From positions 62,001 through 126,000 of the forward strand of contig VWND01000035.1 of NCBI GenBank assembly GCA_009599575.1: 64,000 nt of DNA, given 5' to 3'. Positions 1-64,000 of this stretch are shown piece by piece (positions within the stretch are counted from its first letter, which is position 1; each line of letters begins with the position of its first letter). Position numbers and translations under genes: made by a program. Under the pieces are notes generated by a model. That model saw only the letters and a program-made list of their open reading frames with translations. It was not told where the DNA came from and did no database searches. This DNA is from Blumeriella jaapii. Taxonomy: Eukaryota; Ascomycota; Leotiomycetes; Helotiales; Drepanopezizaceae.

Positions 1-122
1 TTTTTCATTCCTCTTTGAGTCACAATGAATACAGCTTGGTTTTATTGTTTTCATTGCTATACGTTGAATCGGATAATTGCTAGCCAGAGTTTATTGATCC
101 GATATCTTGTATTCCTACCACC

Positions 123-1430
123 TCAAGGCCACAAACAAGCAGCATACTCCACATACTGCTTCACAGTTCCATACACCTGGCTCAGCTCATCAGACATCAA
201 TTGCGGCCCGTTGAGATGGTCCCTCCGCTTGGCAAACATATGTCTCCAGAGCGCAATGTTCCACGCGAAACTCGAGTGCCCAATGCCAGCGAAGTCGGTC
301 GATTTCAGAAGAACGAGAAAATCCACCAGAGCCTGCTGGTCGAAGGTGAACTCGTCCAATATCTTGTTCTCCGCTTCATTCAACATCTGGTGCTTCGTTG
401 TAACGCTCAAATTGAATGCTTTCGCGTCGTCGGCTAGCCGCGCGATATCCTTCTCATTTCCCGATGCTACGTATATCACTTTTGTCTTGGACTTGACTGC
501 TTGCTCCAGGTAGTCTTTTGATTGGGTTGTGTAACTCGAGTATATCCAGTCCTGGACCGGCCACGCTTGCTGTGAGTCCTTTTCGGTGCGCAGATGCGCC
601 CCGAAGAACGCATCCTTCCAGATAGGCGCCCGAAAATCCGTATGTATCCCGTACCTGTTAACCAGATTCCGCAGAACGGTCGTTGCTAAAACCCGGGCAT
701 TCTGTCGGAACTTCAAAACCTTGCCAAAGTCGAGGGCAAAGGCTTCGGGGTCGGAGTAGATTGGGTACTGAAGGTACGATCGACCAAGGTCCACCGCAAT
801 ACTTTGCGTATCCACGGTGTGGTTTGCAAACCATTCGTAGAAGAGTCCTCGCCAATCTTCAGGATGGTCAATTCCTTCTGGCGTGATTTCTGCCGATAAC
901 TGCTCGGGTAGAAGTGGGATGGTAGGAAGATCAGTGCCGTTCAACACTTTCAACTGCGGACACGAGAGGCGAAGAGAATCCACAAAGTGCTGCTCGTCGA
1001 AGAGGTAGTCGAATCGAGTCCGTTCTCTGTCCCAAATGATGGCAATATCTTGAGGGTCGCGCAAGATCACATGCGGGATTGTAAGACTTGCGCCAGCAGA
1101 GATGGCATAGCGGAGACAATGCAGGATGGAGTTGCGCAGGTTTCCTACCCCACCGCCTGCATTATTACATGTGAATGTCAGTCGATCATTCCATTCCGTC
1201 TTTGCGCACATTGACCGGATGGCATCAGAGTTGAGAGGCGGATCGTCGAAGATATCTGTTCTTTCGAGCCATCGATTGGACAATGCGTGTGACGACAACG
1301 GAAGATTCCACGAACGAACCGAACGAACCGAACCGTGGCTCAGGTAGGACAAAATATAGAGGAAAAAGAAAACGCAAGTGACAAGTAAAAGCAACCGAGT
1401 GCGAGAAGATCGATATCGTGCCAGCGCCAT
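123..1430 (-). CDS. Putative type II membrane glycosyltransferase (O-fucosyltransferase-like)
   Basis: A 435-aa single-exon protein read from the ATG at 1430 (MALARYRSS). The reading frame stays open upstream to 1805, but that extension is low in coding character, whereas this start gives a short basic N-terminus followed at once by one hydrophobic anchor (about residues 10-30, LLLLVTCVFFFLYILSYL), the layout of a Golgi type II enzyme. The lumenal part has a glycine-rich stretch (NNAGGGVGNLRNSILHCLRYA) followed by a predicted strand (SLTIPHVILR), resembling the donor-site region of GDP-fucose O-fucosyltransferase-like folds. A later stretch (FFGAHLRTEKD) resembles the acceptor-side HxR region of that family. 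The family call is inference; membrane topology is more secure. It is tandem with COG5 on the same strand, and its start lies about 370 bp beyond the COG5 stop. Confidence 0.6.
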   Translation of the reverse strand: MALARYRSSRTRLLLLVTCVFFFLYILSYLSHGSVRSVRSWNLPLSSHALSNRWLERTDIFDDPPLNSDAIRSMCAKTEWNDRLTFTCNNAGGGVGNLRNSILHCLRYAISAGASLTIPHVILRDPQDIAIIWDRERTRFDYLFDEQHFVDSLRLSCPQLKVLNGTDLPTIPLLPEQLSAEITPEGIDHPEDWRGLFYEWFANHTVDTQSIAVDLGRSYLQYPIYSDPEAFALDFGKVLKFRQNARVLATTVLRNLVNRYGIHTDFRAPIWKDAFFGAHLRTEKDSQQAWPVQDWIYSSYTTQSKDYLEQAVKSKTKVIYVASGNEKDIARLADDAKAFNLSVTTKHQMLNEAENKILDEFTFDQQALVDFLVLLKSTDFAGIGHSSFAWNIALWRHMFAKRRDHLNGPQLMSDELSQVYGTVKQYVEYAACLWP

Positions 1431-1801
1431 AGCGATACTGTCTCGTAGTCCTAACACGCGTGTACAGATGAGAGGTGACAGTTGACAGTAGACACTTGAC
1501 ACTTGACACTTGACAGGACGACGCACTTGAGACCTTGAAGCGTGCATAAGGTGGCCTCTTTGGCCGGCCCGGTCGAACTTTGTCGGGGTTTCAGATCGTA
1601 AAGCAACAGCAGCTGGGTCATGACTCGGCGCCGATTGTGGCTTGCTCGTAAAAGAGCCCGGAAGGCCATCTGTCGTTTGGAGATCGTGCGCTGTGAAGAT
1701 ATAAGTCACGGCTTCGTAGGTAAGAAAGGCGAGCGAGATACAGCAGGCATGTATGTACATACAACCAAATGCAATATATAGACTGCTCGTCCCTGGACCG
1801 A
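1431..1801. other. Intergenic region between glycosyltransferase and COG5
   Basis: This 371-bp gap is the promoter side of the glycosyltransferase and the 3' side of COG5. It holds a short direct repeat of ACACTTG-like units (about 1490-1515). No gene is supported here. Confidence 0.5.
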
Positions 1802-3157
1802 TCACCTGCCCAAAGCTCCCACAACGCTGCTAACCATCACAGCAATTTCTCTCTCCCAAGCCCTTTCTACGTTCTCTCCCTTCGTCTTCGCACCGGTCCC
1901 CGCGGGCGGCGTACTACCCCTTACAACACACGCGCGGATAGCATCCCTCACACTATTCTTGTTACTTTTCAACGTCCGGGCACTCACGCCGCCTTTGTTT
2001 ATAATCTCCATCGTCTTGGTCGTCAAGCCTCCCGCCAGCGTCCTCCAGAAATAACTTGCCAGACTGCCGGTTTCTAAGCTTGAGAGGAGGGGCTGTAAAA
2101 AATGCGTCGGCGCCAGGGAGTCAGGGAGCCATGGATGTGGCGGAGGGGTAGTTGAAGATAGTAAGGACTCCAGCGCGATGATATTTTGACAGCGAGCAGA
2201 GACCTCGAGCAGGGCTCGATCGAGATTGGGCAGAGTAGCGAGAGCTCTCGCGAGTGAAGCCAGCGACGACGTAAGTGCCGTACGAAGATATTCCTGCAAA
2301 GCGTTGATCAAAAGCTCAGGCTCCCACTTGCTCGTCTTCTTCCTGCCATCGGGCAGGGTGGAAAGTAGATAGAGAGACAGGAGAGCACACGTGGTCCTCG
2401 CTTTGGTGTCTGCCGTCTGCGCAAACGTAGTTGTACTCGATCCTGCGGATAGGGTACTCATCGAGAACTCCCTCACTACTTGCTGAGACTTGGTGAGAAT
2501 CAATCGCTCGGCATCGTGAAGAATAGTGCTTTGCAATGTCCGTACAACTTCCACTTGCTCCAGTCTATACCCCTCTTGCCCTTCTCCCTTCTTCGAGAAC
2601 AGGTCCCGCAGACTGAGCAAGGTATTCGAACACCGCACCAGAGCTCTGTGATCGTCCCTGTGCCCCGGGGTCTTCACTGTGTTCCCTGTGCCAACGGCTT
2701 CTGCAAGCTGGAGCTCCAGCTGCCGCCCCAACTGCAGACATCGCCCGACCGATCTCCCTAGCCTGACCGTCTCCCACAGTCTCCCTGCGACGGCGTGCAC
2801 CTCTTCCGCCGTCTCGTACCGGACCAGGACTTCCTTCTCCAGCCGCTCGTAGCCATCGTTCAAGCTCGCCACCTGCGCGTCTATCTCCTGCACTATTCGC
2901 GCACTGGAGGCCGCTTGTTCTTGGGTATGAGACAGCAGAGGGAGTGCGCTTTTCGTGGTGAGAGTGTCGATGTGAGCGTTGATCTCGTGAGAGTCGAAGA
3001 GAACCCGGGAGAGAGCCGTAGAGAGGTCAAGGGGGGTATCGGTCGGGTTGTTCGTGGTGAGGACGAGGCTGTTTGCGAACAACGCCGGCGAGAAGGCGGG
3101 ATCGAGGAAGGTCTCGTAGTCGATGTAGGACGTGTCTTCTTCTTCCGTCGCCGCCAT
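1802..3157 (-). CDS. COG5: Conserved oligomeric Golgi complex subunit 5
   Basis: A 451-aa intronless protein starting MAATEEED at 3157. The N-terminus (YIDYETFLDPAFSPALFANSLV, then a helical stretch with HEINAHIDTLTTK and ARIVQEIDAQVASLNDGYERLEKEVL) matches the Cog5 N-terminal domain; the middle has GRLWETVRLGRSVGRCLQLGRQLE, a coiled-coil-type stretch typical of COG/CATCHR subunits. Fungal Cog5 proteins are usually about 400-450 aa, so the length fits a complete protein. The product is a lobe-B subunit of the COG tethering complex, which captures retrograde vesicles at the Golgi. It is divergent from the exonuclease-like gene at 3565, with about 400 bp between the starts. Confidence 0.85.
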   Translation of the reverse strand: MAATEEEDTSYIDYETFLDPAFSPALFANSLVLTTNNPTDTPLDLSTALSRVLFDSHEINAHIDTLTTKSALPLLSHTQEQAASSARIVQEIDAQVASLNDGYERLEKEVLVRYETAEEVHAVAGRLWETVRLGRSVGRCLQLGRQLELQLAEAVGTGNTVKTPGHRDDHRALVRCSNTLLSLRDLFSKKGEGQEGYRLEQVEVVRTLQSTILHDAERLILTKSQQVVREFSMSTLSAGSSTTTFAQTADTKARTTCALLSLYLLSTLPDGRKKTSKWEPELLINALQEYLRTALTSSLASLARALATLPNLDRALLEVSARCQNIIALESLLSSTTPPPHPWLPDSLAPTHFLQPLLSSLETGSLASYFWRTLAGGLTTKTMEIINKGGVSARTLKSNKNSVRDAIRACVVRGSTPPAGTGAKTKGENVERAWEREIAVMVSSVVGALGR

Positions 3158-3564
3158 CGTGGGATTCGATTATACAGTAGATGGGGAAGTACCTTAGCGC
3201 CAAGGGTCGTGTTGGTAGAGAAGCATTTGTTCAGCCTTGTGGGCCTTGTCACGTGTGTCTTTGTGTGTCAATCATTTTGTTGATACGCAGTAACTTGTGT
3301 TCACCATCTCCACCATGCAACCAACCTTACCACCACCACCATCTCCCTCCATTCAATCTCGATTGACCATCCTGATCCTCGTGGACGAAGCTGGAGTGGT
3401 CGAATGAACGACGGATCAATAGATGAATAAATGCATGCCGCCGCGGCAATAGTGCATTTCTCTTCATCCTCACCCTCCCCCTCCCCCTCCCCCGAAGCTC
3501 CCTTATACCTATTCTATATCGACCGAATTACCCACCTTCTTACCCGCTCACCTGGCTGTCGCCA
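3158..3564. promoter_or_regulatory. Divergent promoter region between COG5 and the exonuclease-like gene
   Basis: A 407-bp region between divergent starts. It is rich in CT and CCACC tracts (for example about 3300-3360 and 3460-3495), typical of fungal 5' leaders. No clear TATA box or factor site is visible. Confidence 0.4.
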
Positions 3565-4615
3565 ATGCCCGCCTCAGCAGCGATCCGAGTTCCTCGCCGC
3601 CGCCTCGCCAACCCGATACTGTTGACAAAGCCTCGAAGCACTCACATTCCTCTCCTCCGCGAAAGCTTTGGGCTGGTGCCCCGATTCCCCAAGGCGCCCA
3701 CAACACGCTTCGTGTCGATCGACTGCGAGTTTGGGTTCAACGCCGTCACCACTGCCAAAGGAATACGTCAGTTGGGACTTTCGGTCTTCGATGTCGCGGC
3801 CCTCGATCACCTGTTAATCGATGCCACGGGCGCTGCATCTCTTACCGACTTCCAAGAATCCATCTCGACGTTCAACTTCAACTTCACCGACGGCTGGCGG
3901 GAGAAGTCTGCCCGCTTCTTTGGCACGAATGCGGCGTGTGTCGAGAAGTCCCAGCTCCGGGATGTTCTTCGGGACTTCTCGTCCGCGGAGACGGGGAATG
4001 TGGTTCTGGTTGGCCACGATGCCGATCATGACATCTCCATGATGGATAAAGAAGACTTCTCAACGCCCGGCGTCTTGTGGCTGGATACATACGGAATCGC
4101 ACAGGAATTGTTCGGGGTCTACGGCCAGCTCACGCTGAAGGATCTAACGGAAAGGTTCAAGATTCCTGGGCAGAACTTCCACGTCGCTGGGAACGACGCG
4201 TATTACACGATGCAAGTGCTGTTCATGCTTGCCGTGGAAAGTGTAAAACGGGAGCAACTGGTAGGCCATATCCAATCAAGCAACAATTCCTTCCTTGCCG
4301 TGCTCCTAATGCGCCGAGCAGACCTCCCAGCAACGTGATCGAGTCTCGATTCTAGAAGCACTTGCGCGCATGCCAGTGCCCGGGAGACAACTCATCGGCA
4401 GGCCCGAGCAAGTGTCACAATCAGAAGTACTAGCTGTGAAGATTGCGCAATGGCAGCAGCGGAATCCAGGAGGAAAGATGACATCAGCCCAACAGCGTTG
4501 GATTAGACGGGTACCATCCTCCCAGTTCGGCTCGACAAATCCGCGGTTCGGGGGTGAATCAGCTAAACCGACATCAACTCGTCTTTATCCACCGCGTAGG
4601 GTGCATCTGCACTAG
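3565..4615 (+). CDS. DEDDh exonuclease-like protein (Gfd2/YDR514C-like), two exons
   Basis: Exons 3565-4260 and 4331-4615; the intron 4261-4330 has GTAGGC, a CTAAT branch and CAG. Splicing in phase 0 replaces a premature stop at 4338 with about 95 more residues, giving about 326 aa. The RNase H-like exonuclease signature is visible: FVSIDCEFGF supplies the first D and E, LVGHDADHDISMM supplies the third acidic residue, and FHVAGNDAYYTMQVLF supplies the H and last D. This matches the Gfd2/YDR514C C-terminal domain family of fungal proteins, whose physiological substrate is not established. Translation probably begins at 3565, though the N-terminal 50 residues are poorly constrained. Residues after the splice (QRDRVSILEALARMPVPG) are coding-like but are not recognised. 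Confidence 0.75.
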
Positions 4616-5099
4616 TCAAACCACGATCGATCGTGCATGGACACTGTTGATATGATGTATATCGTATATCTATTATCTCACGGCCAGAAATACTATGTTT
4701 GTGAGTTTCAAGCTAGAGAGGTATTGCCGGAAGAGATACTACTCGGGTCCCAGTGCTGTGCGGAGGGTCCCGAGTAGTATCAGCGAGGGTGAGCATGTAC
4801 AAACAACAAACCTACGTCCAGTCTATTGTACAAACAGTTCAAGTTCAGGCCCAGATTTAAAAGTCCTTGAAGCGAAGCGCTTCTTGATCAAAATCTACCT
4901 CATTCTGTCTGTCCTCTACAGTCGGTAGCCAAGCCAATTCTAGCCAGCCGTGCCAGCCGTGCCAGTTCAAAACATAGCATTTCCATTTGAATCCGCTCGG
5001 AATTACACTGCTCGGACCTTTCTCTCAATTTCGATCAGTCGCTCCTTTTTAAGCTGTATCGTCCAGCTCTTTCATATCCTTTAATACTAACTTGCAAAC
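4616..5099. other. Intergenic region with a long inverted repeat
   Basis: Downstream flank of the exonuclease-like gene and upstream flank of the amine oxidase ruin. It contains the 17-bp-arm hairpin at 4735-4781. The N-terminal domains expected for an amine oxidase are not recognisable here. Confidence 0.4.
4735..4781. repeat. Inverted repeat, 17-bp arms with one mismatch
   Basis: The left arm GATACTACTCGGGTCCC (4735-4751) pairs with the right arm GGGTCCCGAGTAGTATC (4765-4781), 16 of 17 positions complementary, around a 13-nt loop. It lies about 120 bp beyond the stop of the exonuclease-like gene. Confidence 0.8.
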
Positions 5100-6520
5100 T
5101 GGCAGATGCTACTACCGAGGAACCAGCTCCGTACAAGGTCCAGACAGTAAGCGAGTACATTCCAGAAGCCGAGAAGATCCGGACAGACATCAAGCCAGTG
5201 AATGTCATTCAGCCAGAAGGGGCTTTCTTCCATGTCACCAAGATTTGTGAGCCAAGCCACTCCGTTGCCTGGCGAAAGTGGGAGTTCATGGCCGGCTACA
5301 ATCAGGAAGAAGGAATAGTCCTGTATGACATGCACTACGCCGGCCGTTCTCTTCTTTCCAGACTTCCTCCGTCTGAATGAACATCCCCAGCGCTGGCCCC
5401 TGCCATCCGTATTACAAGAAAGCTGCCTTCGATCTTGGCGATGCTGGCTTGGTGATCATGGCCAAAGAACTCAACTTCGGATGCGACTGTTTTGGCTCTC
5501 TATGCTACGCTAGGAGGTTCTGAGCGACAACAGAAGAGATCCTCTCGAGATGCCCAACTGTGTATACGTTCACGATCAAAATGCTGTCATAGGCTGGAAG
5601 CATAAAAACTACCGCACTGGCCGAGCAGCTGCCATTCGCAACCGAGCATCGGTCCTGCGAACCATCATCACAGTCGCGAACTACGAGTGTATCCTTGACT
5701 TCCAATTCGACCAAGCAGGCAAGTTCATGTACGAGGTTCGCGCAACTGGGATCTGTCCACACAGCCTAATGCTGAAAGGCGTTCCGTACCTTGGGGCACA
5801 GTCGTATATCCTGGAGTTCTAGCGCCTCACCATCAGCTCATCTTCTCTCTGCGTGTCGAACCGATGATTGACGATCCTCGCAACAGAACCATCCGCGAAG
5901 AGGCACACGCGATGCCTCGCTCCGACTTCAGCCCCCACGGCGTTGGGTACACGGAAAGCGATACGCCCATCACCACATCCGGCGGCTACGATCTTGATAT
6001 CGAGGCCAACCGCATCTTCAAAGTCAAGGATTCTGCCGTTAAGAACACCGTCAACGGTACAAGATGATGGCCTCACTCTTCCAGAAGATGCTAGCAGAGG
6101 AAGAGAGCTTCCACCACAAGTAGCCCGGGTCCGCAGACCACAATATCTACGTCACTTCCAATAAGAAGAACGAGCTATACGCAGAGGCTAAGTACACGAA
6201 CCAGTCTCGCGGGGGAACAGGTGTGTGTACCTTGGCGCCTCGTAAGAATACTGGGCTGGATGAGGACATTGTGGTGTGAGTGCAGTTTGGTATCAACCGC
6301 GTGCCGCGCATTATGCCGTTCGAGATTCGAAGGTGCATTCAAGCCGGTGAACTTCTTTGACAAGAACTCTGCGCTAGATATCCCGCAGAGTGTGCAGAGT
6401 TTTGATAATAGCACGCTACTAGGGGTGGAGCACAAACAGAAGGTTGGGGTGGCGGTGGTAAAGGATGGGGATTTGTACTGTGCGAAGACGAGCAGCACGT
6501 TGTACTGTGCATGGTTGTAG
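5100..6520 (+). pseudogene. Copper amine oxidase pseudogene (C-terminal catalytic part)
   Basis: Fragments in three frames line up in order with a copper amine oxidase. They are KPVNVIQPEGAFFHV and AWRKWEFMAGYNQEEG (about 5190-5300), then MPNCVYVHDQ and IGWKHKNYRTGRAA (5550-5640), then the TPQ cofactor motif as ANYEC with the Tyr codon at 5682-5684, then HAMPRSDFSPHGVGYT (about 5908), SDHNIYVTSN-like and YTNQSRGGTGVC pieces (6130-6230), and FKPVNFFDKNSALDIP (about 6338). Frameshifts (for example near 5360, 5510, 5815 and 6060) and in-frame stops separate them. At 5828-5839 the copper-ligand HxH reads H-H-Q-L, so one ligand codon is also lost. The N-terminal domains are absent. Reading the family is secure; loss of function follows from the breaks. 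Confidence 0.85.
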
Positions 6521-7074
6521 CGTATGAAAGCTTTGCAAGGCGCCTTGAGTTCCTCTATTCTAGATGAATGGCTAGCTAGGGTAACTTAAAGCTATAGAAA
6601 CGTATGAAACCTGATACTCGAATCCGACTGGTGTGCTGTTTGGAATCCATTCCTTTCCATGTCAGAATTCCATTGCCCGTGAATGCCCCCAACTGATTAT
6701 TCGTTGATATCCATCCCAGCCGAGAAGCTTGACAACGATTTTCGCGTACATCCGATGCCCAAAACAAAGACGAACATCTCAACTAAACGTGCTTCAGATG
6801 CCTGCCTTCGTTACGCAAGATCCAACACGCGCAATTTAAAACATCATTTTTATGAAAAGAAAATCTGTATGCTTAGCAAAGATCCACGCGCGAGTAAAGA
6901 TTCTATATTAGAGGGAAAAGATTGAGGGTACATAACTAGATGCCACAAGAAAAGGAGTTCCAGACTGCTGAAACGTAGACGTGCAAGCTACTGTAGCTCC
7001 ATCGCACATTCAAACCGGAAGGAAATTTTTCCGTATCCCTTATAATTTACAAAGTCGGAAAAGTAAAGCATCCA

Positions 7075-7250
7075 GTGGCGCAGATGGCATAGTGGTTGCA
7101 ATCTGTCAGGTCAATCTGGTGTGGAGGATTGTAACGATTTGGGGGCCGAGTGGTTTAGGCTCACCAAACCACACACGACAAACCGGATAAAAACGAAAAC
7201 CCGTCTCGGAGGCTTTTCTTCCCCTACTTCGGTAGGGGTTTGTTTTGCAA
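7075..7250 (+). ncRNA. Possible structured RNA or tRNA-derived element
   Basis: Three hairpins occur in a row: GTTGCAATC/GATTGTAAC (7095-7103 with 7127-7135, one mismatch), GTGGTTT/AAACCAC (7150-7172), and CCCCTAC-TTCG-GTAGGGG (7221-7238), a seven-pair stem closed by a UUCG loop and followed by a T-rich run. TGGCATAGTGG at 7085-7095 matches the tRNA A-box consensus, and GGCCGAGTGGTTTAGGC (about 7144) resembles the D-arm of Ser/Leu tRNAs. No good B-box is seen. It could be a decayed tRNA-derived SINE, a transferred mitochondrial hairpin, or chance; expression is unproven. Confidence 0.3.
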
Positions 7251-7509
7251 TTTTTAACATTGATCTTTTTGGAATCAGGATTTGAATTTTAGTCTTTTTT
7301 TTTTTTGTTGGGTGGGGGAGGAGAAATCTTTTGGATAAAACAAAAGAGTGGCCTGGTTTGTGATTTGTGGGTTTGTTTTGTTTACATTACGCGAAGCCTA
7401 CAGTAGAGGGCGGAACTCACACCTTGCTTGCACAACCAAATGTTTGTGCGAAGTTAACTTATATAATTACCCATCGAGCCCGATTGCTTAGACAATCGCC
7501 TCATACTTG

Positions 7510-7512
<3 letters not shown>

Positions 7513-7542
<30 letters not shown>
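7513..7542. repeat. Poly-T run (30 T)
   Basis: An uninterrupted run of 30 T in non-coding DNA; on the minus strand it is poly-A. It could be the tail of a degraded retroposon or a simple repeat. Confidence 0.9.
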
Positions 7543-7543
<1 letters not shown>

Positions 7544-7809
7544 AAGATCAGTAGGGTAAGGTACTGTACCTTCTGTAGGTGTATGTGCGATTCTTTGCTA
7601 ATCAAGACCAAAATCGCAAGTTCCGACCTTTTCTTTCCTGAAATTCAAGCACGGAGGAGCAATTATCGAGTTTTTCCAACCAGATTAATCACGATGACTG
7701 CCTCCAATATCACTATTATTAAGCTTCTCTTGTAATATCCTCTTGTAGAGTGCTCTATGATATGCGATCTCCGTGCGTCTCTTCTTGCTGCTCAGACGTG
7801 TTTTCCGCG

Positions 7810-9118
7810 CCCATTACTTCATGGATGGGGGGCTCTGAAAGATAAACGTCGAGGGTGGGCAGGAAGGCCATGATATAATCTCATTTCTCCAGCTTGTAAA
7901 GATTTTCGATGTAAGCCACCCGCATGAGCCTGCTGATCGTAGACTCCCGCTTTCCAAGTTCTGCTGCCTAACAACACCGACAAAGCTGCGTTGCTTGTAC
8001 CCGTCTGAGTTAAAAAAGGCTCCAGTGATAGTCTCACTTTTCAGGCGTTGAGTAGAGCCAATGACCAAACTATGATACTCTCGAATGCCTGTGACGCTCT
8101 GCTGACTGTGTCCTTCTCTATCAAAATCGCCATTGAAGTTCTGCAGGTGTTGCACACTTGTATCTGGGCTTGAGCTGTGTCCTTCTCTTTGCCCATATAT
8201 CTGGTTATGAGATCTCAGTCCTCTTTATGAGTTCCAGTCCCATCCCGTCATGTCGTGGCACTTGGTCTCTTGTAATCTCCACATTGTTGGAAAAGCAGTC
8301 ACCGAGCTCTCAAAGCCCTGAACTCGTCCGCCGCCGCTGCTGTTGCAACCGCCACGTACCGCACTTGCTGCTCCTCGAATTGTCGGTTGCGGTGCGATCT
8401 CTCTGGCACAGGTGGGGAGGGGCTCGCACTGAACTCCAAGATCAGTCTGTCTCTATTTGCGCGGATGCTGTTTAGGAAATTGCGGAATCATGCTCACCCT
8501 TTGTGGTACTCCGCGTTGCCTGGCTCGAGGTCATGCGCCTTTTCCATAGTCTCTCCGCGACGATTGCTTGATGCTGCGCTCTCCTGAGGTTTATCCAGAG
8601 CAGGCGAGGAATCTTCCTGAAGCTCCAAGTAGTGCGATTGTTGGTCTGACGACAAGATTCCTCGTCCACTCTCGAAGCTTCCGTTCTCGTTTATCGAGTG
8701 GTCACAGACAGGAACTTGGTCGACAAACATGTACGTGGAGTTCCAAAGATCGTCCATCCCGGGAGTCCATTGCGTCGCATCAATATCCTGCTTGTGACTC
8801 ATCTTCTGTTAGTTGCGTATCTGCAACAGCACGCGTTTCTGCTCTGAGGCGGTAATGCCAGCTCTCCTTTGTCATGACTGTGCTCTGGCTGGGAGAAATC
8901 GGCGGAAGAGGTTCAGTTACGTGATTTAGAATCGCAACTAGAATCATGACATTCGAATACTCTAACAGGGTTTCTAGATTCTGGTAGGCATTACAATCCC
9001 CTTCTTTTCGAATACGAAGCAAGTTTCGGGTTAAGTTCCCACCACCGTCAACATGAACACGAAAGCCAAAGTTCAAGAATGATTTTTCAAGATTCTTTTT
9101 ACCCGCCTTAAGCTTCAA
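7810..9118 (-). pseudogene. Unrecognised degraded minus-strand gene
   Basis: Three coding-like minus-strand pieces follow each other: 9118-8780 (SNVMILVAILNHVTEPLPPISPS), 8802-8494 (MDDLWNSTYMFVDQVPVC), and, after stops near 8490, a piece with FRNFLNSIRANRDRLILEF and ATAAADEFRALRAR. The composition resembles the C-terminal end of a fungal regulator, but no family is recognised. No set of introns that I could see restores one frame. It may be a decayed gene, or a real gene with introns I cannot place. Confidence 0.25.
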
Positions 9119-10686
9119 GATTCATCGGCGCGGGGCAAATGTTTGTACTTGATGCTAGAAACATGATCGTGATGCGCCAGAACTTGGACACCTCCAATTA
9201 TGATGCGAAGTTGGGTTTTGATCGGAACGTGTGGTGGCTGGAGCAGCTTCATCCTCTTAGGCAGCCCTCTATCTATTGCTCAGTTGCGATGCGGAAGCTT
9301 TAGATATTTGAAAAAGGTACTACACAGTGAGAAGTTGCGAAATCATGACGTGCCTCTCACAGACCGAGTGACTTGTTTCAAAGGATTTGTTGCTCTGCTA
9401 AATTTGCCCAGGATCATAACGACCAGACCAGAATTTTTCAAAGTTCAATTTAGCGCAAAAATAGGCACGCTAAAAATTGTTTCATCCACCAAAATAGCAT
9501 CCTGATGTTCCTGATTGGTATATAAGTCTGCCATCATCTAAAAATCGATAGGAATGTGCTTAAATCCATCCACCTCTCCAAGCCAATCAATATACCAAAA
9601 TTCGCTACATCACACCCAGAATACAGATACAGATACAGATGGTCCCATCTCGGTGCGTCTGTGCATACCGAGTCTCTCCGGTCGAACCCAATTATTCATG
9701 AAGTGTCTTCGCCGGAGACTTTTGAGGTCCTCAAGTGCTAAATCTGTACCGATCTTTCCAGAGCGAGCTGGCTTGATCTCTTCTCGCTTGACTTTCCAAA
9801 CGTGGAAAAGCTAGAGTATGGCAGATTCCAAAGATGTAAGATATGTGTTGCAGATGGAAGTCAACAAACTGCTATCCATGTGTCAGTCTATTGCCACGTG
9901 ATCAACGCATGACACACGTGACTCGTGATCACCAGAGACGGGCGAGTACGGATTCTACGGAGGTGTTCCTGCGATACTCACTGGCTAGATTGAAAACCTC
10001 ATGCTCGTCGTGAACTTGCTACGTCCAGAGTATCGCCGCAACAGCTTGTAGATTATACCATATCCTCCCGATCGACTGAAGGAAGCGAAGTCATTTACAC
10101 CATGCAACCCTCGTCCTCAGAGGATGTAATGTACACGAGCCGAACTATTCCAGCCCATGGAGCCACAGAAAAGGACTACTCGGTACAGTAGCTATCGCAC
10201 AGTATGTTCCAGCATTGTACCTCCTTTGCCATCCATCCTGGCACAGAGACTGAACAAGGTAAGTTAAGCATTGGACGATTGACGCTTCTTTCCAGAAAGC
10301 ATGTTCGAGGGAAAATGCCGGGGTGAAGATTGGATGAGCTGGTGCCAGCGAAAAAGGATTCAATTGACTTCGAATCTCGCGCCACGGGAGAGCCAGAGCG
10401 CTTGTACAACCAGGCTCTTACAAGAAGGACAGTCATGTACAGAGTAGGTTCCTACTCAACAGAGCTTCTTCGCCATCGGCCGTGGCCGTGGCCGAGCTCT
10501 GGGGGCTATTTTGCGGGCTGTACAGTATACGCAATCCTACACAATGATTGCTGATCCTACGGAATAGTGTGCACATCCTTCCGAGCAATTTTCACCAGGA
10601 TTGACATAGGCTAAGCCGTGGTGGAGCCATCTTAAAAACAGAATATCAGACCCCCGACGTGAAGTGAGAGACCAGCATAGCAATGC
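9119..10686. other. Gene-free stretch upstream of the secreted phosphatase-fold gene
   Basis: About 1.6 kb with only short overlapping open frames of no recognisable family. A short tandem ACAGAT run (about 9623-9640) is present. Nothing else is supported. Confidence 0.4.
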
Positions 10687-10694
10687 TATATAAA
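10687..10694 (+). promoter_or_regulatory. TATA box of the secreted phosphatase-fold gene
   Basis: TATATAAA lies 123 bp before the ATG at 10817, the usual range for an ascomycete core promoter with a short leader. Confidence 0.5.
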
Positions 10695-10721
10695 CCAAAC
10701 TCGCAACCCCTATAACAGTTT

Positions 10722-10725
10722 CATT

Positions 10726-10762
<37 letters not shown>

Positions 10763-10800
10763 CCATCATCATCAGTACCATCATCATCATCATCATCAAG
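10722..10800 (+). repeat. (ATC)n microsatellite in the 5' leader
   Basis: An interrupted (CAT/ATC)n tract between the TATA box and the start codon at 10817, so probably transcribed in the 5' UTR. Length changes would alter the leader but not the protein. Confidence 0.9.
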
Positions 10801-10816
10801 AGTTTCATCACTAATA

Positions 10817-11815
10817 ATGCAATTCTCCACGCTCGTTACCCCTTTCCTGCTTGCAGCAACAGCTGCGGTATCAGCCTCACAAGAGCCGGTGCACCAGGGC
10901 ACCACTACCGCAGTAAGAGTCGTATCATGGGACATCGGCTTCCCCACGGTCCACGAGCATATGGAAAGCGACGAGAAGCCCTGGTGGACTCTACTTTGTC
11001 TCTCAGGGTTTGAAGTTTTATCCAAAAGATGCCGAAGGCATTACCTGATACACCGATTCAGTGAGATTGCGTCAACTGCTCCCACCTCGCCTTTCACAGG
11101 ATCAGCTTCGATTTTCGGCTTGCAGGATGTCGAATACACACAGCTACACAATATTTTGGATGGGCTCGACAAAGGATGGACGTATGTAGGAGTCACTGAC
11201 GACGATGAGAAAGACGGCACCTCCGAAATCGAAGCGAAACCTTTTAACCCGATTATATACCGACGCGATGAGTTCGATGTGCAGCATGACCGGGTGACAG
11301 AACTCGGCGCTGGCCAGAACCTTCTTATCGGCTACTTTAAGCACCGCCGGTCCGGGCAGAGCATGCTCGTTGCAAATACGCATCTCAGCGAGTTGTCACC
11401 CGTTGCCCGTCGTAATGCCATTGACATCGTACTTGACCGAGTCCAATCCTTGCGAAAAATAACAGGCCCTCACGCCACCGTCCTGATGGGAAATTTCTAC
11501 GAATCCCCCGACCAATATGTATACAGGGAGGTGGCAGCAGAGAGTGGCCTCACGGATGTCGGAAAGCTGGCCAACATCACCGCACCCGGTTCGCACGAGA
11601 TGACCTACACCGGCTGGGCGCCGCAGACGGCGCAGGATGCGCGCCAAGCCGGGATCGACCGGTCTGACTGGGTCTGGTTCGGGGCTCCAGGGAGGACTTC
11701 GTCGATCAGCCGGTCGTCCGTCAACCAGTATCGCGTCTGGGACAACTTTGTCAAAGGTTTGGTTGTGAGCGACCATCGGCCGGTGGTGGTCGACGTGACT
11801 CTGCGTGGAGACTAG
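10817..11815 (+). CDS. Secreted endonuclease/exonuclease/phosphatase-fold protein, active site altered
   Basis: A 332-aa intronless protein with a signal peptide (about residues 1-20, MQFSTLVTPFLLAATAAVSA). The domain follows the EEP fold in order: VRVVSWDIG (34-41), FGLQDVE (100-106), NPIIYRRDEFDV (144-155), VANTHLSELSPVARRNA (185-201), VLMGNFYESP (222-231) and VSDHRPVVVDV (317-327). The fold is recognisable, but several catalytic positions differ from the family norm: WNI is WDI (D39), QEV is QDV (D104), and GDFN is GNFY (N226, Y228). H189 and S318-D319-H320 are kept. Active relatives hydrolyse phosphodiesters or phosphomonoesters; whether this one does is doubtful. A TATA box and (ATC)n leader precede it. 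Confidence 0.75.
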   Translation: MQFSTLVTPFLLAATAAVSASQEPVHQGTTTAVRVVSWDIGFPTVHEHMESDEKPWWTLLCLSGFEVLSKRCRRHYLIHRFSEIASTAPTSPFTGSASIFGLQDVEYTQLHNILDGLDKGWTYVGVTDDDEKDGTSEIEAKPFNPIIYRRDEFDVQHDRVTELGAGQNLLIGYFKHRRSGQSMLVANTHLSELSPVARRNAIDIVLDRVQSLRKITGPHATVLMGNFYESPDQYVYREVAAESGLTDVGKLANITAPGSHEMTYTGWAPQTAQDARQAGIDRSDWVWFGAPGRTSSISRSSVNQYRVWDNFVKGLVVSDHRPVVVDVTLRGD

Positions 11816-12777
11816 GATTCCTGCTTGTGCTTTTGCTTGTACTTTTGCTTGTACTTTTGCTTGTGCTTTGCTTGGGCTTTTGCTTGTGCTAGTTACTGTA
11901 CTGTACTGTACCTATACTTGTTCGGATCAGCGTGTGTTGGGTCGGGCGAGGACAGCTGTGCGCGCGCACCATGTATTGATTGACAGATAGAAATACACTT
12001 ACTTATATATCTATACGTACAGTACGGTGCCTTGTGTATGCATTTCCGAAACGCTCTCGAGCTTACCTGGCTCGTACAGCAACGTGTGATCGACCTCCTG
12101 GGTGAGATACTGTAGATGGAGAAGCGAGTGGCCGCAAAAAGAAACGGCCGCACTGTGAGTCTCGGATAAACATGGAAGCGCGCCAAGACCATGCATGCCC
12201 AGCCCGGCCAGATCTCCAGCACTGTAAATAGACGTAAGGTGTAAATAAGGTAATCTGCTGCACACCAAGGGGCCCCAAGTCACGCTTAAACTGCTTTACC
12301 CCTGGATCCCCTCCCTATTCCCCGGCCCGACCTTCTCCGTCTCCTGAAACCAGACCAAATGTGGTAAGCGTGCCCCCATTTAGCCGCACGGCACTGTTTT
12401 AGCGTCGCTAAGTCGTATTACTGTAAATGATCTCTAGCGCACAGACTAGCTTAGCCTGGCCCCTGACGCTCCACTTCACCTCCAACCGTCCGCATCTTCT
12501 TCTCGTCAACCACGGCCACTTCTCTTCATTTTCCTTCAAACCTCGAACCCAACCTCGTCGTCGTCGTCGTCGTCGTCGACAATCCCCAGCATCATCTAGA
12601 ACAACCGTCGGCCGGTTTTCTATTCCAGACCAACAGCTGATGTCGTCGTCGCCGTCGTCGTGATCGTTACCGACCCTCGTTTTGTTCCCTTCCGTTCTCC
12701 TCTTCCCCCTCCCCACACTCATTTGTCAGGCCGCCATCGCGTTTGCGTTGCTTTCTTCTTCTCTGACTGTCGCCGCT
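11816..12777. other. Intergenic and 5' leader region of the aspartic protease
   Basis: It starts with degenerate 12-bp TTGCTTGTACTT-like direct repeats (about 11820-11890), then GTAC-type motifs (11895-11911 and 12016-12027), and a CGT-triplet run (12554-12578) in the likely leader of the protease gene. No gene is supported. Confidence 0.5.
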
Positions 12778-15085
12778 ATGATTTCGTCGCTCCTTATCGT
12801 CGCCTTCTCCCTTTCCACGCTTGTTCACGGATCTGAGATCCTCGTTTCGCGCCGCAGCGATGGCATCCTGCGCCTGCCCGTCTCCCTCGAGAACCGCCAA
12901 CCGACACGGAAGAGGCAGACGACGGGCCTCATCGAGAACGTCATGACGGGCACGCGGTACATGGTGGAGTGTACGTGATGGCCCAACCCAACCCGCCCAG
13001 GCGAGAGACGAGCAAGACAAGACAAGAGCAGAGGAAGCTGACAGACGCCCCAGTCACCATCGGAACGCCGCCGCAAACGGTGGATATCCAGCTCGACACA
13101 GGATCCTCAGAGACCTGGGTCAACCCGACCTGCTCGCAAGCCAGCGGCCAAGCTTCCGTCGAGCTCTGCAACACCTTCCCCTACTTCAAAGTCAACGCAT
13201 CGACGACAGCTACCAACCTCAAGCTAAGCAAAGAATTTGTGTACGGAAAGGGGTCCGCCTCGATCCAGTACTATGCCGACGACTTCATTTTCGGATGTAA
13301 AGCCCTCCCCGTTCCCTGTGGCGTCGCGGCCTGGCTAACCCTCTCGCAGCCACCATCGTCAAGGCCCAGCAGTTCGGGATTGCAACCTCAAGCCATGAAC
13401 TTCCCGTGGGATTGATGGGCGTGGGCCCTGGCATCGAGTCGACCGGCTACCCGACCATCATCGACACGATGGCCAAGCAAGGCCTGACCAAGTCCCGTGC
13501 GTTCAGTCTCGACTTGCGGAGCTTTGATTCCGCAGACGGTGCCATCATCTTCGGTGGCATCGACACGGCCAAGTATTCAGGATCCCTGGAGAAACTGCCC
13601 ATCATCCCACCTGCAGAGGCTCCAGACAAATTCGCTCGTTACTGGGTCTACCTGAGCTCGGTTGGTATCACCAAGCCGGGAGAGGCCCAGAAGCTCTACG
13701 CCCCGTCGTCCGACAACCCCAAGGGTCAGGCCGTGTTCCTTGATAGCGGCGGAACTCTCACCCGTCTCCCCACCGTTCTCTTCGACTCCATTGTTGCCGA
13801 CTTCCCAAGCGCCACTCCGGACGGAAACACGGGGCTGTACACCGTCGACTGCGCTGTTTCCAGTGAGAATGGAACGGTCGATTTTGGTTTTGGCAACACC
13901 GTGATCAAGGTCCCGTTCGGCGAATTTATCTGGCACATCTCGGGGTATTGCTACCTCGGAATTGCCGCCGATGACCGGAGCCCGCTCCTTGGAGCCTCCT
14001 TTTTGAGAGCTGCATATGTCGTTTTCGATCAAGACAACCAGAATATCCACGTCGCCCAATCCATGATCTGCGGAACGAACTTGGTTGCCATTGGCACGGG
14101 TCCTGATGCGGTTCCTTCTATCGTAGGTGGCTGTGAAGGTTCCACGCCGTCTTCGACTAATTCATCGCATTCGGCCTCGCCCACTGCTTTGTACTCCAAT
14201 TCATCCTCTCACGCAGCAGCTAGTTCTCCACCCGATGGTGATTCCCCGCCTAACCCAGATTCCGGAGCCGTCAAGGGTCTAGCGGTCCCCGAATCTCCCG
14301 GAGGCGTGAAGGCCCTAGCGGTTCCCGAATCTTATCCGACGTCTCACAACACCATCTCATCGACTATCCGTGTTACTCGCACAGTCCCTTTTGCAGGTGC
14401 GTATCCTACGGCACCAGGCTACCCTGCGGCACCAGGCTACCCTGCGGATCCGAAATACCCCATCGCCTCTGAACCACCTACTGTGCCGTTCAAGCCAACA
14501 GGAGGTAACTTTTGGTCGAATTGTACGTCCAAAACAGAGCCACCGCAGTACAGCACGAGTACGGCATACTCGACTTCCAAATACATGCATAGCGGTGTTA
14601 TCTATAGCACCGTCTTCGCATACACCACGGTTTGCCCTGTGGCTGCAAGCGAACCGCCCAAGCCAACAGGTTATACTACCATTACTGTTGGTGGCCGCCC
14701 TGTTGTTCCCTATGAGTTGATTGCCAACCCGGTACCTCCTGCGCCGGCTACCCCAATCGTGTACCCTGTTCCTCTTCAGGTCTTGACAGGCATACCATAC
14801 CCCGTCAACCCTCCGCCCAGCTTTCCAGACCAGCCTGCCCCCCACCCGCCAGTGCCAAACAAAACCCCGGCCGCCGAACTCCCGAAAGTCATCTACAGCA
14901 CACTGGCTACCTTCACGCCGTCACCATTGCCCCCTGACATGCCAACTTATACCACCCGGAAGGCATATCCAACTGGGGGTATGCCAAACACCACCCACCC
15001 AGCCTTCGTTGCCGGCGCAGCATCGACCAGAGGAAATCTCTGGTCGGTTGCGGTTGCTGCGTTGGGATTTCTTTTTCTGGTCTAA
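12778..15085 (+). CDS. Pepsin-family aspartic protease, secreted, probably GPI-anchored
   Basis: Three exons: 12778-12970, 13054-13296 and 13350-15085, joined in phase 1 at both introns (GTACGT...CAG and GTAAAG...CTAAC...CAG), giving 723 aa. Residues 1-19 are a signal peptide; KR at 45-46 is a Kex2-type site ending a propeptide. The two catalytic motifs are DTGSS (D79) and LDSGG (D277), and IIFGGID and the MGVGPG stretch are also kept. After about residue 400 a long Ser/Thr/Pro/Tyr-rich tail with short repeats (APGYPA units; VKGLAVPES and VKALAVPES) leads to a C-terminal hydrophobic segment (NLWSVAVAALGFLFLV), a likely GPI signal. This is the yapsin/OpsB-like plan of a cell-surface protease. 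Spliced frame and both motifs make the call secure; anchoring is inferred. Confidence 0.9.
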
Positions 15086-16994
15086 CTAACCATTTTGATA
15101 TACCCGAGCGTTCCTGCTGCTATTTCTGGAATGGACGTCAATGATAGGCGAAACCCAATCTGTTGTGGTGGTGGAAACTTCTTTTTTTGAGTCCCTTTGT
15201 TTCTCGATTTCTCGCCCTATTCGTCTTGGCTGTACTGGGGCGCCTCTGAACCATGTAATATAAGTGACACTGAGCTAAATAGGTTCTGCACTTGTAACTA
15301 TGAACGGGGAGCCGGGGAATGAAGCAGACGCAATAGAATACATAATTTCGCAGCCCTTGCAAGTGCCGTTTTTCTCGATTGTGACTTGCTTGCGATGTTG
15401 CATCTATCATGCAAAGTGGTTTGTTTGGGTCTGTGGGAGTTCCCGCACACGTGCAAATAAATGAATGCAGTAGTACACTTGAAGCGTGTGCTATCGTAGG
15501 AAAGCTTCCATCGGATGAAGGCTGGACGTTCTGTGAGACAGGGTGTAAGTCTGGGTAACGCATAACATGATCAGATCAGCACGGGGATATAGTACAGAAG
15601 GAATCGCCTTCAAGCCGTAGACGGCGGCCCATCCTTTCTTGACAAGACAACTGTGTGCTTGATAGGTAGGTGTGTTGAAGCGCTGGTTTCTATACAGCTG
15701 CATCACAAGATTAAGCGAGTAAACAAATGCAGAAGAGAAAGAGAAAGAGAAAAACCCAAGAAACTAATGTGGCTTGGAGGTCTGGAAAGAATGAAATAAG
15801 GGAAGCCGCTTGATTTGGCCGAGTCTACATACAAGGGACTTGAAGGGCAAGCCTTGGGCCGGAATGAGATACATAGGCAAGAGTCGTCTGACATGGCTGC
15901 CATGGTAAGCCCGAGACGTAGAAAGTTCCAACTCCGCGGAATCCTCGGACGGAGGCGTGACAGCTAACCTAGGTATGACGAAGCTTCTTCGACTTGCGTG
16001 CTGCCACTCACTGGCTTGGGGGTCCACGGGGATGCTTTGGAACGGTTCCGGGCTTGAGACGGTACTGCAAGGGGAGAATCGGTTCACGACATTCCACTTG
16101 GACTGTCGCGAGAGCTGGCATCTTGAAGAGAGATGGCGGTCTCTTCAAAGCACCGAGGATACAAGATACAACATCACTCACAGCGCCCTTGATCCTGAGA
16201 GCAAACTTTTTCTCTACTCGAAATCTCTCCGTGTCGTTGCCACCCCCGGAGCTGATGCAAGTGAGCTCCGTCCAGCGACGACAGACATGGTTCAGCTCAA
16301 ATCAACAACTCCCTCCTCAGCGCGTCTAGCGAGACGGTTGCTGTCACACCAAGTCGAAAAAAGACGTGACGGGGTGTGATAGTTGCATCTCTTTCCCGCA
16401 TGCCAGCTGGTTCGGGGTAGCAGCGTTTTCGTCAGCCCCGAAAAGGAGACCGCCAAGTATCCCAGACATGCTGAGGAGTTATCCTCTGCTTCCATGCCGG
16501 TTCTCGCCGGACGGGAAGACCAAGCGCAGTGAGCAGTTCTTCGTGCGCGAGCGCGAGGCTGTGTAGAGCCCATATGGCAGCGATCGACAAACATCAATTC
16601 CCCAGAAGTGGAGTGTAATGAAGCGGAGCTCTCGAGCTCGAGCCTGCCTATTCGTAGCTGGGTTGGCAACGTCAGGTACAGCGTTGGACGTGGGCGTTCT
16701 TTTCCCCGTGGAGGATACCACGAGAATCATCGAGCTCTTCTAGTCCATAGCATTCACTGTTGTTGTTGTTGTTCCGGGCTAGGCTGGCACACAGGCCTCG
16801 AGACATGAGGAAGGTAGACGTCGTGGTGGTGAGTGTTATGTGTACGAGCTGCCGCGATCCCAGATCGAGGCAAACGGCCATAGGAGGCGCGCGGGATGTC
16901 GCAATCAGGTATATTACCGGCTACTCATAGGCCAGCAGGGTTGGAGGTGAAGGGAACGCGCGCGAGGCGAGGAGGGAGGGATGACATAGATGTA

Positions 16995-17010
16995 TGTACA
17001 GTACTGTACA
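16995..17010. repeat. 16-bp perfect palindrome TGTACAGTACTGTACA (copy 1)
   Basis: The 16-mer equals its own reverse complement. The same 16-mer recurs at 18836-18851. Confidence 0.95.
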
Positions 17011-17771
17011 GCACCTGTGACTCTGACGACGAGGAATGACGAGTCGTGCCGACCGGAAAGTGGTTTGTGCCACCGAATCGCGTTAAAGGATCATCACAAA
17101 AACTGCCGGGTCCGCGAGAAGGACGCGACTCGCGAGAAGGTGCCTGTCCTCCAGCTTGGGGCAGCTCGCTCGGATTGGACCAGCATGGCTCCAAGCAGTA
17201 GACGCAAGAGAGAAGTGCGAGGTATTGTCTGCTGCTGTCCGAGAAGCAAGATTACCCGAGAAAGCAGTGCCGAAGGTCCCGGACACGACACCCGTCGTCG
17301 TGTGGCTGGCGGTTCTAGCCATGGAGATTGTGATTAGCCGTGATTGTTACTCCGCCCCCAACGTTCGAGGGGGAAAGAAGGTATCGACGTGGGTACGGTG
17401 CAGTACAGTACTGTACACTACACTCCCGTACAGTACAGATGAAGTGTGTCGACTTGGCGAGTTCTCCCCTCGGTCCAGTGCGCTGGAATGGTTGGGACTC
17501 GGTCTCGCGCACCACCGCCACTGAGCGAGCGCAACATCAACTGCGGATGCGTCCTTGTCGACCGGAACGACGACCATCAACGAGCCATTTTGTGTGATCG
17601 GCGAATCTTCTGCACGTCAGTCAGCCGCCGTCGTCGTTCGACCAAGTGAATTTTGACAGCGACAAGTCCTGCCTGACACCGCTTGGACTTGCTTTGCTGT
17701 GGAGGGCGGGATTGGCGAGCGTGGGGGTGGCGGCGAGACGAGATGAAGAACGGATGGGGCTCTGATGGCGG

Positions 17772-17830
17772 TCAGTACTGTACAATACAGTACAGTACAG
17801 TATTGTACTGTGCTGTTCTGTACTGTAGGT
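17772..17830. repeat. Cluster of overlapping TACAGTAC/GTACTGTA motifs
   Basis: At least six overlapping copies of the GTACTGTAC/GTACAGTAC motif in both orientations form an imperfect long hairpin. Confidence 0.85.
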
Positions 17831-18025
17831 CCGTCGCAGAAGGGGAGGAAGTGCAAAGAGGATTGCCCAGCGCCTGGCGCGAAGGGTGTCCCGTGTCGTG
17901 TGTAGAGCGCGGAGGGGAAGAGGACGAAGGAGAAGAGGACGAAGGAGAAGGGAGGGAGAGGGCGCCGATTGACAGACGGACAGCAGGATGGACTTCACCC
18001 ATATCCATCCCGTACTGTGTAATGC

Positions 18026-18041
18026 GGTACTGTACAGTACC
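18026..18041. repeat. 16-bp perfect palindrome GGTACTGTACAGTACC
   Basis: A perfect palindrome with the same CTGTACAG core as, but inverted context to, the copies at 16995 and 18836. Confidence 0.95.
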
Positions 18042-18788
18042 ATCACGGCCTCTGCCGGACAGCTCGTCTGCCGTCGGTCGCCCTTCTGCCGTCGCCCTTC
18101 TCACGTCGACCCCGAGCTCTCTCACGTCCCCGAGACTCGAAAGCTTATGCAGCGGTCTGACTCTGCGGCGGTGGCTGGACGGCCAGCAGAGTTTTGCGAT
18201 GCTGCAGGTCGCAGGTCGCAGATCAAGTGCAAGTGCCAGTTGCTGCTGCTGCTGCGTCTCGTTCTTGTTCTGGTTCTTGTTCTTGTTCTTGTCCTGCGTT
18301 TCTTCATCGCACGCGCACACACCACAGATGTAGACTTTGGCGTGCGATCTTGTGTGTTGGGACGGGGTCGGGCGCCCACCAGCCGTTTCCGCGCCAGCCG
18401 CGGCGTCTCGCCCGCTCGCCCCCTTTAAACATCGGAGGGGACCGGACCGGCCGGTTGGTTGCTGGTCGCTGGTTGCTGGTAGCTGGGTGCGTCGAAGCTG
18501 TTGGTCGACGTTGTTGCGCGACGTTGTTGTTGTTGTTGTTGCTGTTGTTGCGAGGTTGTTGCTCGCGGCGTGCGGGTCGCGGGGTCGGCGGTCGCTTGCT
18601 GCGGCTGTTGGCTGTTGGCGTCGGCCGAGGCTCACGTGAGCAGAACCTGTCGAACGCGCTTGCCGTCGGCACCCATCTTACATTGCCAACCGAAACGGAC
18701 AGGGCTTGCTTACATGGGACCTCCAGTTACGTGGTTACGTGACAGTACACACACAGGACAGTATCTGTGTACAGTACAACATCATATC

Positions 18789-18826
18789 AGCACAGCACAA
18801 CACAGCACAGCACAGCACAGCACAGT
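18789..18826. repeat. (GCACA)n pentanucleotide repeat
   Basis: About seven imperfect copies of GCACA/ACACA lie just before the 18836 palindrome, in the probable 5' region of the Zn2Cys6 gene. Confidence 0.85.
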
Positions 18827-18835
18827 GCACATCTA

Positions 18836-18851
18836 TGTACAGTACTGTACA
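18836..18851. repeat. 16-bp perfect palindrome TGTACAGTACTGTACA (copy 2)
   Basis: Identical to the copy at 16995-17010; this one lies 90 bp before the presumed start codon at 18941. Confidence 0.95.
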
Positions 18852-18940
18852 CAGAAATACATCCATCCAGACGCCACTTCCACTCATCTCCCTGCCGTGC
18901 CGTACCTCCCTTCGCCCCTTCCGCGCGCCCGGCCTCCCGA

Positions 18941-19207
18941 ATGAAAGCCGCCGACGACCACACCACGATTCAGCCGACGACTCGCCGGCCCATCCAATCA
19001 ACCGCGATCGCGACCGCGACCGCGACCGCAACGGCAACAGGAACTGCAACCGCAACTGCAACTGCAACTGCTGCCGCACGGCACGTCACGGCGACATCCT
19101 CAACATGTCGAACTACGCCGGCAGCCCCTATTCACCCGCACCATCCGCACCCGCACCCGCAACTCCACGCCCACGCCGCCGCCGCCGCCGTCGCCGCCGC
19201 CGCTCAC

Positions 19208-19242
<35 letters not shown>

Positions 19243-22200
19243 GCAGCAGCAGCAACAACAACAACAACAACATCAGCATCATATCCCGTCGCCGGGCAGT
19301 CTGGTCAGCAATCACACCCACCACAATGGCCCCGATGGCATGTCGTCCCACGCCCACGCGCACGCGCACCAGCACGCGCACGCGCACCACCACCACCAGC
19401 CGCCGCCGCCGCCGCCGCCCCAGGCCTACACGCAGTACGACCCGTCCGCCGTCCCGATGAACGGCGCCTACAACGGCAACGGAGCGCATGGAGGACACAC
19501 CGGCCACGGCGGGGACCTGCACCCGTCGCCGGCCCAGATGCCGGGCATGAACGCGCCCGCCTCGTCCAATGGCGCGGGTGGCGGCGATGGGGTGAAGGGC
19601 AACCGCTTGCGCAAGGCCTGCGACTCCTGCAGCATCCGCAAGGTCAAGGTAAGCCACGAGCCCGATGAAGCCCCCCCCCGAGACCGCCGAAGATGTGAGG
19701 AAGACGATCGCAAAGAAGTGGCGGAGAAGAAAAGAAAGAGAAGAGAAAGAGAGAAAAGAGAGAAAAGAGAAAAGAGAAGAAAAGAAGAGAAAAAAAGAAG
19801 AAAAAGGAAAAGAAAAAAAAAAAGAGAAAAGAAGAAAAAAAAGAGAAGAGAGAAAGAAAAAAAAGAGACAAAAAGAGAGAAAAAGAAAATAAAAAGAGGG
19901 AATACAAGAAGAAAAAAGAGAAGAAACAAAAGAAGGGAGAAGAAGAAGAAGAAAAAGAGCAAGACGAAAACCAAAAAAAAAAAAAAAAAAAAAAAATTAT
20001 ATATATATTTTTCCCTCAACCACCATCTCCCCTCCCCTCCCCTCCCCCACCCAGCATCCTGACTGACCATGGCCACCACAGTGCGACGAGTCCGGTCCCC
20101 CGTGTCGAGCCTGCGCGGCGCTCGAGATCCCGTGCACCTTCGACCGGCCGAGCCGGCGACGAGGCCCGCCCAACCGCCATGCGGAGGCCATCAAGAAGAA
20201 GGCCCGGCTCGACTCGCCCTCGGCCAGCTTCTCGTCGCCGGCCTCGCCCAGCCATGTGGCGGCCACGCTCGCCCATTTCGCGTCGAGCGCGACGCTCAAC
20301 GCCGAAGCCATCTGCCCCATCCAGACGCTGGAGCTGCTGGTCGACGACTTCTTCACCTACATCCACCCCGTCTGCCCCTTTCCCCACGAGCCGTCGTTCC
20401 GCGCCGCCTTCAAGGACCGCGAGGATGCCCGCAACCCCAACTTCCTGGCCCTGCTGGCCGCCATGGTCGGCGTGCTGGTCGCCTCCTTTCCGCGCAAGCC
20501 CCGGCTGCATCTCAAGGCCCAGGGCCTGCAGCACCTCTTCCCCAGCTCGCTCAGCCTGGTCGAGCGCTGCCACAAGGTCGCCACGGCCGCCCGCGGCCCC
20601 GGCTATCTCGACAACGAGCTGTCCGTCTACGACGCGGCCACCAGCTACTTCCTCGGCCTGGCCGCGGCCTACACCTTCCAGTGGAAGTCGACCCGTCTGT
20701 ATTTCGGCGAGACCTTGACCATCATCCGCGTCCTGGGCGCCCACAAGCTCGACGCCCCGCCGCGCGGCGCCGGCGCCGACATGGCGGGGGCCTATGGGCC
20801 GAATGGGCAAGCCTTCGAGGCCTCCGCGCCCGTCGATTACATCCGGCAGGAGATTGGTCGCCGAGTCTTCTGGGTCATGTTTGTGGGCATCATGTAAGCA
20901 CGCCCGCCCCGCCGACTTCTTCTTTTTCTTCTTTTTCTTCTTTTTCTTCTTTTTCTTCTTTTTCTTCTTTTTCTTCTTTTTCTTCTTTTTCTTCTTTTTC
21001 TTCTTTTTCTTCTTTTTCTTCTTTTTCTTCTTTTTCTTCTTCTTTTTCTTCTTCTTCTTCTTCTTCTTCTTCTCCTTCTTCTCCTTACCTTCTGGGGGCC
21101 GCCTCGCTGAGTCTCCACCAGGTCGATCAAGCAGCTGGGTGCTCAATTCGCCGAGCTCCTCATCCCCCCACCGACCTCCAATAACCCCCACCCGCCGCTT
21201 CCGATCGAGGTCGACGACGAGTACATCCACGCGGGTTCCATCGACCCGCAGCCTGCCGGCACGCTGTCCAAGATGGTCGGCTTCAATCTGAATGTCAAGA
21301 TCTACCAAACCGTCACCCCTATCTCGACCATGGAGCTCGCCTACGGCATCGATGCCGTCTTTGACTGGACTCGCCAAAAGAGCCTGGTCGAGAACTGTCT
21401 CCGCAATGTCAAGCAGGTCCTCAAGGAGATCCCTCCCGAGCTTCAGCTCGTCTCCGGCTCCCAGCCAGGCGAGTTTGGTCAATCGACCCTTTTCGCCCAC
21501 CCAACTTCGACGTCTCCAGTATTCGCTCCAACGGCGCCGATCCTGCGCCGTACCCCGAAGCCGACGAGGGCCGCCGCCGTATACAATACGAGATCCAAAA
21601 GGCCAATATCTATGCGAGTCAACTGGGCACGCGCTCCTCGTTTGTGGACAAGTACTGGAACCTCCAAGAGGCGTACAACATGAAGATCAAGTCTGACTTG
21701 AATTCTCCGGCCCTAGGTTCCGCTGGTCTGGATAGCCTCGTTATGAAGGCTGCTGTCAGCAACCCGGACATCGACATGAATGTGACGGCAGAGAGAGAGA
21801 GCATTGTGGAGGATCTGTTTAATGTGTTGAAATGCATCAGCCAAGAGAACATGGAACCCAACGGTGGCAGCTTTGTAAGTGTTGACTCTGTGTTACGTGG
21901 TCGACTATCACGTCTGCTCCTGCCAACTATCGACCCATTTGGGGGAGTTCTACGCCGCTCGACCTTTTGACCGCCAGAGTTTCACATGTTAACCATTCCC
22001 AGATCAACAAGATCCGTCAAATTGCCTCGACCCTGATCGACACACAGAGCAAACACAAAGGTCCCCTCGCCCTCAAAACCGAAGATTACCTCTCCCGCTT
22101 CCTCGACATCCTGATGAAACTGGAGCGTATCAGCCCCGGAGTCCCGGACGAGAACGAGGAGGACGAGGAGCTCCGACACTGGGCCGATCTTCGCGAGGCG

Positions 22201-22245
22201 CAGCGAGCGTTCGCGCAGGCCGGGGGATTCATGAGCGACGGATGA
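18941..22245 (+). CDS. Zn2Cys6 transcription factor with fungal-specific regulatory domain
   Basis: Exons 18941-19648, 20082-20893, 21122-21874 and 22003-22245. The zinc cluster is perfect across the first splice: C227-X2-C230-X6-C237-X6-C244-X2-C247-X6-C254, followed by a basic linker (RPSRRRGPPNRHAEAIKKKAR). The middle region (DDFFTYIHPVCPFPHEPSF, YLDNELSVYDAATSYFLGLA, RQEIGRRVFWVMF) is the fungal-specific regulatory domain of nuclear DNA-binding regulators. The N-terminus has a poly-Q/His/Ala-rich stretch. Two problems remain. The start is uncertain: an attractive MSNYAGSPYSPAPS start at 19105 is in another frame. Exon 3 also needs one extra base or a 47-nt weak intron (21473-21519) to join ELQLVSGSQPGEF to GRRRIQYEIQKANIYASQL. 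Introns 1 and 2 are unusually long. The regulated pathway is unknown. Confidence 0.8.
19715..19997 (+). repeat. Purine-rich tract in intron 1 of the Zn2Cys6 gene
   Basis: Almost pure GAAAAG/AGAAGA sequence ending in a run of about 20 A (about 19975-19997). It makes up most of the 433-nt intron 19649-20081. Confidence 0.9.
20915..21080 (+). repeat. Pyrimidine-rich (TTCTTCTTTTTC)n tract in intron 2 of the Zn2Cys6 gene
   Basis: A 12-bp TTCTTCTTTTTC-type unit is repeated about 12 times, then TTC triplets follow. It fills most of the 228-nt intron 20894-21121 and is broadly complementary to the purine tract of intron 1. Confidence 0.9.
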
Positions 22246-22815
22246 TGTGTTTGGTTTCTCGGCTATCCCACTCCTTCTCTGGTGCGGTGCATTTTGCGTC
22301 TCGCACTTAGCATTTGCACTTTGCATGCATGGCCTTCGCAGCGGTGGTGTTGCGTGCTAGAATTGCATTGCATCTTTCGGGGCCGGGGCGATCTGTTGAG
22401 GAGGGGGAAAGGGAGTTGTGGTACCTCACCTAGTTAATAGATGGATGTCTGCTGGTTCGGCGGGCGGGCAGGCAGGCAGGCAGGCAGGCAGGCGTCTTCA
22501 AAACGAATACCCCCAAGAAGAAATGAAAATACCTTGATCTCTCTACCTGGTTCTGGGTATCTCGGCGCTGGTGGAAGAGATGGAGAAATGGAAAAGTTGG
22601 AACGACGGGTAAGTGCGGAAGATCGTGCCTTCCAGGATCGGCACGGGCGTGAAGACGTCGTTTGCTGACTTGCGGAAGGCTCGACCTGCCTACACGTGAC
22701 AGGGTCGTAACAGCTCTTCCACTAATGGTCTACAACCACCATCTTCAAACAATCCTACAGACTTACTTACTTCCCTCCGCATCACTAACCCGAATTCCCA
22801 CCTACAGAAAATATC
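22246..22815. other. Intergenic region with a (GGCA)n run
   Basis: Between the Zn2Cys6 gene and the next plus-strand gene. A (GGCA)n run of about six copies lies at 22467-22490. Nothing else is supported. Confidence 0.5.
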
Positions 22816-24825
22816 ATGAACCCTTCAGAAAATCTTCCTGCGGGCTCCGAAATCACCCCCGCATCCATCCCTCGAACATCGAGCACCTGCGATTTGTCTG
22901 CCCTCCTCGCCCGAGACCATGCCACCACGTCCGAGTCGCGCCACAGAGAGCAGACCAACGACTCTGAGAACAGCCAGATCCTGTACATGGCCGATCCCAA
23001 ACACTCGCGGAGATCCGCCCGCAAGTCCCTCTCCTCGGTCGGCAACCACGCGGGGCGCCGATATGACGGCTCCTCGGACGAGATGGGTGACGCTCGCGAC
23101 GAGCTGTCGTGGAACATCATCGACCAGGAGATCTACGAGTGGCAGTACGTCTGCCAGACGGGACGTCCCTACTGGTGGTCGCCTGAATCGAGATACACGC
23201 GTCTGAAGAAATTCCAGCCGAGATTGCACGATATGACGACAGGCTGGTGGATGCGTGGCCTGGACGGTCGTCCCAAGCCTGTCTTTGCGGAGAAGCGTCG
23301 AGCGGTGTCCGATAACTACTTCTGCGATCCAAGTACCGTCCACGATCTGGCTCACTTGATAGCCGTTCAGCTGCTGGGTGCGTGCTTCACCCTCCCACCA
23401 GACCACGTTCTCGGCGTCCCGTCGCCAAACTCCACGATTGATCAGTATGCGGGAGGGAGGCTGCCGGATCCGAGAATGATTAGCTCCTTGCGCATGCATG
23501 CCCAGTTTCGATATTCGCCCAGTTTCGGGCATCAGGCGAGAAACACATCACCCGTGCAAGCGTGGCCGAGGCATTTTGGCGGTAGAGCATCGTCTCCTGG
23601 CTTGGCTCCATCGATTGCCGGATTCGAGGGTTCGAGCGCTGCTTCAAGAAGGGCTAGTCGCCGCCGGACTGTAAACACGGCTGTCACTGCTGGCTCGGCA
23701 TCTTCAGAATCCCTGGGTGGTAATGGAAACGGGCTGGATGGGTCCTCGACACATGAGCCCGGCCGCTCAACAAGCAGAGGGTATCTCGCCTATACCAGCA
23801 ACCCAAGCTCTGAAAGGAGACAGCAGCGATCGTCTCAGGGCGAATGGAAATTGACATATCCCAGCGCTGCTAACGCACAGCCTCGGTCGAGATACAGTCT
23901 CGAGGCAGCTATCCGCTCGGAGCCTCACCACGTCTTCATCCAGCCAGTACGAGAGCTCGTCGTCAAGCGCTGGACAAATTTCAAGCGGCGTTTGAGCGGC
24001 AGCTTGCACTCCGCACTCCCAGCGCGGGGATCGGAAGAGCACGGTTCAGAGCCGGGGAGCGCAATCTCTAGCAGTGATGCCAGAACTCGGAGACTTAGAG
24101 CTCAAGAACGAGGAGACATCCACAGCTCCATCGACAGCACATCGCCACACCCGCACTTCACCACGCCAGCCAGTGGTGACAGGTCTCCGAATTACAACCC
24201 GGTCCGGGTTGACTGGAGCAAGATCCCAGCTTTCCCACTGTCAAATTCCCGCATCTCCGACACTGCTCTTGCAGCTGCCGATACACGGATAGCTGCGGCT
24301 GCGTTACTGAGAACACCATCGCCGTCGCCACAAAGTCGATACACCACTCCTTCGGAGTCGTCGATCCACTCGCCGCAGAGTAACGCTGGACTAGCTGCCC
24401 CTTCGAGACCGGCGTTCCCGCTCTACTCGCCTGCCAGACACGCCTCCGCTGCACTGGCTGCAGCTCCAAAATCATTCCCATCGGCGCGAAACTCAGTGCG
24501 CCAGAAGAGGAAGAGCAGACTGTCGGAAATGCACACTCTCGACGATGTTCATGCCGAGCATCCAGAAGTCGATGAGAGGCTGGCGTTGAGTGCGCCGGCG
24601 AGTACGGTGGTCAGTCCGCTGGAATTGCCAGGCAGATTGGTGGAGGAGATGAGTACGGCCAGTTCCCCTGGTCTTGTGGTTACGAGGCCAAGGTTGGAGA
24701 GAGTGAGTACGACTGGGACGCAAATCTTCTACCCCAGCGAGGAGGGGATCGAGATTGATGGCCTGCCAGTTGGTCCTCCGAGTGATCTCTGGACCGGGGA
24801 CCGGAGAGAAAGGTCGTACCTGTAA
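22816..24825 (+). CDS. Hypothetical fungal protein, 669 aa
   Basis: An intronless 669-aa protein with no family I recognise. Residues about 95-230 look folded and conserved: a Trp/Tyr-rich stretch (ELSWNIIDQEIYEWQYVCQT, PYWWSPESRYTRLKKFQ, TTGWWMRGLDGRPKPVF) followed by a helix (STVHDLAHLIAVQLLGACF). The rest is long, Ser/Pro/Arg-rich and likely disordered, with no membrane segment or signal peptide. A second ordered-looking patch near residues 355-400 (YSLEAAIRSEPHHVFIQPVRELVVKRWTNFKRRL) could be an amphipathic helix or binding segment. Length, codon use and frame are those of a real gene. Function cannot be assigned. Confidence 0.75.
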   Translation: MNPSENLPAGSEITPASIPRTSSTCDLSALLARDHATTSESRHREQTNDSENSQILYMADPKHSRRSARKSLSSVGNHAGRRYDGSSDEMGDARDELSWNIIDQEIYEWQYVCQTGRPYWWSPESRYTRLKKFQPRLHDMTTGWWMRGLDGRPKPVFAEKRRAVSDNYFCDPSTVHDLAHLIAVQLLGACFTLPPDHVLGVPSPNSTIDQYAGGRLPDPRMISSLRMHAQFRYSPSFGHQARNTSPVQAWPRHFGGRASSPGLAPSIAGFEGSSAASRRASRRRTVNTAVTAGSASSESLGGNGNGLDGSSTHEPGRSTSRGYLAYTSNPSSERRQQRSSQGEWKLTYPSAANAQPRSRYSLEAAIRSEPHHVFIQPVRELVVKRWTNFKRRLSGSLHSALPARGSEEHGSEPGSAISSSDARTRRLRAQERGDIHSSIDSTSPHPHFTTPASGDRSPNYNPVRVDWSKIPAFPLSNSRISDTALAAADTRIAAAALLRTPSPSPQSRYTTPSESSIHSPQSNAGLAAPSRPAFPLYSPARHASAALAAAPKSFPSARNSVRQKRKSRLSEMHTLDDVHAEHPEVDERLALSAPASTVVSPLELPGRLVEEMSTASSPGLVVTRPRLERVSTTGTQIFYPSEEGIEIDGLPVGPPSDLWTGDRRERSYL

Positions 24826-25358
24826 AGGGCGGGTGAGACTTTCGAGAAATGGTACGAGATATTGGAGCTAGATTGCCGATACAAGACACGAGGGATTTTA
24901 CCCGTGACCACGTTCGCAACGAATGCCCGGATAACTAAATTGAATATATTGGATGACTGAAGTACAGGTGGCAGAAGCATACGAGTTGGTATTTCCTGAA
25001 TTCAGATGCAGTGCCGGTAACAGCACCAAAAAAAAAGATGTTGGTGATACAGTCGTGCGCCCAGACACCACGTAATGCATGTTCTCTACGCCTCGCCCTC
25101 CCAAACTCTGGCGTTTGGAACACTGTCGCCTCCTAATGAAGTTTCTATCCCCGTTCATTACCTTCTAGCCATAACATAGCATCTCGCGTGTCGTTATGTC
25201 CCTTGACGCCTTTCCTCCGACGCTCCAGAATTCCGGAATTCCAGGTGTCCTCTTCGGGCCTCCAATGACCTAGCCTCTTGCTTCGAATGTGCCGTCACAT
25301 CTCACCCAGCTGCCACCACTGAATCGAGGAGTCCGTCTTTGAATCCATCCCAGACACC
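24826..25358. other. Convergent intergenic region
   Basis: Shared 3' region of the hypothetical gene (+) and SYS1 (-). No gene or strong structure is seen. Confidence 0.4.
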
Positions 25359-26140
25359 TCAACTTGCCTCGCCCGCCTTCAACGCCACCATCTCATACTC
25401 GCCCCCACCGTCCCTCCCCCGGCCCCGTCCTCGCCCCCTCCCATACCCTTGCTCCTCATCCCCATTTGCGTCCGCCTGTTCCCCTTCGCTAGCAGGGACA
25501 TCGCTCGTCGCGCTGCTACTACCACCACTCGCCGGTGCGCCGTTGCCGAAGTTAATGGGCCGCAGCTCCCGCCACTGGCAGGCCCACACGCCTAGCGCCG
25601 TCATCAGCGCGGCAGACGAGGCCTGCAGGACCCACCAGAGGGCGTTGCGCGGGATGGAGTGCGAGTAGAGGGAGACGATTAGTAGGTGGATGAGGTGCAG
25701 CGAGATGGCGAAGTCAGGCACGAGCTTGGAGCGGCTGATGAGGAGCAGGATACCGATGACGCTGTTTTCCGTCGGATTAGACAGAGATCGCAAAGTGAGT
25801 GGGGGAAAGGCAGAGGAGGAGGAGGAGGAGGAGGAGAAGAGGAAGAGGAAGAAGAAGAGAGGGGGGAACAGGAAAGGGGAGAGAGGACGTACGCGATGAG
25901 AGCGTCCAAGAGCCACACTAAGCCCAGCATCCAGCCGACCGTCGTGTCGCCGCGCAGACTCCGCCAGCTCAGCACCAGATCGAAGGAGAAGCTACGCCCG
26001 GCGACCAGGGCCGTGAACAGGATGAGCGACGTGCCTGCGGCGTAGTAGATGGCTTGCAAGAGCAGGATCTGGGAGAGGATTTTGAGGGGCGGGAGTTCGG
26101 TGAGGGCGCCGGGGCGCGGAGGCCGGCGGCGGCGAGCCAT
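25359..26140 (-). CDS. SYS1: Golgi integral membrane protein SYS1
   Basis: Two exons on the minus strand, 26140-25893 and 25761-25359, joined across a 131-nt intron (GTACGT...CTAAT...CAG) to give 216 aa starting MARRRRPP. Four transmembrane segments fit the Sys1 family: ILSQILLLQAIYYAAGTSLILFTALVAG, VGWMLGLVWLLDALIAVIGILLLI, FAISLHLIHLLIVSLYSHSIP and LWWVLQASSAALMTALGVWACQWREL. Sys1 recruits Arl3/ARFRP1 to the trans-Golgi for endosome-Golgi traffic. The C-terminal cytosolic tail has a short GRGRGRGR run. The upstream ATG at 26275 in the same frame is unlikely because the region before MARRRR has no family match. The gene is divergent from COA6, 385 bp apart. Confidence 0.88.
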
Positions 26141-26525
26141 CGGGTAGGAGGAAAATAGTGAGTATGTTTGGGAAGATGCGAGTGTGAAAGCTAGCTTGTG
26201 GTCATGGCGATAGATGTTGCGATGGGTTGTGGTGTTGTGCTGAAAGTTGAGGGAGTTGAGGGAGACATGTTGCAAGGCCGAGGCCGAGCTCGATGTGGTT
26301 TAGAGCTTCTCACCGCCTCAGTTCTGCCTCTGAAGCTCTCGAATCCGTTCGACCTTCGACTTTCATCCTACAACCTTCAACCTCAACCTTTTTCCTTGTT
26401 CCTTTTTCAAGCTCCAACACATCCATAACTATACCTTGTACAAAACCTCCGCCACGTCCCATCGCAATCCGTCCTCTGTCTACGAGCATATCAGCAAACA
26501 CCAAACCACGAACCCCCAACCAACT
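26141..26525. promoter_or_regulatory. Bidirectional promoter between SYS1 and COA6
   Basis: 385 bp between divergent start codons. CT-rich leader-like sequence precedes COA6; no specific site is identified. Confidence 0.5.
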
Positions 26526-27087
26526 ATGGGACTCTTCTCGTCCTCGTCCACCTCCTCTCTCCCACCCCCTAAGCTCTCCTCCGACGGCACACCTATAGCC
26601 CCGGACCGGACACAGCGCGCGCGCTGCTGGGAAGCCCGCGACGCCTACTTTGCGTGTCTCGAGCAACACGCCATCGTGGACAGCATTTCAGAGGAAGCGC
26701 GCGCGAAGACGCTCTGCGGGCGGGAGGGTGAGGCCTTTGACGGGAACTGCGCGAGTAGTTGGGTTAGTCCCCCTTCTTGATCATCGTATCCCAGGTCCGA
26801 ATGGTGGAGGATTGAACAGTTGTGTTGGGGCAATCGCCTACGGCGATCAGCGCAAGATGCTGGCGGGATGATCTAGCGCGTACCGCACTGGAGCGCTTAT
26901 GTTCTTGTCTTGGGAGAGCTGGACGCTGATGAACATGCTCCCGCAGGTCACATATTTCAAGAAGCGCCGCGTGATGGAGCACCAGCGCGCCAAGATGCTC
27001 GAGAAGCTGCAGGCGGAGGGCGCGCAGAAGATGCCGGGCGAGATTGGGCCGCCGGGGCCGAATGCCGGGCTGGGTGGTAAATCGTGA
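26526..27087 (+). CDS. COA6: Cytochrome c oxidase assembly factor 6
   Basis: Exons 26526-26762 and 26947-27087 (184-nt intron, GTTAGT...GCAG, phase 0) encode 125 aa beginning MGLFSSSST. The twin-cysteine CHCH motif is present in order: RCWEARDAYFACLEQH (C-X9-C) and LCGREGEAFDGNCASSW (C-X10-C), followed after the splice by VTYFKKRRVMEHQR, a hallmark of Coa6. The protein resides in the mitochondrial intermembrane space and helps deliver copper to Cox2. The start at 26526 matches the family's short N-terminus; a frame upstream to 26436 is probably leader. The donor GTTAGT is slightly unusual. Confidence 0.9.
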
Positions 27088-28331
27088 GACAAGACGAGGC
27101 AGAGAGGTATTGCTCGTCTCTACGTTTCTAGGGACCTGTCAGACAGATAGCCGAGAGGAGGCGAGATGGACGAGGTGTACGATCAAAATGTGGGTTGGGC
27201 AATTATTTGATTGTCTACATCAAGACTGATCATCAACATTGCAGAGAAGTGCAAATTCGTCACTGTGTTGAAGATACTCCTATCTGTAAAAAGAAGTTAG
27301 TAAGACTTGCCCAATCAATCATCTGCAAAATTGAAAGGCAACAATGACTCTGCGTCAATCCCGACACAACGGTGATTCACAGAAAGCCTCGTTGCGTGGC
27401 AGTGCATCAAACACGTCGATCCTCTCTCCTCTCTCGCCTCTTACAGTACTCATTGCCGATAAGATGTTCACGGGCATCAGGCTATCGGGGGGAGGATTAA
27501 GTGAGCGATTGTGGCTCGTTGCGTATTGGTAGGTGACCGAAAAACTATGTGCCGAAGGTCGATGAAGCATTTTCATCTCAGCTGGATTTTGCTAAAGAGC
27601 TCATCCTTATTGACGTTCTGGAGGCTTGAAGCGTGTATTTTCGATCGATGTGGCGTTGAGATACCTACAGTGTGACTATGACCCGAAATGGAAATGTTTT
27701 GGTCCCATTAAGGCAATTAAGATCTCCAGATTGGTTGCTAGGTAATTATTGGAACTGGAAATGTACTGTACTAAAAAGCCAGGAGGCTGAGCTGTATGAA
27801 GCTTCCGGAGAGATACAGAAAGAAACCGGGCTAGTAATGTTTAATACTACACACAAAACGAGGCTCCCAAAGAACACAAGTGCGCTAATTGAGCCCTTTT
27901 CTTACAGGCGGAATGATTTCCCAATGCTTTAGTAGAATGTTGGGCTTTTTGGAGTTGGTTTGGTAGAGTTCTACCAGGCTTCCAAGAACCTCTGGCTTGG
28001 CCCACTTCTCCGCTTGCAGTGAAAGCAGGCGTCGAAGCGGAGCATGAACAAGCGATCATTCTATCATTAATTCCTATGTGAGCTTGTCGCAGTCTAAGCT
28101 CTTTAGCAGTACACAGCCGTGATGATGATGATAATAGCTGACAGCCATAACAGACATCTAAGGTCGTAATGTACTTACTGTCTGTACATATGCCAATTCC
28201 ATTGCTTCACGGCCAGAGCCGGAAGTCTCGGAAGCGGCTTTGGGAAAAGAGGGGTGTCGGGATCTCTGCTCTTCGTCTCAACTACACTAAACAGTAGCTC
28301 TCCGCAGCTCAAAGGCGTAAAGGGCCGTCAA
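27088..28331. other. Intergenic region between COA6 and the GST gene
   Basis: About 1.2 kb of short, unsupported open frames. A tandem duplication of TCGGCTCTTTCA units (about 28343-28372) sits just behind, near the GST promoter. Confidence 0.4.
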
Positions 28332-28340
28332 GTATATATA
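28332..28340 (+). promoter_or_regulatory. TATA box of the glutathione S-transferase gene
   Basis: TATATATAT lies about 150 bp before the ATG at 28489, with a CT-rich leader between, consistent with an inducible fungal promoter. Confidence 0.45.
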
Positions 28341-28488
28341 TCCTCGGCTCTTTCATCGGCTCTTTCATCGGCTACAATCGCCAATCACTATTAGGTATTG
28401 TTAATATCTCTCTCTCCCCCCTCCTCCCTCTCTCTCTCTCTTTCACACACACCTTTCCTCTCCCTCTCTTGGGAACTATTATCCAAAC

Positions 28489-29253
28489 ATGGCAGAAGGC
28501 AAACCCACTCTTCACCACCTCAACGTACATATTTTCTAACCCCCCTCTTCTACAAGTCCAAGCTAATCACTCCCTCAGAACTCCCAATCCCAGCGCATCG
28601 TCTGGCTGCTGGAAGAGCTGGGCATAGAGTACAACCTCGTTCCACACACCCGCAACCCAGCCGACCACCCAACGCGTCCCTTCCTCTCCCCCGACTCACT
28701 GCTCGCTCTGGGGAGCACGGGCAAGGCGCCCCTCTTGGTCACCGCCTCTGGTCGCCAAATCCCCGAGTCCTCAGCCATCGCTACGTATCTCATCCGTACC
28801 TACGACACGGCCGACAGGTTCGGCCTGCAGAATGGGGACTGGATCCGCGACGAGGTGCTCTCGAGCATCATCTCCACGGGGCTCGTGCGGGCCACGTCGA
28901 CCATCTTGATGCTGGACTTCCAGATCCTCAGGAACGGTGTCGGCCCCGCGGGCAACATGTGGGACGGGCCTGTGCTACGCGATTTCCTTCGACAGGTCGA
29001 GGACGCGGTCAAGGAGAAGGAGGGCGAGGGCGGGTGGCTGATGGGCAAGGAGCCCGGCCGGGCGGATATCTTGTTGGAGTTCCCGATAAGCAGTATCAAG
29101 GGACGCAAGACGATCGACTTGGAGAAGGACTTCCCCGCGCTGGATCGGTGGTTGAAGCAAGTCGCGGACAGGCCGGCGTACAAGAGGGCTTTGGCAAAGG
29201 CCTTTGATGGGCTTTACGACTGGTCTGTGTTTCCCAAGAAGGAGCATTTATAG
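28489..29253 (+). CDS. Glutathione S-transferase
   Basis: Exons 28489-28524 and 28579-29253 (54-nt intron, GTACAT...CTAAT...CAG, phase 0) encode 236 aa starting MAEGKPTLHHLN. The N-terminal thioredoxin-like domain shows NSQSQRIVWLLEELGIEY, then GKAPLL and the glutathione gamma-glutamyl-binding motif PESSAIATYLIRTY. The C-terminal helical domain follows (GWLMGKEPGRADILLEFPI matches the conserved GST N-capping region). It resembles fungal Gtt-type detoxifying enzymes that conjugate electrophiles to glutathione in the cytosol. The tiny first exon encodes only 12 residues; without it the second-exon frame has no ATG before the domain. The enzyme's substrate is not inferable. Confidence 0.9.
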
Positions 29254-30036
29254 ATGGGCGAGCGTGGATAGGAATGAGCTCTTCCCAGGTCATGCGTTTC
29301 GCTTAAGGATTTACTTGTACGTGATAGGTAAGTCCTCAAATCATATGCGTACGACAACAAACGAGCGAGCGCTCTGTATCTCAGTGAACAATGTTTAAGA
29401 TGCTTCTAAGTACAATCCTGGCTTTCTTAAGCATTGGATGATTGGGCTGGAAGACGCTACCACCAAGCGCGTATGCCGAAGCAGCCACAATGATAGCTCT
29501 AGACTCTCAGCCATGTTAGGACAAGTTGCGTCGAAGACTACCCCAACTTTACATTAGTTTGATACATCGCATGTTGAAGTACAAACATAGCTCCTTGGAA
29601 ACACCAACCTTCTTTCACAGCAAGGTCGTACAAACTGACATCTACATAGAAGTAGTTCTCTGCAAGATGCCTCTCTAGAATGCTAGAGCAGAGGGCAAGA
29701 GCCTGGTACGAGAGCCAGAACCGTGAAGTGAAGTGGCTCGGGTGGTACTTCAATTGATCTTCATTTCATCTTCACTTGATCTTCACTTGATCGAAAAGTA
29801 TCTACAAACAGTACGCACCTTGCGTGCCGGTGGAGGAAGGGGCCACGGATCCGACAAGATGACAGGAGCCACCGAGACTTACATAGCGCCAACGACGAAA
29901 GGTATTTTCTGAAAAGCTCGAGGTTGTTCTTCTCCCATCAACAACTCAACATTGTTTCCCAGTTCAGGAACGCCGTTCTCTCGTCAACAAGTATCAACAT
30001 AATTTCTGCATCGCTTCTTCTTATCACCAAGAAACC
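29254..30036. other. Intergenic region
   Basis: Short frames only. A repeated TTCATTTGATC/TTCACTTGATC stretch (about 29756-29793) is visible. Nothing else is supported. Confidence 0.4.
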
Positions 30037-30756
30037 ATGACCCTCCTCCTGGTCATGCTACACGCAAAGACCTCCCAAGCGATGACCAAAACAGCCAACT
30101 TCCTCGCCATCCTCCGCATTCTCGCCTTGGCTGGCGTTGCGGTCTGCTTCATGCTCCTCAGCGAAAATGTCTTCTACATCCCATACCTCTCGCCCTTGGC
30201 CCGCTTCGTTTACTGGATCGCCTCACCCCTCGCCCCCCTCCTCTTTCCCGCATTCCTCGGTCTCTTGCTCAAAGTCTGCCAGCACAGGACCTGGCCCACG
30301 AAAAAAAAACACATCTTGATCACCGGATCTTGGGTCCTGCCGCATGCGGTGCGCGCTATCTTGGATGCCTTCGCCCTCTGGCACCATGGGGATGTCTGTG
30401 GACTGTGGGAGTGTAAGGGTAAGTGGATTAAGTTGGTGCTTGTGGTCGTTGTCGTCGGAATGCAGGCTAGGGGATGGAAGTGGGACAATGGCTATGTCGA
30501 CAGGTGGATTGCGCATGTGATCAAAGAAGACGCGAGATGCTGGATCCAAGGGAAGGCAAAAACGATCGCTAACGGCGACGTGTACCAACCGGCTGATTCG
30601 AAGAAGGATGACAAGATTCTGGCTATCATCCTTCCCAAGAGTATGAAGAGGGAGTTGGGCGTGAGAGATGTGGAAGAGACGGTGATCTTGATGACTGTCC
30701 CCGGAGAAATACTTAGAGCCTATGGGCTAGCAGATCCAGCATACGTTTTCACCTGA
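30037..30756 (+). CDS. Small membrane protein of unknown function
   Basis: An intronless 239-aa protein, family not recognised. Predicted membrane segments: about residues 22-45 (ANFLAILRILALAGVAVCFMLL), 52-80 (LARFVYWIASPLAPLLFPAFLGLLLKV) and a short third (KWIKLVLVVVVVGMQA, about 128-143). The remainder is soluble, with KWDNGYVDRWIAHVIKEDARCWIQG. A second ATG at residue 16 (MTKTANFLAIL) could be the true start. Codon use and the membrane pattern support a real gene, but conservation is unknown. Confidence 0.55.
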   Translation: MTLLLVMLHAKTSQAMTKTANFLAILRILALAGVAVCFMLLSENVFYIPYLSPLARFVYWIASPLAPLLFPAFLGLLLKVCQHRTWPTKKKHILITGSWVLPHAVRAILDAFALWHHGDVCGLWECKGKWIKLVLVVVVVGMQARGWKWDNGYVDRWIAHVIKEDARCWIQGKAKTIANGDVYQPADSKKDDKILAIILPKSMKRELGVRDVEETVILMTVPGEILRAYGLADPAYVFT

Positions 30757-31648
30757 GGTTTTCGCTCAGAAGCCGTTGTAGAATAAGCCCTTTCTTGTAC
30801 AGCATGCATGTCTTATCGCTCAATACTAATAAATCAAAAATTCCCAAGCTTCTGTTTTGACTCATGATGTTGCAATCCACAGCATCTCTCAGTCCTATCG
30901 TACGCCTTTGACAAAAGCATTGAACTGCTTTTTGTACGTGAAGTTTCTCGCGCTTGACCGATTTCGAAAAGCTTTTAAAAAGCCAACAATCTGTGCGTAG
31001 ATCCAAAATGGTGGTTATAATTCCGTACACACGCTTCCCAAAGTCCAGTCCAGTCTGAACTTCAATAACCAAATTACATGGCTCAACTCACTGCCCGCCC
31101 GTCTCCGTGCTGCTGTTATCTCTAGGAACGGACAATTCTAGCGATCAGGATACTCCGATCCGATATTAAACATCGAAGTGCCGCTCGGCTAGACAAGTAC
31201 ACGTTCGAGGAAAAGCCCGTCCGTGTCTGTGAAAGAAAGGATGTGAGCAGAAAATCCCAAATACACCGTTTATGAGTCTCCGCACGTTAATAGCAAGGCA
31301 CTCGGCTGTTTCTGATCATGACGGACATTTGAATCTTTGAGGGCAAACACTATAAACAGTCTTTTCCGGTGATGTGTATACGCAAGCGATTACCGAGACC
31401 TTTGACACCGACCTGCGGGATAACAACAACAATAAACTTTGAGCCGACCGGCAGCTGGAAGCTCGGCTCTGCTTCTACCGGAAAAGGAGCTCCGTTTGCC
31501 GACTCACCGATCCGTAAAAGCTTTTCTTCATAATTGCCTGGGCATTGAGCAGGATAGGGAGGTGGTCTGGCTTTGAGACTCGGGGGTTGGCAACTTTTAT
31601 GCTCTCTGAATAAAATACATTACTTCCGGACAATACGTTTTTTCCTAA
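30757..31648. other. Intergenic region before the octamer satellite
   Basis: About 0.9 kb with no supported gene; it borders the ATACATAG repeat. Confidence 0.4.
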
Positions 31649-31978
31649 ATACATAGATACATAGATACATAGATACATAGATACATAGATACATAGATAC
31701 ATAGATACATAGATACATAGATACATAGATACATAGATACATAGATACATAGATACATAGATACATAGATACATAGATACATAGATACATAGATACATAG
31801 ATACATAGATACATAGATACATAGATACATAGATACATAGATACATAGATACATAGATACATAGATACATAGATACATAGATATAAAGATACATAGATAC
31901 ATAGATACATAGATACATAGATACATAGATACATAGATACATAGATACATAGATACATAGATACATAGATACATAGAT
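31649..31978. repeat. (ATACATAG)n satellite, about 41 copies
   Basis: An 8-bp unit is repeated almost perfectly for about 330 bp, with one variant unit near 31881-31888 (ATATAAAG). On the minus strand all three frames are open and read the same cyclic Y-L-C-I-Y-V-S-M peptide, because the 8-bp unit cycles through frames every 24 bp. It ends 16 bp from the stop codon of the histidine kinase. Confidence 0.95.
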
Positions 31979-31994
31979 TCGTATATCAACAGCT

Positions 31995-34900
31995 TTAATT
32001 CCGTTTTCGGTCCGCCCACTTGACGAGCATCTCCTCCAGCCGCGTCTTCTCGACCGGTTTAGCGAGGTAATCGTCCATGCCAGCCTCATGGCACTTTTCC
32101 CGGTCGCCCTGGATGGCAGACGCTGTCATGGCAATGACTGGGATATCCCTCAGGTAGCCTTTCCCTCTCGTCCCGATCCTACCTTTTTCAACGCTCACGC
32201 CAGCTGCACCTCCCGTCGGGCTAGATCCCGAGATCGCGTTCTCTCTATCTCTGTCCTGCTCTTGATGATCTAGCTCGGGCGTGCTGTCACCTTCTTCGAC
32301 AATCGAAATCCCTTCGTCGCAATCTCGTGCGTATTCGGCGTGGGAACGTAAGGTGCGCGTAGCTTCATAGCCATCCATGACGGGCATCTGTACGTCCATA
32401 AGGATGATGGACGGGCGCGGCTGGAGCGCCGAAGGCGATAGCAGGTACGAGAGCGCTTCGCGGCCGTTCCAGACGGCCGTCACCGGGAAGCCTAGTTTTC
32501 GAACGTTCTTTATGGCAATGATTTGGTTTATCGGACTGTGAGACGTACGTTGTGTCAGTCAAGATACGGTGAAGTGGAAACTTCATGCGAACACGACATA
32601 TGAAGGTAAGCGAGAAACGTGAAATATCAAAGTGCGTACTTGTCTTCGACTACGAGTATATGAATACGGCGCCGTTGTTCGGGCGTAAGGCGTGGAACTG
32701 GGGTGTTGGCTTTGTTGTCGATGGAGACTTTTCGAAAGGCAGCTGGTATTGATGGCGCCTGATAGCTTGAATTAGACGTCACGCTGCTGGATATCTGCTG
32801 ATTGAGTAGATCCTGGCGAATGGATCGGTGGCTGAACGGCACGGCCCATGAGGGAGATCTTAAAGGGGTAGGGAGACGAAAGCCAAGGTTTGGCGATGGC
32901 GAAGAGTTATCTCGCTGGTGATCGCGATGCCATGATGAGATTTTGAGAGGTATCGTGAACCTAGCTTTGCTTCCAACGCCGGGGGTAGACTCAAGCTCGA
33001 CCGACCCCTCCATCAAGCTTGCAAGCTACGTCTTATCAGTACCATTCACGTTCAAGTCAAGAGTCGCTCACATTTCTCGAGATTGTCAACCCAAGACCGG
33101 TGCCACCATAGAGTCGCGCTGTGGAGGAGTCTCCTTGGTTGAAGGGTACGAACAGCTTGTCGAGACCTTCTTCTCGATCCCGATGCCCGTATCTTCGATC
33201 AGAAACTGCACTTTCACCGAGTCTTCGGCACTCTCTGATTCAACCAGGGTGGACGTCACGGTGAGCTTGACAGTGCCCTGTTTTGTGAACTTCAACGCAT
33301 TTGTCAAAAGATTAGACAGAACCTGTCTAGTCCGCCCCGGATCTCCCACGACTTCTAGGGCCTCGTCCGTGAAGTTTTCATAGACAAACTCAAGTCCTTT
33401 CTGATATGCAAACATGCCCAGGAGCTTGCAAAGTTCACCGATGACAGAAGACAAGTGAAACGGCACTTTTTCTATATCGAGTCGGCCGCTTTCAATTTTG
33501 GAAAAATCGAGAACGTCGTTTACGATTGTCAGCAGCGCTTTTGCAGAGAGATGGATGCTGTTAACGTATTCTCGTTGTTCGTTTGTCAAGGTTTGGTCAT
33601 CTGCTAACAGCTCGACCATGCCGATGACACCCTTGTGAAGTGTCAGCGCTATCATAGATAGAAGGGGGGATCCATCCCTACAGAGGTGGGAGTTCTCATC
33701 TCGTGGGACATCTGTCAGGTCAGCAAAAGCCTAGAGCCAATTTTTTATGAGCCTTACATTCGCCAAAAATTGGCTCTTCATCTGGTTCGAATCTTTGGCG
33801 GCCTGTTCTTCCACCACCAACCTGTTGTTGTCCAGCTCCAAGGCGACTCGTTGTTTCAAATCTGTCACGTCTATGCTTAAGCCCAGGACGCCCTTTATTT
33901 CGGGTTGCAATGCACCATCCATCGCGTTGTGTTCTAGATCTGCTACTACACGAGTGCGGAAGACCTTTGAGCCAATGTTATCTTCTGATTGGGCAACGCC
34001 GAATTTCCCAGCCAGGATATCAAGAATGTTCTTCTCATATTCTACTACAGATTAGCCATTGATCGATAGGAATAGAAATCACTGACCAGGGAGGCCGCCT
34101 GGTTGGGTCTTTTGGGCAACTTCGATTGCATCTAGGCCTATCAGGGACGATTTGTTATTGATATCGTACGTGTTTTCCATCGAGTCCCAACTAGCACCCC
34201 CTTCGGCCATAGTGATTATTCGTTTCTTGTCAATCGAGAACAGATTCACTTCCGCGTGAGCCAGCACGGTTAGCATTTGAAGTCTGTTCCTCGCAGCTTC
34301 GATTCTAGCCATAACGAGGTCATGGATATCGGTACATGTCCCGTACCATTGCAAGATCTTTCCATCGTCACTCGTCAAAGGGCATGCACGATCAAGCATC
34401 CATCTATACACCCCATCGTGGCGTCGATAGCGGACTTCGGTATCGAACTCGGTGCCTGTGGTTAGATGAATTTTCCAGGACTCCATCAGCGGACACCAGT
34501 CATCCGGATGTATTACCTTCTGAAATCCCTCGCCAATCGACTCTTCTCTGCTGAGACCAGTGAAATCATACCACTGTGATTCTCAGCTTGAAAGTTGTGT
34601 GCCCGGCATTTCGCCGTAACTTACTCGCTCTGAAAACCAGTCGGCTTGTCCATCGGTTTTGGTCGTCCAGACCAGATGAGGCATGAGGTTGCAAATCGTC
34701 TCATGACTCCTCAGACGTCGCTGTTGCTGATCTACCAGGAAGTCCGAGTACTCTTGAACCTCTCTGCACCAACACAATCCCCCTAAGAATTCCCCCGTGT
34801 CATCGTCGTAAAGACACTCTCCATCAACGTAGGTAACGATTTTGTCCCCAGTCACGGCGTGTACAAATCCGCATCGATAGTCCGTGAAGGGCACCTTCGC

Positions 34901-35710
34901 CCGCACTAGTCTCATGCCTGGAAATTCCGTTTGGTTCAGGCGTCTCGTGAAATTCTCGTCCCAAATTTCCAATCGTGTTCGTACACTGCCATCGCAACCC
35001 TCGGCCCCGCCCATCACATCCCCTAGCACTTCGCGGGCCTTGATGTTCGCGAGATAAAACTCTTCGTCGACTGTCAAGATGAATCCAGGAACATCGTGGC
35101 TATCAAACACCGCCTTCTTGACACGCAGGATGTTTTGCACTGGCCCAACCGCATTCCTACCCACTCCACCTGGCGTCGGCAGCATAGCCATCAAGGACGG
35201 GGTCGCCTCGTCTCCGTCCGAGATGATGCCTTTCTCCATGTGTGCAGAGCGTTCAAAAGAGAGTATGAAATGTACTCCATCGGCAGCTTTCAGTGTCGAG
35301 AAGAGAACCCGGAAGTGTCTATTGCTGTAGCTCGTAGCTGGATTGTCAACCACGGCATCCACTTCGTGGACCGAGCATTCACTCCCTTCCGCAGCTACAT
35401 GCTCCTGCACCGAGGCAAGCCTATCCAACACCACATCCCACAGACGATTGTAGAGCAAATTGATACCCATATCCGCCGGCGCCGAGCCGACGATTCCTGT
35501 CCCGGGTGACTGTAGAGGATCCCGCGAGCCCAGCATTCGCTCTGCAGCGCGATTTGCAAAGATGATTTTGCGTTGGGGTGATAAGACGAGGACCGGTGTG
35601 GGCAGATGGCGGAGAACTGCGAGTTGAAGGTCCATGCTGGAGTACGGACTTGAAGGCCTCCCTCCAGAGACTTTGCTAGAGGGTTGGCACATATCGTCTT
35701 GTCTATACAT
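31995..35710 (-). CDS. Hybrid histidine kinase (PAS-PAS-HisKA-HATPase-REC)
   Basis: Seven exons, complement of 34625-35710, 34087-34573, 33758-34044, 33682-33711, 33072-33631, 32640-33025 and 31995-32535; all introns are GT-AG, 46-104 nt, about 1,126 aa in total. The order is an N-terminal PAS-like domain ([25 protein letters not shown]), further PAS domains ([43 protein letters not shown]), an H-box MSHEMRTP (H623), ATP-binding boxes ([29 protein letters not shown]) and a receiver with [17 protein letters not shown] (phosphoacceptor D near residue 990) and [13 protein letters not shown]. It should feed a Ypd1-type phosphorelay. Exon 5 is one base short: the frame breaks between DTGIGIEKK and [12 protein letters not shown] near 33166-33172. 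The signal sensed is unknown. Confidence 0.85.
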
Positions 35711-37482
35711 CGACGCGTGAGAGCTCTCTTATGATACACAGACTCTGCAAGCCGAGGAAGGGGTCTAGATGTCAGTCACAATCCAAGATCTGATGGCCTT
35801 CTACTCTGCCATTTTTCGTTCTCCGCGTTTTGTCGTCTCCATGGTAGAGGGGGAAATCTTATTGATGATTTTATGGTGATTTGAAATTAGGCAAAGAAGA
35901 GCCCTGATGCTCGACAGCTGTATTTTGACCCTCTTCTAGAAACCGGCCAGCTGCTGTGTATGTGAACGGTAGGTTCGGAAGCTCGAGGTCAGTAGCTCGA
36001 GGGCAGTAGCTCGATAAAGTCCCGTGGGAACTAGCACGATATCAGGAGCCCCTCCTAGCTGACCGCAACAAAATGGCGTCACCCAGCATTCTCTGAGAGC
36101 GCTAGGCTCTTCGAGCGCCGTTAAACATACCATTTAAGGGTAACGCGTCAAAGATTAAGAGGCAACGGTGCTGGACTTAGGGTATGTACTGCACTGTAGG
36201 GCGTCGATGGCTGTGATGATGTCAGTTTACCGAGCTTCGGCGTGGTTAGCCGAAAACCTACCCCTATTCTTAGTAAACAATGGAACATTCTAACCTCTGG
36301 TCCACGCATTCTCTCCACGGCTGTATCTGAGTACTGCACTGTTACTTTTTCATTGATAACCTTCCACGATCACATCTTCACCGCGAGCATTCTACCATCC
36401 ACCGCTCACTACAACTACTGTTATCGCTTTCTCGTAAGCTCCCACCATTGTCATTACACCTTGATTTGGCATCACACATACACAAGAGCCTGCCACCGCA
36501 CAGGCTAGGGCCGATCGATGTTCGACTATGTTTAAAGAAGCGGTGAATGGAGCTTTTCATGGACACAATTTGAAATAACAGCTTCTATACTGTACTCGAG
36601 CATATGCTATGTACATGATGTTTCCCTTTTGGAAGGGGTGCGAACAGCTGCGATGAAATTACGGAAATTACGGAAACATCAGATAAGACCTTATCCACAG
36701 CCACAAAGAGTTCCTACATCAGACGTTGTCAGAGACTGACTATGCATATTTGGAGTATCCTACGTATGTGCAGTCTTCGTTTGTTCCTCGGAGTTTTCAA
36801 TTTCTTTCTGTGTACTTTTCAGAGATGTAGGACTGGAGGATATTTACTCGACTGTGGGCCCTTCTTCAGATGAACATCCCCCCCTCGGGTCGATTCCAAT
36901 GCTATGGAACAGAGGCAGAGAAAGAAATGAGCCTCTACAGGGAGTCTTTACTCAAAGTCATAGCTATTAGGTACAGTTAAGCCAGAGAATAAAGTAGCAA
37001 CTGTAAGAGAGTAATCTCAATCTTACGTATCTTGTCAAGCGAGCTCGGTTGAATTAGGGACTCGGAAACCAGTGGCACCCGAGTAAGGGAATACATCGAT
37101 TCTGATTCCGTTCATGAGGATGACAAATTTTCGTGCGAGATTTGATGGCCTAGCATGAGGCGTTGAGTTGCCTACATGTGCCCAGACTCGCGTCTTCTAA
37201 AGAACATTCAGACAGTAGTGATATTGGTGTAAAAACTTGATTGCAGGCAAGCTCATGCATAGAGCTAATCCATCCTAGTCCAGTGTAGGTCAGAGCACCT
37301 ATCTCCTCCACCCTTAAACATCATCGAGCATCTTCAAGAGCACAGAACTTCCCGCCAAATCTCGGAAAGCCTAGAGTACTATCGTTTCCCTGGGTTCCAC
37401 CTGCAGCCCGCCCATTCGGCTCGTGACAAAAACAGAAAGTCTCGATCCAAGCCAGCCCTCACAAAAGGTGCATCCTTCGGGT
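35711..37482. other. Intergenic region upstream of the histidine kinase
   Basis: About 1.8 kb; includes the kinase promoter. Only short unsupported frames are seen, and AT-rich composition rises near 36.6-37.3 kb. Confidence 0.4.
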
Positions 37483-38706
37483 TCAAGGGAGAGGCGCATC
37501 CACCTCTCTCCATAACCAGACGACCGGCTGGCCGCCACGCGCCAAATTCCCATTGCGATTTCGTCTCCATCCCAGATCCCCCAAGCTCTTGTTCATCTTA
37601 TCCTTGTTGTCCATGCCGATCCGCAAGCCCCGCGCCCAGCCGCCATTGCCCTTCTCCACAATCTCATACACGACGTTCTTGCTATCGTCCGCATCCACGC
37701 AGCCGACCTTGCCCAGGAACTCTTTGAGGTTCATCGAGACGGGGACATAGAACTTGGTGTGCGGGAGGGGTGTGTGTGAGCTGGGGAATGGGGAGGCAGG
37801 GAGCAACCAGGGCTTTGTAGGCACGGTCAAGATGTGCACGATGGTGTGGTCGGAGGGAAAGATGTAGTTGTAGCCCGGCGGGAGACCGACGCCGCCGAAG
37901 TGGTTGCGAAGGTTGATGCCCGGAAAGGTGCCATCTGTGAGCGGCGCAGGGCAAGGGTGTCCGATACCGTTGTACTGATGTTGTGGCCAGGCGCCCATGT
38001 AGGCGTTGAAGTGGGAGCTTTGAGGAGGAAAGTAGGCTGGGGCTGGGTATTGCGGCATCACGGCACCAGAATAGTTAGGAGGAGGAGGGCCGACGTCGTA
38101 GCCGTAAGCAGTATTGTGGCCGCGGCCTGCCATTGGAGGTACTCGGGGGTAGTAGAGTGCTTGATCGGAAGGCTGGAGTTGAAGAGATTGGAATTGATTT
38201 GATCGCTCTGGCTGAGAGGGAGCAAAAGGGGGAGGGGGAGGTCCTGGATCAATGCCGTGGGATGTGCTGTACCCTTGGCTTCCTGCTGACAGGGACTGGA
38301 TTTGGGAGACGTAAAAGATGCGTTCGTCAGAGGCAGAATAGACGGCGATGGAGAGAAAACGTGTCAGTTGGACAGAACCGAGAGGGTCATGGAGGGTTGC
38401 GTGCTCGAAGACTACCCTGGAAATGGTCGCAGGTAGCGAGCGAGTGTATGTGTGCTCTTGGATCTGGGGCGTAGGGGAAGCCAGATTGTATGATTTTGAG
38501 GTTGTGAATATCGGAGACGATAGACGATAGCAATACCTGGTTGTTAAAGGGGATGGAGCTTGAGTCGTGGTATTGTAAGAGGGGTGGTTGGCGTGTGTTT
38601 GGGTTGCTCGAATTTGGTGGGAGACGATGGGCTTAAATAGAAGATATGAATCGAAGCCTGAATCACATAGAAAGGCAGAGCGTTGTTTAGCGAGGTCGTG
38701 AATCAC
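37483..38706 (-). CDS. Hypothetical proline-rich protein with a conserved-looking C-terminal domain
   Basis: The open frame is 407 aa, but the real start is uncertain; an internal ATG at 38133 (MAGRGHNTAYGYDVGPPPP) gives 216 aa. The N-terminal half is Pro/Tyr/Gln-rich and likely disordered. The C-terminal 130 residues look folded: LPPGYNYIFPSDHTIVHILT, FYVPVSMNLKEFLGKVGC, NVVYEIVEKGNGGWARGLRIGMDNKDKMNKSLGDLGW and PVVWLWRE. That pattern resembles an uncharacterised domain of Pezizomycotina proteins, but I cannot name it. No signal peptide or membrane segment is seen. A 5' intron could alter the first half. Confidence 0.6.
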   Translation of the reverse strand: MIHDLAKQRSAFLCDSGFDSYLLFKPIVSHQIRATQTHANHPSYNTTTQAPSPLTTRYCYRLSSPIFTTSKSYNLASPTPQIQEHTYTRSLPATISRVVFEHATLHDPLGSVQLTRFLSIAVYSASDERIFYVSQIQSLSAGSQGYSTSHGIDPGPPPPPFAPSQPERSNQFQSLQLQPSDQALYYPRVPPMAGRGHNTAYGYDVGPPPPNYSGAVMPQYPAPAYFPPQSSHFNAYMGAWPQHQYNGIGHPCPAPLTDGTFPGINLRNHFGGVGLPPGYNYIFPSDHTIVHILTVPTKPWLLPASPFPSSHTPLPHTKFYVPVSMNLKEFLGKVGCVDADDSKNVVYEIVEKGNGGWARGLRIGMDNKDKMNKSLGDLGWRRNRNGNLARGGQPVVWLWREVDAPLP

Positions 38707-39123
38707 GAAATAGCAACCTCTTCGGAAAGGAGGCTTGCCTGAGCTCGGCCAACAACTGTACAGTCAAGCTGGAGAGGTTGAGTCGACACTCTACACTCAT
38801 GCAGGGCAGACAGACTTGTGACTTGGGCAAGACCGTAACTGAATCATAGCACTCGCCGAGCACTCGCTGTGAATAATTTTGATCAGTAATGCTGGTGAGC
38901 ATATGACCGGCAAGCATATCGACTATTTTAACAACACGTCGCATTGTCAAAGGGATAGGAAACCAGGAATCGGACACCGAAAAAAGCGAAGTAGAACGGA
39001 CCAACAACCGAGGATGTCGATCAAGCGTAAACCCGTCGATGTATCGTTCCGCAATACACTGGTGTTACACATCTCTTCTGTGCGATCATTCGTAAGGGCA
39101 AGTTCAAGGCCAATTTTTCCACC
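38707..39123. other. Intergenic region between CFT2 and the proline-rich gene
   Basis: About 0.4 kb with no supported gene; it contains the 3' side of CFT2 and the promoter side of the proline-rich gene. Confidence 0.4.
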
Positions 39124-42100
39124 TCACTTGACCACAGCCAAGCCCTGGTAGATCATGCTTTTTACAGCATCGAATGAACTTCCGTATCCCATTCCACCTC
39201 CAGTGTTCAGCCCGATGCTCTCCAATTCGATCCTACCCGTCCCAGTTTTGCGAACAATGACAGATGAGTCGATCAGCAGAGTGCCTTCCCCCTTGAACTC
39301 AGCAGTGTGGCTTGAAGCCAACATGATTTTGCGCAAGTCCGGCAGACGAAGATCTCCAACTTGGAGAGGCTGCGCTACTGATCTTGTTGCCGAGGCCATA
39401 TTCGAAGGGAGTACATCTAAGGTGGGTATCAAAACTTCCGTAGGAGTGGTGGTGGCAAGCTCCTTGCCTGTCTCGTCGCCTTCTCCCTCGCTGTCCTCCT
39501 TCAATAGCTTCTGCTTCTTGTTGCTGCCCTCCGCATCCGGGTCCAGTGATTCAGTTAATGTCTCGATGCGAGCAGTGACAGTAGCAATTTTCAAGTCCTT
39601 AACTTTCTGCCAAGTTAACTGTTTCACCAAAGCGCTTGTCAGCTTGACCGCCCACGCGTTGGTGTCCACGCTGGCGTCGACAACAGCGCCGATCTCTGGA
39701 GTGTAGACATCGATGGTAGATTCCGACTTGAGCAATTTTCGACAGTCATCGGCAAGAGCCAGGGTTTCGTCTCTCATTCCCCCGACTAGAATAAGCTTCC
39801 GAGGTTGGATCAAGGGTAACAGCATTTGCAAACTTCGCTTGTCGTGCAGGCCAGCAAAATCCACGAACGCGATCTTGACGTTGAGTGTCAAGCTTTCGCT
39901 CGAGAATACTACCCTAGATGGCACGGATTCGGCAACCAGATCTTCGGTACCCCCTTCAACATCTGATGGCTGATCCTCGGGACCTGGCGACATCTCTCTA
40001 GGTTCGGGTGAGTCACGCTGGTTGCGGTTTATCTGCTGTCTTTTGTTGAATCCATTTGTCGTTCCACGGTCGTTAGAAACAGGCTCCTCCCACTTCCGCT
40101 TTTTGCCAAGGGTGTCTCGGGTATCGTGTCTATTTGGCTGCTGGCGCATGTCGTGACCGTCAACCTCGTCCCTCTCCTCTGCTCTCAGGAAGTCTTCTGG
40201 TCGAATAATCTCTCCAAAGTCATCCACCCTCTTTCGCCGAATGGCCAAAGGAAACATCTTCTCGCGGCCTTTCTTCCCTCGCACATCATAATCGAACACA
40301 TCCTTTTTCCGAATGAGAATATTGATCCCGAGATCTTCATCGCTCAGCCCAATTTTTTTACGGTTGGCCTGGCCAATCGCCGATATGTTCAGAGATTTCC
40401 CTTGTTGTTCTGTTTCTGAGTCCTCGGAATCCGATGACGAGTCTGAGGATGCATCATCAACGACATCCGCCGAGGTTTCAAGCGATGTTGCTCCTCCAGA
40501 TTGTAAGGTTGTTTGCAATTGGCGCTGCGTAGCAAGCCACTGCTGGTATACACTCAGATCGTTTCCTTCCAGCGCCACTCGCTTGGCTTCTTCGAGTTCC
40601 ACAGACTTCCCTCCGCCATTGACTCGATCCAGTACGAGCCCGGATTTCGTCTCTTCCGAAACGACGCTCCCTCTCTCCTCCCACCACGACCAAAGCGTCC
40701 TTGCCAGCCCTGTTTTTGCATCCCCTGCGGGTTTGGCCATTCGTTCGGTGAGAATTATCAGATTCCGGCTATCGTCTGCAACAGTCTTCAGGATATCTCG
40801 GGAAAAGCCCCACTTAAGGGACGTGTCGCTTGCAAGTATGACCTTTCCAATCGACCTCCCATGCCGATCTATGTCTATCTGACCCATGATTCGGTCAATC
40901 TGTCCCTTGCGCTCGAGTAACCGCAGATGTTTGAAATCGAAGGGGCCACCATCAGAAGTACCCTTTGAGTTTCCCGGCCCTTGGGGACCCGTTTCCTTCT
41001 GATTTATGCCAGCATTGGCCTCAAACTCTCGAACGATCGCATCGTCCATCCATTCCAACATGCTTCTAGTGTATCGCATTGTCGCCCCAATGTTCTTGCT
41101 TGCAAGGTAAAGCTTTGCGCCTCGTAGATGACTATCTTCGTCCTTCGACTCCGTCCGCCAGACATGCTCCAGAAGATACGCCAACTCCAAAACTCGAGCG
41201 CTGGAATCTGTGGGGATGAGGACGATCCCACCTTGGCTGACTGATGTCTTGATCATTTCAAGGAGAAGCTCATCTCGCTTGGCCCTTCCCCCTGGGAGAG
41301 CACTCTTTTCGCCTCCGCGACTGCTACAGATCAATGCTGTGGGCTTGCGCAACTGCTCAATAACCTCGGCCCCTCCAGCCCCAGCTCCTCCCAACCACGC
41401 AGCTCCAGCCAGGACATTTTCTCGAGCTTGGTTCCAGTCAACCGCATAGACAATAGATTCCAGACCATGTTGTAGGTGCCAAATCGTTCCTCCCAAGGTA
41501 TGTCCGGCATTGTAGGCTGTGATCGTTAGACCATTGAGAGGCGGAGAGAACGGAGACGGCAATGGCTGATGCGGCTGGGAGTATTTTAGAGGATGAATGA
41601 GGGCGAAGTATGATGCTATCTCATCGCTAGTGGGTGGCTGGAGAAGAATGTTGGCATCTTGATTGGCTGATACTGTTTGCGAATAGGTGTACGAGGCCTC
41701 CGACAGTGCGGAAGGGGGGATTATGGTTGCGGAAAGAGGGGTCGAGGCGTAAAGATCTTGTAAAAGTGTTCGGCCGAGAGAGATCACAGGAAGCGTTGCG
41801 TACACTGGTATTCGGCTGAACAAGGGGAAGTGCTTGCAGCAGTGGGCATAAGCTGCCAGGTGGGCGACCGTCGCATGCGTAAGGAGGATGATGGAGATGG
41901 TTGGGACCCGCCTGGAGAATATCAGCATGTTCCGTCGCACACAGAAATGTCAAAGCTGGATTGGATGTGGTGCGGGACACAGGCATAATGTGGTCGATGG
42001 CTGAGTTGAATATATCTTCATTGTTGAGTGGTGTACAACAGGATATCCTGGAAGAGAGCTCGACCTACTTCTCCAGCTCCTTTAGCTTAGCCACGTCAAA

Positions 42101-42214
42101 CGTCTCATCCCACCCAACGTCAATCAGGACTTTCACGCCTCCATCCAGCTCTAATATGGACTGCGACGCCGATGACTCGGATTGCGCGCCCAGTAGGGGG
42201 CAGAAGGTAAACAT
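39124..42214 (-). CDS. CFT2: Cleavage and polyadenylation factor subunit 2 (CPSF100 type)
   Basis: Two exons, complement of 42069-42214 and 39124-41911 (157-nt intron GTAGGT...CTCCAG), giving 977 aa from MFTFCPLLGAQSE. Exon 1 encodes the start of a metallo-beta-lactamase fold (ILELDGGVKVLIDVGWDETFD), and the second exon continues it (ISIILLTHATVAHLAAYAHCCKHF, GHTLGGTIWHLQHG, YAVDWNQARENVL), followed by the beta-CASP domain (GGIVLIPTDSSARVLELAYLLEHVW) and the CPSF100 C-terminal domain (VGDLRLPDLRKIMLASSHTAEFKGEGTLL). The first metal motif is degenerate (THATVAHLAAYAH rather than HxHxDH), as expected for the non-catalytic partner of Ysh1/CPSF73 in pre-mRNA 3'-end processing. A low-complexity acidic linker separates the domains. 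Divergent from SEC24. Confidence 0.92.
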
Positions 42215-42648
42215 CGTGTGCAGAAACCCCTTCTAGTTCAGAACAACCGGTACTCGTATGTCTTTTTCTTCTTATATCGCATAATGAGCGCGATAAAGTA
42301 TCTGCGAGGTCGGTGTGAGATCCATACGCGTGATCGAAGTTCGCGTGAAGTCGAATGGTAAGGTTGAAAGTATGGGAAAGTTGACGGGTGAACATCAAAG
42401 AAGTTGTGAATAAGGCCTAGGCCTAGCGTGTTTCCGGAACATAGTTTTGCCGCACGCCCGAAAGGTGTTGTCGACTCCACGAAAGAGGAAACGTAGCTAT
42501 CTACATGTTTGACCCATACGGAAACATGACGTTACAACTCTGCTGAGAATTTGCTCCAAATCTGCTCTCACGCCCTATCATTCATTACAAGAAATTCAAA
42601 GAACCACAGCAAGACTCGACCTCCTCAGGACCGGCAAAGTCAATCGAG
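42215..42648. promoter_or_regulatory. Bidirectional promoter between CFT2 and SEC24
   Basis: 434 bp between divergent starts; no specific regulatory site is recognised. Confidence 0.5.
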
Positions 42649-45600
42649 ATGTCTGACAGCCTCTACCACTCTCTCGCTCCAGGGCCCAACGACAATCCCA
42701 AGAGCCCCTACCAACCCGGACAACCCCAGCTCCAGCCTGTGACAGCTCAATCGCCGTATCAACAAGCTGGATCGAACTATGGCGCGTTCTCTCCAAATCC
42801 AGCCTACAATGGCTCGCAGATGGGACCACCTAGCGCATCGCCATACGGGGCTCCTCAGAGTCAAGGATATTTCCCAGATCCAGGCGCGCAGACACCAGAT
42901 GGAGGATTGGCAGCTCAGATGGGCGGACTGGGCATGGGAGAAGTCGCAACGCACGGCAGGAGGAAGAAGAAAGACAGACACGCCTACCACAGCGTTGAGC
43001 CCGCTGGATCGCCGGCGTTCAGTGGCATGCCGCAAGGAAATGCCCCTCCTACAGAGTTCCCGAATCCCAATCCATCAGGGATGTCGGGTCAGCCTCAGTC
43101 GCCGTACGGAAATCCACAAATTACGCCTCAAATGTCACAATTCCCTGCTCCAGTGAACGCTCCCTTCAACCCTGCGAACATGGCGTCTCCTGCCGAGTTT
43201 GCTTCTCGAAACGGCGCACCGGATTCAGGGTTTGCTGCCAACGTGCAGGGCTCTGCGCAAGGCCGAGTAGATCCAGATCAGATTCCGAGCATCCCCAGAT
43301 CAAGAGATGCCATTGCGCAGTACTACCTGAAAAACGTATACCCGACCTTCGAGCACCATATCCCACCTCCCGCCTCCGTGCCCTTTGTTGCGTTTGACCA
43401 AGGGAACGCTTCCCCCAAGTTTACGCGACTCTCTATGAACAGTATACCCTCTGCATCCGATGCGCTCCAATCGACCGGCCTGCCCCTTGGCCTTCTCCTA
43501 CAACCACTTGCTCCTCTGCAACCGGGTGAGCTCGAGATACCCGTATTGGATTTTGGAGAGGTCGGACCACCGAGATGCCACAGATGCCGAGCATACATAA
43601 ATCCGTTCATGGTGTTCAGAAATGGGGGCAACAAGTTCGTGTGCAACATGTGCAACTACGCGAACGATGTTCCCGCCGAATATTTTTCGGCAACGACACC
43701 TCAAGGAGCTCGCTTAGACAGAGAACAAAGACCAGAGCTGATGCGTGGGACGGTCGAGTTTTTGGTTCCCAAGGAGTACTGGTCGAAGCAGCCGGTTGGA
43801 CTGAGATGGTTGTTTCTTATAGATGTCGGTCAAGAATCTTTCAATAAGGGATTCTTAGAGGCTTTTTGCGAGGGAGTCATGGCTGCTTTGTACGGGGATG
43901 AAGGCGAAGATGGAGAGGTCAAGCGGAAAATACCCGAAGGTGCCAAAGTTGGGTTCGTGACATTTGATAAGGATATCCATTTCTACAACATGAACGTAAG
44001 TTATGCAGGTACTGCCTGTCATTGGCTGAACTGACCATGCTTCTAGCCTGCTCTGGACCAAGCTCAAATGTTGATCATGCCAGACATTGAAGACCCTTTT
44101 CTTCCGTTCGAGGAAGGCTTGTTTGTCGATCCTTACGAAGCGAAGTCAGTGTCTTTGATTGTGAGCTTGAATCATGACTGACAGTCCTAGGTCGAATATT
44201 ACTTCGTTGCTGAGTCAGCTTCCTACACTCTTTTCTCAGATCAAAAATCCCGAGCCAGCGCTTCTACCTACGCTGAACGCTGCACTGGCCGCTCTCGAGA
44301 AGACCGGTGGTAAAATCGTTTGCTCTTTAGCAGCTTTACCGACGTGGGGTCCTGGACGACTCTTTCTTAGAGATGACGGGAAACAGCACGGTGGTGATGC
44401 CGAGAAGAAGCTCCTCAATACGGAACACCCGGGGTGGAGGAAGGCTGCCGAGAAGATGGTCGCAGCAGGTGTTGGCGTAGATTTCTTTATGGCAGCCCCT
44501 GGTGGCGGCTATCTTGACATTGCAACAATCGGTGAGTCAGTAAAGCACCTTCTGTATTTCATCTCTAATATCTCCAGGTCACGTTTCTGCAACCACTGGA
44601 GGCGAGACCTTCTACTACCCTAACTTCGTGTCCCCACGAGACACTGAAAAGCTCTCACATGAGGTTGTACATACCGTTACACGAGAGACTGGATATCAAG
44701 CGCTGATGAAGGTCCGATGTTCGAACGGTTTGCAAGTCTCGGCCTACCATGGCAATTTCCTCCAACGCAACTTTGGAGCCGACGTTGAGTTTGGTGTTAT
44801 GGACTCGGATAAGGCGATGGGGGTTATGTTCAGCTATGATGGGAAGCTCGATTCGAAACTCGATGCACACTTCCAGAGTGCTTTGCTGTACACGACAGCA
44901 AGTGGTGAACGGCGGGTGAGATGCTCCAACATTATCGCAAGCGTGAGCGACAATGCGAAGGAGTGCATGAAGTTCGTCGACCAAGATGCAGTCTACTCGC
45001 TGATGGCCAAAGAAGCTGCCACGAAGATGACAACCGCCTCTCTGAAGGACATCAGAGGAGCGTTAACAGAAAAGAACGTCGACATCCTCGCTGGCTACCG
45101 AAAGAACTTTTCTGGATCACACCCACCCGGCCAACTTGTCCTCCCTGAGAACCTCAAAGAATTCAGCATGTACATTCTCGGCCTGATCAAGTCCCGCGCC
45201 TTTAAAGGCGGTCAAGAACCTACTGACCGCCGCGTCCATGACATGCGCATGCTCAAATCCATGGGCGCCCTCGAACTCTCCCTCTACCTCTACCCTCGCA
45301 TGATCCCCATCCACAACCTTGCGCCCGAAGATGGCTTTCCGAACGCTGAGGGCCACTTGCAAATGCCGCCTTCAGTCCGCGACTCCTTCGCCCGCGTCGA
45401 GGAAGGTGGTGTCTACCTGGTTGACAATGGCCAGAACTGCTATCTTTGGCTGCACGCTCAAACCTCTCCCAACCTCCTCATCGATCTTTTCGGCCCCGGC
45501 AAAGACTCTTTGAAAGAACTCGACCCTTACTCCTCCTCCATCCCCATCCTCGAAACGCACCTCAACGCCCAAGTCCGCAATATTCTCGAATACCTCAAGA

Positions 45601-45800
45601 CCATCCGCGGCTCCAAAGCGCTGACGATTCAGCTGGCGCGGCAGGGCCTTGACGGTGCCGAGTACGAGTTTGCGCGCCTGCTGGTCGAGGATCGCAATAA
45701 CGAGGCGCAGAGTTACGTCGATTGGCTGGTGCACATCCACCGCCACGTCCAGCTCGAGGTAGATCCCCACCGGTCCTTTTCTGCGGGTGCGGCATACTGA
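42649..45800 (+). CDS. SEC24: COPII coat cargo adaptor Sec24
   Basis: Exons 42649-43995, 44047-44144, 44191-44531 and 44578-45800 keep one frame across three 46-51-nt introns and give 1,002 aa. The N-terminal 200 residues are Pro/Gln-rich and disordered, as in all Sec24 proteins. The zinc finger is C310-X2-C313 and C332-X2-C335 (RCHRCRAYINPFMVFRNGG...CNMCNYAN). The trunk domain follows (LRWLFLIDVGQESFNKGFLEAFCEGV, KVGFVTFDKDIHFYNM, LIMPDIEDPFLPFEEGLFVDP), then the beta-sandwich (TGYQALMKVRCSNGLQVSAYHGNF), the helical domain and the gelsolin-like domain (GVYLVDNGQNCYLWLH). It selects cargo into COPII vesicles at ER exit sites. Length, order and motifs are complete. Confidence 0.95.
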
Positions 45801-47036
45801 TTAGTTGTCTGTGTAGTTGACCGGACAGCGAAAGAGGGATGATGGTGATAATTCGATTGCCTCAAATTTTGCAGGCTTGAGGCCCCCGTATTGGTAGGGT
45901 AGTGGGGTATAGGGGAGTTTGAGGGTCGATTGGGAGGAGTATCTGGGGGTGTGTTGAGAGTACATTTAGCGTGCATAGAAAAGTAATTCTGGTGCTTTCT
46001 TGTTTGATGCCAAGATCTTTGTGGTGTATGTTCTACATACACTTACAACTAGACGACGAGATCGTCCGGGCTTTTTCAGACTACTGGTGGTCTTTTCATG
46101 GCATGAGGGAAGCCGTCTGACAATACCTCTGTCCCTAAGTAAACGTCATCGGGTTTTCATTTTCCTCTTCCTTTTCTCGTTCTTTCGGCTTTGAACCCGA
46201 AGCTTAGTGGCTGGAAGTAGGCTACGATAGGGGGTGTCCCAACAAGACAAGCTGCACTTGGACTTCAGGTGCATGTAGGTAAGCAATGATCACGAACAGA
46301 GTTACAAGGCAAGCATGATAAAATTAATTGCCCGCGTCTATATCTAGATTCCGAATCCACCCCCCGCCAAAGCAGGTCCTTCCTTATATTATCGTTGCCG
46401 TTTATAGCAAAATCCTATCATTAATTGAATGACACCAGTGATAATGTATATGTCCGTCCACCCAGACTCTTGATATCGTGCCAACGTACTTAAGGAACTC
46501 GACTCTCTAGTATCGGATTTTCGTTTCTTCAACTTGCAGAAAAAGCGACTTCTAGAATTGTTTCAAGTACTTCCACGACACAGTTGTCACACGCTAAGTA
46601 GAATGACCAGGTACTGGAAGGATCCGATGCTTATGCGCCTGACTTGTAGATCTTGGCGTAAGTGGTTTCTAGAATGTGTTTAATGGCGGGAGTAGGTACT
46701 CCGTTGCCATTTATAGCTCTGGTCTAAATTTGCAGGTTTTCTGGTCTGGTCTGGCTAAGACTTTGGCTGTGAATTCGCGTTGGCCAGCTTCTTATTCAGG
46801 CAGAAGCTGATGTCTTGGGGACACCTGGGTACAAAGGAAGACCTGTTAATTATTTCAGTATGGAAAAAAATATAAACGGACAGATAGCGGGTACGTGGTC
46901 CGGAATCGGCTATGGTTTCTGATGGCCGAAACTTCTATGGGCGAAACGTCTATGACAACTTTTATCGTTGGTTGTGTGGTCTTTGAACTCCAAGAAAATA
47001 TAAAAAAATTATTCACAAAGTCCAAAAAGTATCTTT
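45801..47036. other. Intergenic region between SEC24 and tRNA-Pro
   Basis: No gene is supported. It includes the SEC24 3' region and, next to the tRNA, the T5 Pol III terminator (47024-47028 on the minus strand). Confidence 0.5.
47024..47028 (-). terminator. Pol III T5 terminator of tRNA-Pro
   Basis: Five T on the minus strand start 9 nt beyond the tRNA 3' end at 47037; a T7 run follows at 47002-47008. Confidence 0.7.
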
Positions 47037-47177
47037 GGGCGCATCCCGGGATTGAACCGGGGCTGAAGAGTTGTTAGATGTTGTTGGTCATGGAAACAAT
47101 TGGAGATAACTTACACCTCTCGCAATCATGTTTAGAGTGAACCCTAAGCGAGAATCATACCGCTAGACCAATGCACC
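47037..47177 (-). tRNA. tRNA-Pro(AGG) with a canonical intron and a second, spliceosomal-type insert
   Basis: Read on the minus strand, the gene shows acceptor stem GGTGCAT/ATGCGCC with discriminator C, A-box TGGTCTAGCGG, anticodon stem CTCGC/GCGAG around TTAGGGT (anticodon AGG), T-stem CCCGG/CCGGG and T-loop TTCAATC (B-box intact). Two stretches interrupt it: 17 nt after position 37 (the normal eukaryotic tRNA intron site) and 52 nt in the variable loop (47063-47114). Without both the molecule is exactly 72 nt with every stem paired. The 52-nt insert starts GTAAGT, has CATCTAACAA near its end and finishes CAG, the signature of a fungal spliceosomal intron. Pol III elements and terminator are present, so the gene looks usable if both inserts are removed. 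Homology to tRNA-Pro is clear; removal of the second insert is inference. Confidence 0.85.
47063..47114 (-). other. 52-nt GT-AG insert in the tRNA-Pro variable loop
   Basis: Boundaries AGGT|GTAAGT and TTCAG|CCCCGG restore a five-base variable loop (AGGTC) and a perfect T-stem. The CTAAC branch-like site lies about 12 nt before the CAG. Length and signals match neighbouring pre-mRNA introns (46-54 nt). Confidence 0.7.
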
Positions 47178-48654
47178 TCCTGATCTTGTGATCTGTTTTG
47201 ATGTCGGTGAAACTGGACGTGGAATATATATCATAACTCAAATGTTGTGTGACTAGCGTATTCCGTAAGCGATTGATACCGAACACACTACAGTACATAC
47301 AGTACAGCACTACAGCATCCACGCCATCCAAAAGCATAACGCGCACACTTTTTAACCTGATATGAAAATTAATTGATAGACAAAGGTGTTTTTCTTTCTA
47401 CATAGGGGCCTTCCCTTCCAAACTAACTCTTTCAGCATGCTGCACAAAAGCCACCGAACTTGATTGATTTCTGCTGTTGGGACGTTTCGGGTTGTAATGC
47501 ATCAACAGTAGCAATGTTACGAAACCCACAATGAGGCCCTAAAACATCAAATCTTCTTCACGCCCCGTGTGAGATTAAGAATTGGAGCATCCGTACTGTA
47601 ACATTGGTGGAGTTTAGTTTAGTCATGCACTATTGATCGCCCCCGAGACGTTTTCCTTCTCTCTTCTCCGATATCCAGGCTTCATCGCCATAACTCTGCA
47701 CGGAGGGATTAATGTGTGAACTCTACGTTGGCGGAGCCAGGCTTCTCTTGGATTGTTTTAAGCATGCGCGCTCACAAAGAATCGTGATACCACGCTGCGC
47801 TAGCAATCAGTAAGACTACACAGAAACAGGCTTCTTTTTTGAAATTGCAGGGAAAGCAAGTTGTGTGAATACTGCGACGAATATTGAAACAGACGGAAGG
47901 ACTCCTTGACGACATTGAAAGAAGTAGACCACCAAAATATCTAGCCTTACCTGGAGTACTCCAAAAATGACTCAACTGTGTCTCAATCCCGGTGTGAAGC
48001 TTCAACGCACAAGGCAGATTGGGATCGAAAGAAACTTTTAGAGAACGAGTATGCCCTTGTGATTGGATCGATACCCTGACAAGTGATACAAGCTCCAGTT
48101 TTGCTCTAGCTTCAGCTCGATCGAACACTATTTGTACGAGGCATATCCCCACCGCTCCCCTCCCAGTCAGAGAAGTTAAATTAATCCTGCACTCCGTAGG
48201 GTCCACTAGAACTTGAATCTCTGTGGGGGACTACTTACTTCGTTTGTGTATATTCCTGAGCAATGTGAAACCAAACAGAAAGCAAAGTCCAAATCGGGAT
48301 ACGAACTCCTTACTGTGTGAAGCGCTTGTTCATGAGCATAAGCTCAAGAAAAAGCTTCAAGCTTGGTAGAACGCAGAACAACAGAGCGAGTTCTGCTTTG
48401 TTTTCATGGTGTGTAACGAGAGATCGACGAGGATGTTTTATTAGTAGTACTACACAGTATGTAAAAGCTGGCCTAGTTGTTTCACTCGGCACCTTCTCTG
48501 GTGGATAACCAAACAATATTAAGTTGCCTCAAAAGTACTACATCGTATTCGTGCACAAGCATGGGTGTAGAATAGACTTTATTGTATTTTCAATGGAGCA
48601 GTGTGACGTATATCATTTAAACCTTGTATCGAAGTACCATTTGTTCGCTTTGGT

Positions 48655-48679
48655 GGGGGGGGGGGGGGGGGGGGTGGGG
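48655..48679 (+). repeat. Poly-G run (20 G, then T and 5 G)
   Basis: An uninterrupted run of 20 G followed by TGGGGG; such a run can form stacked G-quadruplexes or reflect assembly uncertainty in length. Confidence 0.9.
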
Positions 48680-51600
48680 GACACGAAACCAACGATTATG
48701 CTGCTTGGTGATTCGTATTAAAATGAAAAGAAAAGAAAACATAAGCATTCCAAGTAAATCTTACGGCATGTAAACCTCCTTGCAAGATGTTTGATTTGAC
48801 ATTGAATTGAGGATCGGGTTAGCATTGAGGAGGGGGAAAGGAGGGTAAGAGTGGACATGGTACATACTGTGCTTCGACATCAAGGTGGGCAGCACACCGT
48901 GCCTAACTCTCTACGAAATCAATCGCGCAGGACATTGGCTGGCTGATAATATACGGTGAGCGGCAGGTCGCAATCTTGACACGATGATAGACTTAACAGG
49001 CATAGCTGGAGATCGCCAAACAGAGGCACAACTGCGAATGCGAAGCGCGCCAGAGCAGCTCTCTCGAAGCTAGGGACGATCGAGCGCTTGCGACGTAGAA
49101 AGACCGCGTAAGCGAATAACTACCACCTAGAGTATTTACACCCGATCATCTCGTTCGAGCCAGCAACGGTCTAGAGTAGAATGCCGAGACAAACGAGAGG
49201 TGGGGGCGGTGGGTATTGCTTGAAGCTTGTCACGACGCAAAAGTATGACGTGAGCCCGCTTGCCAGTGCCCGCTTTTCACACTCCAGCGGCCTGGATGCT
49301 GGTTGGCGGTGGTGTTGGCGTTACTTCTCACAGTACATTACTCCTACTCTAACTGACCTCGCATAGGAGCCACGGATTCTTCGGGATACGACACTGTTTT
49401 TGATTGCAACTTGGAAAATGCACACATTACAGTACAGTAAGGTTGTGAAAAAAGTATGCAAGACACTTTATCAGAAAGTATGACAAGGCCGATCGTCGAG
49501 AGTTACGATTTGTTTAAACTTTGGAGGTGGTGGGAGTCTTGGGGAATACGAAGATGGCTTGACGTGACGCTGCCGTGCTTTTACTGACGATACGACGGTG
49601 CACTGTAAGCTTCGAGTCAGTAGTGCGTAAGCTCACACGATGAGCTTGTCGAAGAGATTCTACTAAGTGACGAGCCCTTCGAGCCAACTCTAATCCCATT
49701 CGTCGTCTGGCTTTCTCCTTTCTCCCCCGGTCAAGACCTGGGCTTTTCCCGCTCGCTCCATGCAGGGTTCTCTTTATGGTTATGGAAGGCTTTGGTGGCA
49801 GGGTACTCGTTCGTGGGAATCGGTTGCATGGTTGCTAGACTGATTTCCTCTGCCTTCTAGCTTCATTACAGAATGCTCGATGTGCGATCGAGCCCAGCGC
49901 ACATCTGATATGAACCCTTTTCGAATACTTGTGATCTTCCTTGTCATCTGAGATGGCTCCTGACAGTTTTGCTTGCGGTGGTACAACGAGTAAAAGTTTT
50001 TAAAGCACTAGCAAGGGAGGGTAAAACCTGAGCTAAAAGAGTAGGTTCACGTTAATGCGCTATCACGCGTTTTTGAAGGACAAGATCATCAGGCTGATGA
50101 TTATATACATACAATGAGTCATTTGGAAATTGGCCATGTTTTTGCTTCTTCAGATCTCTTGAAGCAAGTGTTATTAAGAAAGAGAATTTTGGAGCTCGGT
50201 TGTACAGTAAAATAGGGCCACCACACCGCCACTTTAGCTTATGTATTTCTTGCCTCCCATTTTGCAATATCCCTTCCACTCTTCTCTCTTTCTTCCATGA
50301 CCCGTCAAAGTCGCTCTTTATCCGGCTAGCTCGTACTTTATAATTCCGCCGCCTGCAGGCCTGTACGGCTAGCTGGGATGATTCGGATCTGCGACAGACA
50401 ACAACGCCCCGCCCTCGTACTCGGCAGAAAGCGAGGTTGGTGTCACCGTCGCTGGTGCCTCGTAAATCCTATGTACAGTATGGTACTTGTGCGAAATTAT
50501 GTTCATCCCACATCCGTGCGGAACTCCATCACAAGGAAGTATTTACAAGGGCCTTACACTATAAAAAGTAGTATTGCCAAATATCTCATACTATGTATAG
50601 CAAGGATTTACGCACAGATGTCAAACTAACATTATATCCCCCAGTTACGAATTACGGTTGCTCCAGCCCTTGAACAATTTTTTCTTATCTTTCCTCCTTT
50701 TTTCTTTCTTTTTGATTCTCTGTTTTTCTTTGGTTTTTTTCTCCTTTCTTTCTTTGCTAATCAATGAAGTTTAAGCTTAACCCCACGACTGGTCAGGAGT
50801 CGGAGGCGATAGGCAAGAAAATGTAGGGAGGGTGCAAGCGCATCGCACGTTTTGCGAGCGGCATTTCGCGCCATAAGGTTTTGCTTCCCAGAGGGATTCC
50901 TGCCACCACGGCTTGGCATGATGAGGGTGATGTCGCGTCCTCGGACATGCTTTCTTGGTTCTTCGTTCTTGGTTCTTGAGTAACAGGGGGCTTGTCGTAC
51001 TGTTGTACTGTACATAATATACAAAACATACTTCTTCTATACGGTAAAAAGGCGACTGTTTATTTCGCTTGGCGGTGTAAACAGAGTGCATTTCTCGCTT
51101 ATTCCCCCCTGACCCCTTTCCTATCAAAACATCGTGTCCCACCACTCTCCCATCACGTCTCATGTACGGGTATCTGCACAGCGGCTCGCCATCATTGTCC
51201 CATCATGGATTCTCCTTTCACGAGCGAAGGACGTTAAGCCCAATGCAAAAGCGTAGCACGATGCGCTGGCGTGGCCTGGGCCTTGGCGACTCAGCGTGGC
51301 GCCCTTGGCAGACTTGCTCGATTGCATGTCAGACGAATCTAGGTTTTAAGCATGTTTCTTAACTCGCTGCAGATCGCCGACGAACCCTGGTCTAAGTGAT
51401 GCTACCTCGGTCCTTGACCCTGATCCAGTCCAATCAGGGCGGGTGGTGATACGCCATGCGTGCTCCGAGTTTTCCGGGCTCACCTCTCTGGGCGGAAACT
51501 CTTGCGAAAAGGTTAAAGTGATCACTTACGGGGTGGGAGATGAAGAGACTGACGGGAGGGGGGGGGGGGGAAAGAGAGAGAGAGGAAAGGAGATTTGCCG

Positions 51601-54600
51601 TTGGACCAGGGCCCTGGGGTCTGTGGAGAAGACGAGATGGGAGTTCAACGCTATGCCGCATTGCGTCGCGAACTACGCTGTACACAGTACGCACTTCTCG
51701 TGCACTCCACTTCGAAGTCCAAGCTAAAGAAAGGTGTTCAGGTCAGCTCCTCACGATGAAGGTGTTTACATCATCCTTTGGCACGCTTCAGCGAACCGTT
51801 CCACTTGGCGCCATCGGTTGTCAAAGTATACTATTGCTTAGAAGCACTGGTGGTGCTCCATCAACCAGCCTTCCCAGCACATACTTGCTTCTTTAAGATG
51901 ATTCATTGGCTCGCGTGGTCTTCTGACTTCCCAGGAAGCTCCAGCCCAAAGTCTAATCGGCCAGCTGCCGGAAAAGACATCGAGCACTTCTAGAAGTCAT
52001 TAGCCGAGCCCGTATGAAAGCAGAAGTCTCTTGCTCGGGTCGGGTCTGCAACAGGGCAAAACCATGTCTATTTTGGAAGCGTCGTACCAAGCTTTAAGCC
52101 GGTCAGCTCCACCAGCAGGACCAGGCCCCCAGCGCCCTTTTCCGCCGCTGATAGGCCTGCGACGGGCGCGCTCTCGGAGCTCGGGGCTTTCTGCATGAGC
52201 GTGTTACAGTACGAGCTCGAAAAAGCGAAATGGAGAATAAGGTTAATTGATGGTTTCGGTCAAGCCTTCGACACGGAGATTCCCCTATGACGAAGAGCGG
52301 TGGAGCGGCCTGCAGGGTCGATCGTATTCGTGCACTTGCGACACGAACCGACAGGTGGGGGGGGGGGACGAGAAAGACGATACTGGAGATAGGCCATCTT
52401 CGAAGAAAGGGGGAGGTCGACATGCCGAAGAGGGAAGTGCTGTGTCTGTGTACACATGGCCTGCCCTCTCCACCCGGCACGGCATCAGGGCAGTCATCGG
52501 CACACTGGCTCGTCCCAAAGAAGTCTCCAGGCCACGAAGCTCAGAAAAGCTCAAGGTGTAACTTCGGTCAGACGCGCACGCTGGGGAGGATCGCGCGGGA
52601 TAAGGTTACGACGGTGGAGGGGAGCCAAGTGGAGGAGGTCATACTCTCTTTGGAATCTTTAATGCCTCAGGTACGCCGTGCCGAGATATCCATATCCCTC
52701 CTCTTTCTGGAAGTTAAAGCCAATCGGTCCATATGGAAGTCTCAGCCAATATCACAACGGAGCACGTGGTTGGTCTTGGGTCTCAGAGTCTGGCGAGCTC
52801 TCATTCTCACGAGGTGAGCTTCGACATGGCATTCACGCAACCATGCCACTCAATGCAACGCAACGATGGAGAGTCGGGATCTCTCCCACGACCCTCTCCG
52901 TCGTACTGTACAGGAAACGCCAGGCTGTCATCAATGCACGCGGAGGCCTTGCAACACATTACAGACTTGATAAGGCACATATCTGCATCTACTGTACGAG
53001 GTAGAGTTCATCATAAACCTAGGAACCTGTGCACACTCGAACTCTTTACACCTTCAGCTGGAGGGGGATGGCGGGTAGTCTAATCAAACCTTTTCGTGTC
53101 ACCCAGGCTCTGCAATGCCCATTAAGAAGGTATTCACGGTGCTCTTCGGGATGTACGGTACCAAGTGCGCAGGACTTCGATACAGGCGTAACACGCACAC
53201 CCTCAGGGGGTCTGGCCAACGGTCGAGCATTACAGTTTTCAAAGCTTTCTTCCAAAGCCTTCAACGTGTTTTCTTTTGACGCCTGTGACCAAGTCTTGAA
53301 GTCTTGTATAGGTTGAAGCACCTTGGCATCTTGTTTTCCTCAAACCGCCACTATAAACGAGTTTTCAATTTCTTTCGCTGGCCTATACTTTCCCTTGTAC
53401 TGTACTGTAGATGTATGCATCTGGGTGCCTCGGGCGCTCGATACGCATCTGCAAATCATGGCCCTGCTTCGTACGGAAAAAGCACCGCAATCTTACTTTC
53501 CTGCTTCCAGTCCCCATGGCGGCACTTGTCCTTCGTATGTTCTGGTGAGGCATCTCGGGACGACAAGGTTCCAAGCTTTCTCATTTACTTCTATCAGGCA
53601 GTCCTGTCCTCCAGACCCGCAAATACGAAAAAGTCACGTCCTCGAGAGGTTGCAATCTCGTAACAACCCCCTCGCCCTCGCGGCTCCATCCGAGCTCATT
53701 CATGGAAGCGTGGGCTCGTACACCGCAGCAGCGGCTTTCAGTTTCATACGAAGGTGGTTCTCAGGGACCAAGTAAGCTCCACGATCGGCATTCAAGCCTA
53801 CTCAAGCCGGAAAGCCAGTAGCGGTCACCAGCCAGAAAAGGTTTCCACCGTGCATCTCAGCCCGTCCGTCGTAAGAGCACTTTGCCTTTCGCATCTGATT
53901 CTAAAACTGGCTCAAAACAAGTTTTCGAGTTTGCGGTGTGAGGGGCGAATGCTTCTCGTCTTCATCGTGAGCGCACCGTAGAGCGATGCCTCCCTCGTTC
54001 GTCTCTGTTCGTCACCAGCTGCTGTGTTCCTCTGTTCCCCGTGGGTTCGGCGCTCGTGGATGCTGGTGGAAGATGCGTCGGGCGTAGGACAGTCAGGGAG
54101 CGAGGGCTAAGTTGGGTCGGGATCCGAGAGGGATTTTGAACACGTAAACTCGAGAGAAATCACCGGTAGGGCCGAATGTTCTTCACACGAAGGATGAGCA
54201 TGGCGATGGAAATCCAGACCGCTAAGCTCTGTTCCGGCGGAAGTCTTGTTTGTCTGCTTCTTAAGGTTATATGAGTTGGGCAATCTATCCAGGTTCGTAC
54301 TGTAGGTAAAAGCAGAAACCCGATCCCGAAGGAAGCAGGACATTGGCGAGGGATTTTTAATCAAAGAAAATTCGGAGGCAGAGTTTGGAGCGTATTGTGT
54401 TCTGATGCACCTCCATGTCATACGAGCGCTGCTGGCAAAGTCAAGCGTGCCCGGCCACTCGCGTCTGTGCTGGGCGGTTGGAATGATCTACAGGGTTCCG
54501 TGACAACTTTACTCTATACTGTGTACTCCTGTCAGTAGATGAACGTAATAAAGGAAGTATCATGATTACCCACCCATCCTGCCCTGGCCCGACCCAGCAC

Positions 54601-54657
54601 GGATTTCGAGGGTTGGGCCACGCTAGCCTCGGCGGGCAAAATGTCCAGTTCAAGCAC

Positions 54658-54689
54658 GGCATAAGGTTGACAGAAGCCAACCTTATGCC
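54658..54689. repeat. Perfect 12-bp inverted repeat with 8-nt loop
   Basis: GGCATAAGGTTG (54658-54669) and CAACCTTATGCC (54678-54689) are exact reverse complements around ACAGAAGC. Confidence 0.9.
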
Positions 54690-55533
54690 CCAAGCTTATG
54701 CCTGGCACGCCAGAGCCAACCTGGTGCCCTCCAGGACATCGTGTGTGTACCTCCCCGCGGCGTTTCGACCTTCCGATCTGAGGCGCGAGAAGGAACTGGG
54801 AAGGATCCGTCGGCATGATTGGGCGACGTGCCCTCAGACCATCTCAAACTCACCTCAGTGCTCGCATCGACTTGCTCCATTCGGGGCGCTGAGGGAGCGC
54901 TCTTCTCCCGAGTCGGCACAGAGGAGAACATCGGAACCGCTCTCGCTCGGCGGCCGCTGGGCAATCAAACGGGCGGGAATTAGACGCTGCTCCGCCGTTG
55001 GGAGGGCACGCTGCGTCCTGGACTGAGCTGTGTGTGCTGTACCGTACCGTACCGTACGGACTGCACAGGCGATCGATTTCTATTTTCGACGGGCGCGCCA
55101 GGATGGCCGACGGAGGACCAGCCGGCCACCTTCACTCACGGCCGCGACGGACTTCCGTGCTCGACCAGCACGAGACTCGCCGTGGGAATCCTGGCGCGCC
55201 GCGGTGAAGGTTTGGCGGCCCTTCGTATCCTCACGCGGTGGGGATGGCGGAGGGCCTTAGCCTTCGTACCGTCAATTTCGTTTTCATTGCTCTGGCGCCG
55301 TGACGGACATGCTTAATGAACCCGACGCTCGACGAGAGCGGCCTGCATAACGCTGCGGCTCGAAAATACTTTTCGCCTGCTTCTCCTCAGACAGCAGCCC
55401 CGGCCCCTGCGGGTGCAAGGAGCAGAGCCATGCAGCCAAGATGGCCGTCGTTTGCTTGTTTGCGGCCTTGTCGGCGCCAGCCAAGGCGCGCTATCCTCGA
55501 AGGGACAGATATAGCTGGATATAGCTGGAGGGC

Positions 55534-55670
55534 GAGTTAGCGAGTGAGGGAGGGAGGGAGGGGGGGAGAGAGGGAGGGAGGGCGTGAGTGAGGGCGTGAG
55601 TGAGGGAGCGAGTGAGTGAGAGAGCGAGTGAGGGAGTGAGTGAGGGAGCGAGTGAGGGAGCTAGTGCGTG
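55534..55670 (+). repeat. G-rich GAGGGAGTGAGC minisatellite
   Basis: Imperfect GAGTGAGGGAGC-like units. The part at 55548-55583 has at least six GGG runs with one-to-four-base spacers, a strong G-quadruplex pattern. It lies about 1.3 kb before the start codon of the Wor1/Ryp1-type gene. Confidence 0.85.
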
Positions 55671-56915
55671 AACGCGAGAGTCGACAGCACTGTGAGCATC
55701 ATCGCAGAGGGAGGAGGTCTGTACTGTACACACATTGTCCCGTCGCAAGCAGATTCCATTCTCCTCTTCCTTCCGCGATCCCATTGCGCAGATTGGCCGC
55801 TCCGCGAAGTGTAAATGCCATGTTTACATAGTGCTCGCTAAAGTAAATCAGTCCAGTCCATCCTTTCTGACCGGATCAGCGGCCCACCCTGGCAGCGCCC
55901 CCCGTCCGATATTAATATGCCCGATACTGCCTCATTGGGACTACGCCGGCCAGCCTGGGTATCGTGGTCATTGCCCGCAGGCTTGACCCAGCGCCCCGAG
56001 GCAAAAGCTAATCTGTTCCTTGGGACGGCACGGCAGCGAGAGGAGCCCTTAAGTAGAAGTGGTAAAGTCAGCAAGCTGCTGCTGCTGGATAGATATAGCG
56101 TGGGCACCCTCGGTATATGCGTAGTCAGTCTGTCAGTCAGTCAGTGTTCGACCATCGCCCGCGAGAGACGGTTGAGAAGAGCGTCGCAGGAGAGAGAGAG
56201 AGACTGGCTCGAGGCACCGACACCCAACCGAACGTCCATCGCAGCGACACTTCGAGGTCCCGTGACCTGACGCGGCTTCCACACCAGCTGTTCCAGCCCA
56301 CGGCCAGAACCAGCTCGACACCACTCCCACCCGCATTTCTGCATCGACGCCCTTGCGAATAGCTTCATCTTCCACCGCCCATTCCCCCGTCTCTTCCGTG
56401 CAAGGTACGTGCCCTTCCCTTCCTTTCCCTTCCCTTCCCTTCCCTCCCCTCGCTCTCCATCCCCACGCCTGCACCCTCAGCGCCCCAAGCCCAGAGCCCT
56501 CCTCACGTCGGCCGCCGAGGTCAGCTTCTGCCTCACCTTGATACACGGCCCACCTCGACGTCTGGTACCACTCAGGCCGAACCCTGGCTAACAAGCCTCT
56601 GAAGCAACGGACATCAAGCCCGCCCCAGCCCTCTCTCGACTGGCGAGAGTTGAGCCCGAAGCAGATCCGACCCCGCCATCTGGTGCTTGCGGCGTCAGAT
56701 CGAGCAAGCCATCTGTCTCGAACGCCCCCAGACTGCGCACTGCGACCCCTCCTCCCGGATCTACCAGAGACGACTAAAGATAGGAGATTCCACGTTACGT
56801 TGCGAGCCCGGCAAGGCATGTGCTAAAACCCCAGACGGGGAAAAGGCTCAGTACATCACCCTCGGAACGCTCGCAACGCCGACTTCGTCACCCCTTCACC
56901 GCACCGACAGACACC

Positions 56916-58448
56916 ATGGACACCTACTACGGCCACGTCCGGTCGCCCGCCGACGCAATCAAGCTGTTCGAGGCGTGCCGGTTAGGCTTGTTGCCGCGAG
57001 TCCAGCGCCGGCTCTCGGAGAAGGAGAGACAATCCATCAAGTCCGGCTCGGTCTTCGTGTGGGACGAGAGGGAGGCCGGCATGCGCCGGTGGACGGACGG
57101 CAAGTCGTGGAGCGCGAGCAGGGTGTCGGGCAGCTTTCTGACCTACCGGGAGATGGAGGGCAAGAGGGGAGGCGGCCAGTTCGTGCCACCACCGGTCCGC
57201 CGGTCCCATGGCAAGACTCCAGACAGCGCGAGGGGCAGCGACGAGGACCTGGACATGGATGGCGAGGGACCCGATGGATACAGATACAAGCCGGATGGCT
57301 TGATGAAGCAGTCGTTCAGCATCACCACCTCCACCGGCCAACACCTCCACCTGATCAGCTACTACTCCCGACCACACCCCAATGCTCCCGAGCTGCTCAC
57401 GCCGACGACGGATCCGCAGCTCCGTCACATCGTCCCCGTCAAGGGCATGTACCCCGAATCGACCGTCCACGAGGCCCAGGGACCCGCCGTGACCAGGACG
57501 CCGATGCAGCAAACGCCCTACATGACGCACCAACCCATGCAGCAAGCTTCGCATCGAGGGCCGCCTCCTCCCCCGTACGGTGCCTACCAACCGGGCTACT
57601 CGTGGCCGCCCTCGCCGGCTCAGACACCGCCGTACGGACATTACCCAGCTCCCATGTATTCCCCTCTCCCTCCGCCACCTGGCTCGGCTGGCTCGCCGTA
57701 CCAACATCACAGCCCACACATGATGAATGGCCACATTCCCCCGGGCATGATGTCCCATTCTCCCGCCGCCGCCTACGACCGCGCACCGCCATCGCATGCG
57801 GAATCATCGCTCCCTCAACCTGGCCCTGCCTCTGCTCGGGGCATGAGTTCCGCCACTGCCGCGAACCTGGCCATGAACATGCCAAGTTATGCGCCTAGCC
57901 CCAGTCCGCGCGTCGCTCAAGCTAATCGCTTGATTGCCGAACAACAAGCTCAAATCGCACAGAGAGCTCTCCAGAGCCCTCCTATCATCGACCCGCGCTT
58001 GTCGACTCCCTTGGCCCCGATCTCGCTTCCACCTGTGCAAATGACGCTCGCGCCGGTTCAGGTCCAGACGCCGAGAACCACCACGCCGCCCCACGTCAAC
58101 GGCACCTCGCACTCTCAAGCCAGCACGCCCTCCCCTTCTGCGCGGACTGCGTCGGTCAAGGAGGAGCCCAAGCCCAACCCCCCCTCGCAAGCCCAGAGCA
58201 TCCCGAGCATCTCCAGCCTGGTGCATGCGACGGACTCGGTGTGTGTCATTACGGACAACAAGAGCAACAGCATCAGCAGCAGCAACAACAACAACGTCAA
58301 TGGGAGTCGGCAAGACAGCAAGAGCCCGACGACCGCGACGAGTGGGGACAGCCAGCGACCCACGGCGGATATCCCGCACGACAAGCTGAACATTGTCGGC
58401 GAGGACATGCGAGCCATTCGCGTCCTGGACAAGAAGTTCATGATCTGA
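56916..58448 (+). CDS. Gti1/Pac2 (WOPR) family transcription factor, Wor1/Ryp1/Sge1 type
   Basis: An intronless 510-aa protein from MDTYYGHVRSPADAIKLFEAC. The WOPR domain is split as usual. The first part (about residues 5-90) holds ADAIKLFEACRLGLLPRVQRR, SGSVFVWDEREAGMRRWTDGK and SWSASRVSGSFLTYREME. The second (about 125-150) holds YRYKPDGLMKQSFSITTSTG and HLHLISYYSR. The remaining two-thirds is Pro/Gln/Ser-rich and disordered, ending in a conserved-looking segment (DKLNIVGEDMRAIRVLDKKFMI). Wor1 (Candida), Ryp1 (Histoplasma) and Sge1 (Fusarium) are master switches of morphology and virulence or secondary metabolism that bind DNA directly and regulate themselves. The in-frame ATG at 56820 is possible but the family starts at MDTYYGH. 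A long, gene-free upstream region precedes it. Confidence 0.93.
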   Translation: MDTYYGHVRSPADAIKLFEACRLGLLPRVQRRLSEKERQSIKSGSVFVWDEREAGMRRWTDGKSWSASRVSGSFLTYREMEGKRGGGQFVPPPVRRSHGKTPDSARGSDEDLDMDGEGPDGYRYKPDGLMKQSFSITTSTGQHLHLISYYSRPHPNAPELLTPTTDPQLRHIVPVKGMYPESTVHEAQGPAVTRTPMQQTPYMTHQPMQQASHRGPPPPPYGAYQPGYSWPPSPAQTPPYGHYPAPMYSPLPPPPGSAGSPYQHHSPHMMNGHIPPGMMSHSPAAAYDRAPPSHAESSLPQPGPASARGMSSATAANLAMNMPSYAPSPSPRVAQANRLIAEQQAQIAQRALQSPPIIDPRLSTPLAPISLPPVQMTLAPVQVQTPRTTTPPHVNGTSHSQASTPSPSARTASVKEEPKPNPPSQAQSIPSISSLVHATDSVCVITDNKSNSISSSNNNNVNGSRQDSKSPTTATSGDSQRPTADIPHDKLNIVGEDMRAIRVLDKKFMI

Positions 58449-59118
58449 GATTCTCGGCCTCTGCGTCGTGGCGTTCGGTGCCGGGTCCGAACGTTCCGTC
58501 CTCTACGGTGCTGTACCTTTAGCGCGGGGCGTTGGTCTATTCATCATCTTTTGATTCTCTTTCTACATTCTAGCAGCTAAGCACGACGCGTAACCTGCCT
58601 TGCTTGCTCTGGAATCTTTGGTACTTGTTTACTACCGCATTCTTACGGGGCGTGTATGGCAGGCATAGACAGGATTTGCTTTGCTCGGATGTGCATTGCG
58701 CTTGGCGTTGGCGTTGACTTTGACTTTTGACTTTGGGCGGAGACGGAAGACCTACTGGTGGTGGTCTTGTGCATAGATTTTTTTTTCACGACCCAAAAGA
58801 AGGCCTGTCTCACGGGGAGATGGGGAAGAACGGGCGTGGATGGATGGAGTTTTGCTGCGCTGCCGCTGCTGCCGCTGGTGCTGTGGGGACGGGCTGAAAT
58901 TGGCATTGAAAAAGAAAGAAGCCTCACCAACCCTTGAAAAAGGGAAATCGAAAGAAATTGAAATATCTGTGCATGTATCTTCGGGGTTCTTGATTTGATT
59001 TCCGCTGCTTACCTGCTATGCCGTGCCGTGCTGTGCTCTCTTTCTCTATCTACACTCATCTGTTCGTGTCTGTTGTCGGCTCTGTTTTGTTTCCCGAGAG
59101 TCGGTAAGGCTGGGCGGA

Positions 59119-59147
59119 CATCGCATCGCATCGCATCGCATCGCATC
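59119..59147. repeat. (GCATC)n pentanucleotide repeat
   Basis: Five to six copies of GCATC/CATCG in the downstream region of the Wor1/Ryp1-type gene. Confidence 0.85.
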
Positions 59148-59393
59148 ACGTGGCGCGCCAATCTGTGCTATTCAAAAGATGGATTCCGGTGACATTTAGC
59201 ATAACAACATGACGCGGTTCGTGAGGCAATAATCAGTTGTTTTACTCACAATCAATTGATTACAGTAATTTATCTGTTACGCATTACCCTACTGCACGTT
59301 ACGTTACAGTACGTTACTTGAATCGGAGTTCGGCTTTTTCTTCTTTCGTTCCCTTCGTTCCGGTTGCATTTCTTGGTTCGTCTGTGGCTACTG

Positions 59394-59461
59394 TGCTGTG
59401 CTGTGCTGTGTGGTGTTGTGTTGTGTTGTGTTGTGTTGTGTTGTGTTGTGTTGTGTGGTGG
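59394..59461. repeat. TGTGC/TTGTG pentanucleotide repeats
   Basis: Three TGTGC units grade into about nine TTGTG units. Confidence 0.9.
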
Positions 59462-60101
59462 ACTTGTGATAGATAGATAGATAGAGGGACGGGAGTCGCG
59501 AGTCGGATTCGGAGTTCGGAGGAGATAGATATCATGTGATGTGCTTGTATCACATGGCGTAAGTCACATGATGTTTAACACGTGATCTGTCAGGGGGGAA
59601 GCTAGAAGCAATGCCTGGGGATATGTGTAGAAGGGGAGATTTTCTTGGATTTTCTCATTCCATCGTGGCTTGCTTGTTGCTTTTGTGGTGTTATGCTGTG
59701 TTCGTCTGCGTTGTGTTGTGTTGCGGAGTGAACGGCTAGAGAGAAAATGAATGAAGGAATGTTTTCATGTTCAACGTGTGTTAGATTTCGGGTTTGATTT
59801 TGTGTCCCATCTCTCTCCTTCCTTTTGAGTCCAGTCACAGCGGCGGGATGGGACGCGCTGCGAACAATACTCGTTTCGTTTCGTATGGGTACTCTCGTGT
59901 CTGCTCTGCTTGGCTTCGATCGTGAGGATGCTTGTTTTGTTTCCGTTTTCATGAGACGAAAAGCAGGAGGTGATGATTAGCAAATCGGAGGACGTTTCGG
60001 AGAGTGCCTCTCTCGGATGCTTAGCCTTCATGGATAGATGTATAACCGTGTCATTCTTCGATCGGGGGATGGCGATTCGTCTATTAAATTTTTGTTTTTT
60101 T

Positions 60102-60214
60102 GGGGGGGGGGGGGGGGAAGAAGAAGAAGAAGAAGAAAGAGAAAAAGAAAGAGAAAAAGAAAGAGAAAAAGAAAGAGAAAAAGAAAGAGAAAAAGAAAGA
60201 GAAAAAAGAAAGAG
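60102..60214 (+). repeat. 16-G run followed by a purine AAGAAAGAG/GAAAAA repeat
   Basis: A 16-G run is followed at once by GAA triplets and 12-bp AAGAAAGAGAAA units; the plus strand is pure purine for about 110 bp. Confidence 0.9.
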
Positions 60215-61683
60215 AAACGTGGGATTTTCTCCATCATCCAAAGAAGCTGTGTTTTGCATACTGCCCTGCTTCTCAGACGGAACGTCACAAGTCAATATCT
60301 AATAGTCAAAATCATCTTCTCGGCAAACTTCTACCAGGAGAGAACTTCCACGGCCCCTTGCCCTACCAATTCTCGTCAGTAGAACAGCACTCGCAGTTCG
60401 CTGTTTCTACAACTGTTATGTACACGTCTTCCTGCCCGGGTTCCGAGTCCGAGATCTGCCTGTGCTGCGGACTGAACTTCGCGGCAAGGGAAATCTTGCA
60501 TGTTACCTATGGAGTGATACGAGTAATGAGAAGAATCTGTAGGGGAAGGGCTCAAATAGCGCACCATTTGTCACACATTTCTCTTATATAACTGCTTTCT
60601 CGAGGGTCTCTTCCTGTCTGTAAAAATCCCCAGCTTAGCACGTCTTCAATGCCCTGCGGGAGGCTTGAGGTTGCGCAGTTTCACTGCCCCCTCCAGACGT
60701 TAAATAATATCATCGTCATCATCATCATCATCACTATTGAGAAGAACCTATTTTTCAAGGGGTTTCGTACTAAAAATACGATGGGGACTCTATGCGTGAG
60801 GCTCTGAGGAAAAAGAATCCAAGGAAAGACCTTCTTGAAATAATGCACGGTTCTTGAACAATTGAGAATTGAAGAAAAATTGGAAGTTTTATATGTACAG
60901 ATAGTCAGCACTATGATGACAAAACTCCTTTTGAGCGAAACCTAAATACATCAAACATGTCCTGTCATTTCAATGGGGGTATTAATGTGGGTGTATGTTG
61001 TACTGACTTATTCAGTAACCATCAGGGCGCCATGTCCTATTGATTGGATAGCTAGTGCCGAGTAAACACCAGCAAAGGCGAAGCGTAGATGCTATCTCTT
61101 CCTAAAATGTGTACGTGTACATACCTATATATGTATGTTCATACGTGTCCATGTAAATTTAGATAGAATACAGCTTTACAGTACTTCGAGTAGCGGCACA
61201 GCTTCCAATTCTTTGTTCTCGGATCCTATATCCACCAACAGTTGAGGTAGATGCGTTCCCCATCTTTGCTTTTGGAGAACATGTGAGGTTTCTTTAGATA
61301 GCTGATGAAATACGAAGATGGGATAGGTTGAAAGTCCGGAGGTTGGAAAGCCGAACGAAGAGCTGAAGCGGGATGCGAGTGAGCTTCGAATTGAGAGGAA
61401 AGCATTTGCTGGGATTTCATCCCCCTTCTTCTTGAACTTCACCGCTTCACTGGATTCGTATTCGAGCGTATGAGAAGACTTCGAGCATTGTTTTGAAGGC
61501 AGACTCGAGATCGGTATTATTTGATGCTCGTCTTTGGCCTGCCGTCTTCTCCACATAGTATCCGCATCTCATCTAGAGCGCCTTGGCGAGCTTCAAAGAT
61601 CTGCCACCTGTAAGTCTTGAATTTCACGCAGCGACAGAATAAGCTGTTCAAATGATGCCGTACTGTCCGCACAAGCGTTCTCT

Positions 61684-61962
61684 TTACCCACACATCATGT
61701 AGCCGAGTTCAAACATGAAAAATCTCATCTCGGCGTGCCGAACCACAGTACCGAAAATCCATACCAGAAAAACCGCGTGTGAAAAGAAATCAAAAGAATC
61801 AAACCATACGAAAGTGGCATGAGTGATGAGACCCAGGAAGAGGCGATTCAGTGCAGCGGACGCAAACAGCCAATTAGCATACCATCCAAGTGTTCTGTAC
61901 CATCGCACTGCCATACATACCGTATTGGGAAGTGCTTGCATACAGCTCGCAAATCCTGCCAC
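61684..61962 (-). CDS. Possible membrane-protein gene fragment, unrecognised
   Basis: About 90 residues with two hydrophobic segments (YANWLFASAALNRLFLGLITHATFVWF and FFSHAVFLVWIFGTVVRHAEMRFFMF). The hydrophobic pattern looks like a genuine polytopic protein, but no start, exon joins or family can be defined, and the next frames upstream (62109-62545) do not join smoothly. It may be an exon of an unrecognised gene or a decayed copy. Confidence 0.25.
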   Translation of the reverse strand: MAGFASCMQALPNTVCMAVRWYRTLGWYANWLFASAALNRLFLGLITHATFVWFDSFDFFSHAVFLVWIFGTVVRHAEMRFFMFELGYMMCG

Positions 61963-62842
61963 TTTCTACCTAGACTGAAAGAAGCCCGATGCAGCATGCA
62001 CAGAATCGTCTGCCGCTGGAAGCATGCAGGTCTAAACAAGATGCTGTGGGACGTCTAGCGCCTCATCGAGGCACTGGCTGTGGATCCTATTACTCTGTTG
62101 TCTTCCACCTACATGATTTTCGACTTTTCGACCTTGGCCGCGTCGTCTTGTATGTTGTGTGCTCGAGTGTACGCGACCTGCTGCAGAAACAAAGCATGGC
62201 GGCTGTGACGCCCGATCAACGGGCGCATCCTGGCTGGATGCGTGATTGGTCTGTTGGCGCATGGCGGCCGTTGCCTGATAGAGGACGAGGAATGGGGTCG
62301 CAGGAAATAGCTGTTTGGGAAGATCATTCCATTCGATGGCGCAGGCTATCCAGATAACCTGCTTTGAATTCGTCCAAAAGCTTACTATCTCGGCGAGATG
62401 CTGATGCCGGTGAGAAAGTGGACGGCGATGCTGTTAGTGGTGTTTCTGTGAATAGGCGCAGATGCTTAGGAGGTGAATGGTTGATGTGGATAGAGACTGG
62501 CACGCAAAAATAAAGGCTTGACGAGAACTTCGTCACTGCGAACATAGGTAGGTAGTTTTGTGTTGTAATTTTTTCCCTTTGGAGTGACTTGGGTCAGGAC
62601 CAACGGCAAAGACTGGCTGCTCTGCCTTGAGCTACGCAAGTAGAAGCAAAGTCGACCAGTGTCTTCAAGAAGTAAAGCTTGGGAAATAAGACGCATGCTA
62701 CGCATGTGATGGTATAAACTCCCAAGGTTTGAAATCGAAGGGTCGGGAGCAGGAATCCCCTGTTGCTGATGGTAATTCATAGATTGCTCCCCTGTTGCTG
62801 ATGGTAATTCTTAGATTGTACAGTATAATTGACAACGGGAAT

Positions 62843-64000
62843 TTAACATTCGCAACGCCCGACCCATCGAGGAAATGCTACAACATCCCTGATGTTTGGA
62901 ACCATTCCCAGATAACCCAAAAGTCGATCGAAACCCAGGCCAAAACCCCCGTGAGGTGCACTACCCCAGCGCCGCAAATCAACGTACCAATGCAGGTCGC
63001 CGATTTGCTCGTCTGTAGGCATGGATCCAGCGGGAATCATGTTGTTGGCTTGCATCGCCGCGATAAGTGGCTCAAGACGGTGCTCACGCATAGAGCCACC
63101 AGCGATCTCGCATGCCTCGGGCACAAGTAAATCGAAGCAGTCGACGGTTTCTCGGCCTTCCTCGCTGGTGCTCGACGGTAGCATGTAAAAAGGCTTGATG
63201 GCCTTGGGATAGTGAGTGACAAATACTGGCACAATTGCTTCATCTGTTACGCCTAGTGCAGTAGCAATGTATCGTTCATGTTCGGCTTGGAGTCCTAGTC
63301 CCCACTTCGGCTCATGCTCAAATTTGGAGATGTCTGTACGTGCACGGAGGACCTCGATGGCGTGAGTATAAGTGATTCGATGGAAGTCACGAGCTCCCCC
63401 ACGCCATCTTCGGAGCAACTCCTTCTCTGTTGGATATGGGCTGTCAGTTTTTCCCTTCTGTTTCCTGGACCCTTCAAGCAGTTCGGTGGCAACCCTCGAT
63501 CCACTCTCTAAACCTTTAGTGATTGAGCGGACGGTGTTCTGGGCAACGTTCATCACATCTTCCATGTTCTCTGTAAAATTCATTTCCGCCTCCAGCATGT
63601 AAAACTCGCTCAAGTGTCGTGCCGTGCTGCTTGCTTCGGCCCGGAACGTAGGAGATAAAGTCCAGACGTTGCCGACGGACTGAGCCAGAGCCTCTAAGTG
63701 AAGTTGACTCGAGACGGTGAGATATTTGGGGCTTCGAAAAAAAGTCCCGTCACTGTCTTTGCCCTTCTTCCCTTTGTAATCACTGCCAACATGGAAAACC
63801 TCACCGGCGCCTTCGCAATCCGTTGATGTAATAATCGGAGTATGTGTTTGGATAAACCCATTCTCATTGAACATTCCAGTGACTGCCGCGATCGCATCTG
63901 ACCGTAGACGAAGCAACGGCAGGTTGCCCTGGGTACGCATCCTCAAATGAGGCATGGTGCGGAGGTACTCAGGTGTATGCCATTTCTTTTGTAATGGGAA
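62843..64000 (-). CDS. Asparaginyl-tRNA synthetase, probably mitochondrial (5' end beyond the window)
   Basis: The open frame reads from the stop at 62843 to the window edge; the first residues seen are FPLQKKWHTPEYLRTMPHLRMRTQGN, so the N-terminal anticodon-binding domain lies outside. Class II motifs are visible: motif 1 region (RSDAIAAVTGMFNENGFIQTHTPIITSTDCEGAGEVF), motif 2 (TLSPTFRAEASSTARHLSEFYMLEAE) and motif 3 (GGFGLGFDRLLGYLG). VPVFVTHYPKAIKPFYM and the C-terminal FPRWVGRCEC are typical of AsnRS. The TDCEGAGE form and a compact insert (KGKKGKDSDG) favour the organellar (Slm5-like) enzyme over the cytosolic one, which is inference. It charges tRNA-Asn with asparagine. Confidence 0.88.
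   Translation of the reverse strand, partial: FPLQKKWHTPEYLRTMPHLRMRTQGNLPLLRLRSDAIAAVTGMFNENGFIQTHTPIITSTDCEGAGEVFHVGSDYKGKKGKDSDGTFFRSPKYLTVSSQLHLEALAQSVGNVWTLSPTFRAEASSTARHLSEFYMLEAEMNFTENMEDVMNVAQNTVRSITKGLESGSRVATELLEGSRKQKGKTDSPYPTEKELLRRWRGGARDFHRITYTHAIEVLRARTDISKFEHEPKWGLGLQAEHERYIATALGVTDEAIVPVFVTHYPKAIKPFYMLPSSTSEEGRETVDCFDLLVPEACEIAGGSMREHRLEPLIAAMQANNMIPAGSMPTDEQIGDLHWYVDLRRWGSAPHGGFGLGFDRLLGYLGMVPNIRDVVAFPRWVGRCEC

Follow-up and report, generated by a model that had tools for sequence, protein, structure and literature searches.

Several nuclear tRNA genes of the Blumeriella jaapii genome carry spliceosomal-type introns, a conclusion that the sequence comparisons described below strongly support. 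In the stretch of DNA analyzed here (64,000 nucleotides, hereafter the window), a tRNA-Pro(AGG) gene contains a 52-nt insert in its variable loop, which is very probably a U2-type spliceosomal intron in a working, Pol III-transcribed gene; the same explanation also covers U6 and eight further interrupted tRNA genes in the genome.

The sequence of the minus strand from 47177 to 47038 agrees with the two inserts claimed in the first-pass annotation, namely one of 17 nt after position 37 and one of 52 nt with GTAAGT, CTAAC, and CAG in the variable loop. The gene is composed as follows:

47038..47177, minus strand: the tRNA-Pro(AGG) gene as a whole, both inserts included (141 nt when the discriminator base at 47037 is counted)
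47142..47177, minus strand: exon 1, tRNA positions 1-37, 36 nt (coordinates counted from the sequence)
47125..47141, minus strand: 17-nt intron at 37/38, tRNA-endonuclease type (from ARAGORN; identical in the second copy)
47115..47124, minus strand: exon 2, TGCGAGAGGT, tRNA positions 38-47
47063..47114, minus strand: spliceosomal-type intron of 52 nt in the variable loop at 47/48, GTAAGT...CTAAC...CAG
47038..47062, minus strand: exon 3, from tRNA position 48 through the 3' strand of the acceptor stem
47160..47170, minus strand: A-box, TGGTCTAGCGG (read by eye)
47048..47058, minus strand: B-box, GGTTCAATCCC (read by eye)
47024..47028, minus strand: T5 run, probable Pol III terminator

The A-box, B-box, and T5 run are thus all present, as had been claimed; the boxes were assigned by comparison with the consensus, and the T5 run begins 10 nt 3' of the gene, within which T runs do not exceed three. 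The 52-nt insert, placed between T47 and C48 in our own numbering, begins with GTAAGTT and ends with CAG, 11 nt after the presumed branch A of CTAAC. In its genomic form, the gene was matched by neither ARAGORN nor Rfam; with the 52-nt insert removed, ARAGORN returned a tRNA-Pro(agg) of 72 bases with a 17-nt anticodon-loop intron, which bears out the 72-nt tRNA expected once both introns are out. By itself, the motif match of the insert is weak evidence: GTAAGT-N-CTRAC-N-YAG has two matches in the window, one of them being this insert, compared with an average of 0.6 and at most 3 in 30 dinucleotide shuffles. A 51-nt match in the same window sits between Sec24-like frames. It is the existence of a second gene copy and of other interrupted tRNA genes that places the Pro insert beyond chance.

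Elsewhere in the window, a GST-like neighbor has its best named relatives in Leptodophora, Cadophora, and Oculimacula (59-62% identity), with many other Leotiomycetes lower. A minus-strand frame at 31475-32125, made up mostly of a repeated YLCIYVSM unit, adjoins a response-regulator-like frame and is probably a tandem repeat.

The check proposed in the first-pass annotation, a search of the genome for Pro(AGG) copies with and without the insert, recovered two, both with it and at the same site. The second copy, at C91:693683-693823, carries an insert of 53 nt. Between the two genes, the tRNA body and the 37/38 intron are identical at 88/88 nt, while the insert interiors (compared without the first 7 and last 3 nt) match at 20/45 aligned columns, which is the level of shuffles (300 averaged 22.1, and 85% reached 20 or more). 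Despite this, GTAAGTT, CTAAC, and CAG are kept in both inserts; CTAAC occurred at a suitable place in 4% and 2% of the shuffled interiors. The flanks match at 73/114 columns on the 5' side and at 54/110 on the 3' side, and blastn of the 6.5- and 7-kb regions around the genes gave a single match of 249 columns at 76%, spanning the gene and near flanks. By this comparison, the two genes are old duplicates. An exact body, a lost likeness of the interiors, and retained splice signals are as predicted for a spliceosomal intron in a working gene.

Two other candidates were rejected at this locus. A repeated mobile element was discarded because a 341-nt query (gene plus flanks) matched the two Pro loci only, and a single dead copy was dropped after the second copy and two pattern searches. 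A search for relatives gave no match in viral_contigs or genome_contigs, which hold viruses and prokaryotes and where a fungal match could only be contamination. The two pattern searches of the genome (allowing up to three and up to two mismatches) found five Pro-type genes, namely two AGG, two UGG, and one CGG; the UGG and CGG genes have, by eye, the 37/38 insert only. Neither search found an insert-free Pro(AGG) gene, although a copy with a heavily changed D and anticodon arm could escape them. A tRNA-like sequence at L071 61-132 (G000:C71:1184087-1184158), with a low score of 36.8 bits and called Pro(cgg) by ARAGORN, is unlike the other proline genes.

Beyond the two Pro-AGG genes, seven other tRNA genes are interrupted (two Glu-UUC, Leu-CAA, Arg-CCG, Ser-GCT, Cys-GCA, and one Arg-like), which makes at least nine among the at least ∼62 nuclear tRNA genes seen (42 + 11 + 9, with L071 doubtful). 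Their inserts, with positions assigned by reading in our own numbering, are:

Pro-AGG: window, 52 nt at 47/48; C91, 53 nt at 47/48
Glu-UUC: C1 and C13, each 53 nt at 12/13
Leu-CAA: C18, 51 nt at 9/10
Arg-CCG: C1, 97 nt at 29/30, GC-AG
Ser-GCT: C3, 56 nt at 5/6, acceptor stem
Arg-like: C91, 51 nt at 10/11
Cys-GCA: C1, 148 nt at about 15/16

Insert lengths fall between 51 and 56 nt in seven of the nine genes, similar to the 51-nt match between the Sec24-like frames, which favors a spliceosomal reading; the two long inserts (97 and 148 nt) count against it. The donors are GTAAGT (five), GTAAGC (two), GTAGGT (one), and GCAAGT (one), and every insert ends in AG, giving GT-AG ends in eight genes and GC-AG in one. 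The distance from CTAAC to the intron end is 9-13 nt in eight inserts and 21 nt in Cys, where, as in Ser and the Arg-like gene (all three found by a CTAAC pattern) and in the window gene (chosen for its motifs), it is not an independent observation. All of the genes except the Arg-like one have, according to ARAGORN, a 37/38 intron in addition to the insert. With the inserts in place, ARAGORN found no gene in six and a wrong gene in three; with the inserts removed, it named Pro, Pro, Glu, Glu, Leu, Arg, Ser, and Cys, as well as, weakly, Arg(ccg) of 88 bases and no intron for the Arg-like gene.

An empty site is available for Leu-CAA: the C10 paralogue (L070) reads GGACAGATGGCCGAGTGG, whereas the C18 gene reads GGACAGATG, the insert, and then GCCGAGTGG, and the remaining differences between the two lie mainly in or near the 37/38 intron. 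L046 is a diverged Glu-UUC gene that has no D-arm insert. Read by eye, the A-box and B-box are intact in both Pro genes, whereas the insert splits the A-box in the two Glu, the Leu, and the Arg-like genes and displaces it in Ser, which counts against working Pol III genes. In Leu and the Arg-like gene, the intron-final AG occupies, by our reading, the place of G9 or G9-G10 of the A-box, part of which is retained. The Arg-like gene itself (L129 205-340, G000:C91) combines a D-arm GT-AG insert with an irregular anticodon loop that has C where T33 is expected, and it may be degenerate.

Only in the Pro pair are the splice signals alone conserved between the inserts; the Glu pair, whose interiors are alike beyond shuffles, does not lend such support. 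Among the 28 pairs of eight introns (U6 included; Arg-CCG and Cys left out), the Glu pair was clearly alike, and a kinship of the Glu-C1 and Leu introns, which passed a 0.02 screen with a score of zero, was not accepted. The two Glu introns (L132 and L133) share the block TTTCGCTACAGATCTTG, the rest differing more, and this block includes TTCGCTA, which is able to pair with the acceptor 3' strand; the sharing of the block counts against the spliceosomal explanation. We also observed that CATCA or CATCAA often stands ∼10-30 nt upstream of tRNA 5' ends, interrupted genes included; it is possibly a start-site motif.

The interrupted genes came from several searches of unequal specificity. The Rfam tRNA model gave 60 matches among 63 scored of 2167 candidates, 23 of them on C36 and the other 37 taken for analysis. 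C36 is dense in tRNA matches, several of which are equal-scoring pairs, and is probably a mitochondrial genome whose assembly contains an overlap or repeat. For each of 42 loci (the 37 from Rfam and five found by pattern, L012-L015 and L020), ARAGORN reported a tRNA, with some names wrong, such as Ser for both Pro-UGG genes; in the same run, it called none at either Pro(AGG) locus. A B-box pattern produced 225 matches (reversed control, 163), and among the matches listed, 40 regions were followed up, comprising 21 unseen exact and 19 one-mismatch regions (two too short to use). ARAGORN called 13 of these 40, two of them wrongly (L088 and L095), and a split-tRNA scan together with inspection by eye, with no splice signal demanded, found four interrupted genes in them: the two Glu-UUC (L089 and L095), Leu-CAA (L098), and Arg-CCG (L088).

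Two patterns that required CTAAC ahead of a B-box core matched 55 and 64 times, against 129 and 162 in the reversed controls, so that nearly all were background; 19 loci were fetched, the remainder being judged by eye from printed rows (some from the first 80 letters only), and these patterns yielded the Ser-GCT, Arg-like, and Cys-GCA genes. Patterns joining a donor to a B-box returned the two Pro genes, both with GTAAGT (3 matches; reversed control, 4) and in an earlier version (14 matches; control, 13), whereas the eight matches with GTATGT (control, 7) included none that read as a tRNA. The split-tRNA scan, which is blind to inserts in the acceptor stem (the Ser insert being one), was run on 223,628 bases (overlaps included, and in regions enriched by choice) and flagged eight genes, all of them among the nine. 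Seven of the eight satisfy the rule of GT/GC-AG ends plus CTAAC, Cys failing solely through its CTAAC at 21 nt. Mononucleotide shuffles totaling 972,620 bases gave no flagged gene.

The U6 model had a single match among 47 scored of 2846 candidates, and here a 51-nt stretch, GTAAGT...TACTAAC...CAG (L072 181-231; G000:C7:1619206-1619256), sits between GGCATTTGGTC and AATTTGAAACGATACAGAG. The Rfam alignment pushes the 5' stem of U6 into this stretch, and the exons, once joined, presumably resemble yeast U6. Judging from these features, spliceosomal intron removal appears to extend to U6, another of the genome's Pol III transcripts. Within the U6 intron also lies TGGTCAAGCGG, which is A-box-like. 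No insert was found in 25 matches to 5S rRNA, each of 120 bases (47 of 2115 candidates scored). Taken with the paralogue comparison and the seven further interrupted genes, the U6 intron lends support to the proposal of the first-pass annotation that a spliceosomal intron would be removed from a Pol III tRNA transcript.

The same annotation had allowed that the tRNA endonuclease might cut the insert, which would then be a second tRNA-type intron, as in archaea, Cyanidioschyzon, and cryptophyte nucleomorphs, where ectopic and multiple tRNA introns occur (PMC4090602 and PMC3978253). We regard this as very unlikely. In a bulge-helix-bulge test covering the two Pro genes, the exact site formed two of the four central pairs in both copies, so that neither has the motif there; the C91 copy does permit two four-pair motifs, each requiring that both cuts be shifted, but no complete motif can be formed within 4 nt in the window copy. 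Moreover, the helix would need to outlast an interior that has diverged to shuffle level, GT/GC-AG ends and CTAAC are unexpected for endonuclease introns, and the yeast endonuclease is described as strictly confined to 37/38 (PMC4033280).

Still less likely is that insertions have damaged the interrupted genes and left them dead or dying, an option also raised in the first-pass annotation for the Pro gene. The insert-free copies of Leu-CAA (L070) and Glu-UUC (the diverged L046) and the irregular appearance of the Arg-like gene would fit such decay. However, the insert occupies one and the same site in the two Pro(AGG) genes, which are identical at 88/88 positions of body plus 37/38 intron, though inserts and flanks have drifted, and the Glu-UUC exons are identical outside the 37/38 intron. 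Furthermore, no insert-free Pro(AGG) gene was found by the two pattern searches, yet 47/75 proline codons are CCC or CCT in three long frames of the window.

Long variable arms occur in class II tRNAs, and a Pol II transcript would naturally meet the spliceosome, but the idea that the insert is kept in the mature tRNA as such an arm, or that the genes are transcribed by Pol II, is the least likely of all, since structure is weaker in the Pro inserts than in shuffles (-1.3 versus -2.5 and -2.6 versus -6.8 kcal/mol), inserts in other genes interrupt an acceptor, D, or anticodon stem, which must pair, and the internal promoters and downstream T runs fit Pol III.

From the anatomy of the Pro gene, its second copy, and the other interrupted genes, all of which can be read in the DNA, we infer a course of transcription and splicing, including the order of its steps. 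Pol III would produce a Pro precursor carrying two introns; the spliceosome would then excise the 52-nt GT-AG intron in the nucleus, restoring the variable loop AGGTC; and the tRNA endonuclease and ligase would excise the 17-nt 37/38 intron after the spliceosomal step. Folds predicted for a Pro RNA that keeps the insert but lacks the 37/38 intron are not cloverleaves, which is weak evidence on this order, since the fold of the insert-free RNA also has no D-stem. Most of the interrupted precursors would need both the spliceosome and the tRNA endonuclease. More broadly, and with moderate confidence, we propose that this lineage may use the spliceosome as a regular tRNA-maturation machine, the introns having entered acceptor-stem, D-arm, anticodon-stem, and variable-loop sites, with at least one isoacceptor (Pro-AGG) present in interrupted form only; translation would therefore depend on the spliceosome, and the intron-bearing U6 would be a possible feedback link.

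A 2026 review treats tRNA splicing as spliceosome-independent (PMC13149111), and the tRNAscan-SE 2.0 paper limits eukaryotic tRNA genes to one intron (PMC8450103), with algal and nucleomorph exceptions on record (PMC4090602). In searches of an open-access literature collection, we recognized no report of a nuclear tRNA gene interrupted by a spliceosomal intron. The interrupted genes would break the rule of spliceosome independence and widen the exceptions to the one-intron rule. They also allow a direct test of how far the spliceosome reaches into Pol III transcripts. The interrupted and uninterrupted paralogues are, in addition, material for the study of intron gain, and a standard tRNA scanner misses or misnames the interrupted genes.

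Among known systems, the spliceosomal introns of fungal rDNA, which are explained by reverse splicing, are likewise mRNA-type introns in non-coding RNA, but their hosts are Pol I transcripts. Canonical 37/38 introns are present in eight of the nine interrupted genes, where they are the other intron, excised by endonuclease and ligase. In archaea, a variable-loop tRNA intron reportedly occurs in Thermofilum pendens. The tRNA introns of archaea, Cyanidioschyzon, and nucleomorphs resemble the present ones in lying outside 37/38 and in numbering several per gene (PMC4090602 and PMC3978253), but either they are attributed to bulge-helix-bulge motifs cut by the tRNA endonuclease or their mechanism is not known, whereas here the inserts have GT-AG or GC-AG ends and a branch-like CTAAC. 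U6 introns in fungi are reportedly the subject of Canzler et al. (2016). The closest likeness in kind of intron is to such fungal genes: U6 introns are known in fungi, and U6 snRNA and U3 snoRNA are named as the sole small structured RNAs in which frequent interruption by spliceosomal introns is known (PMC5832005). As here, these are mRNA-type introns in small structured RNAs, U6 is a Pol III transcript, and the U6 of this genome is also interrupted; the difference is that the present hosts are tRNAs of at least six isotypes, eight of the nine with a 37/38 intron too. U6 thus already provides a case of mRNA-type introns in a Pol III transcript, and what is new, as far as searches of an open-access literature collection tell, is the tRNA host and the meeting of two splicing systems on one RNA.
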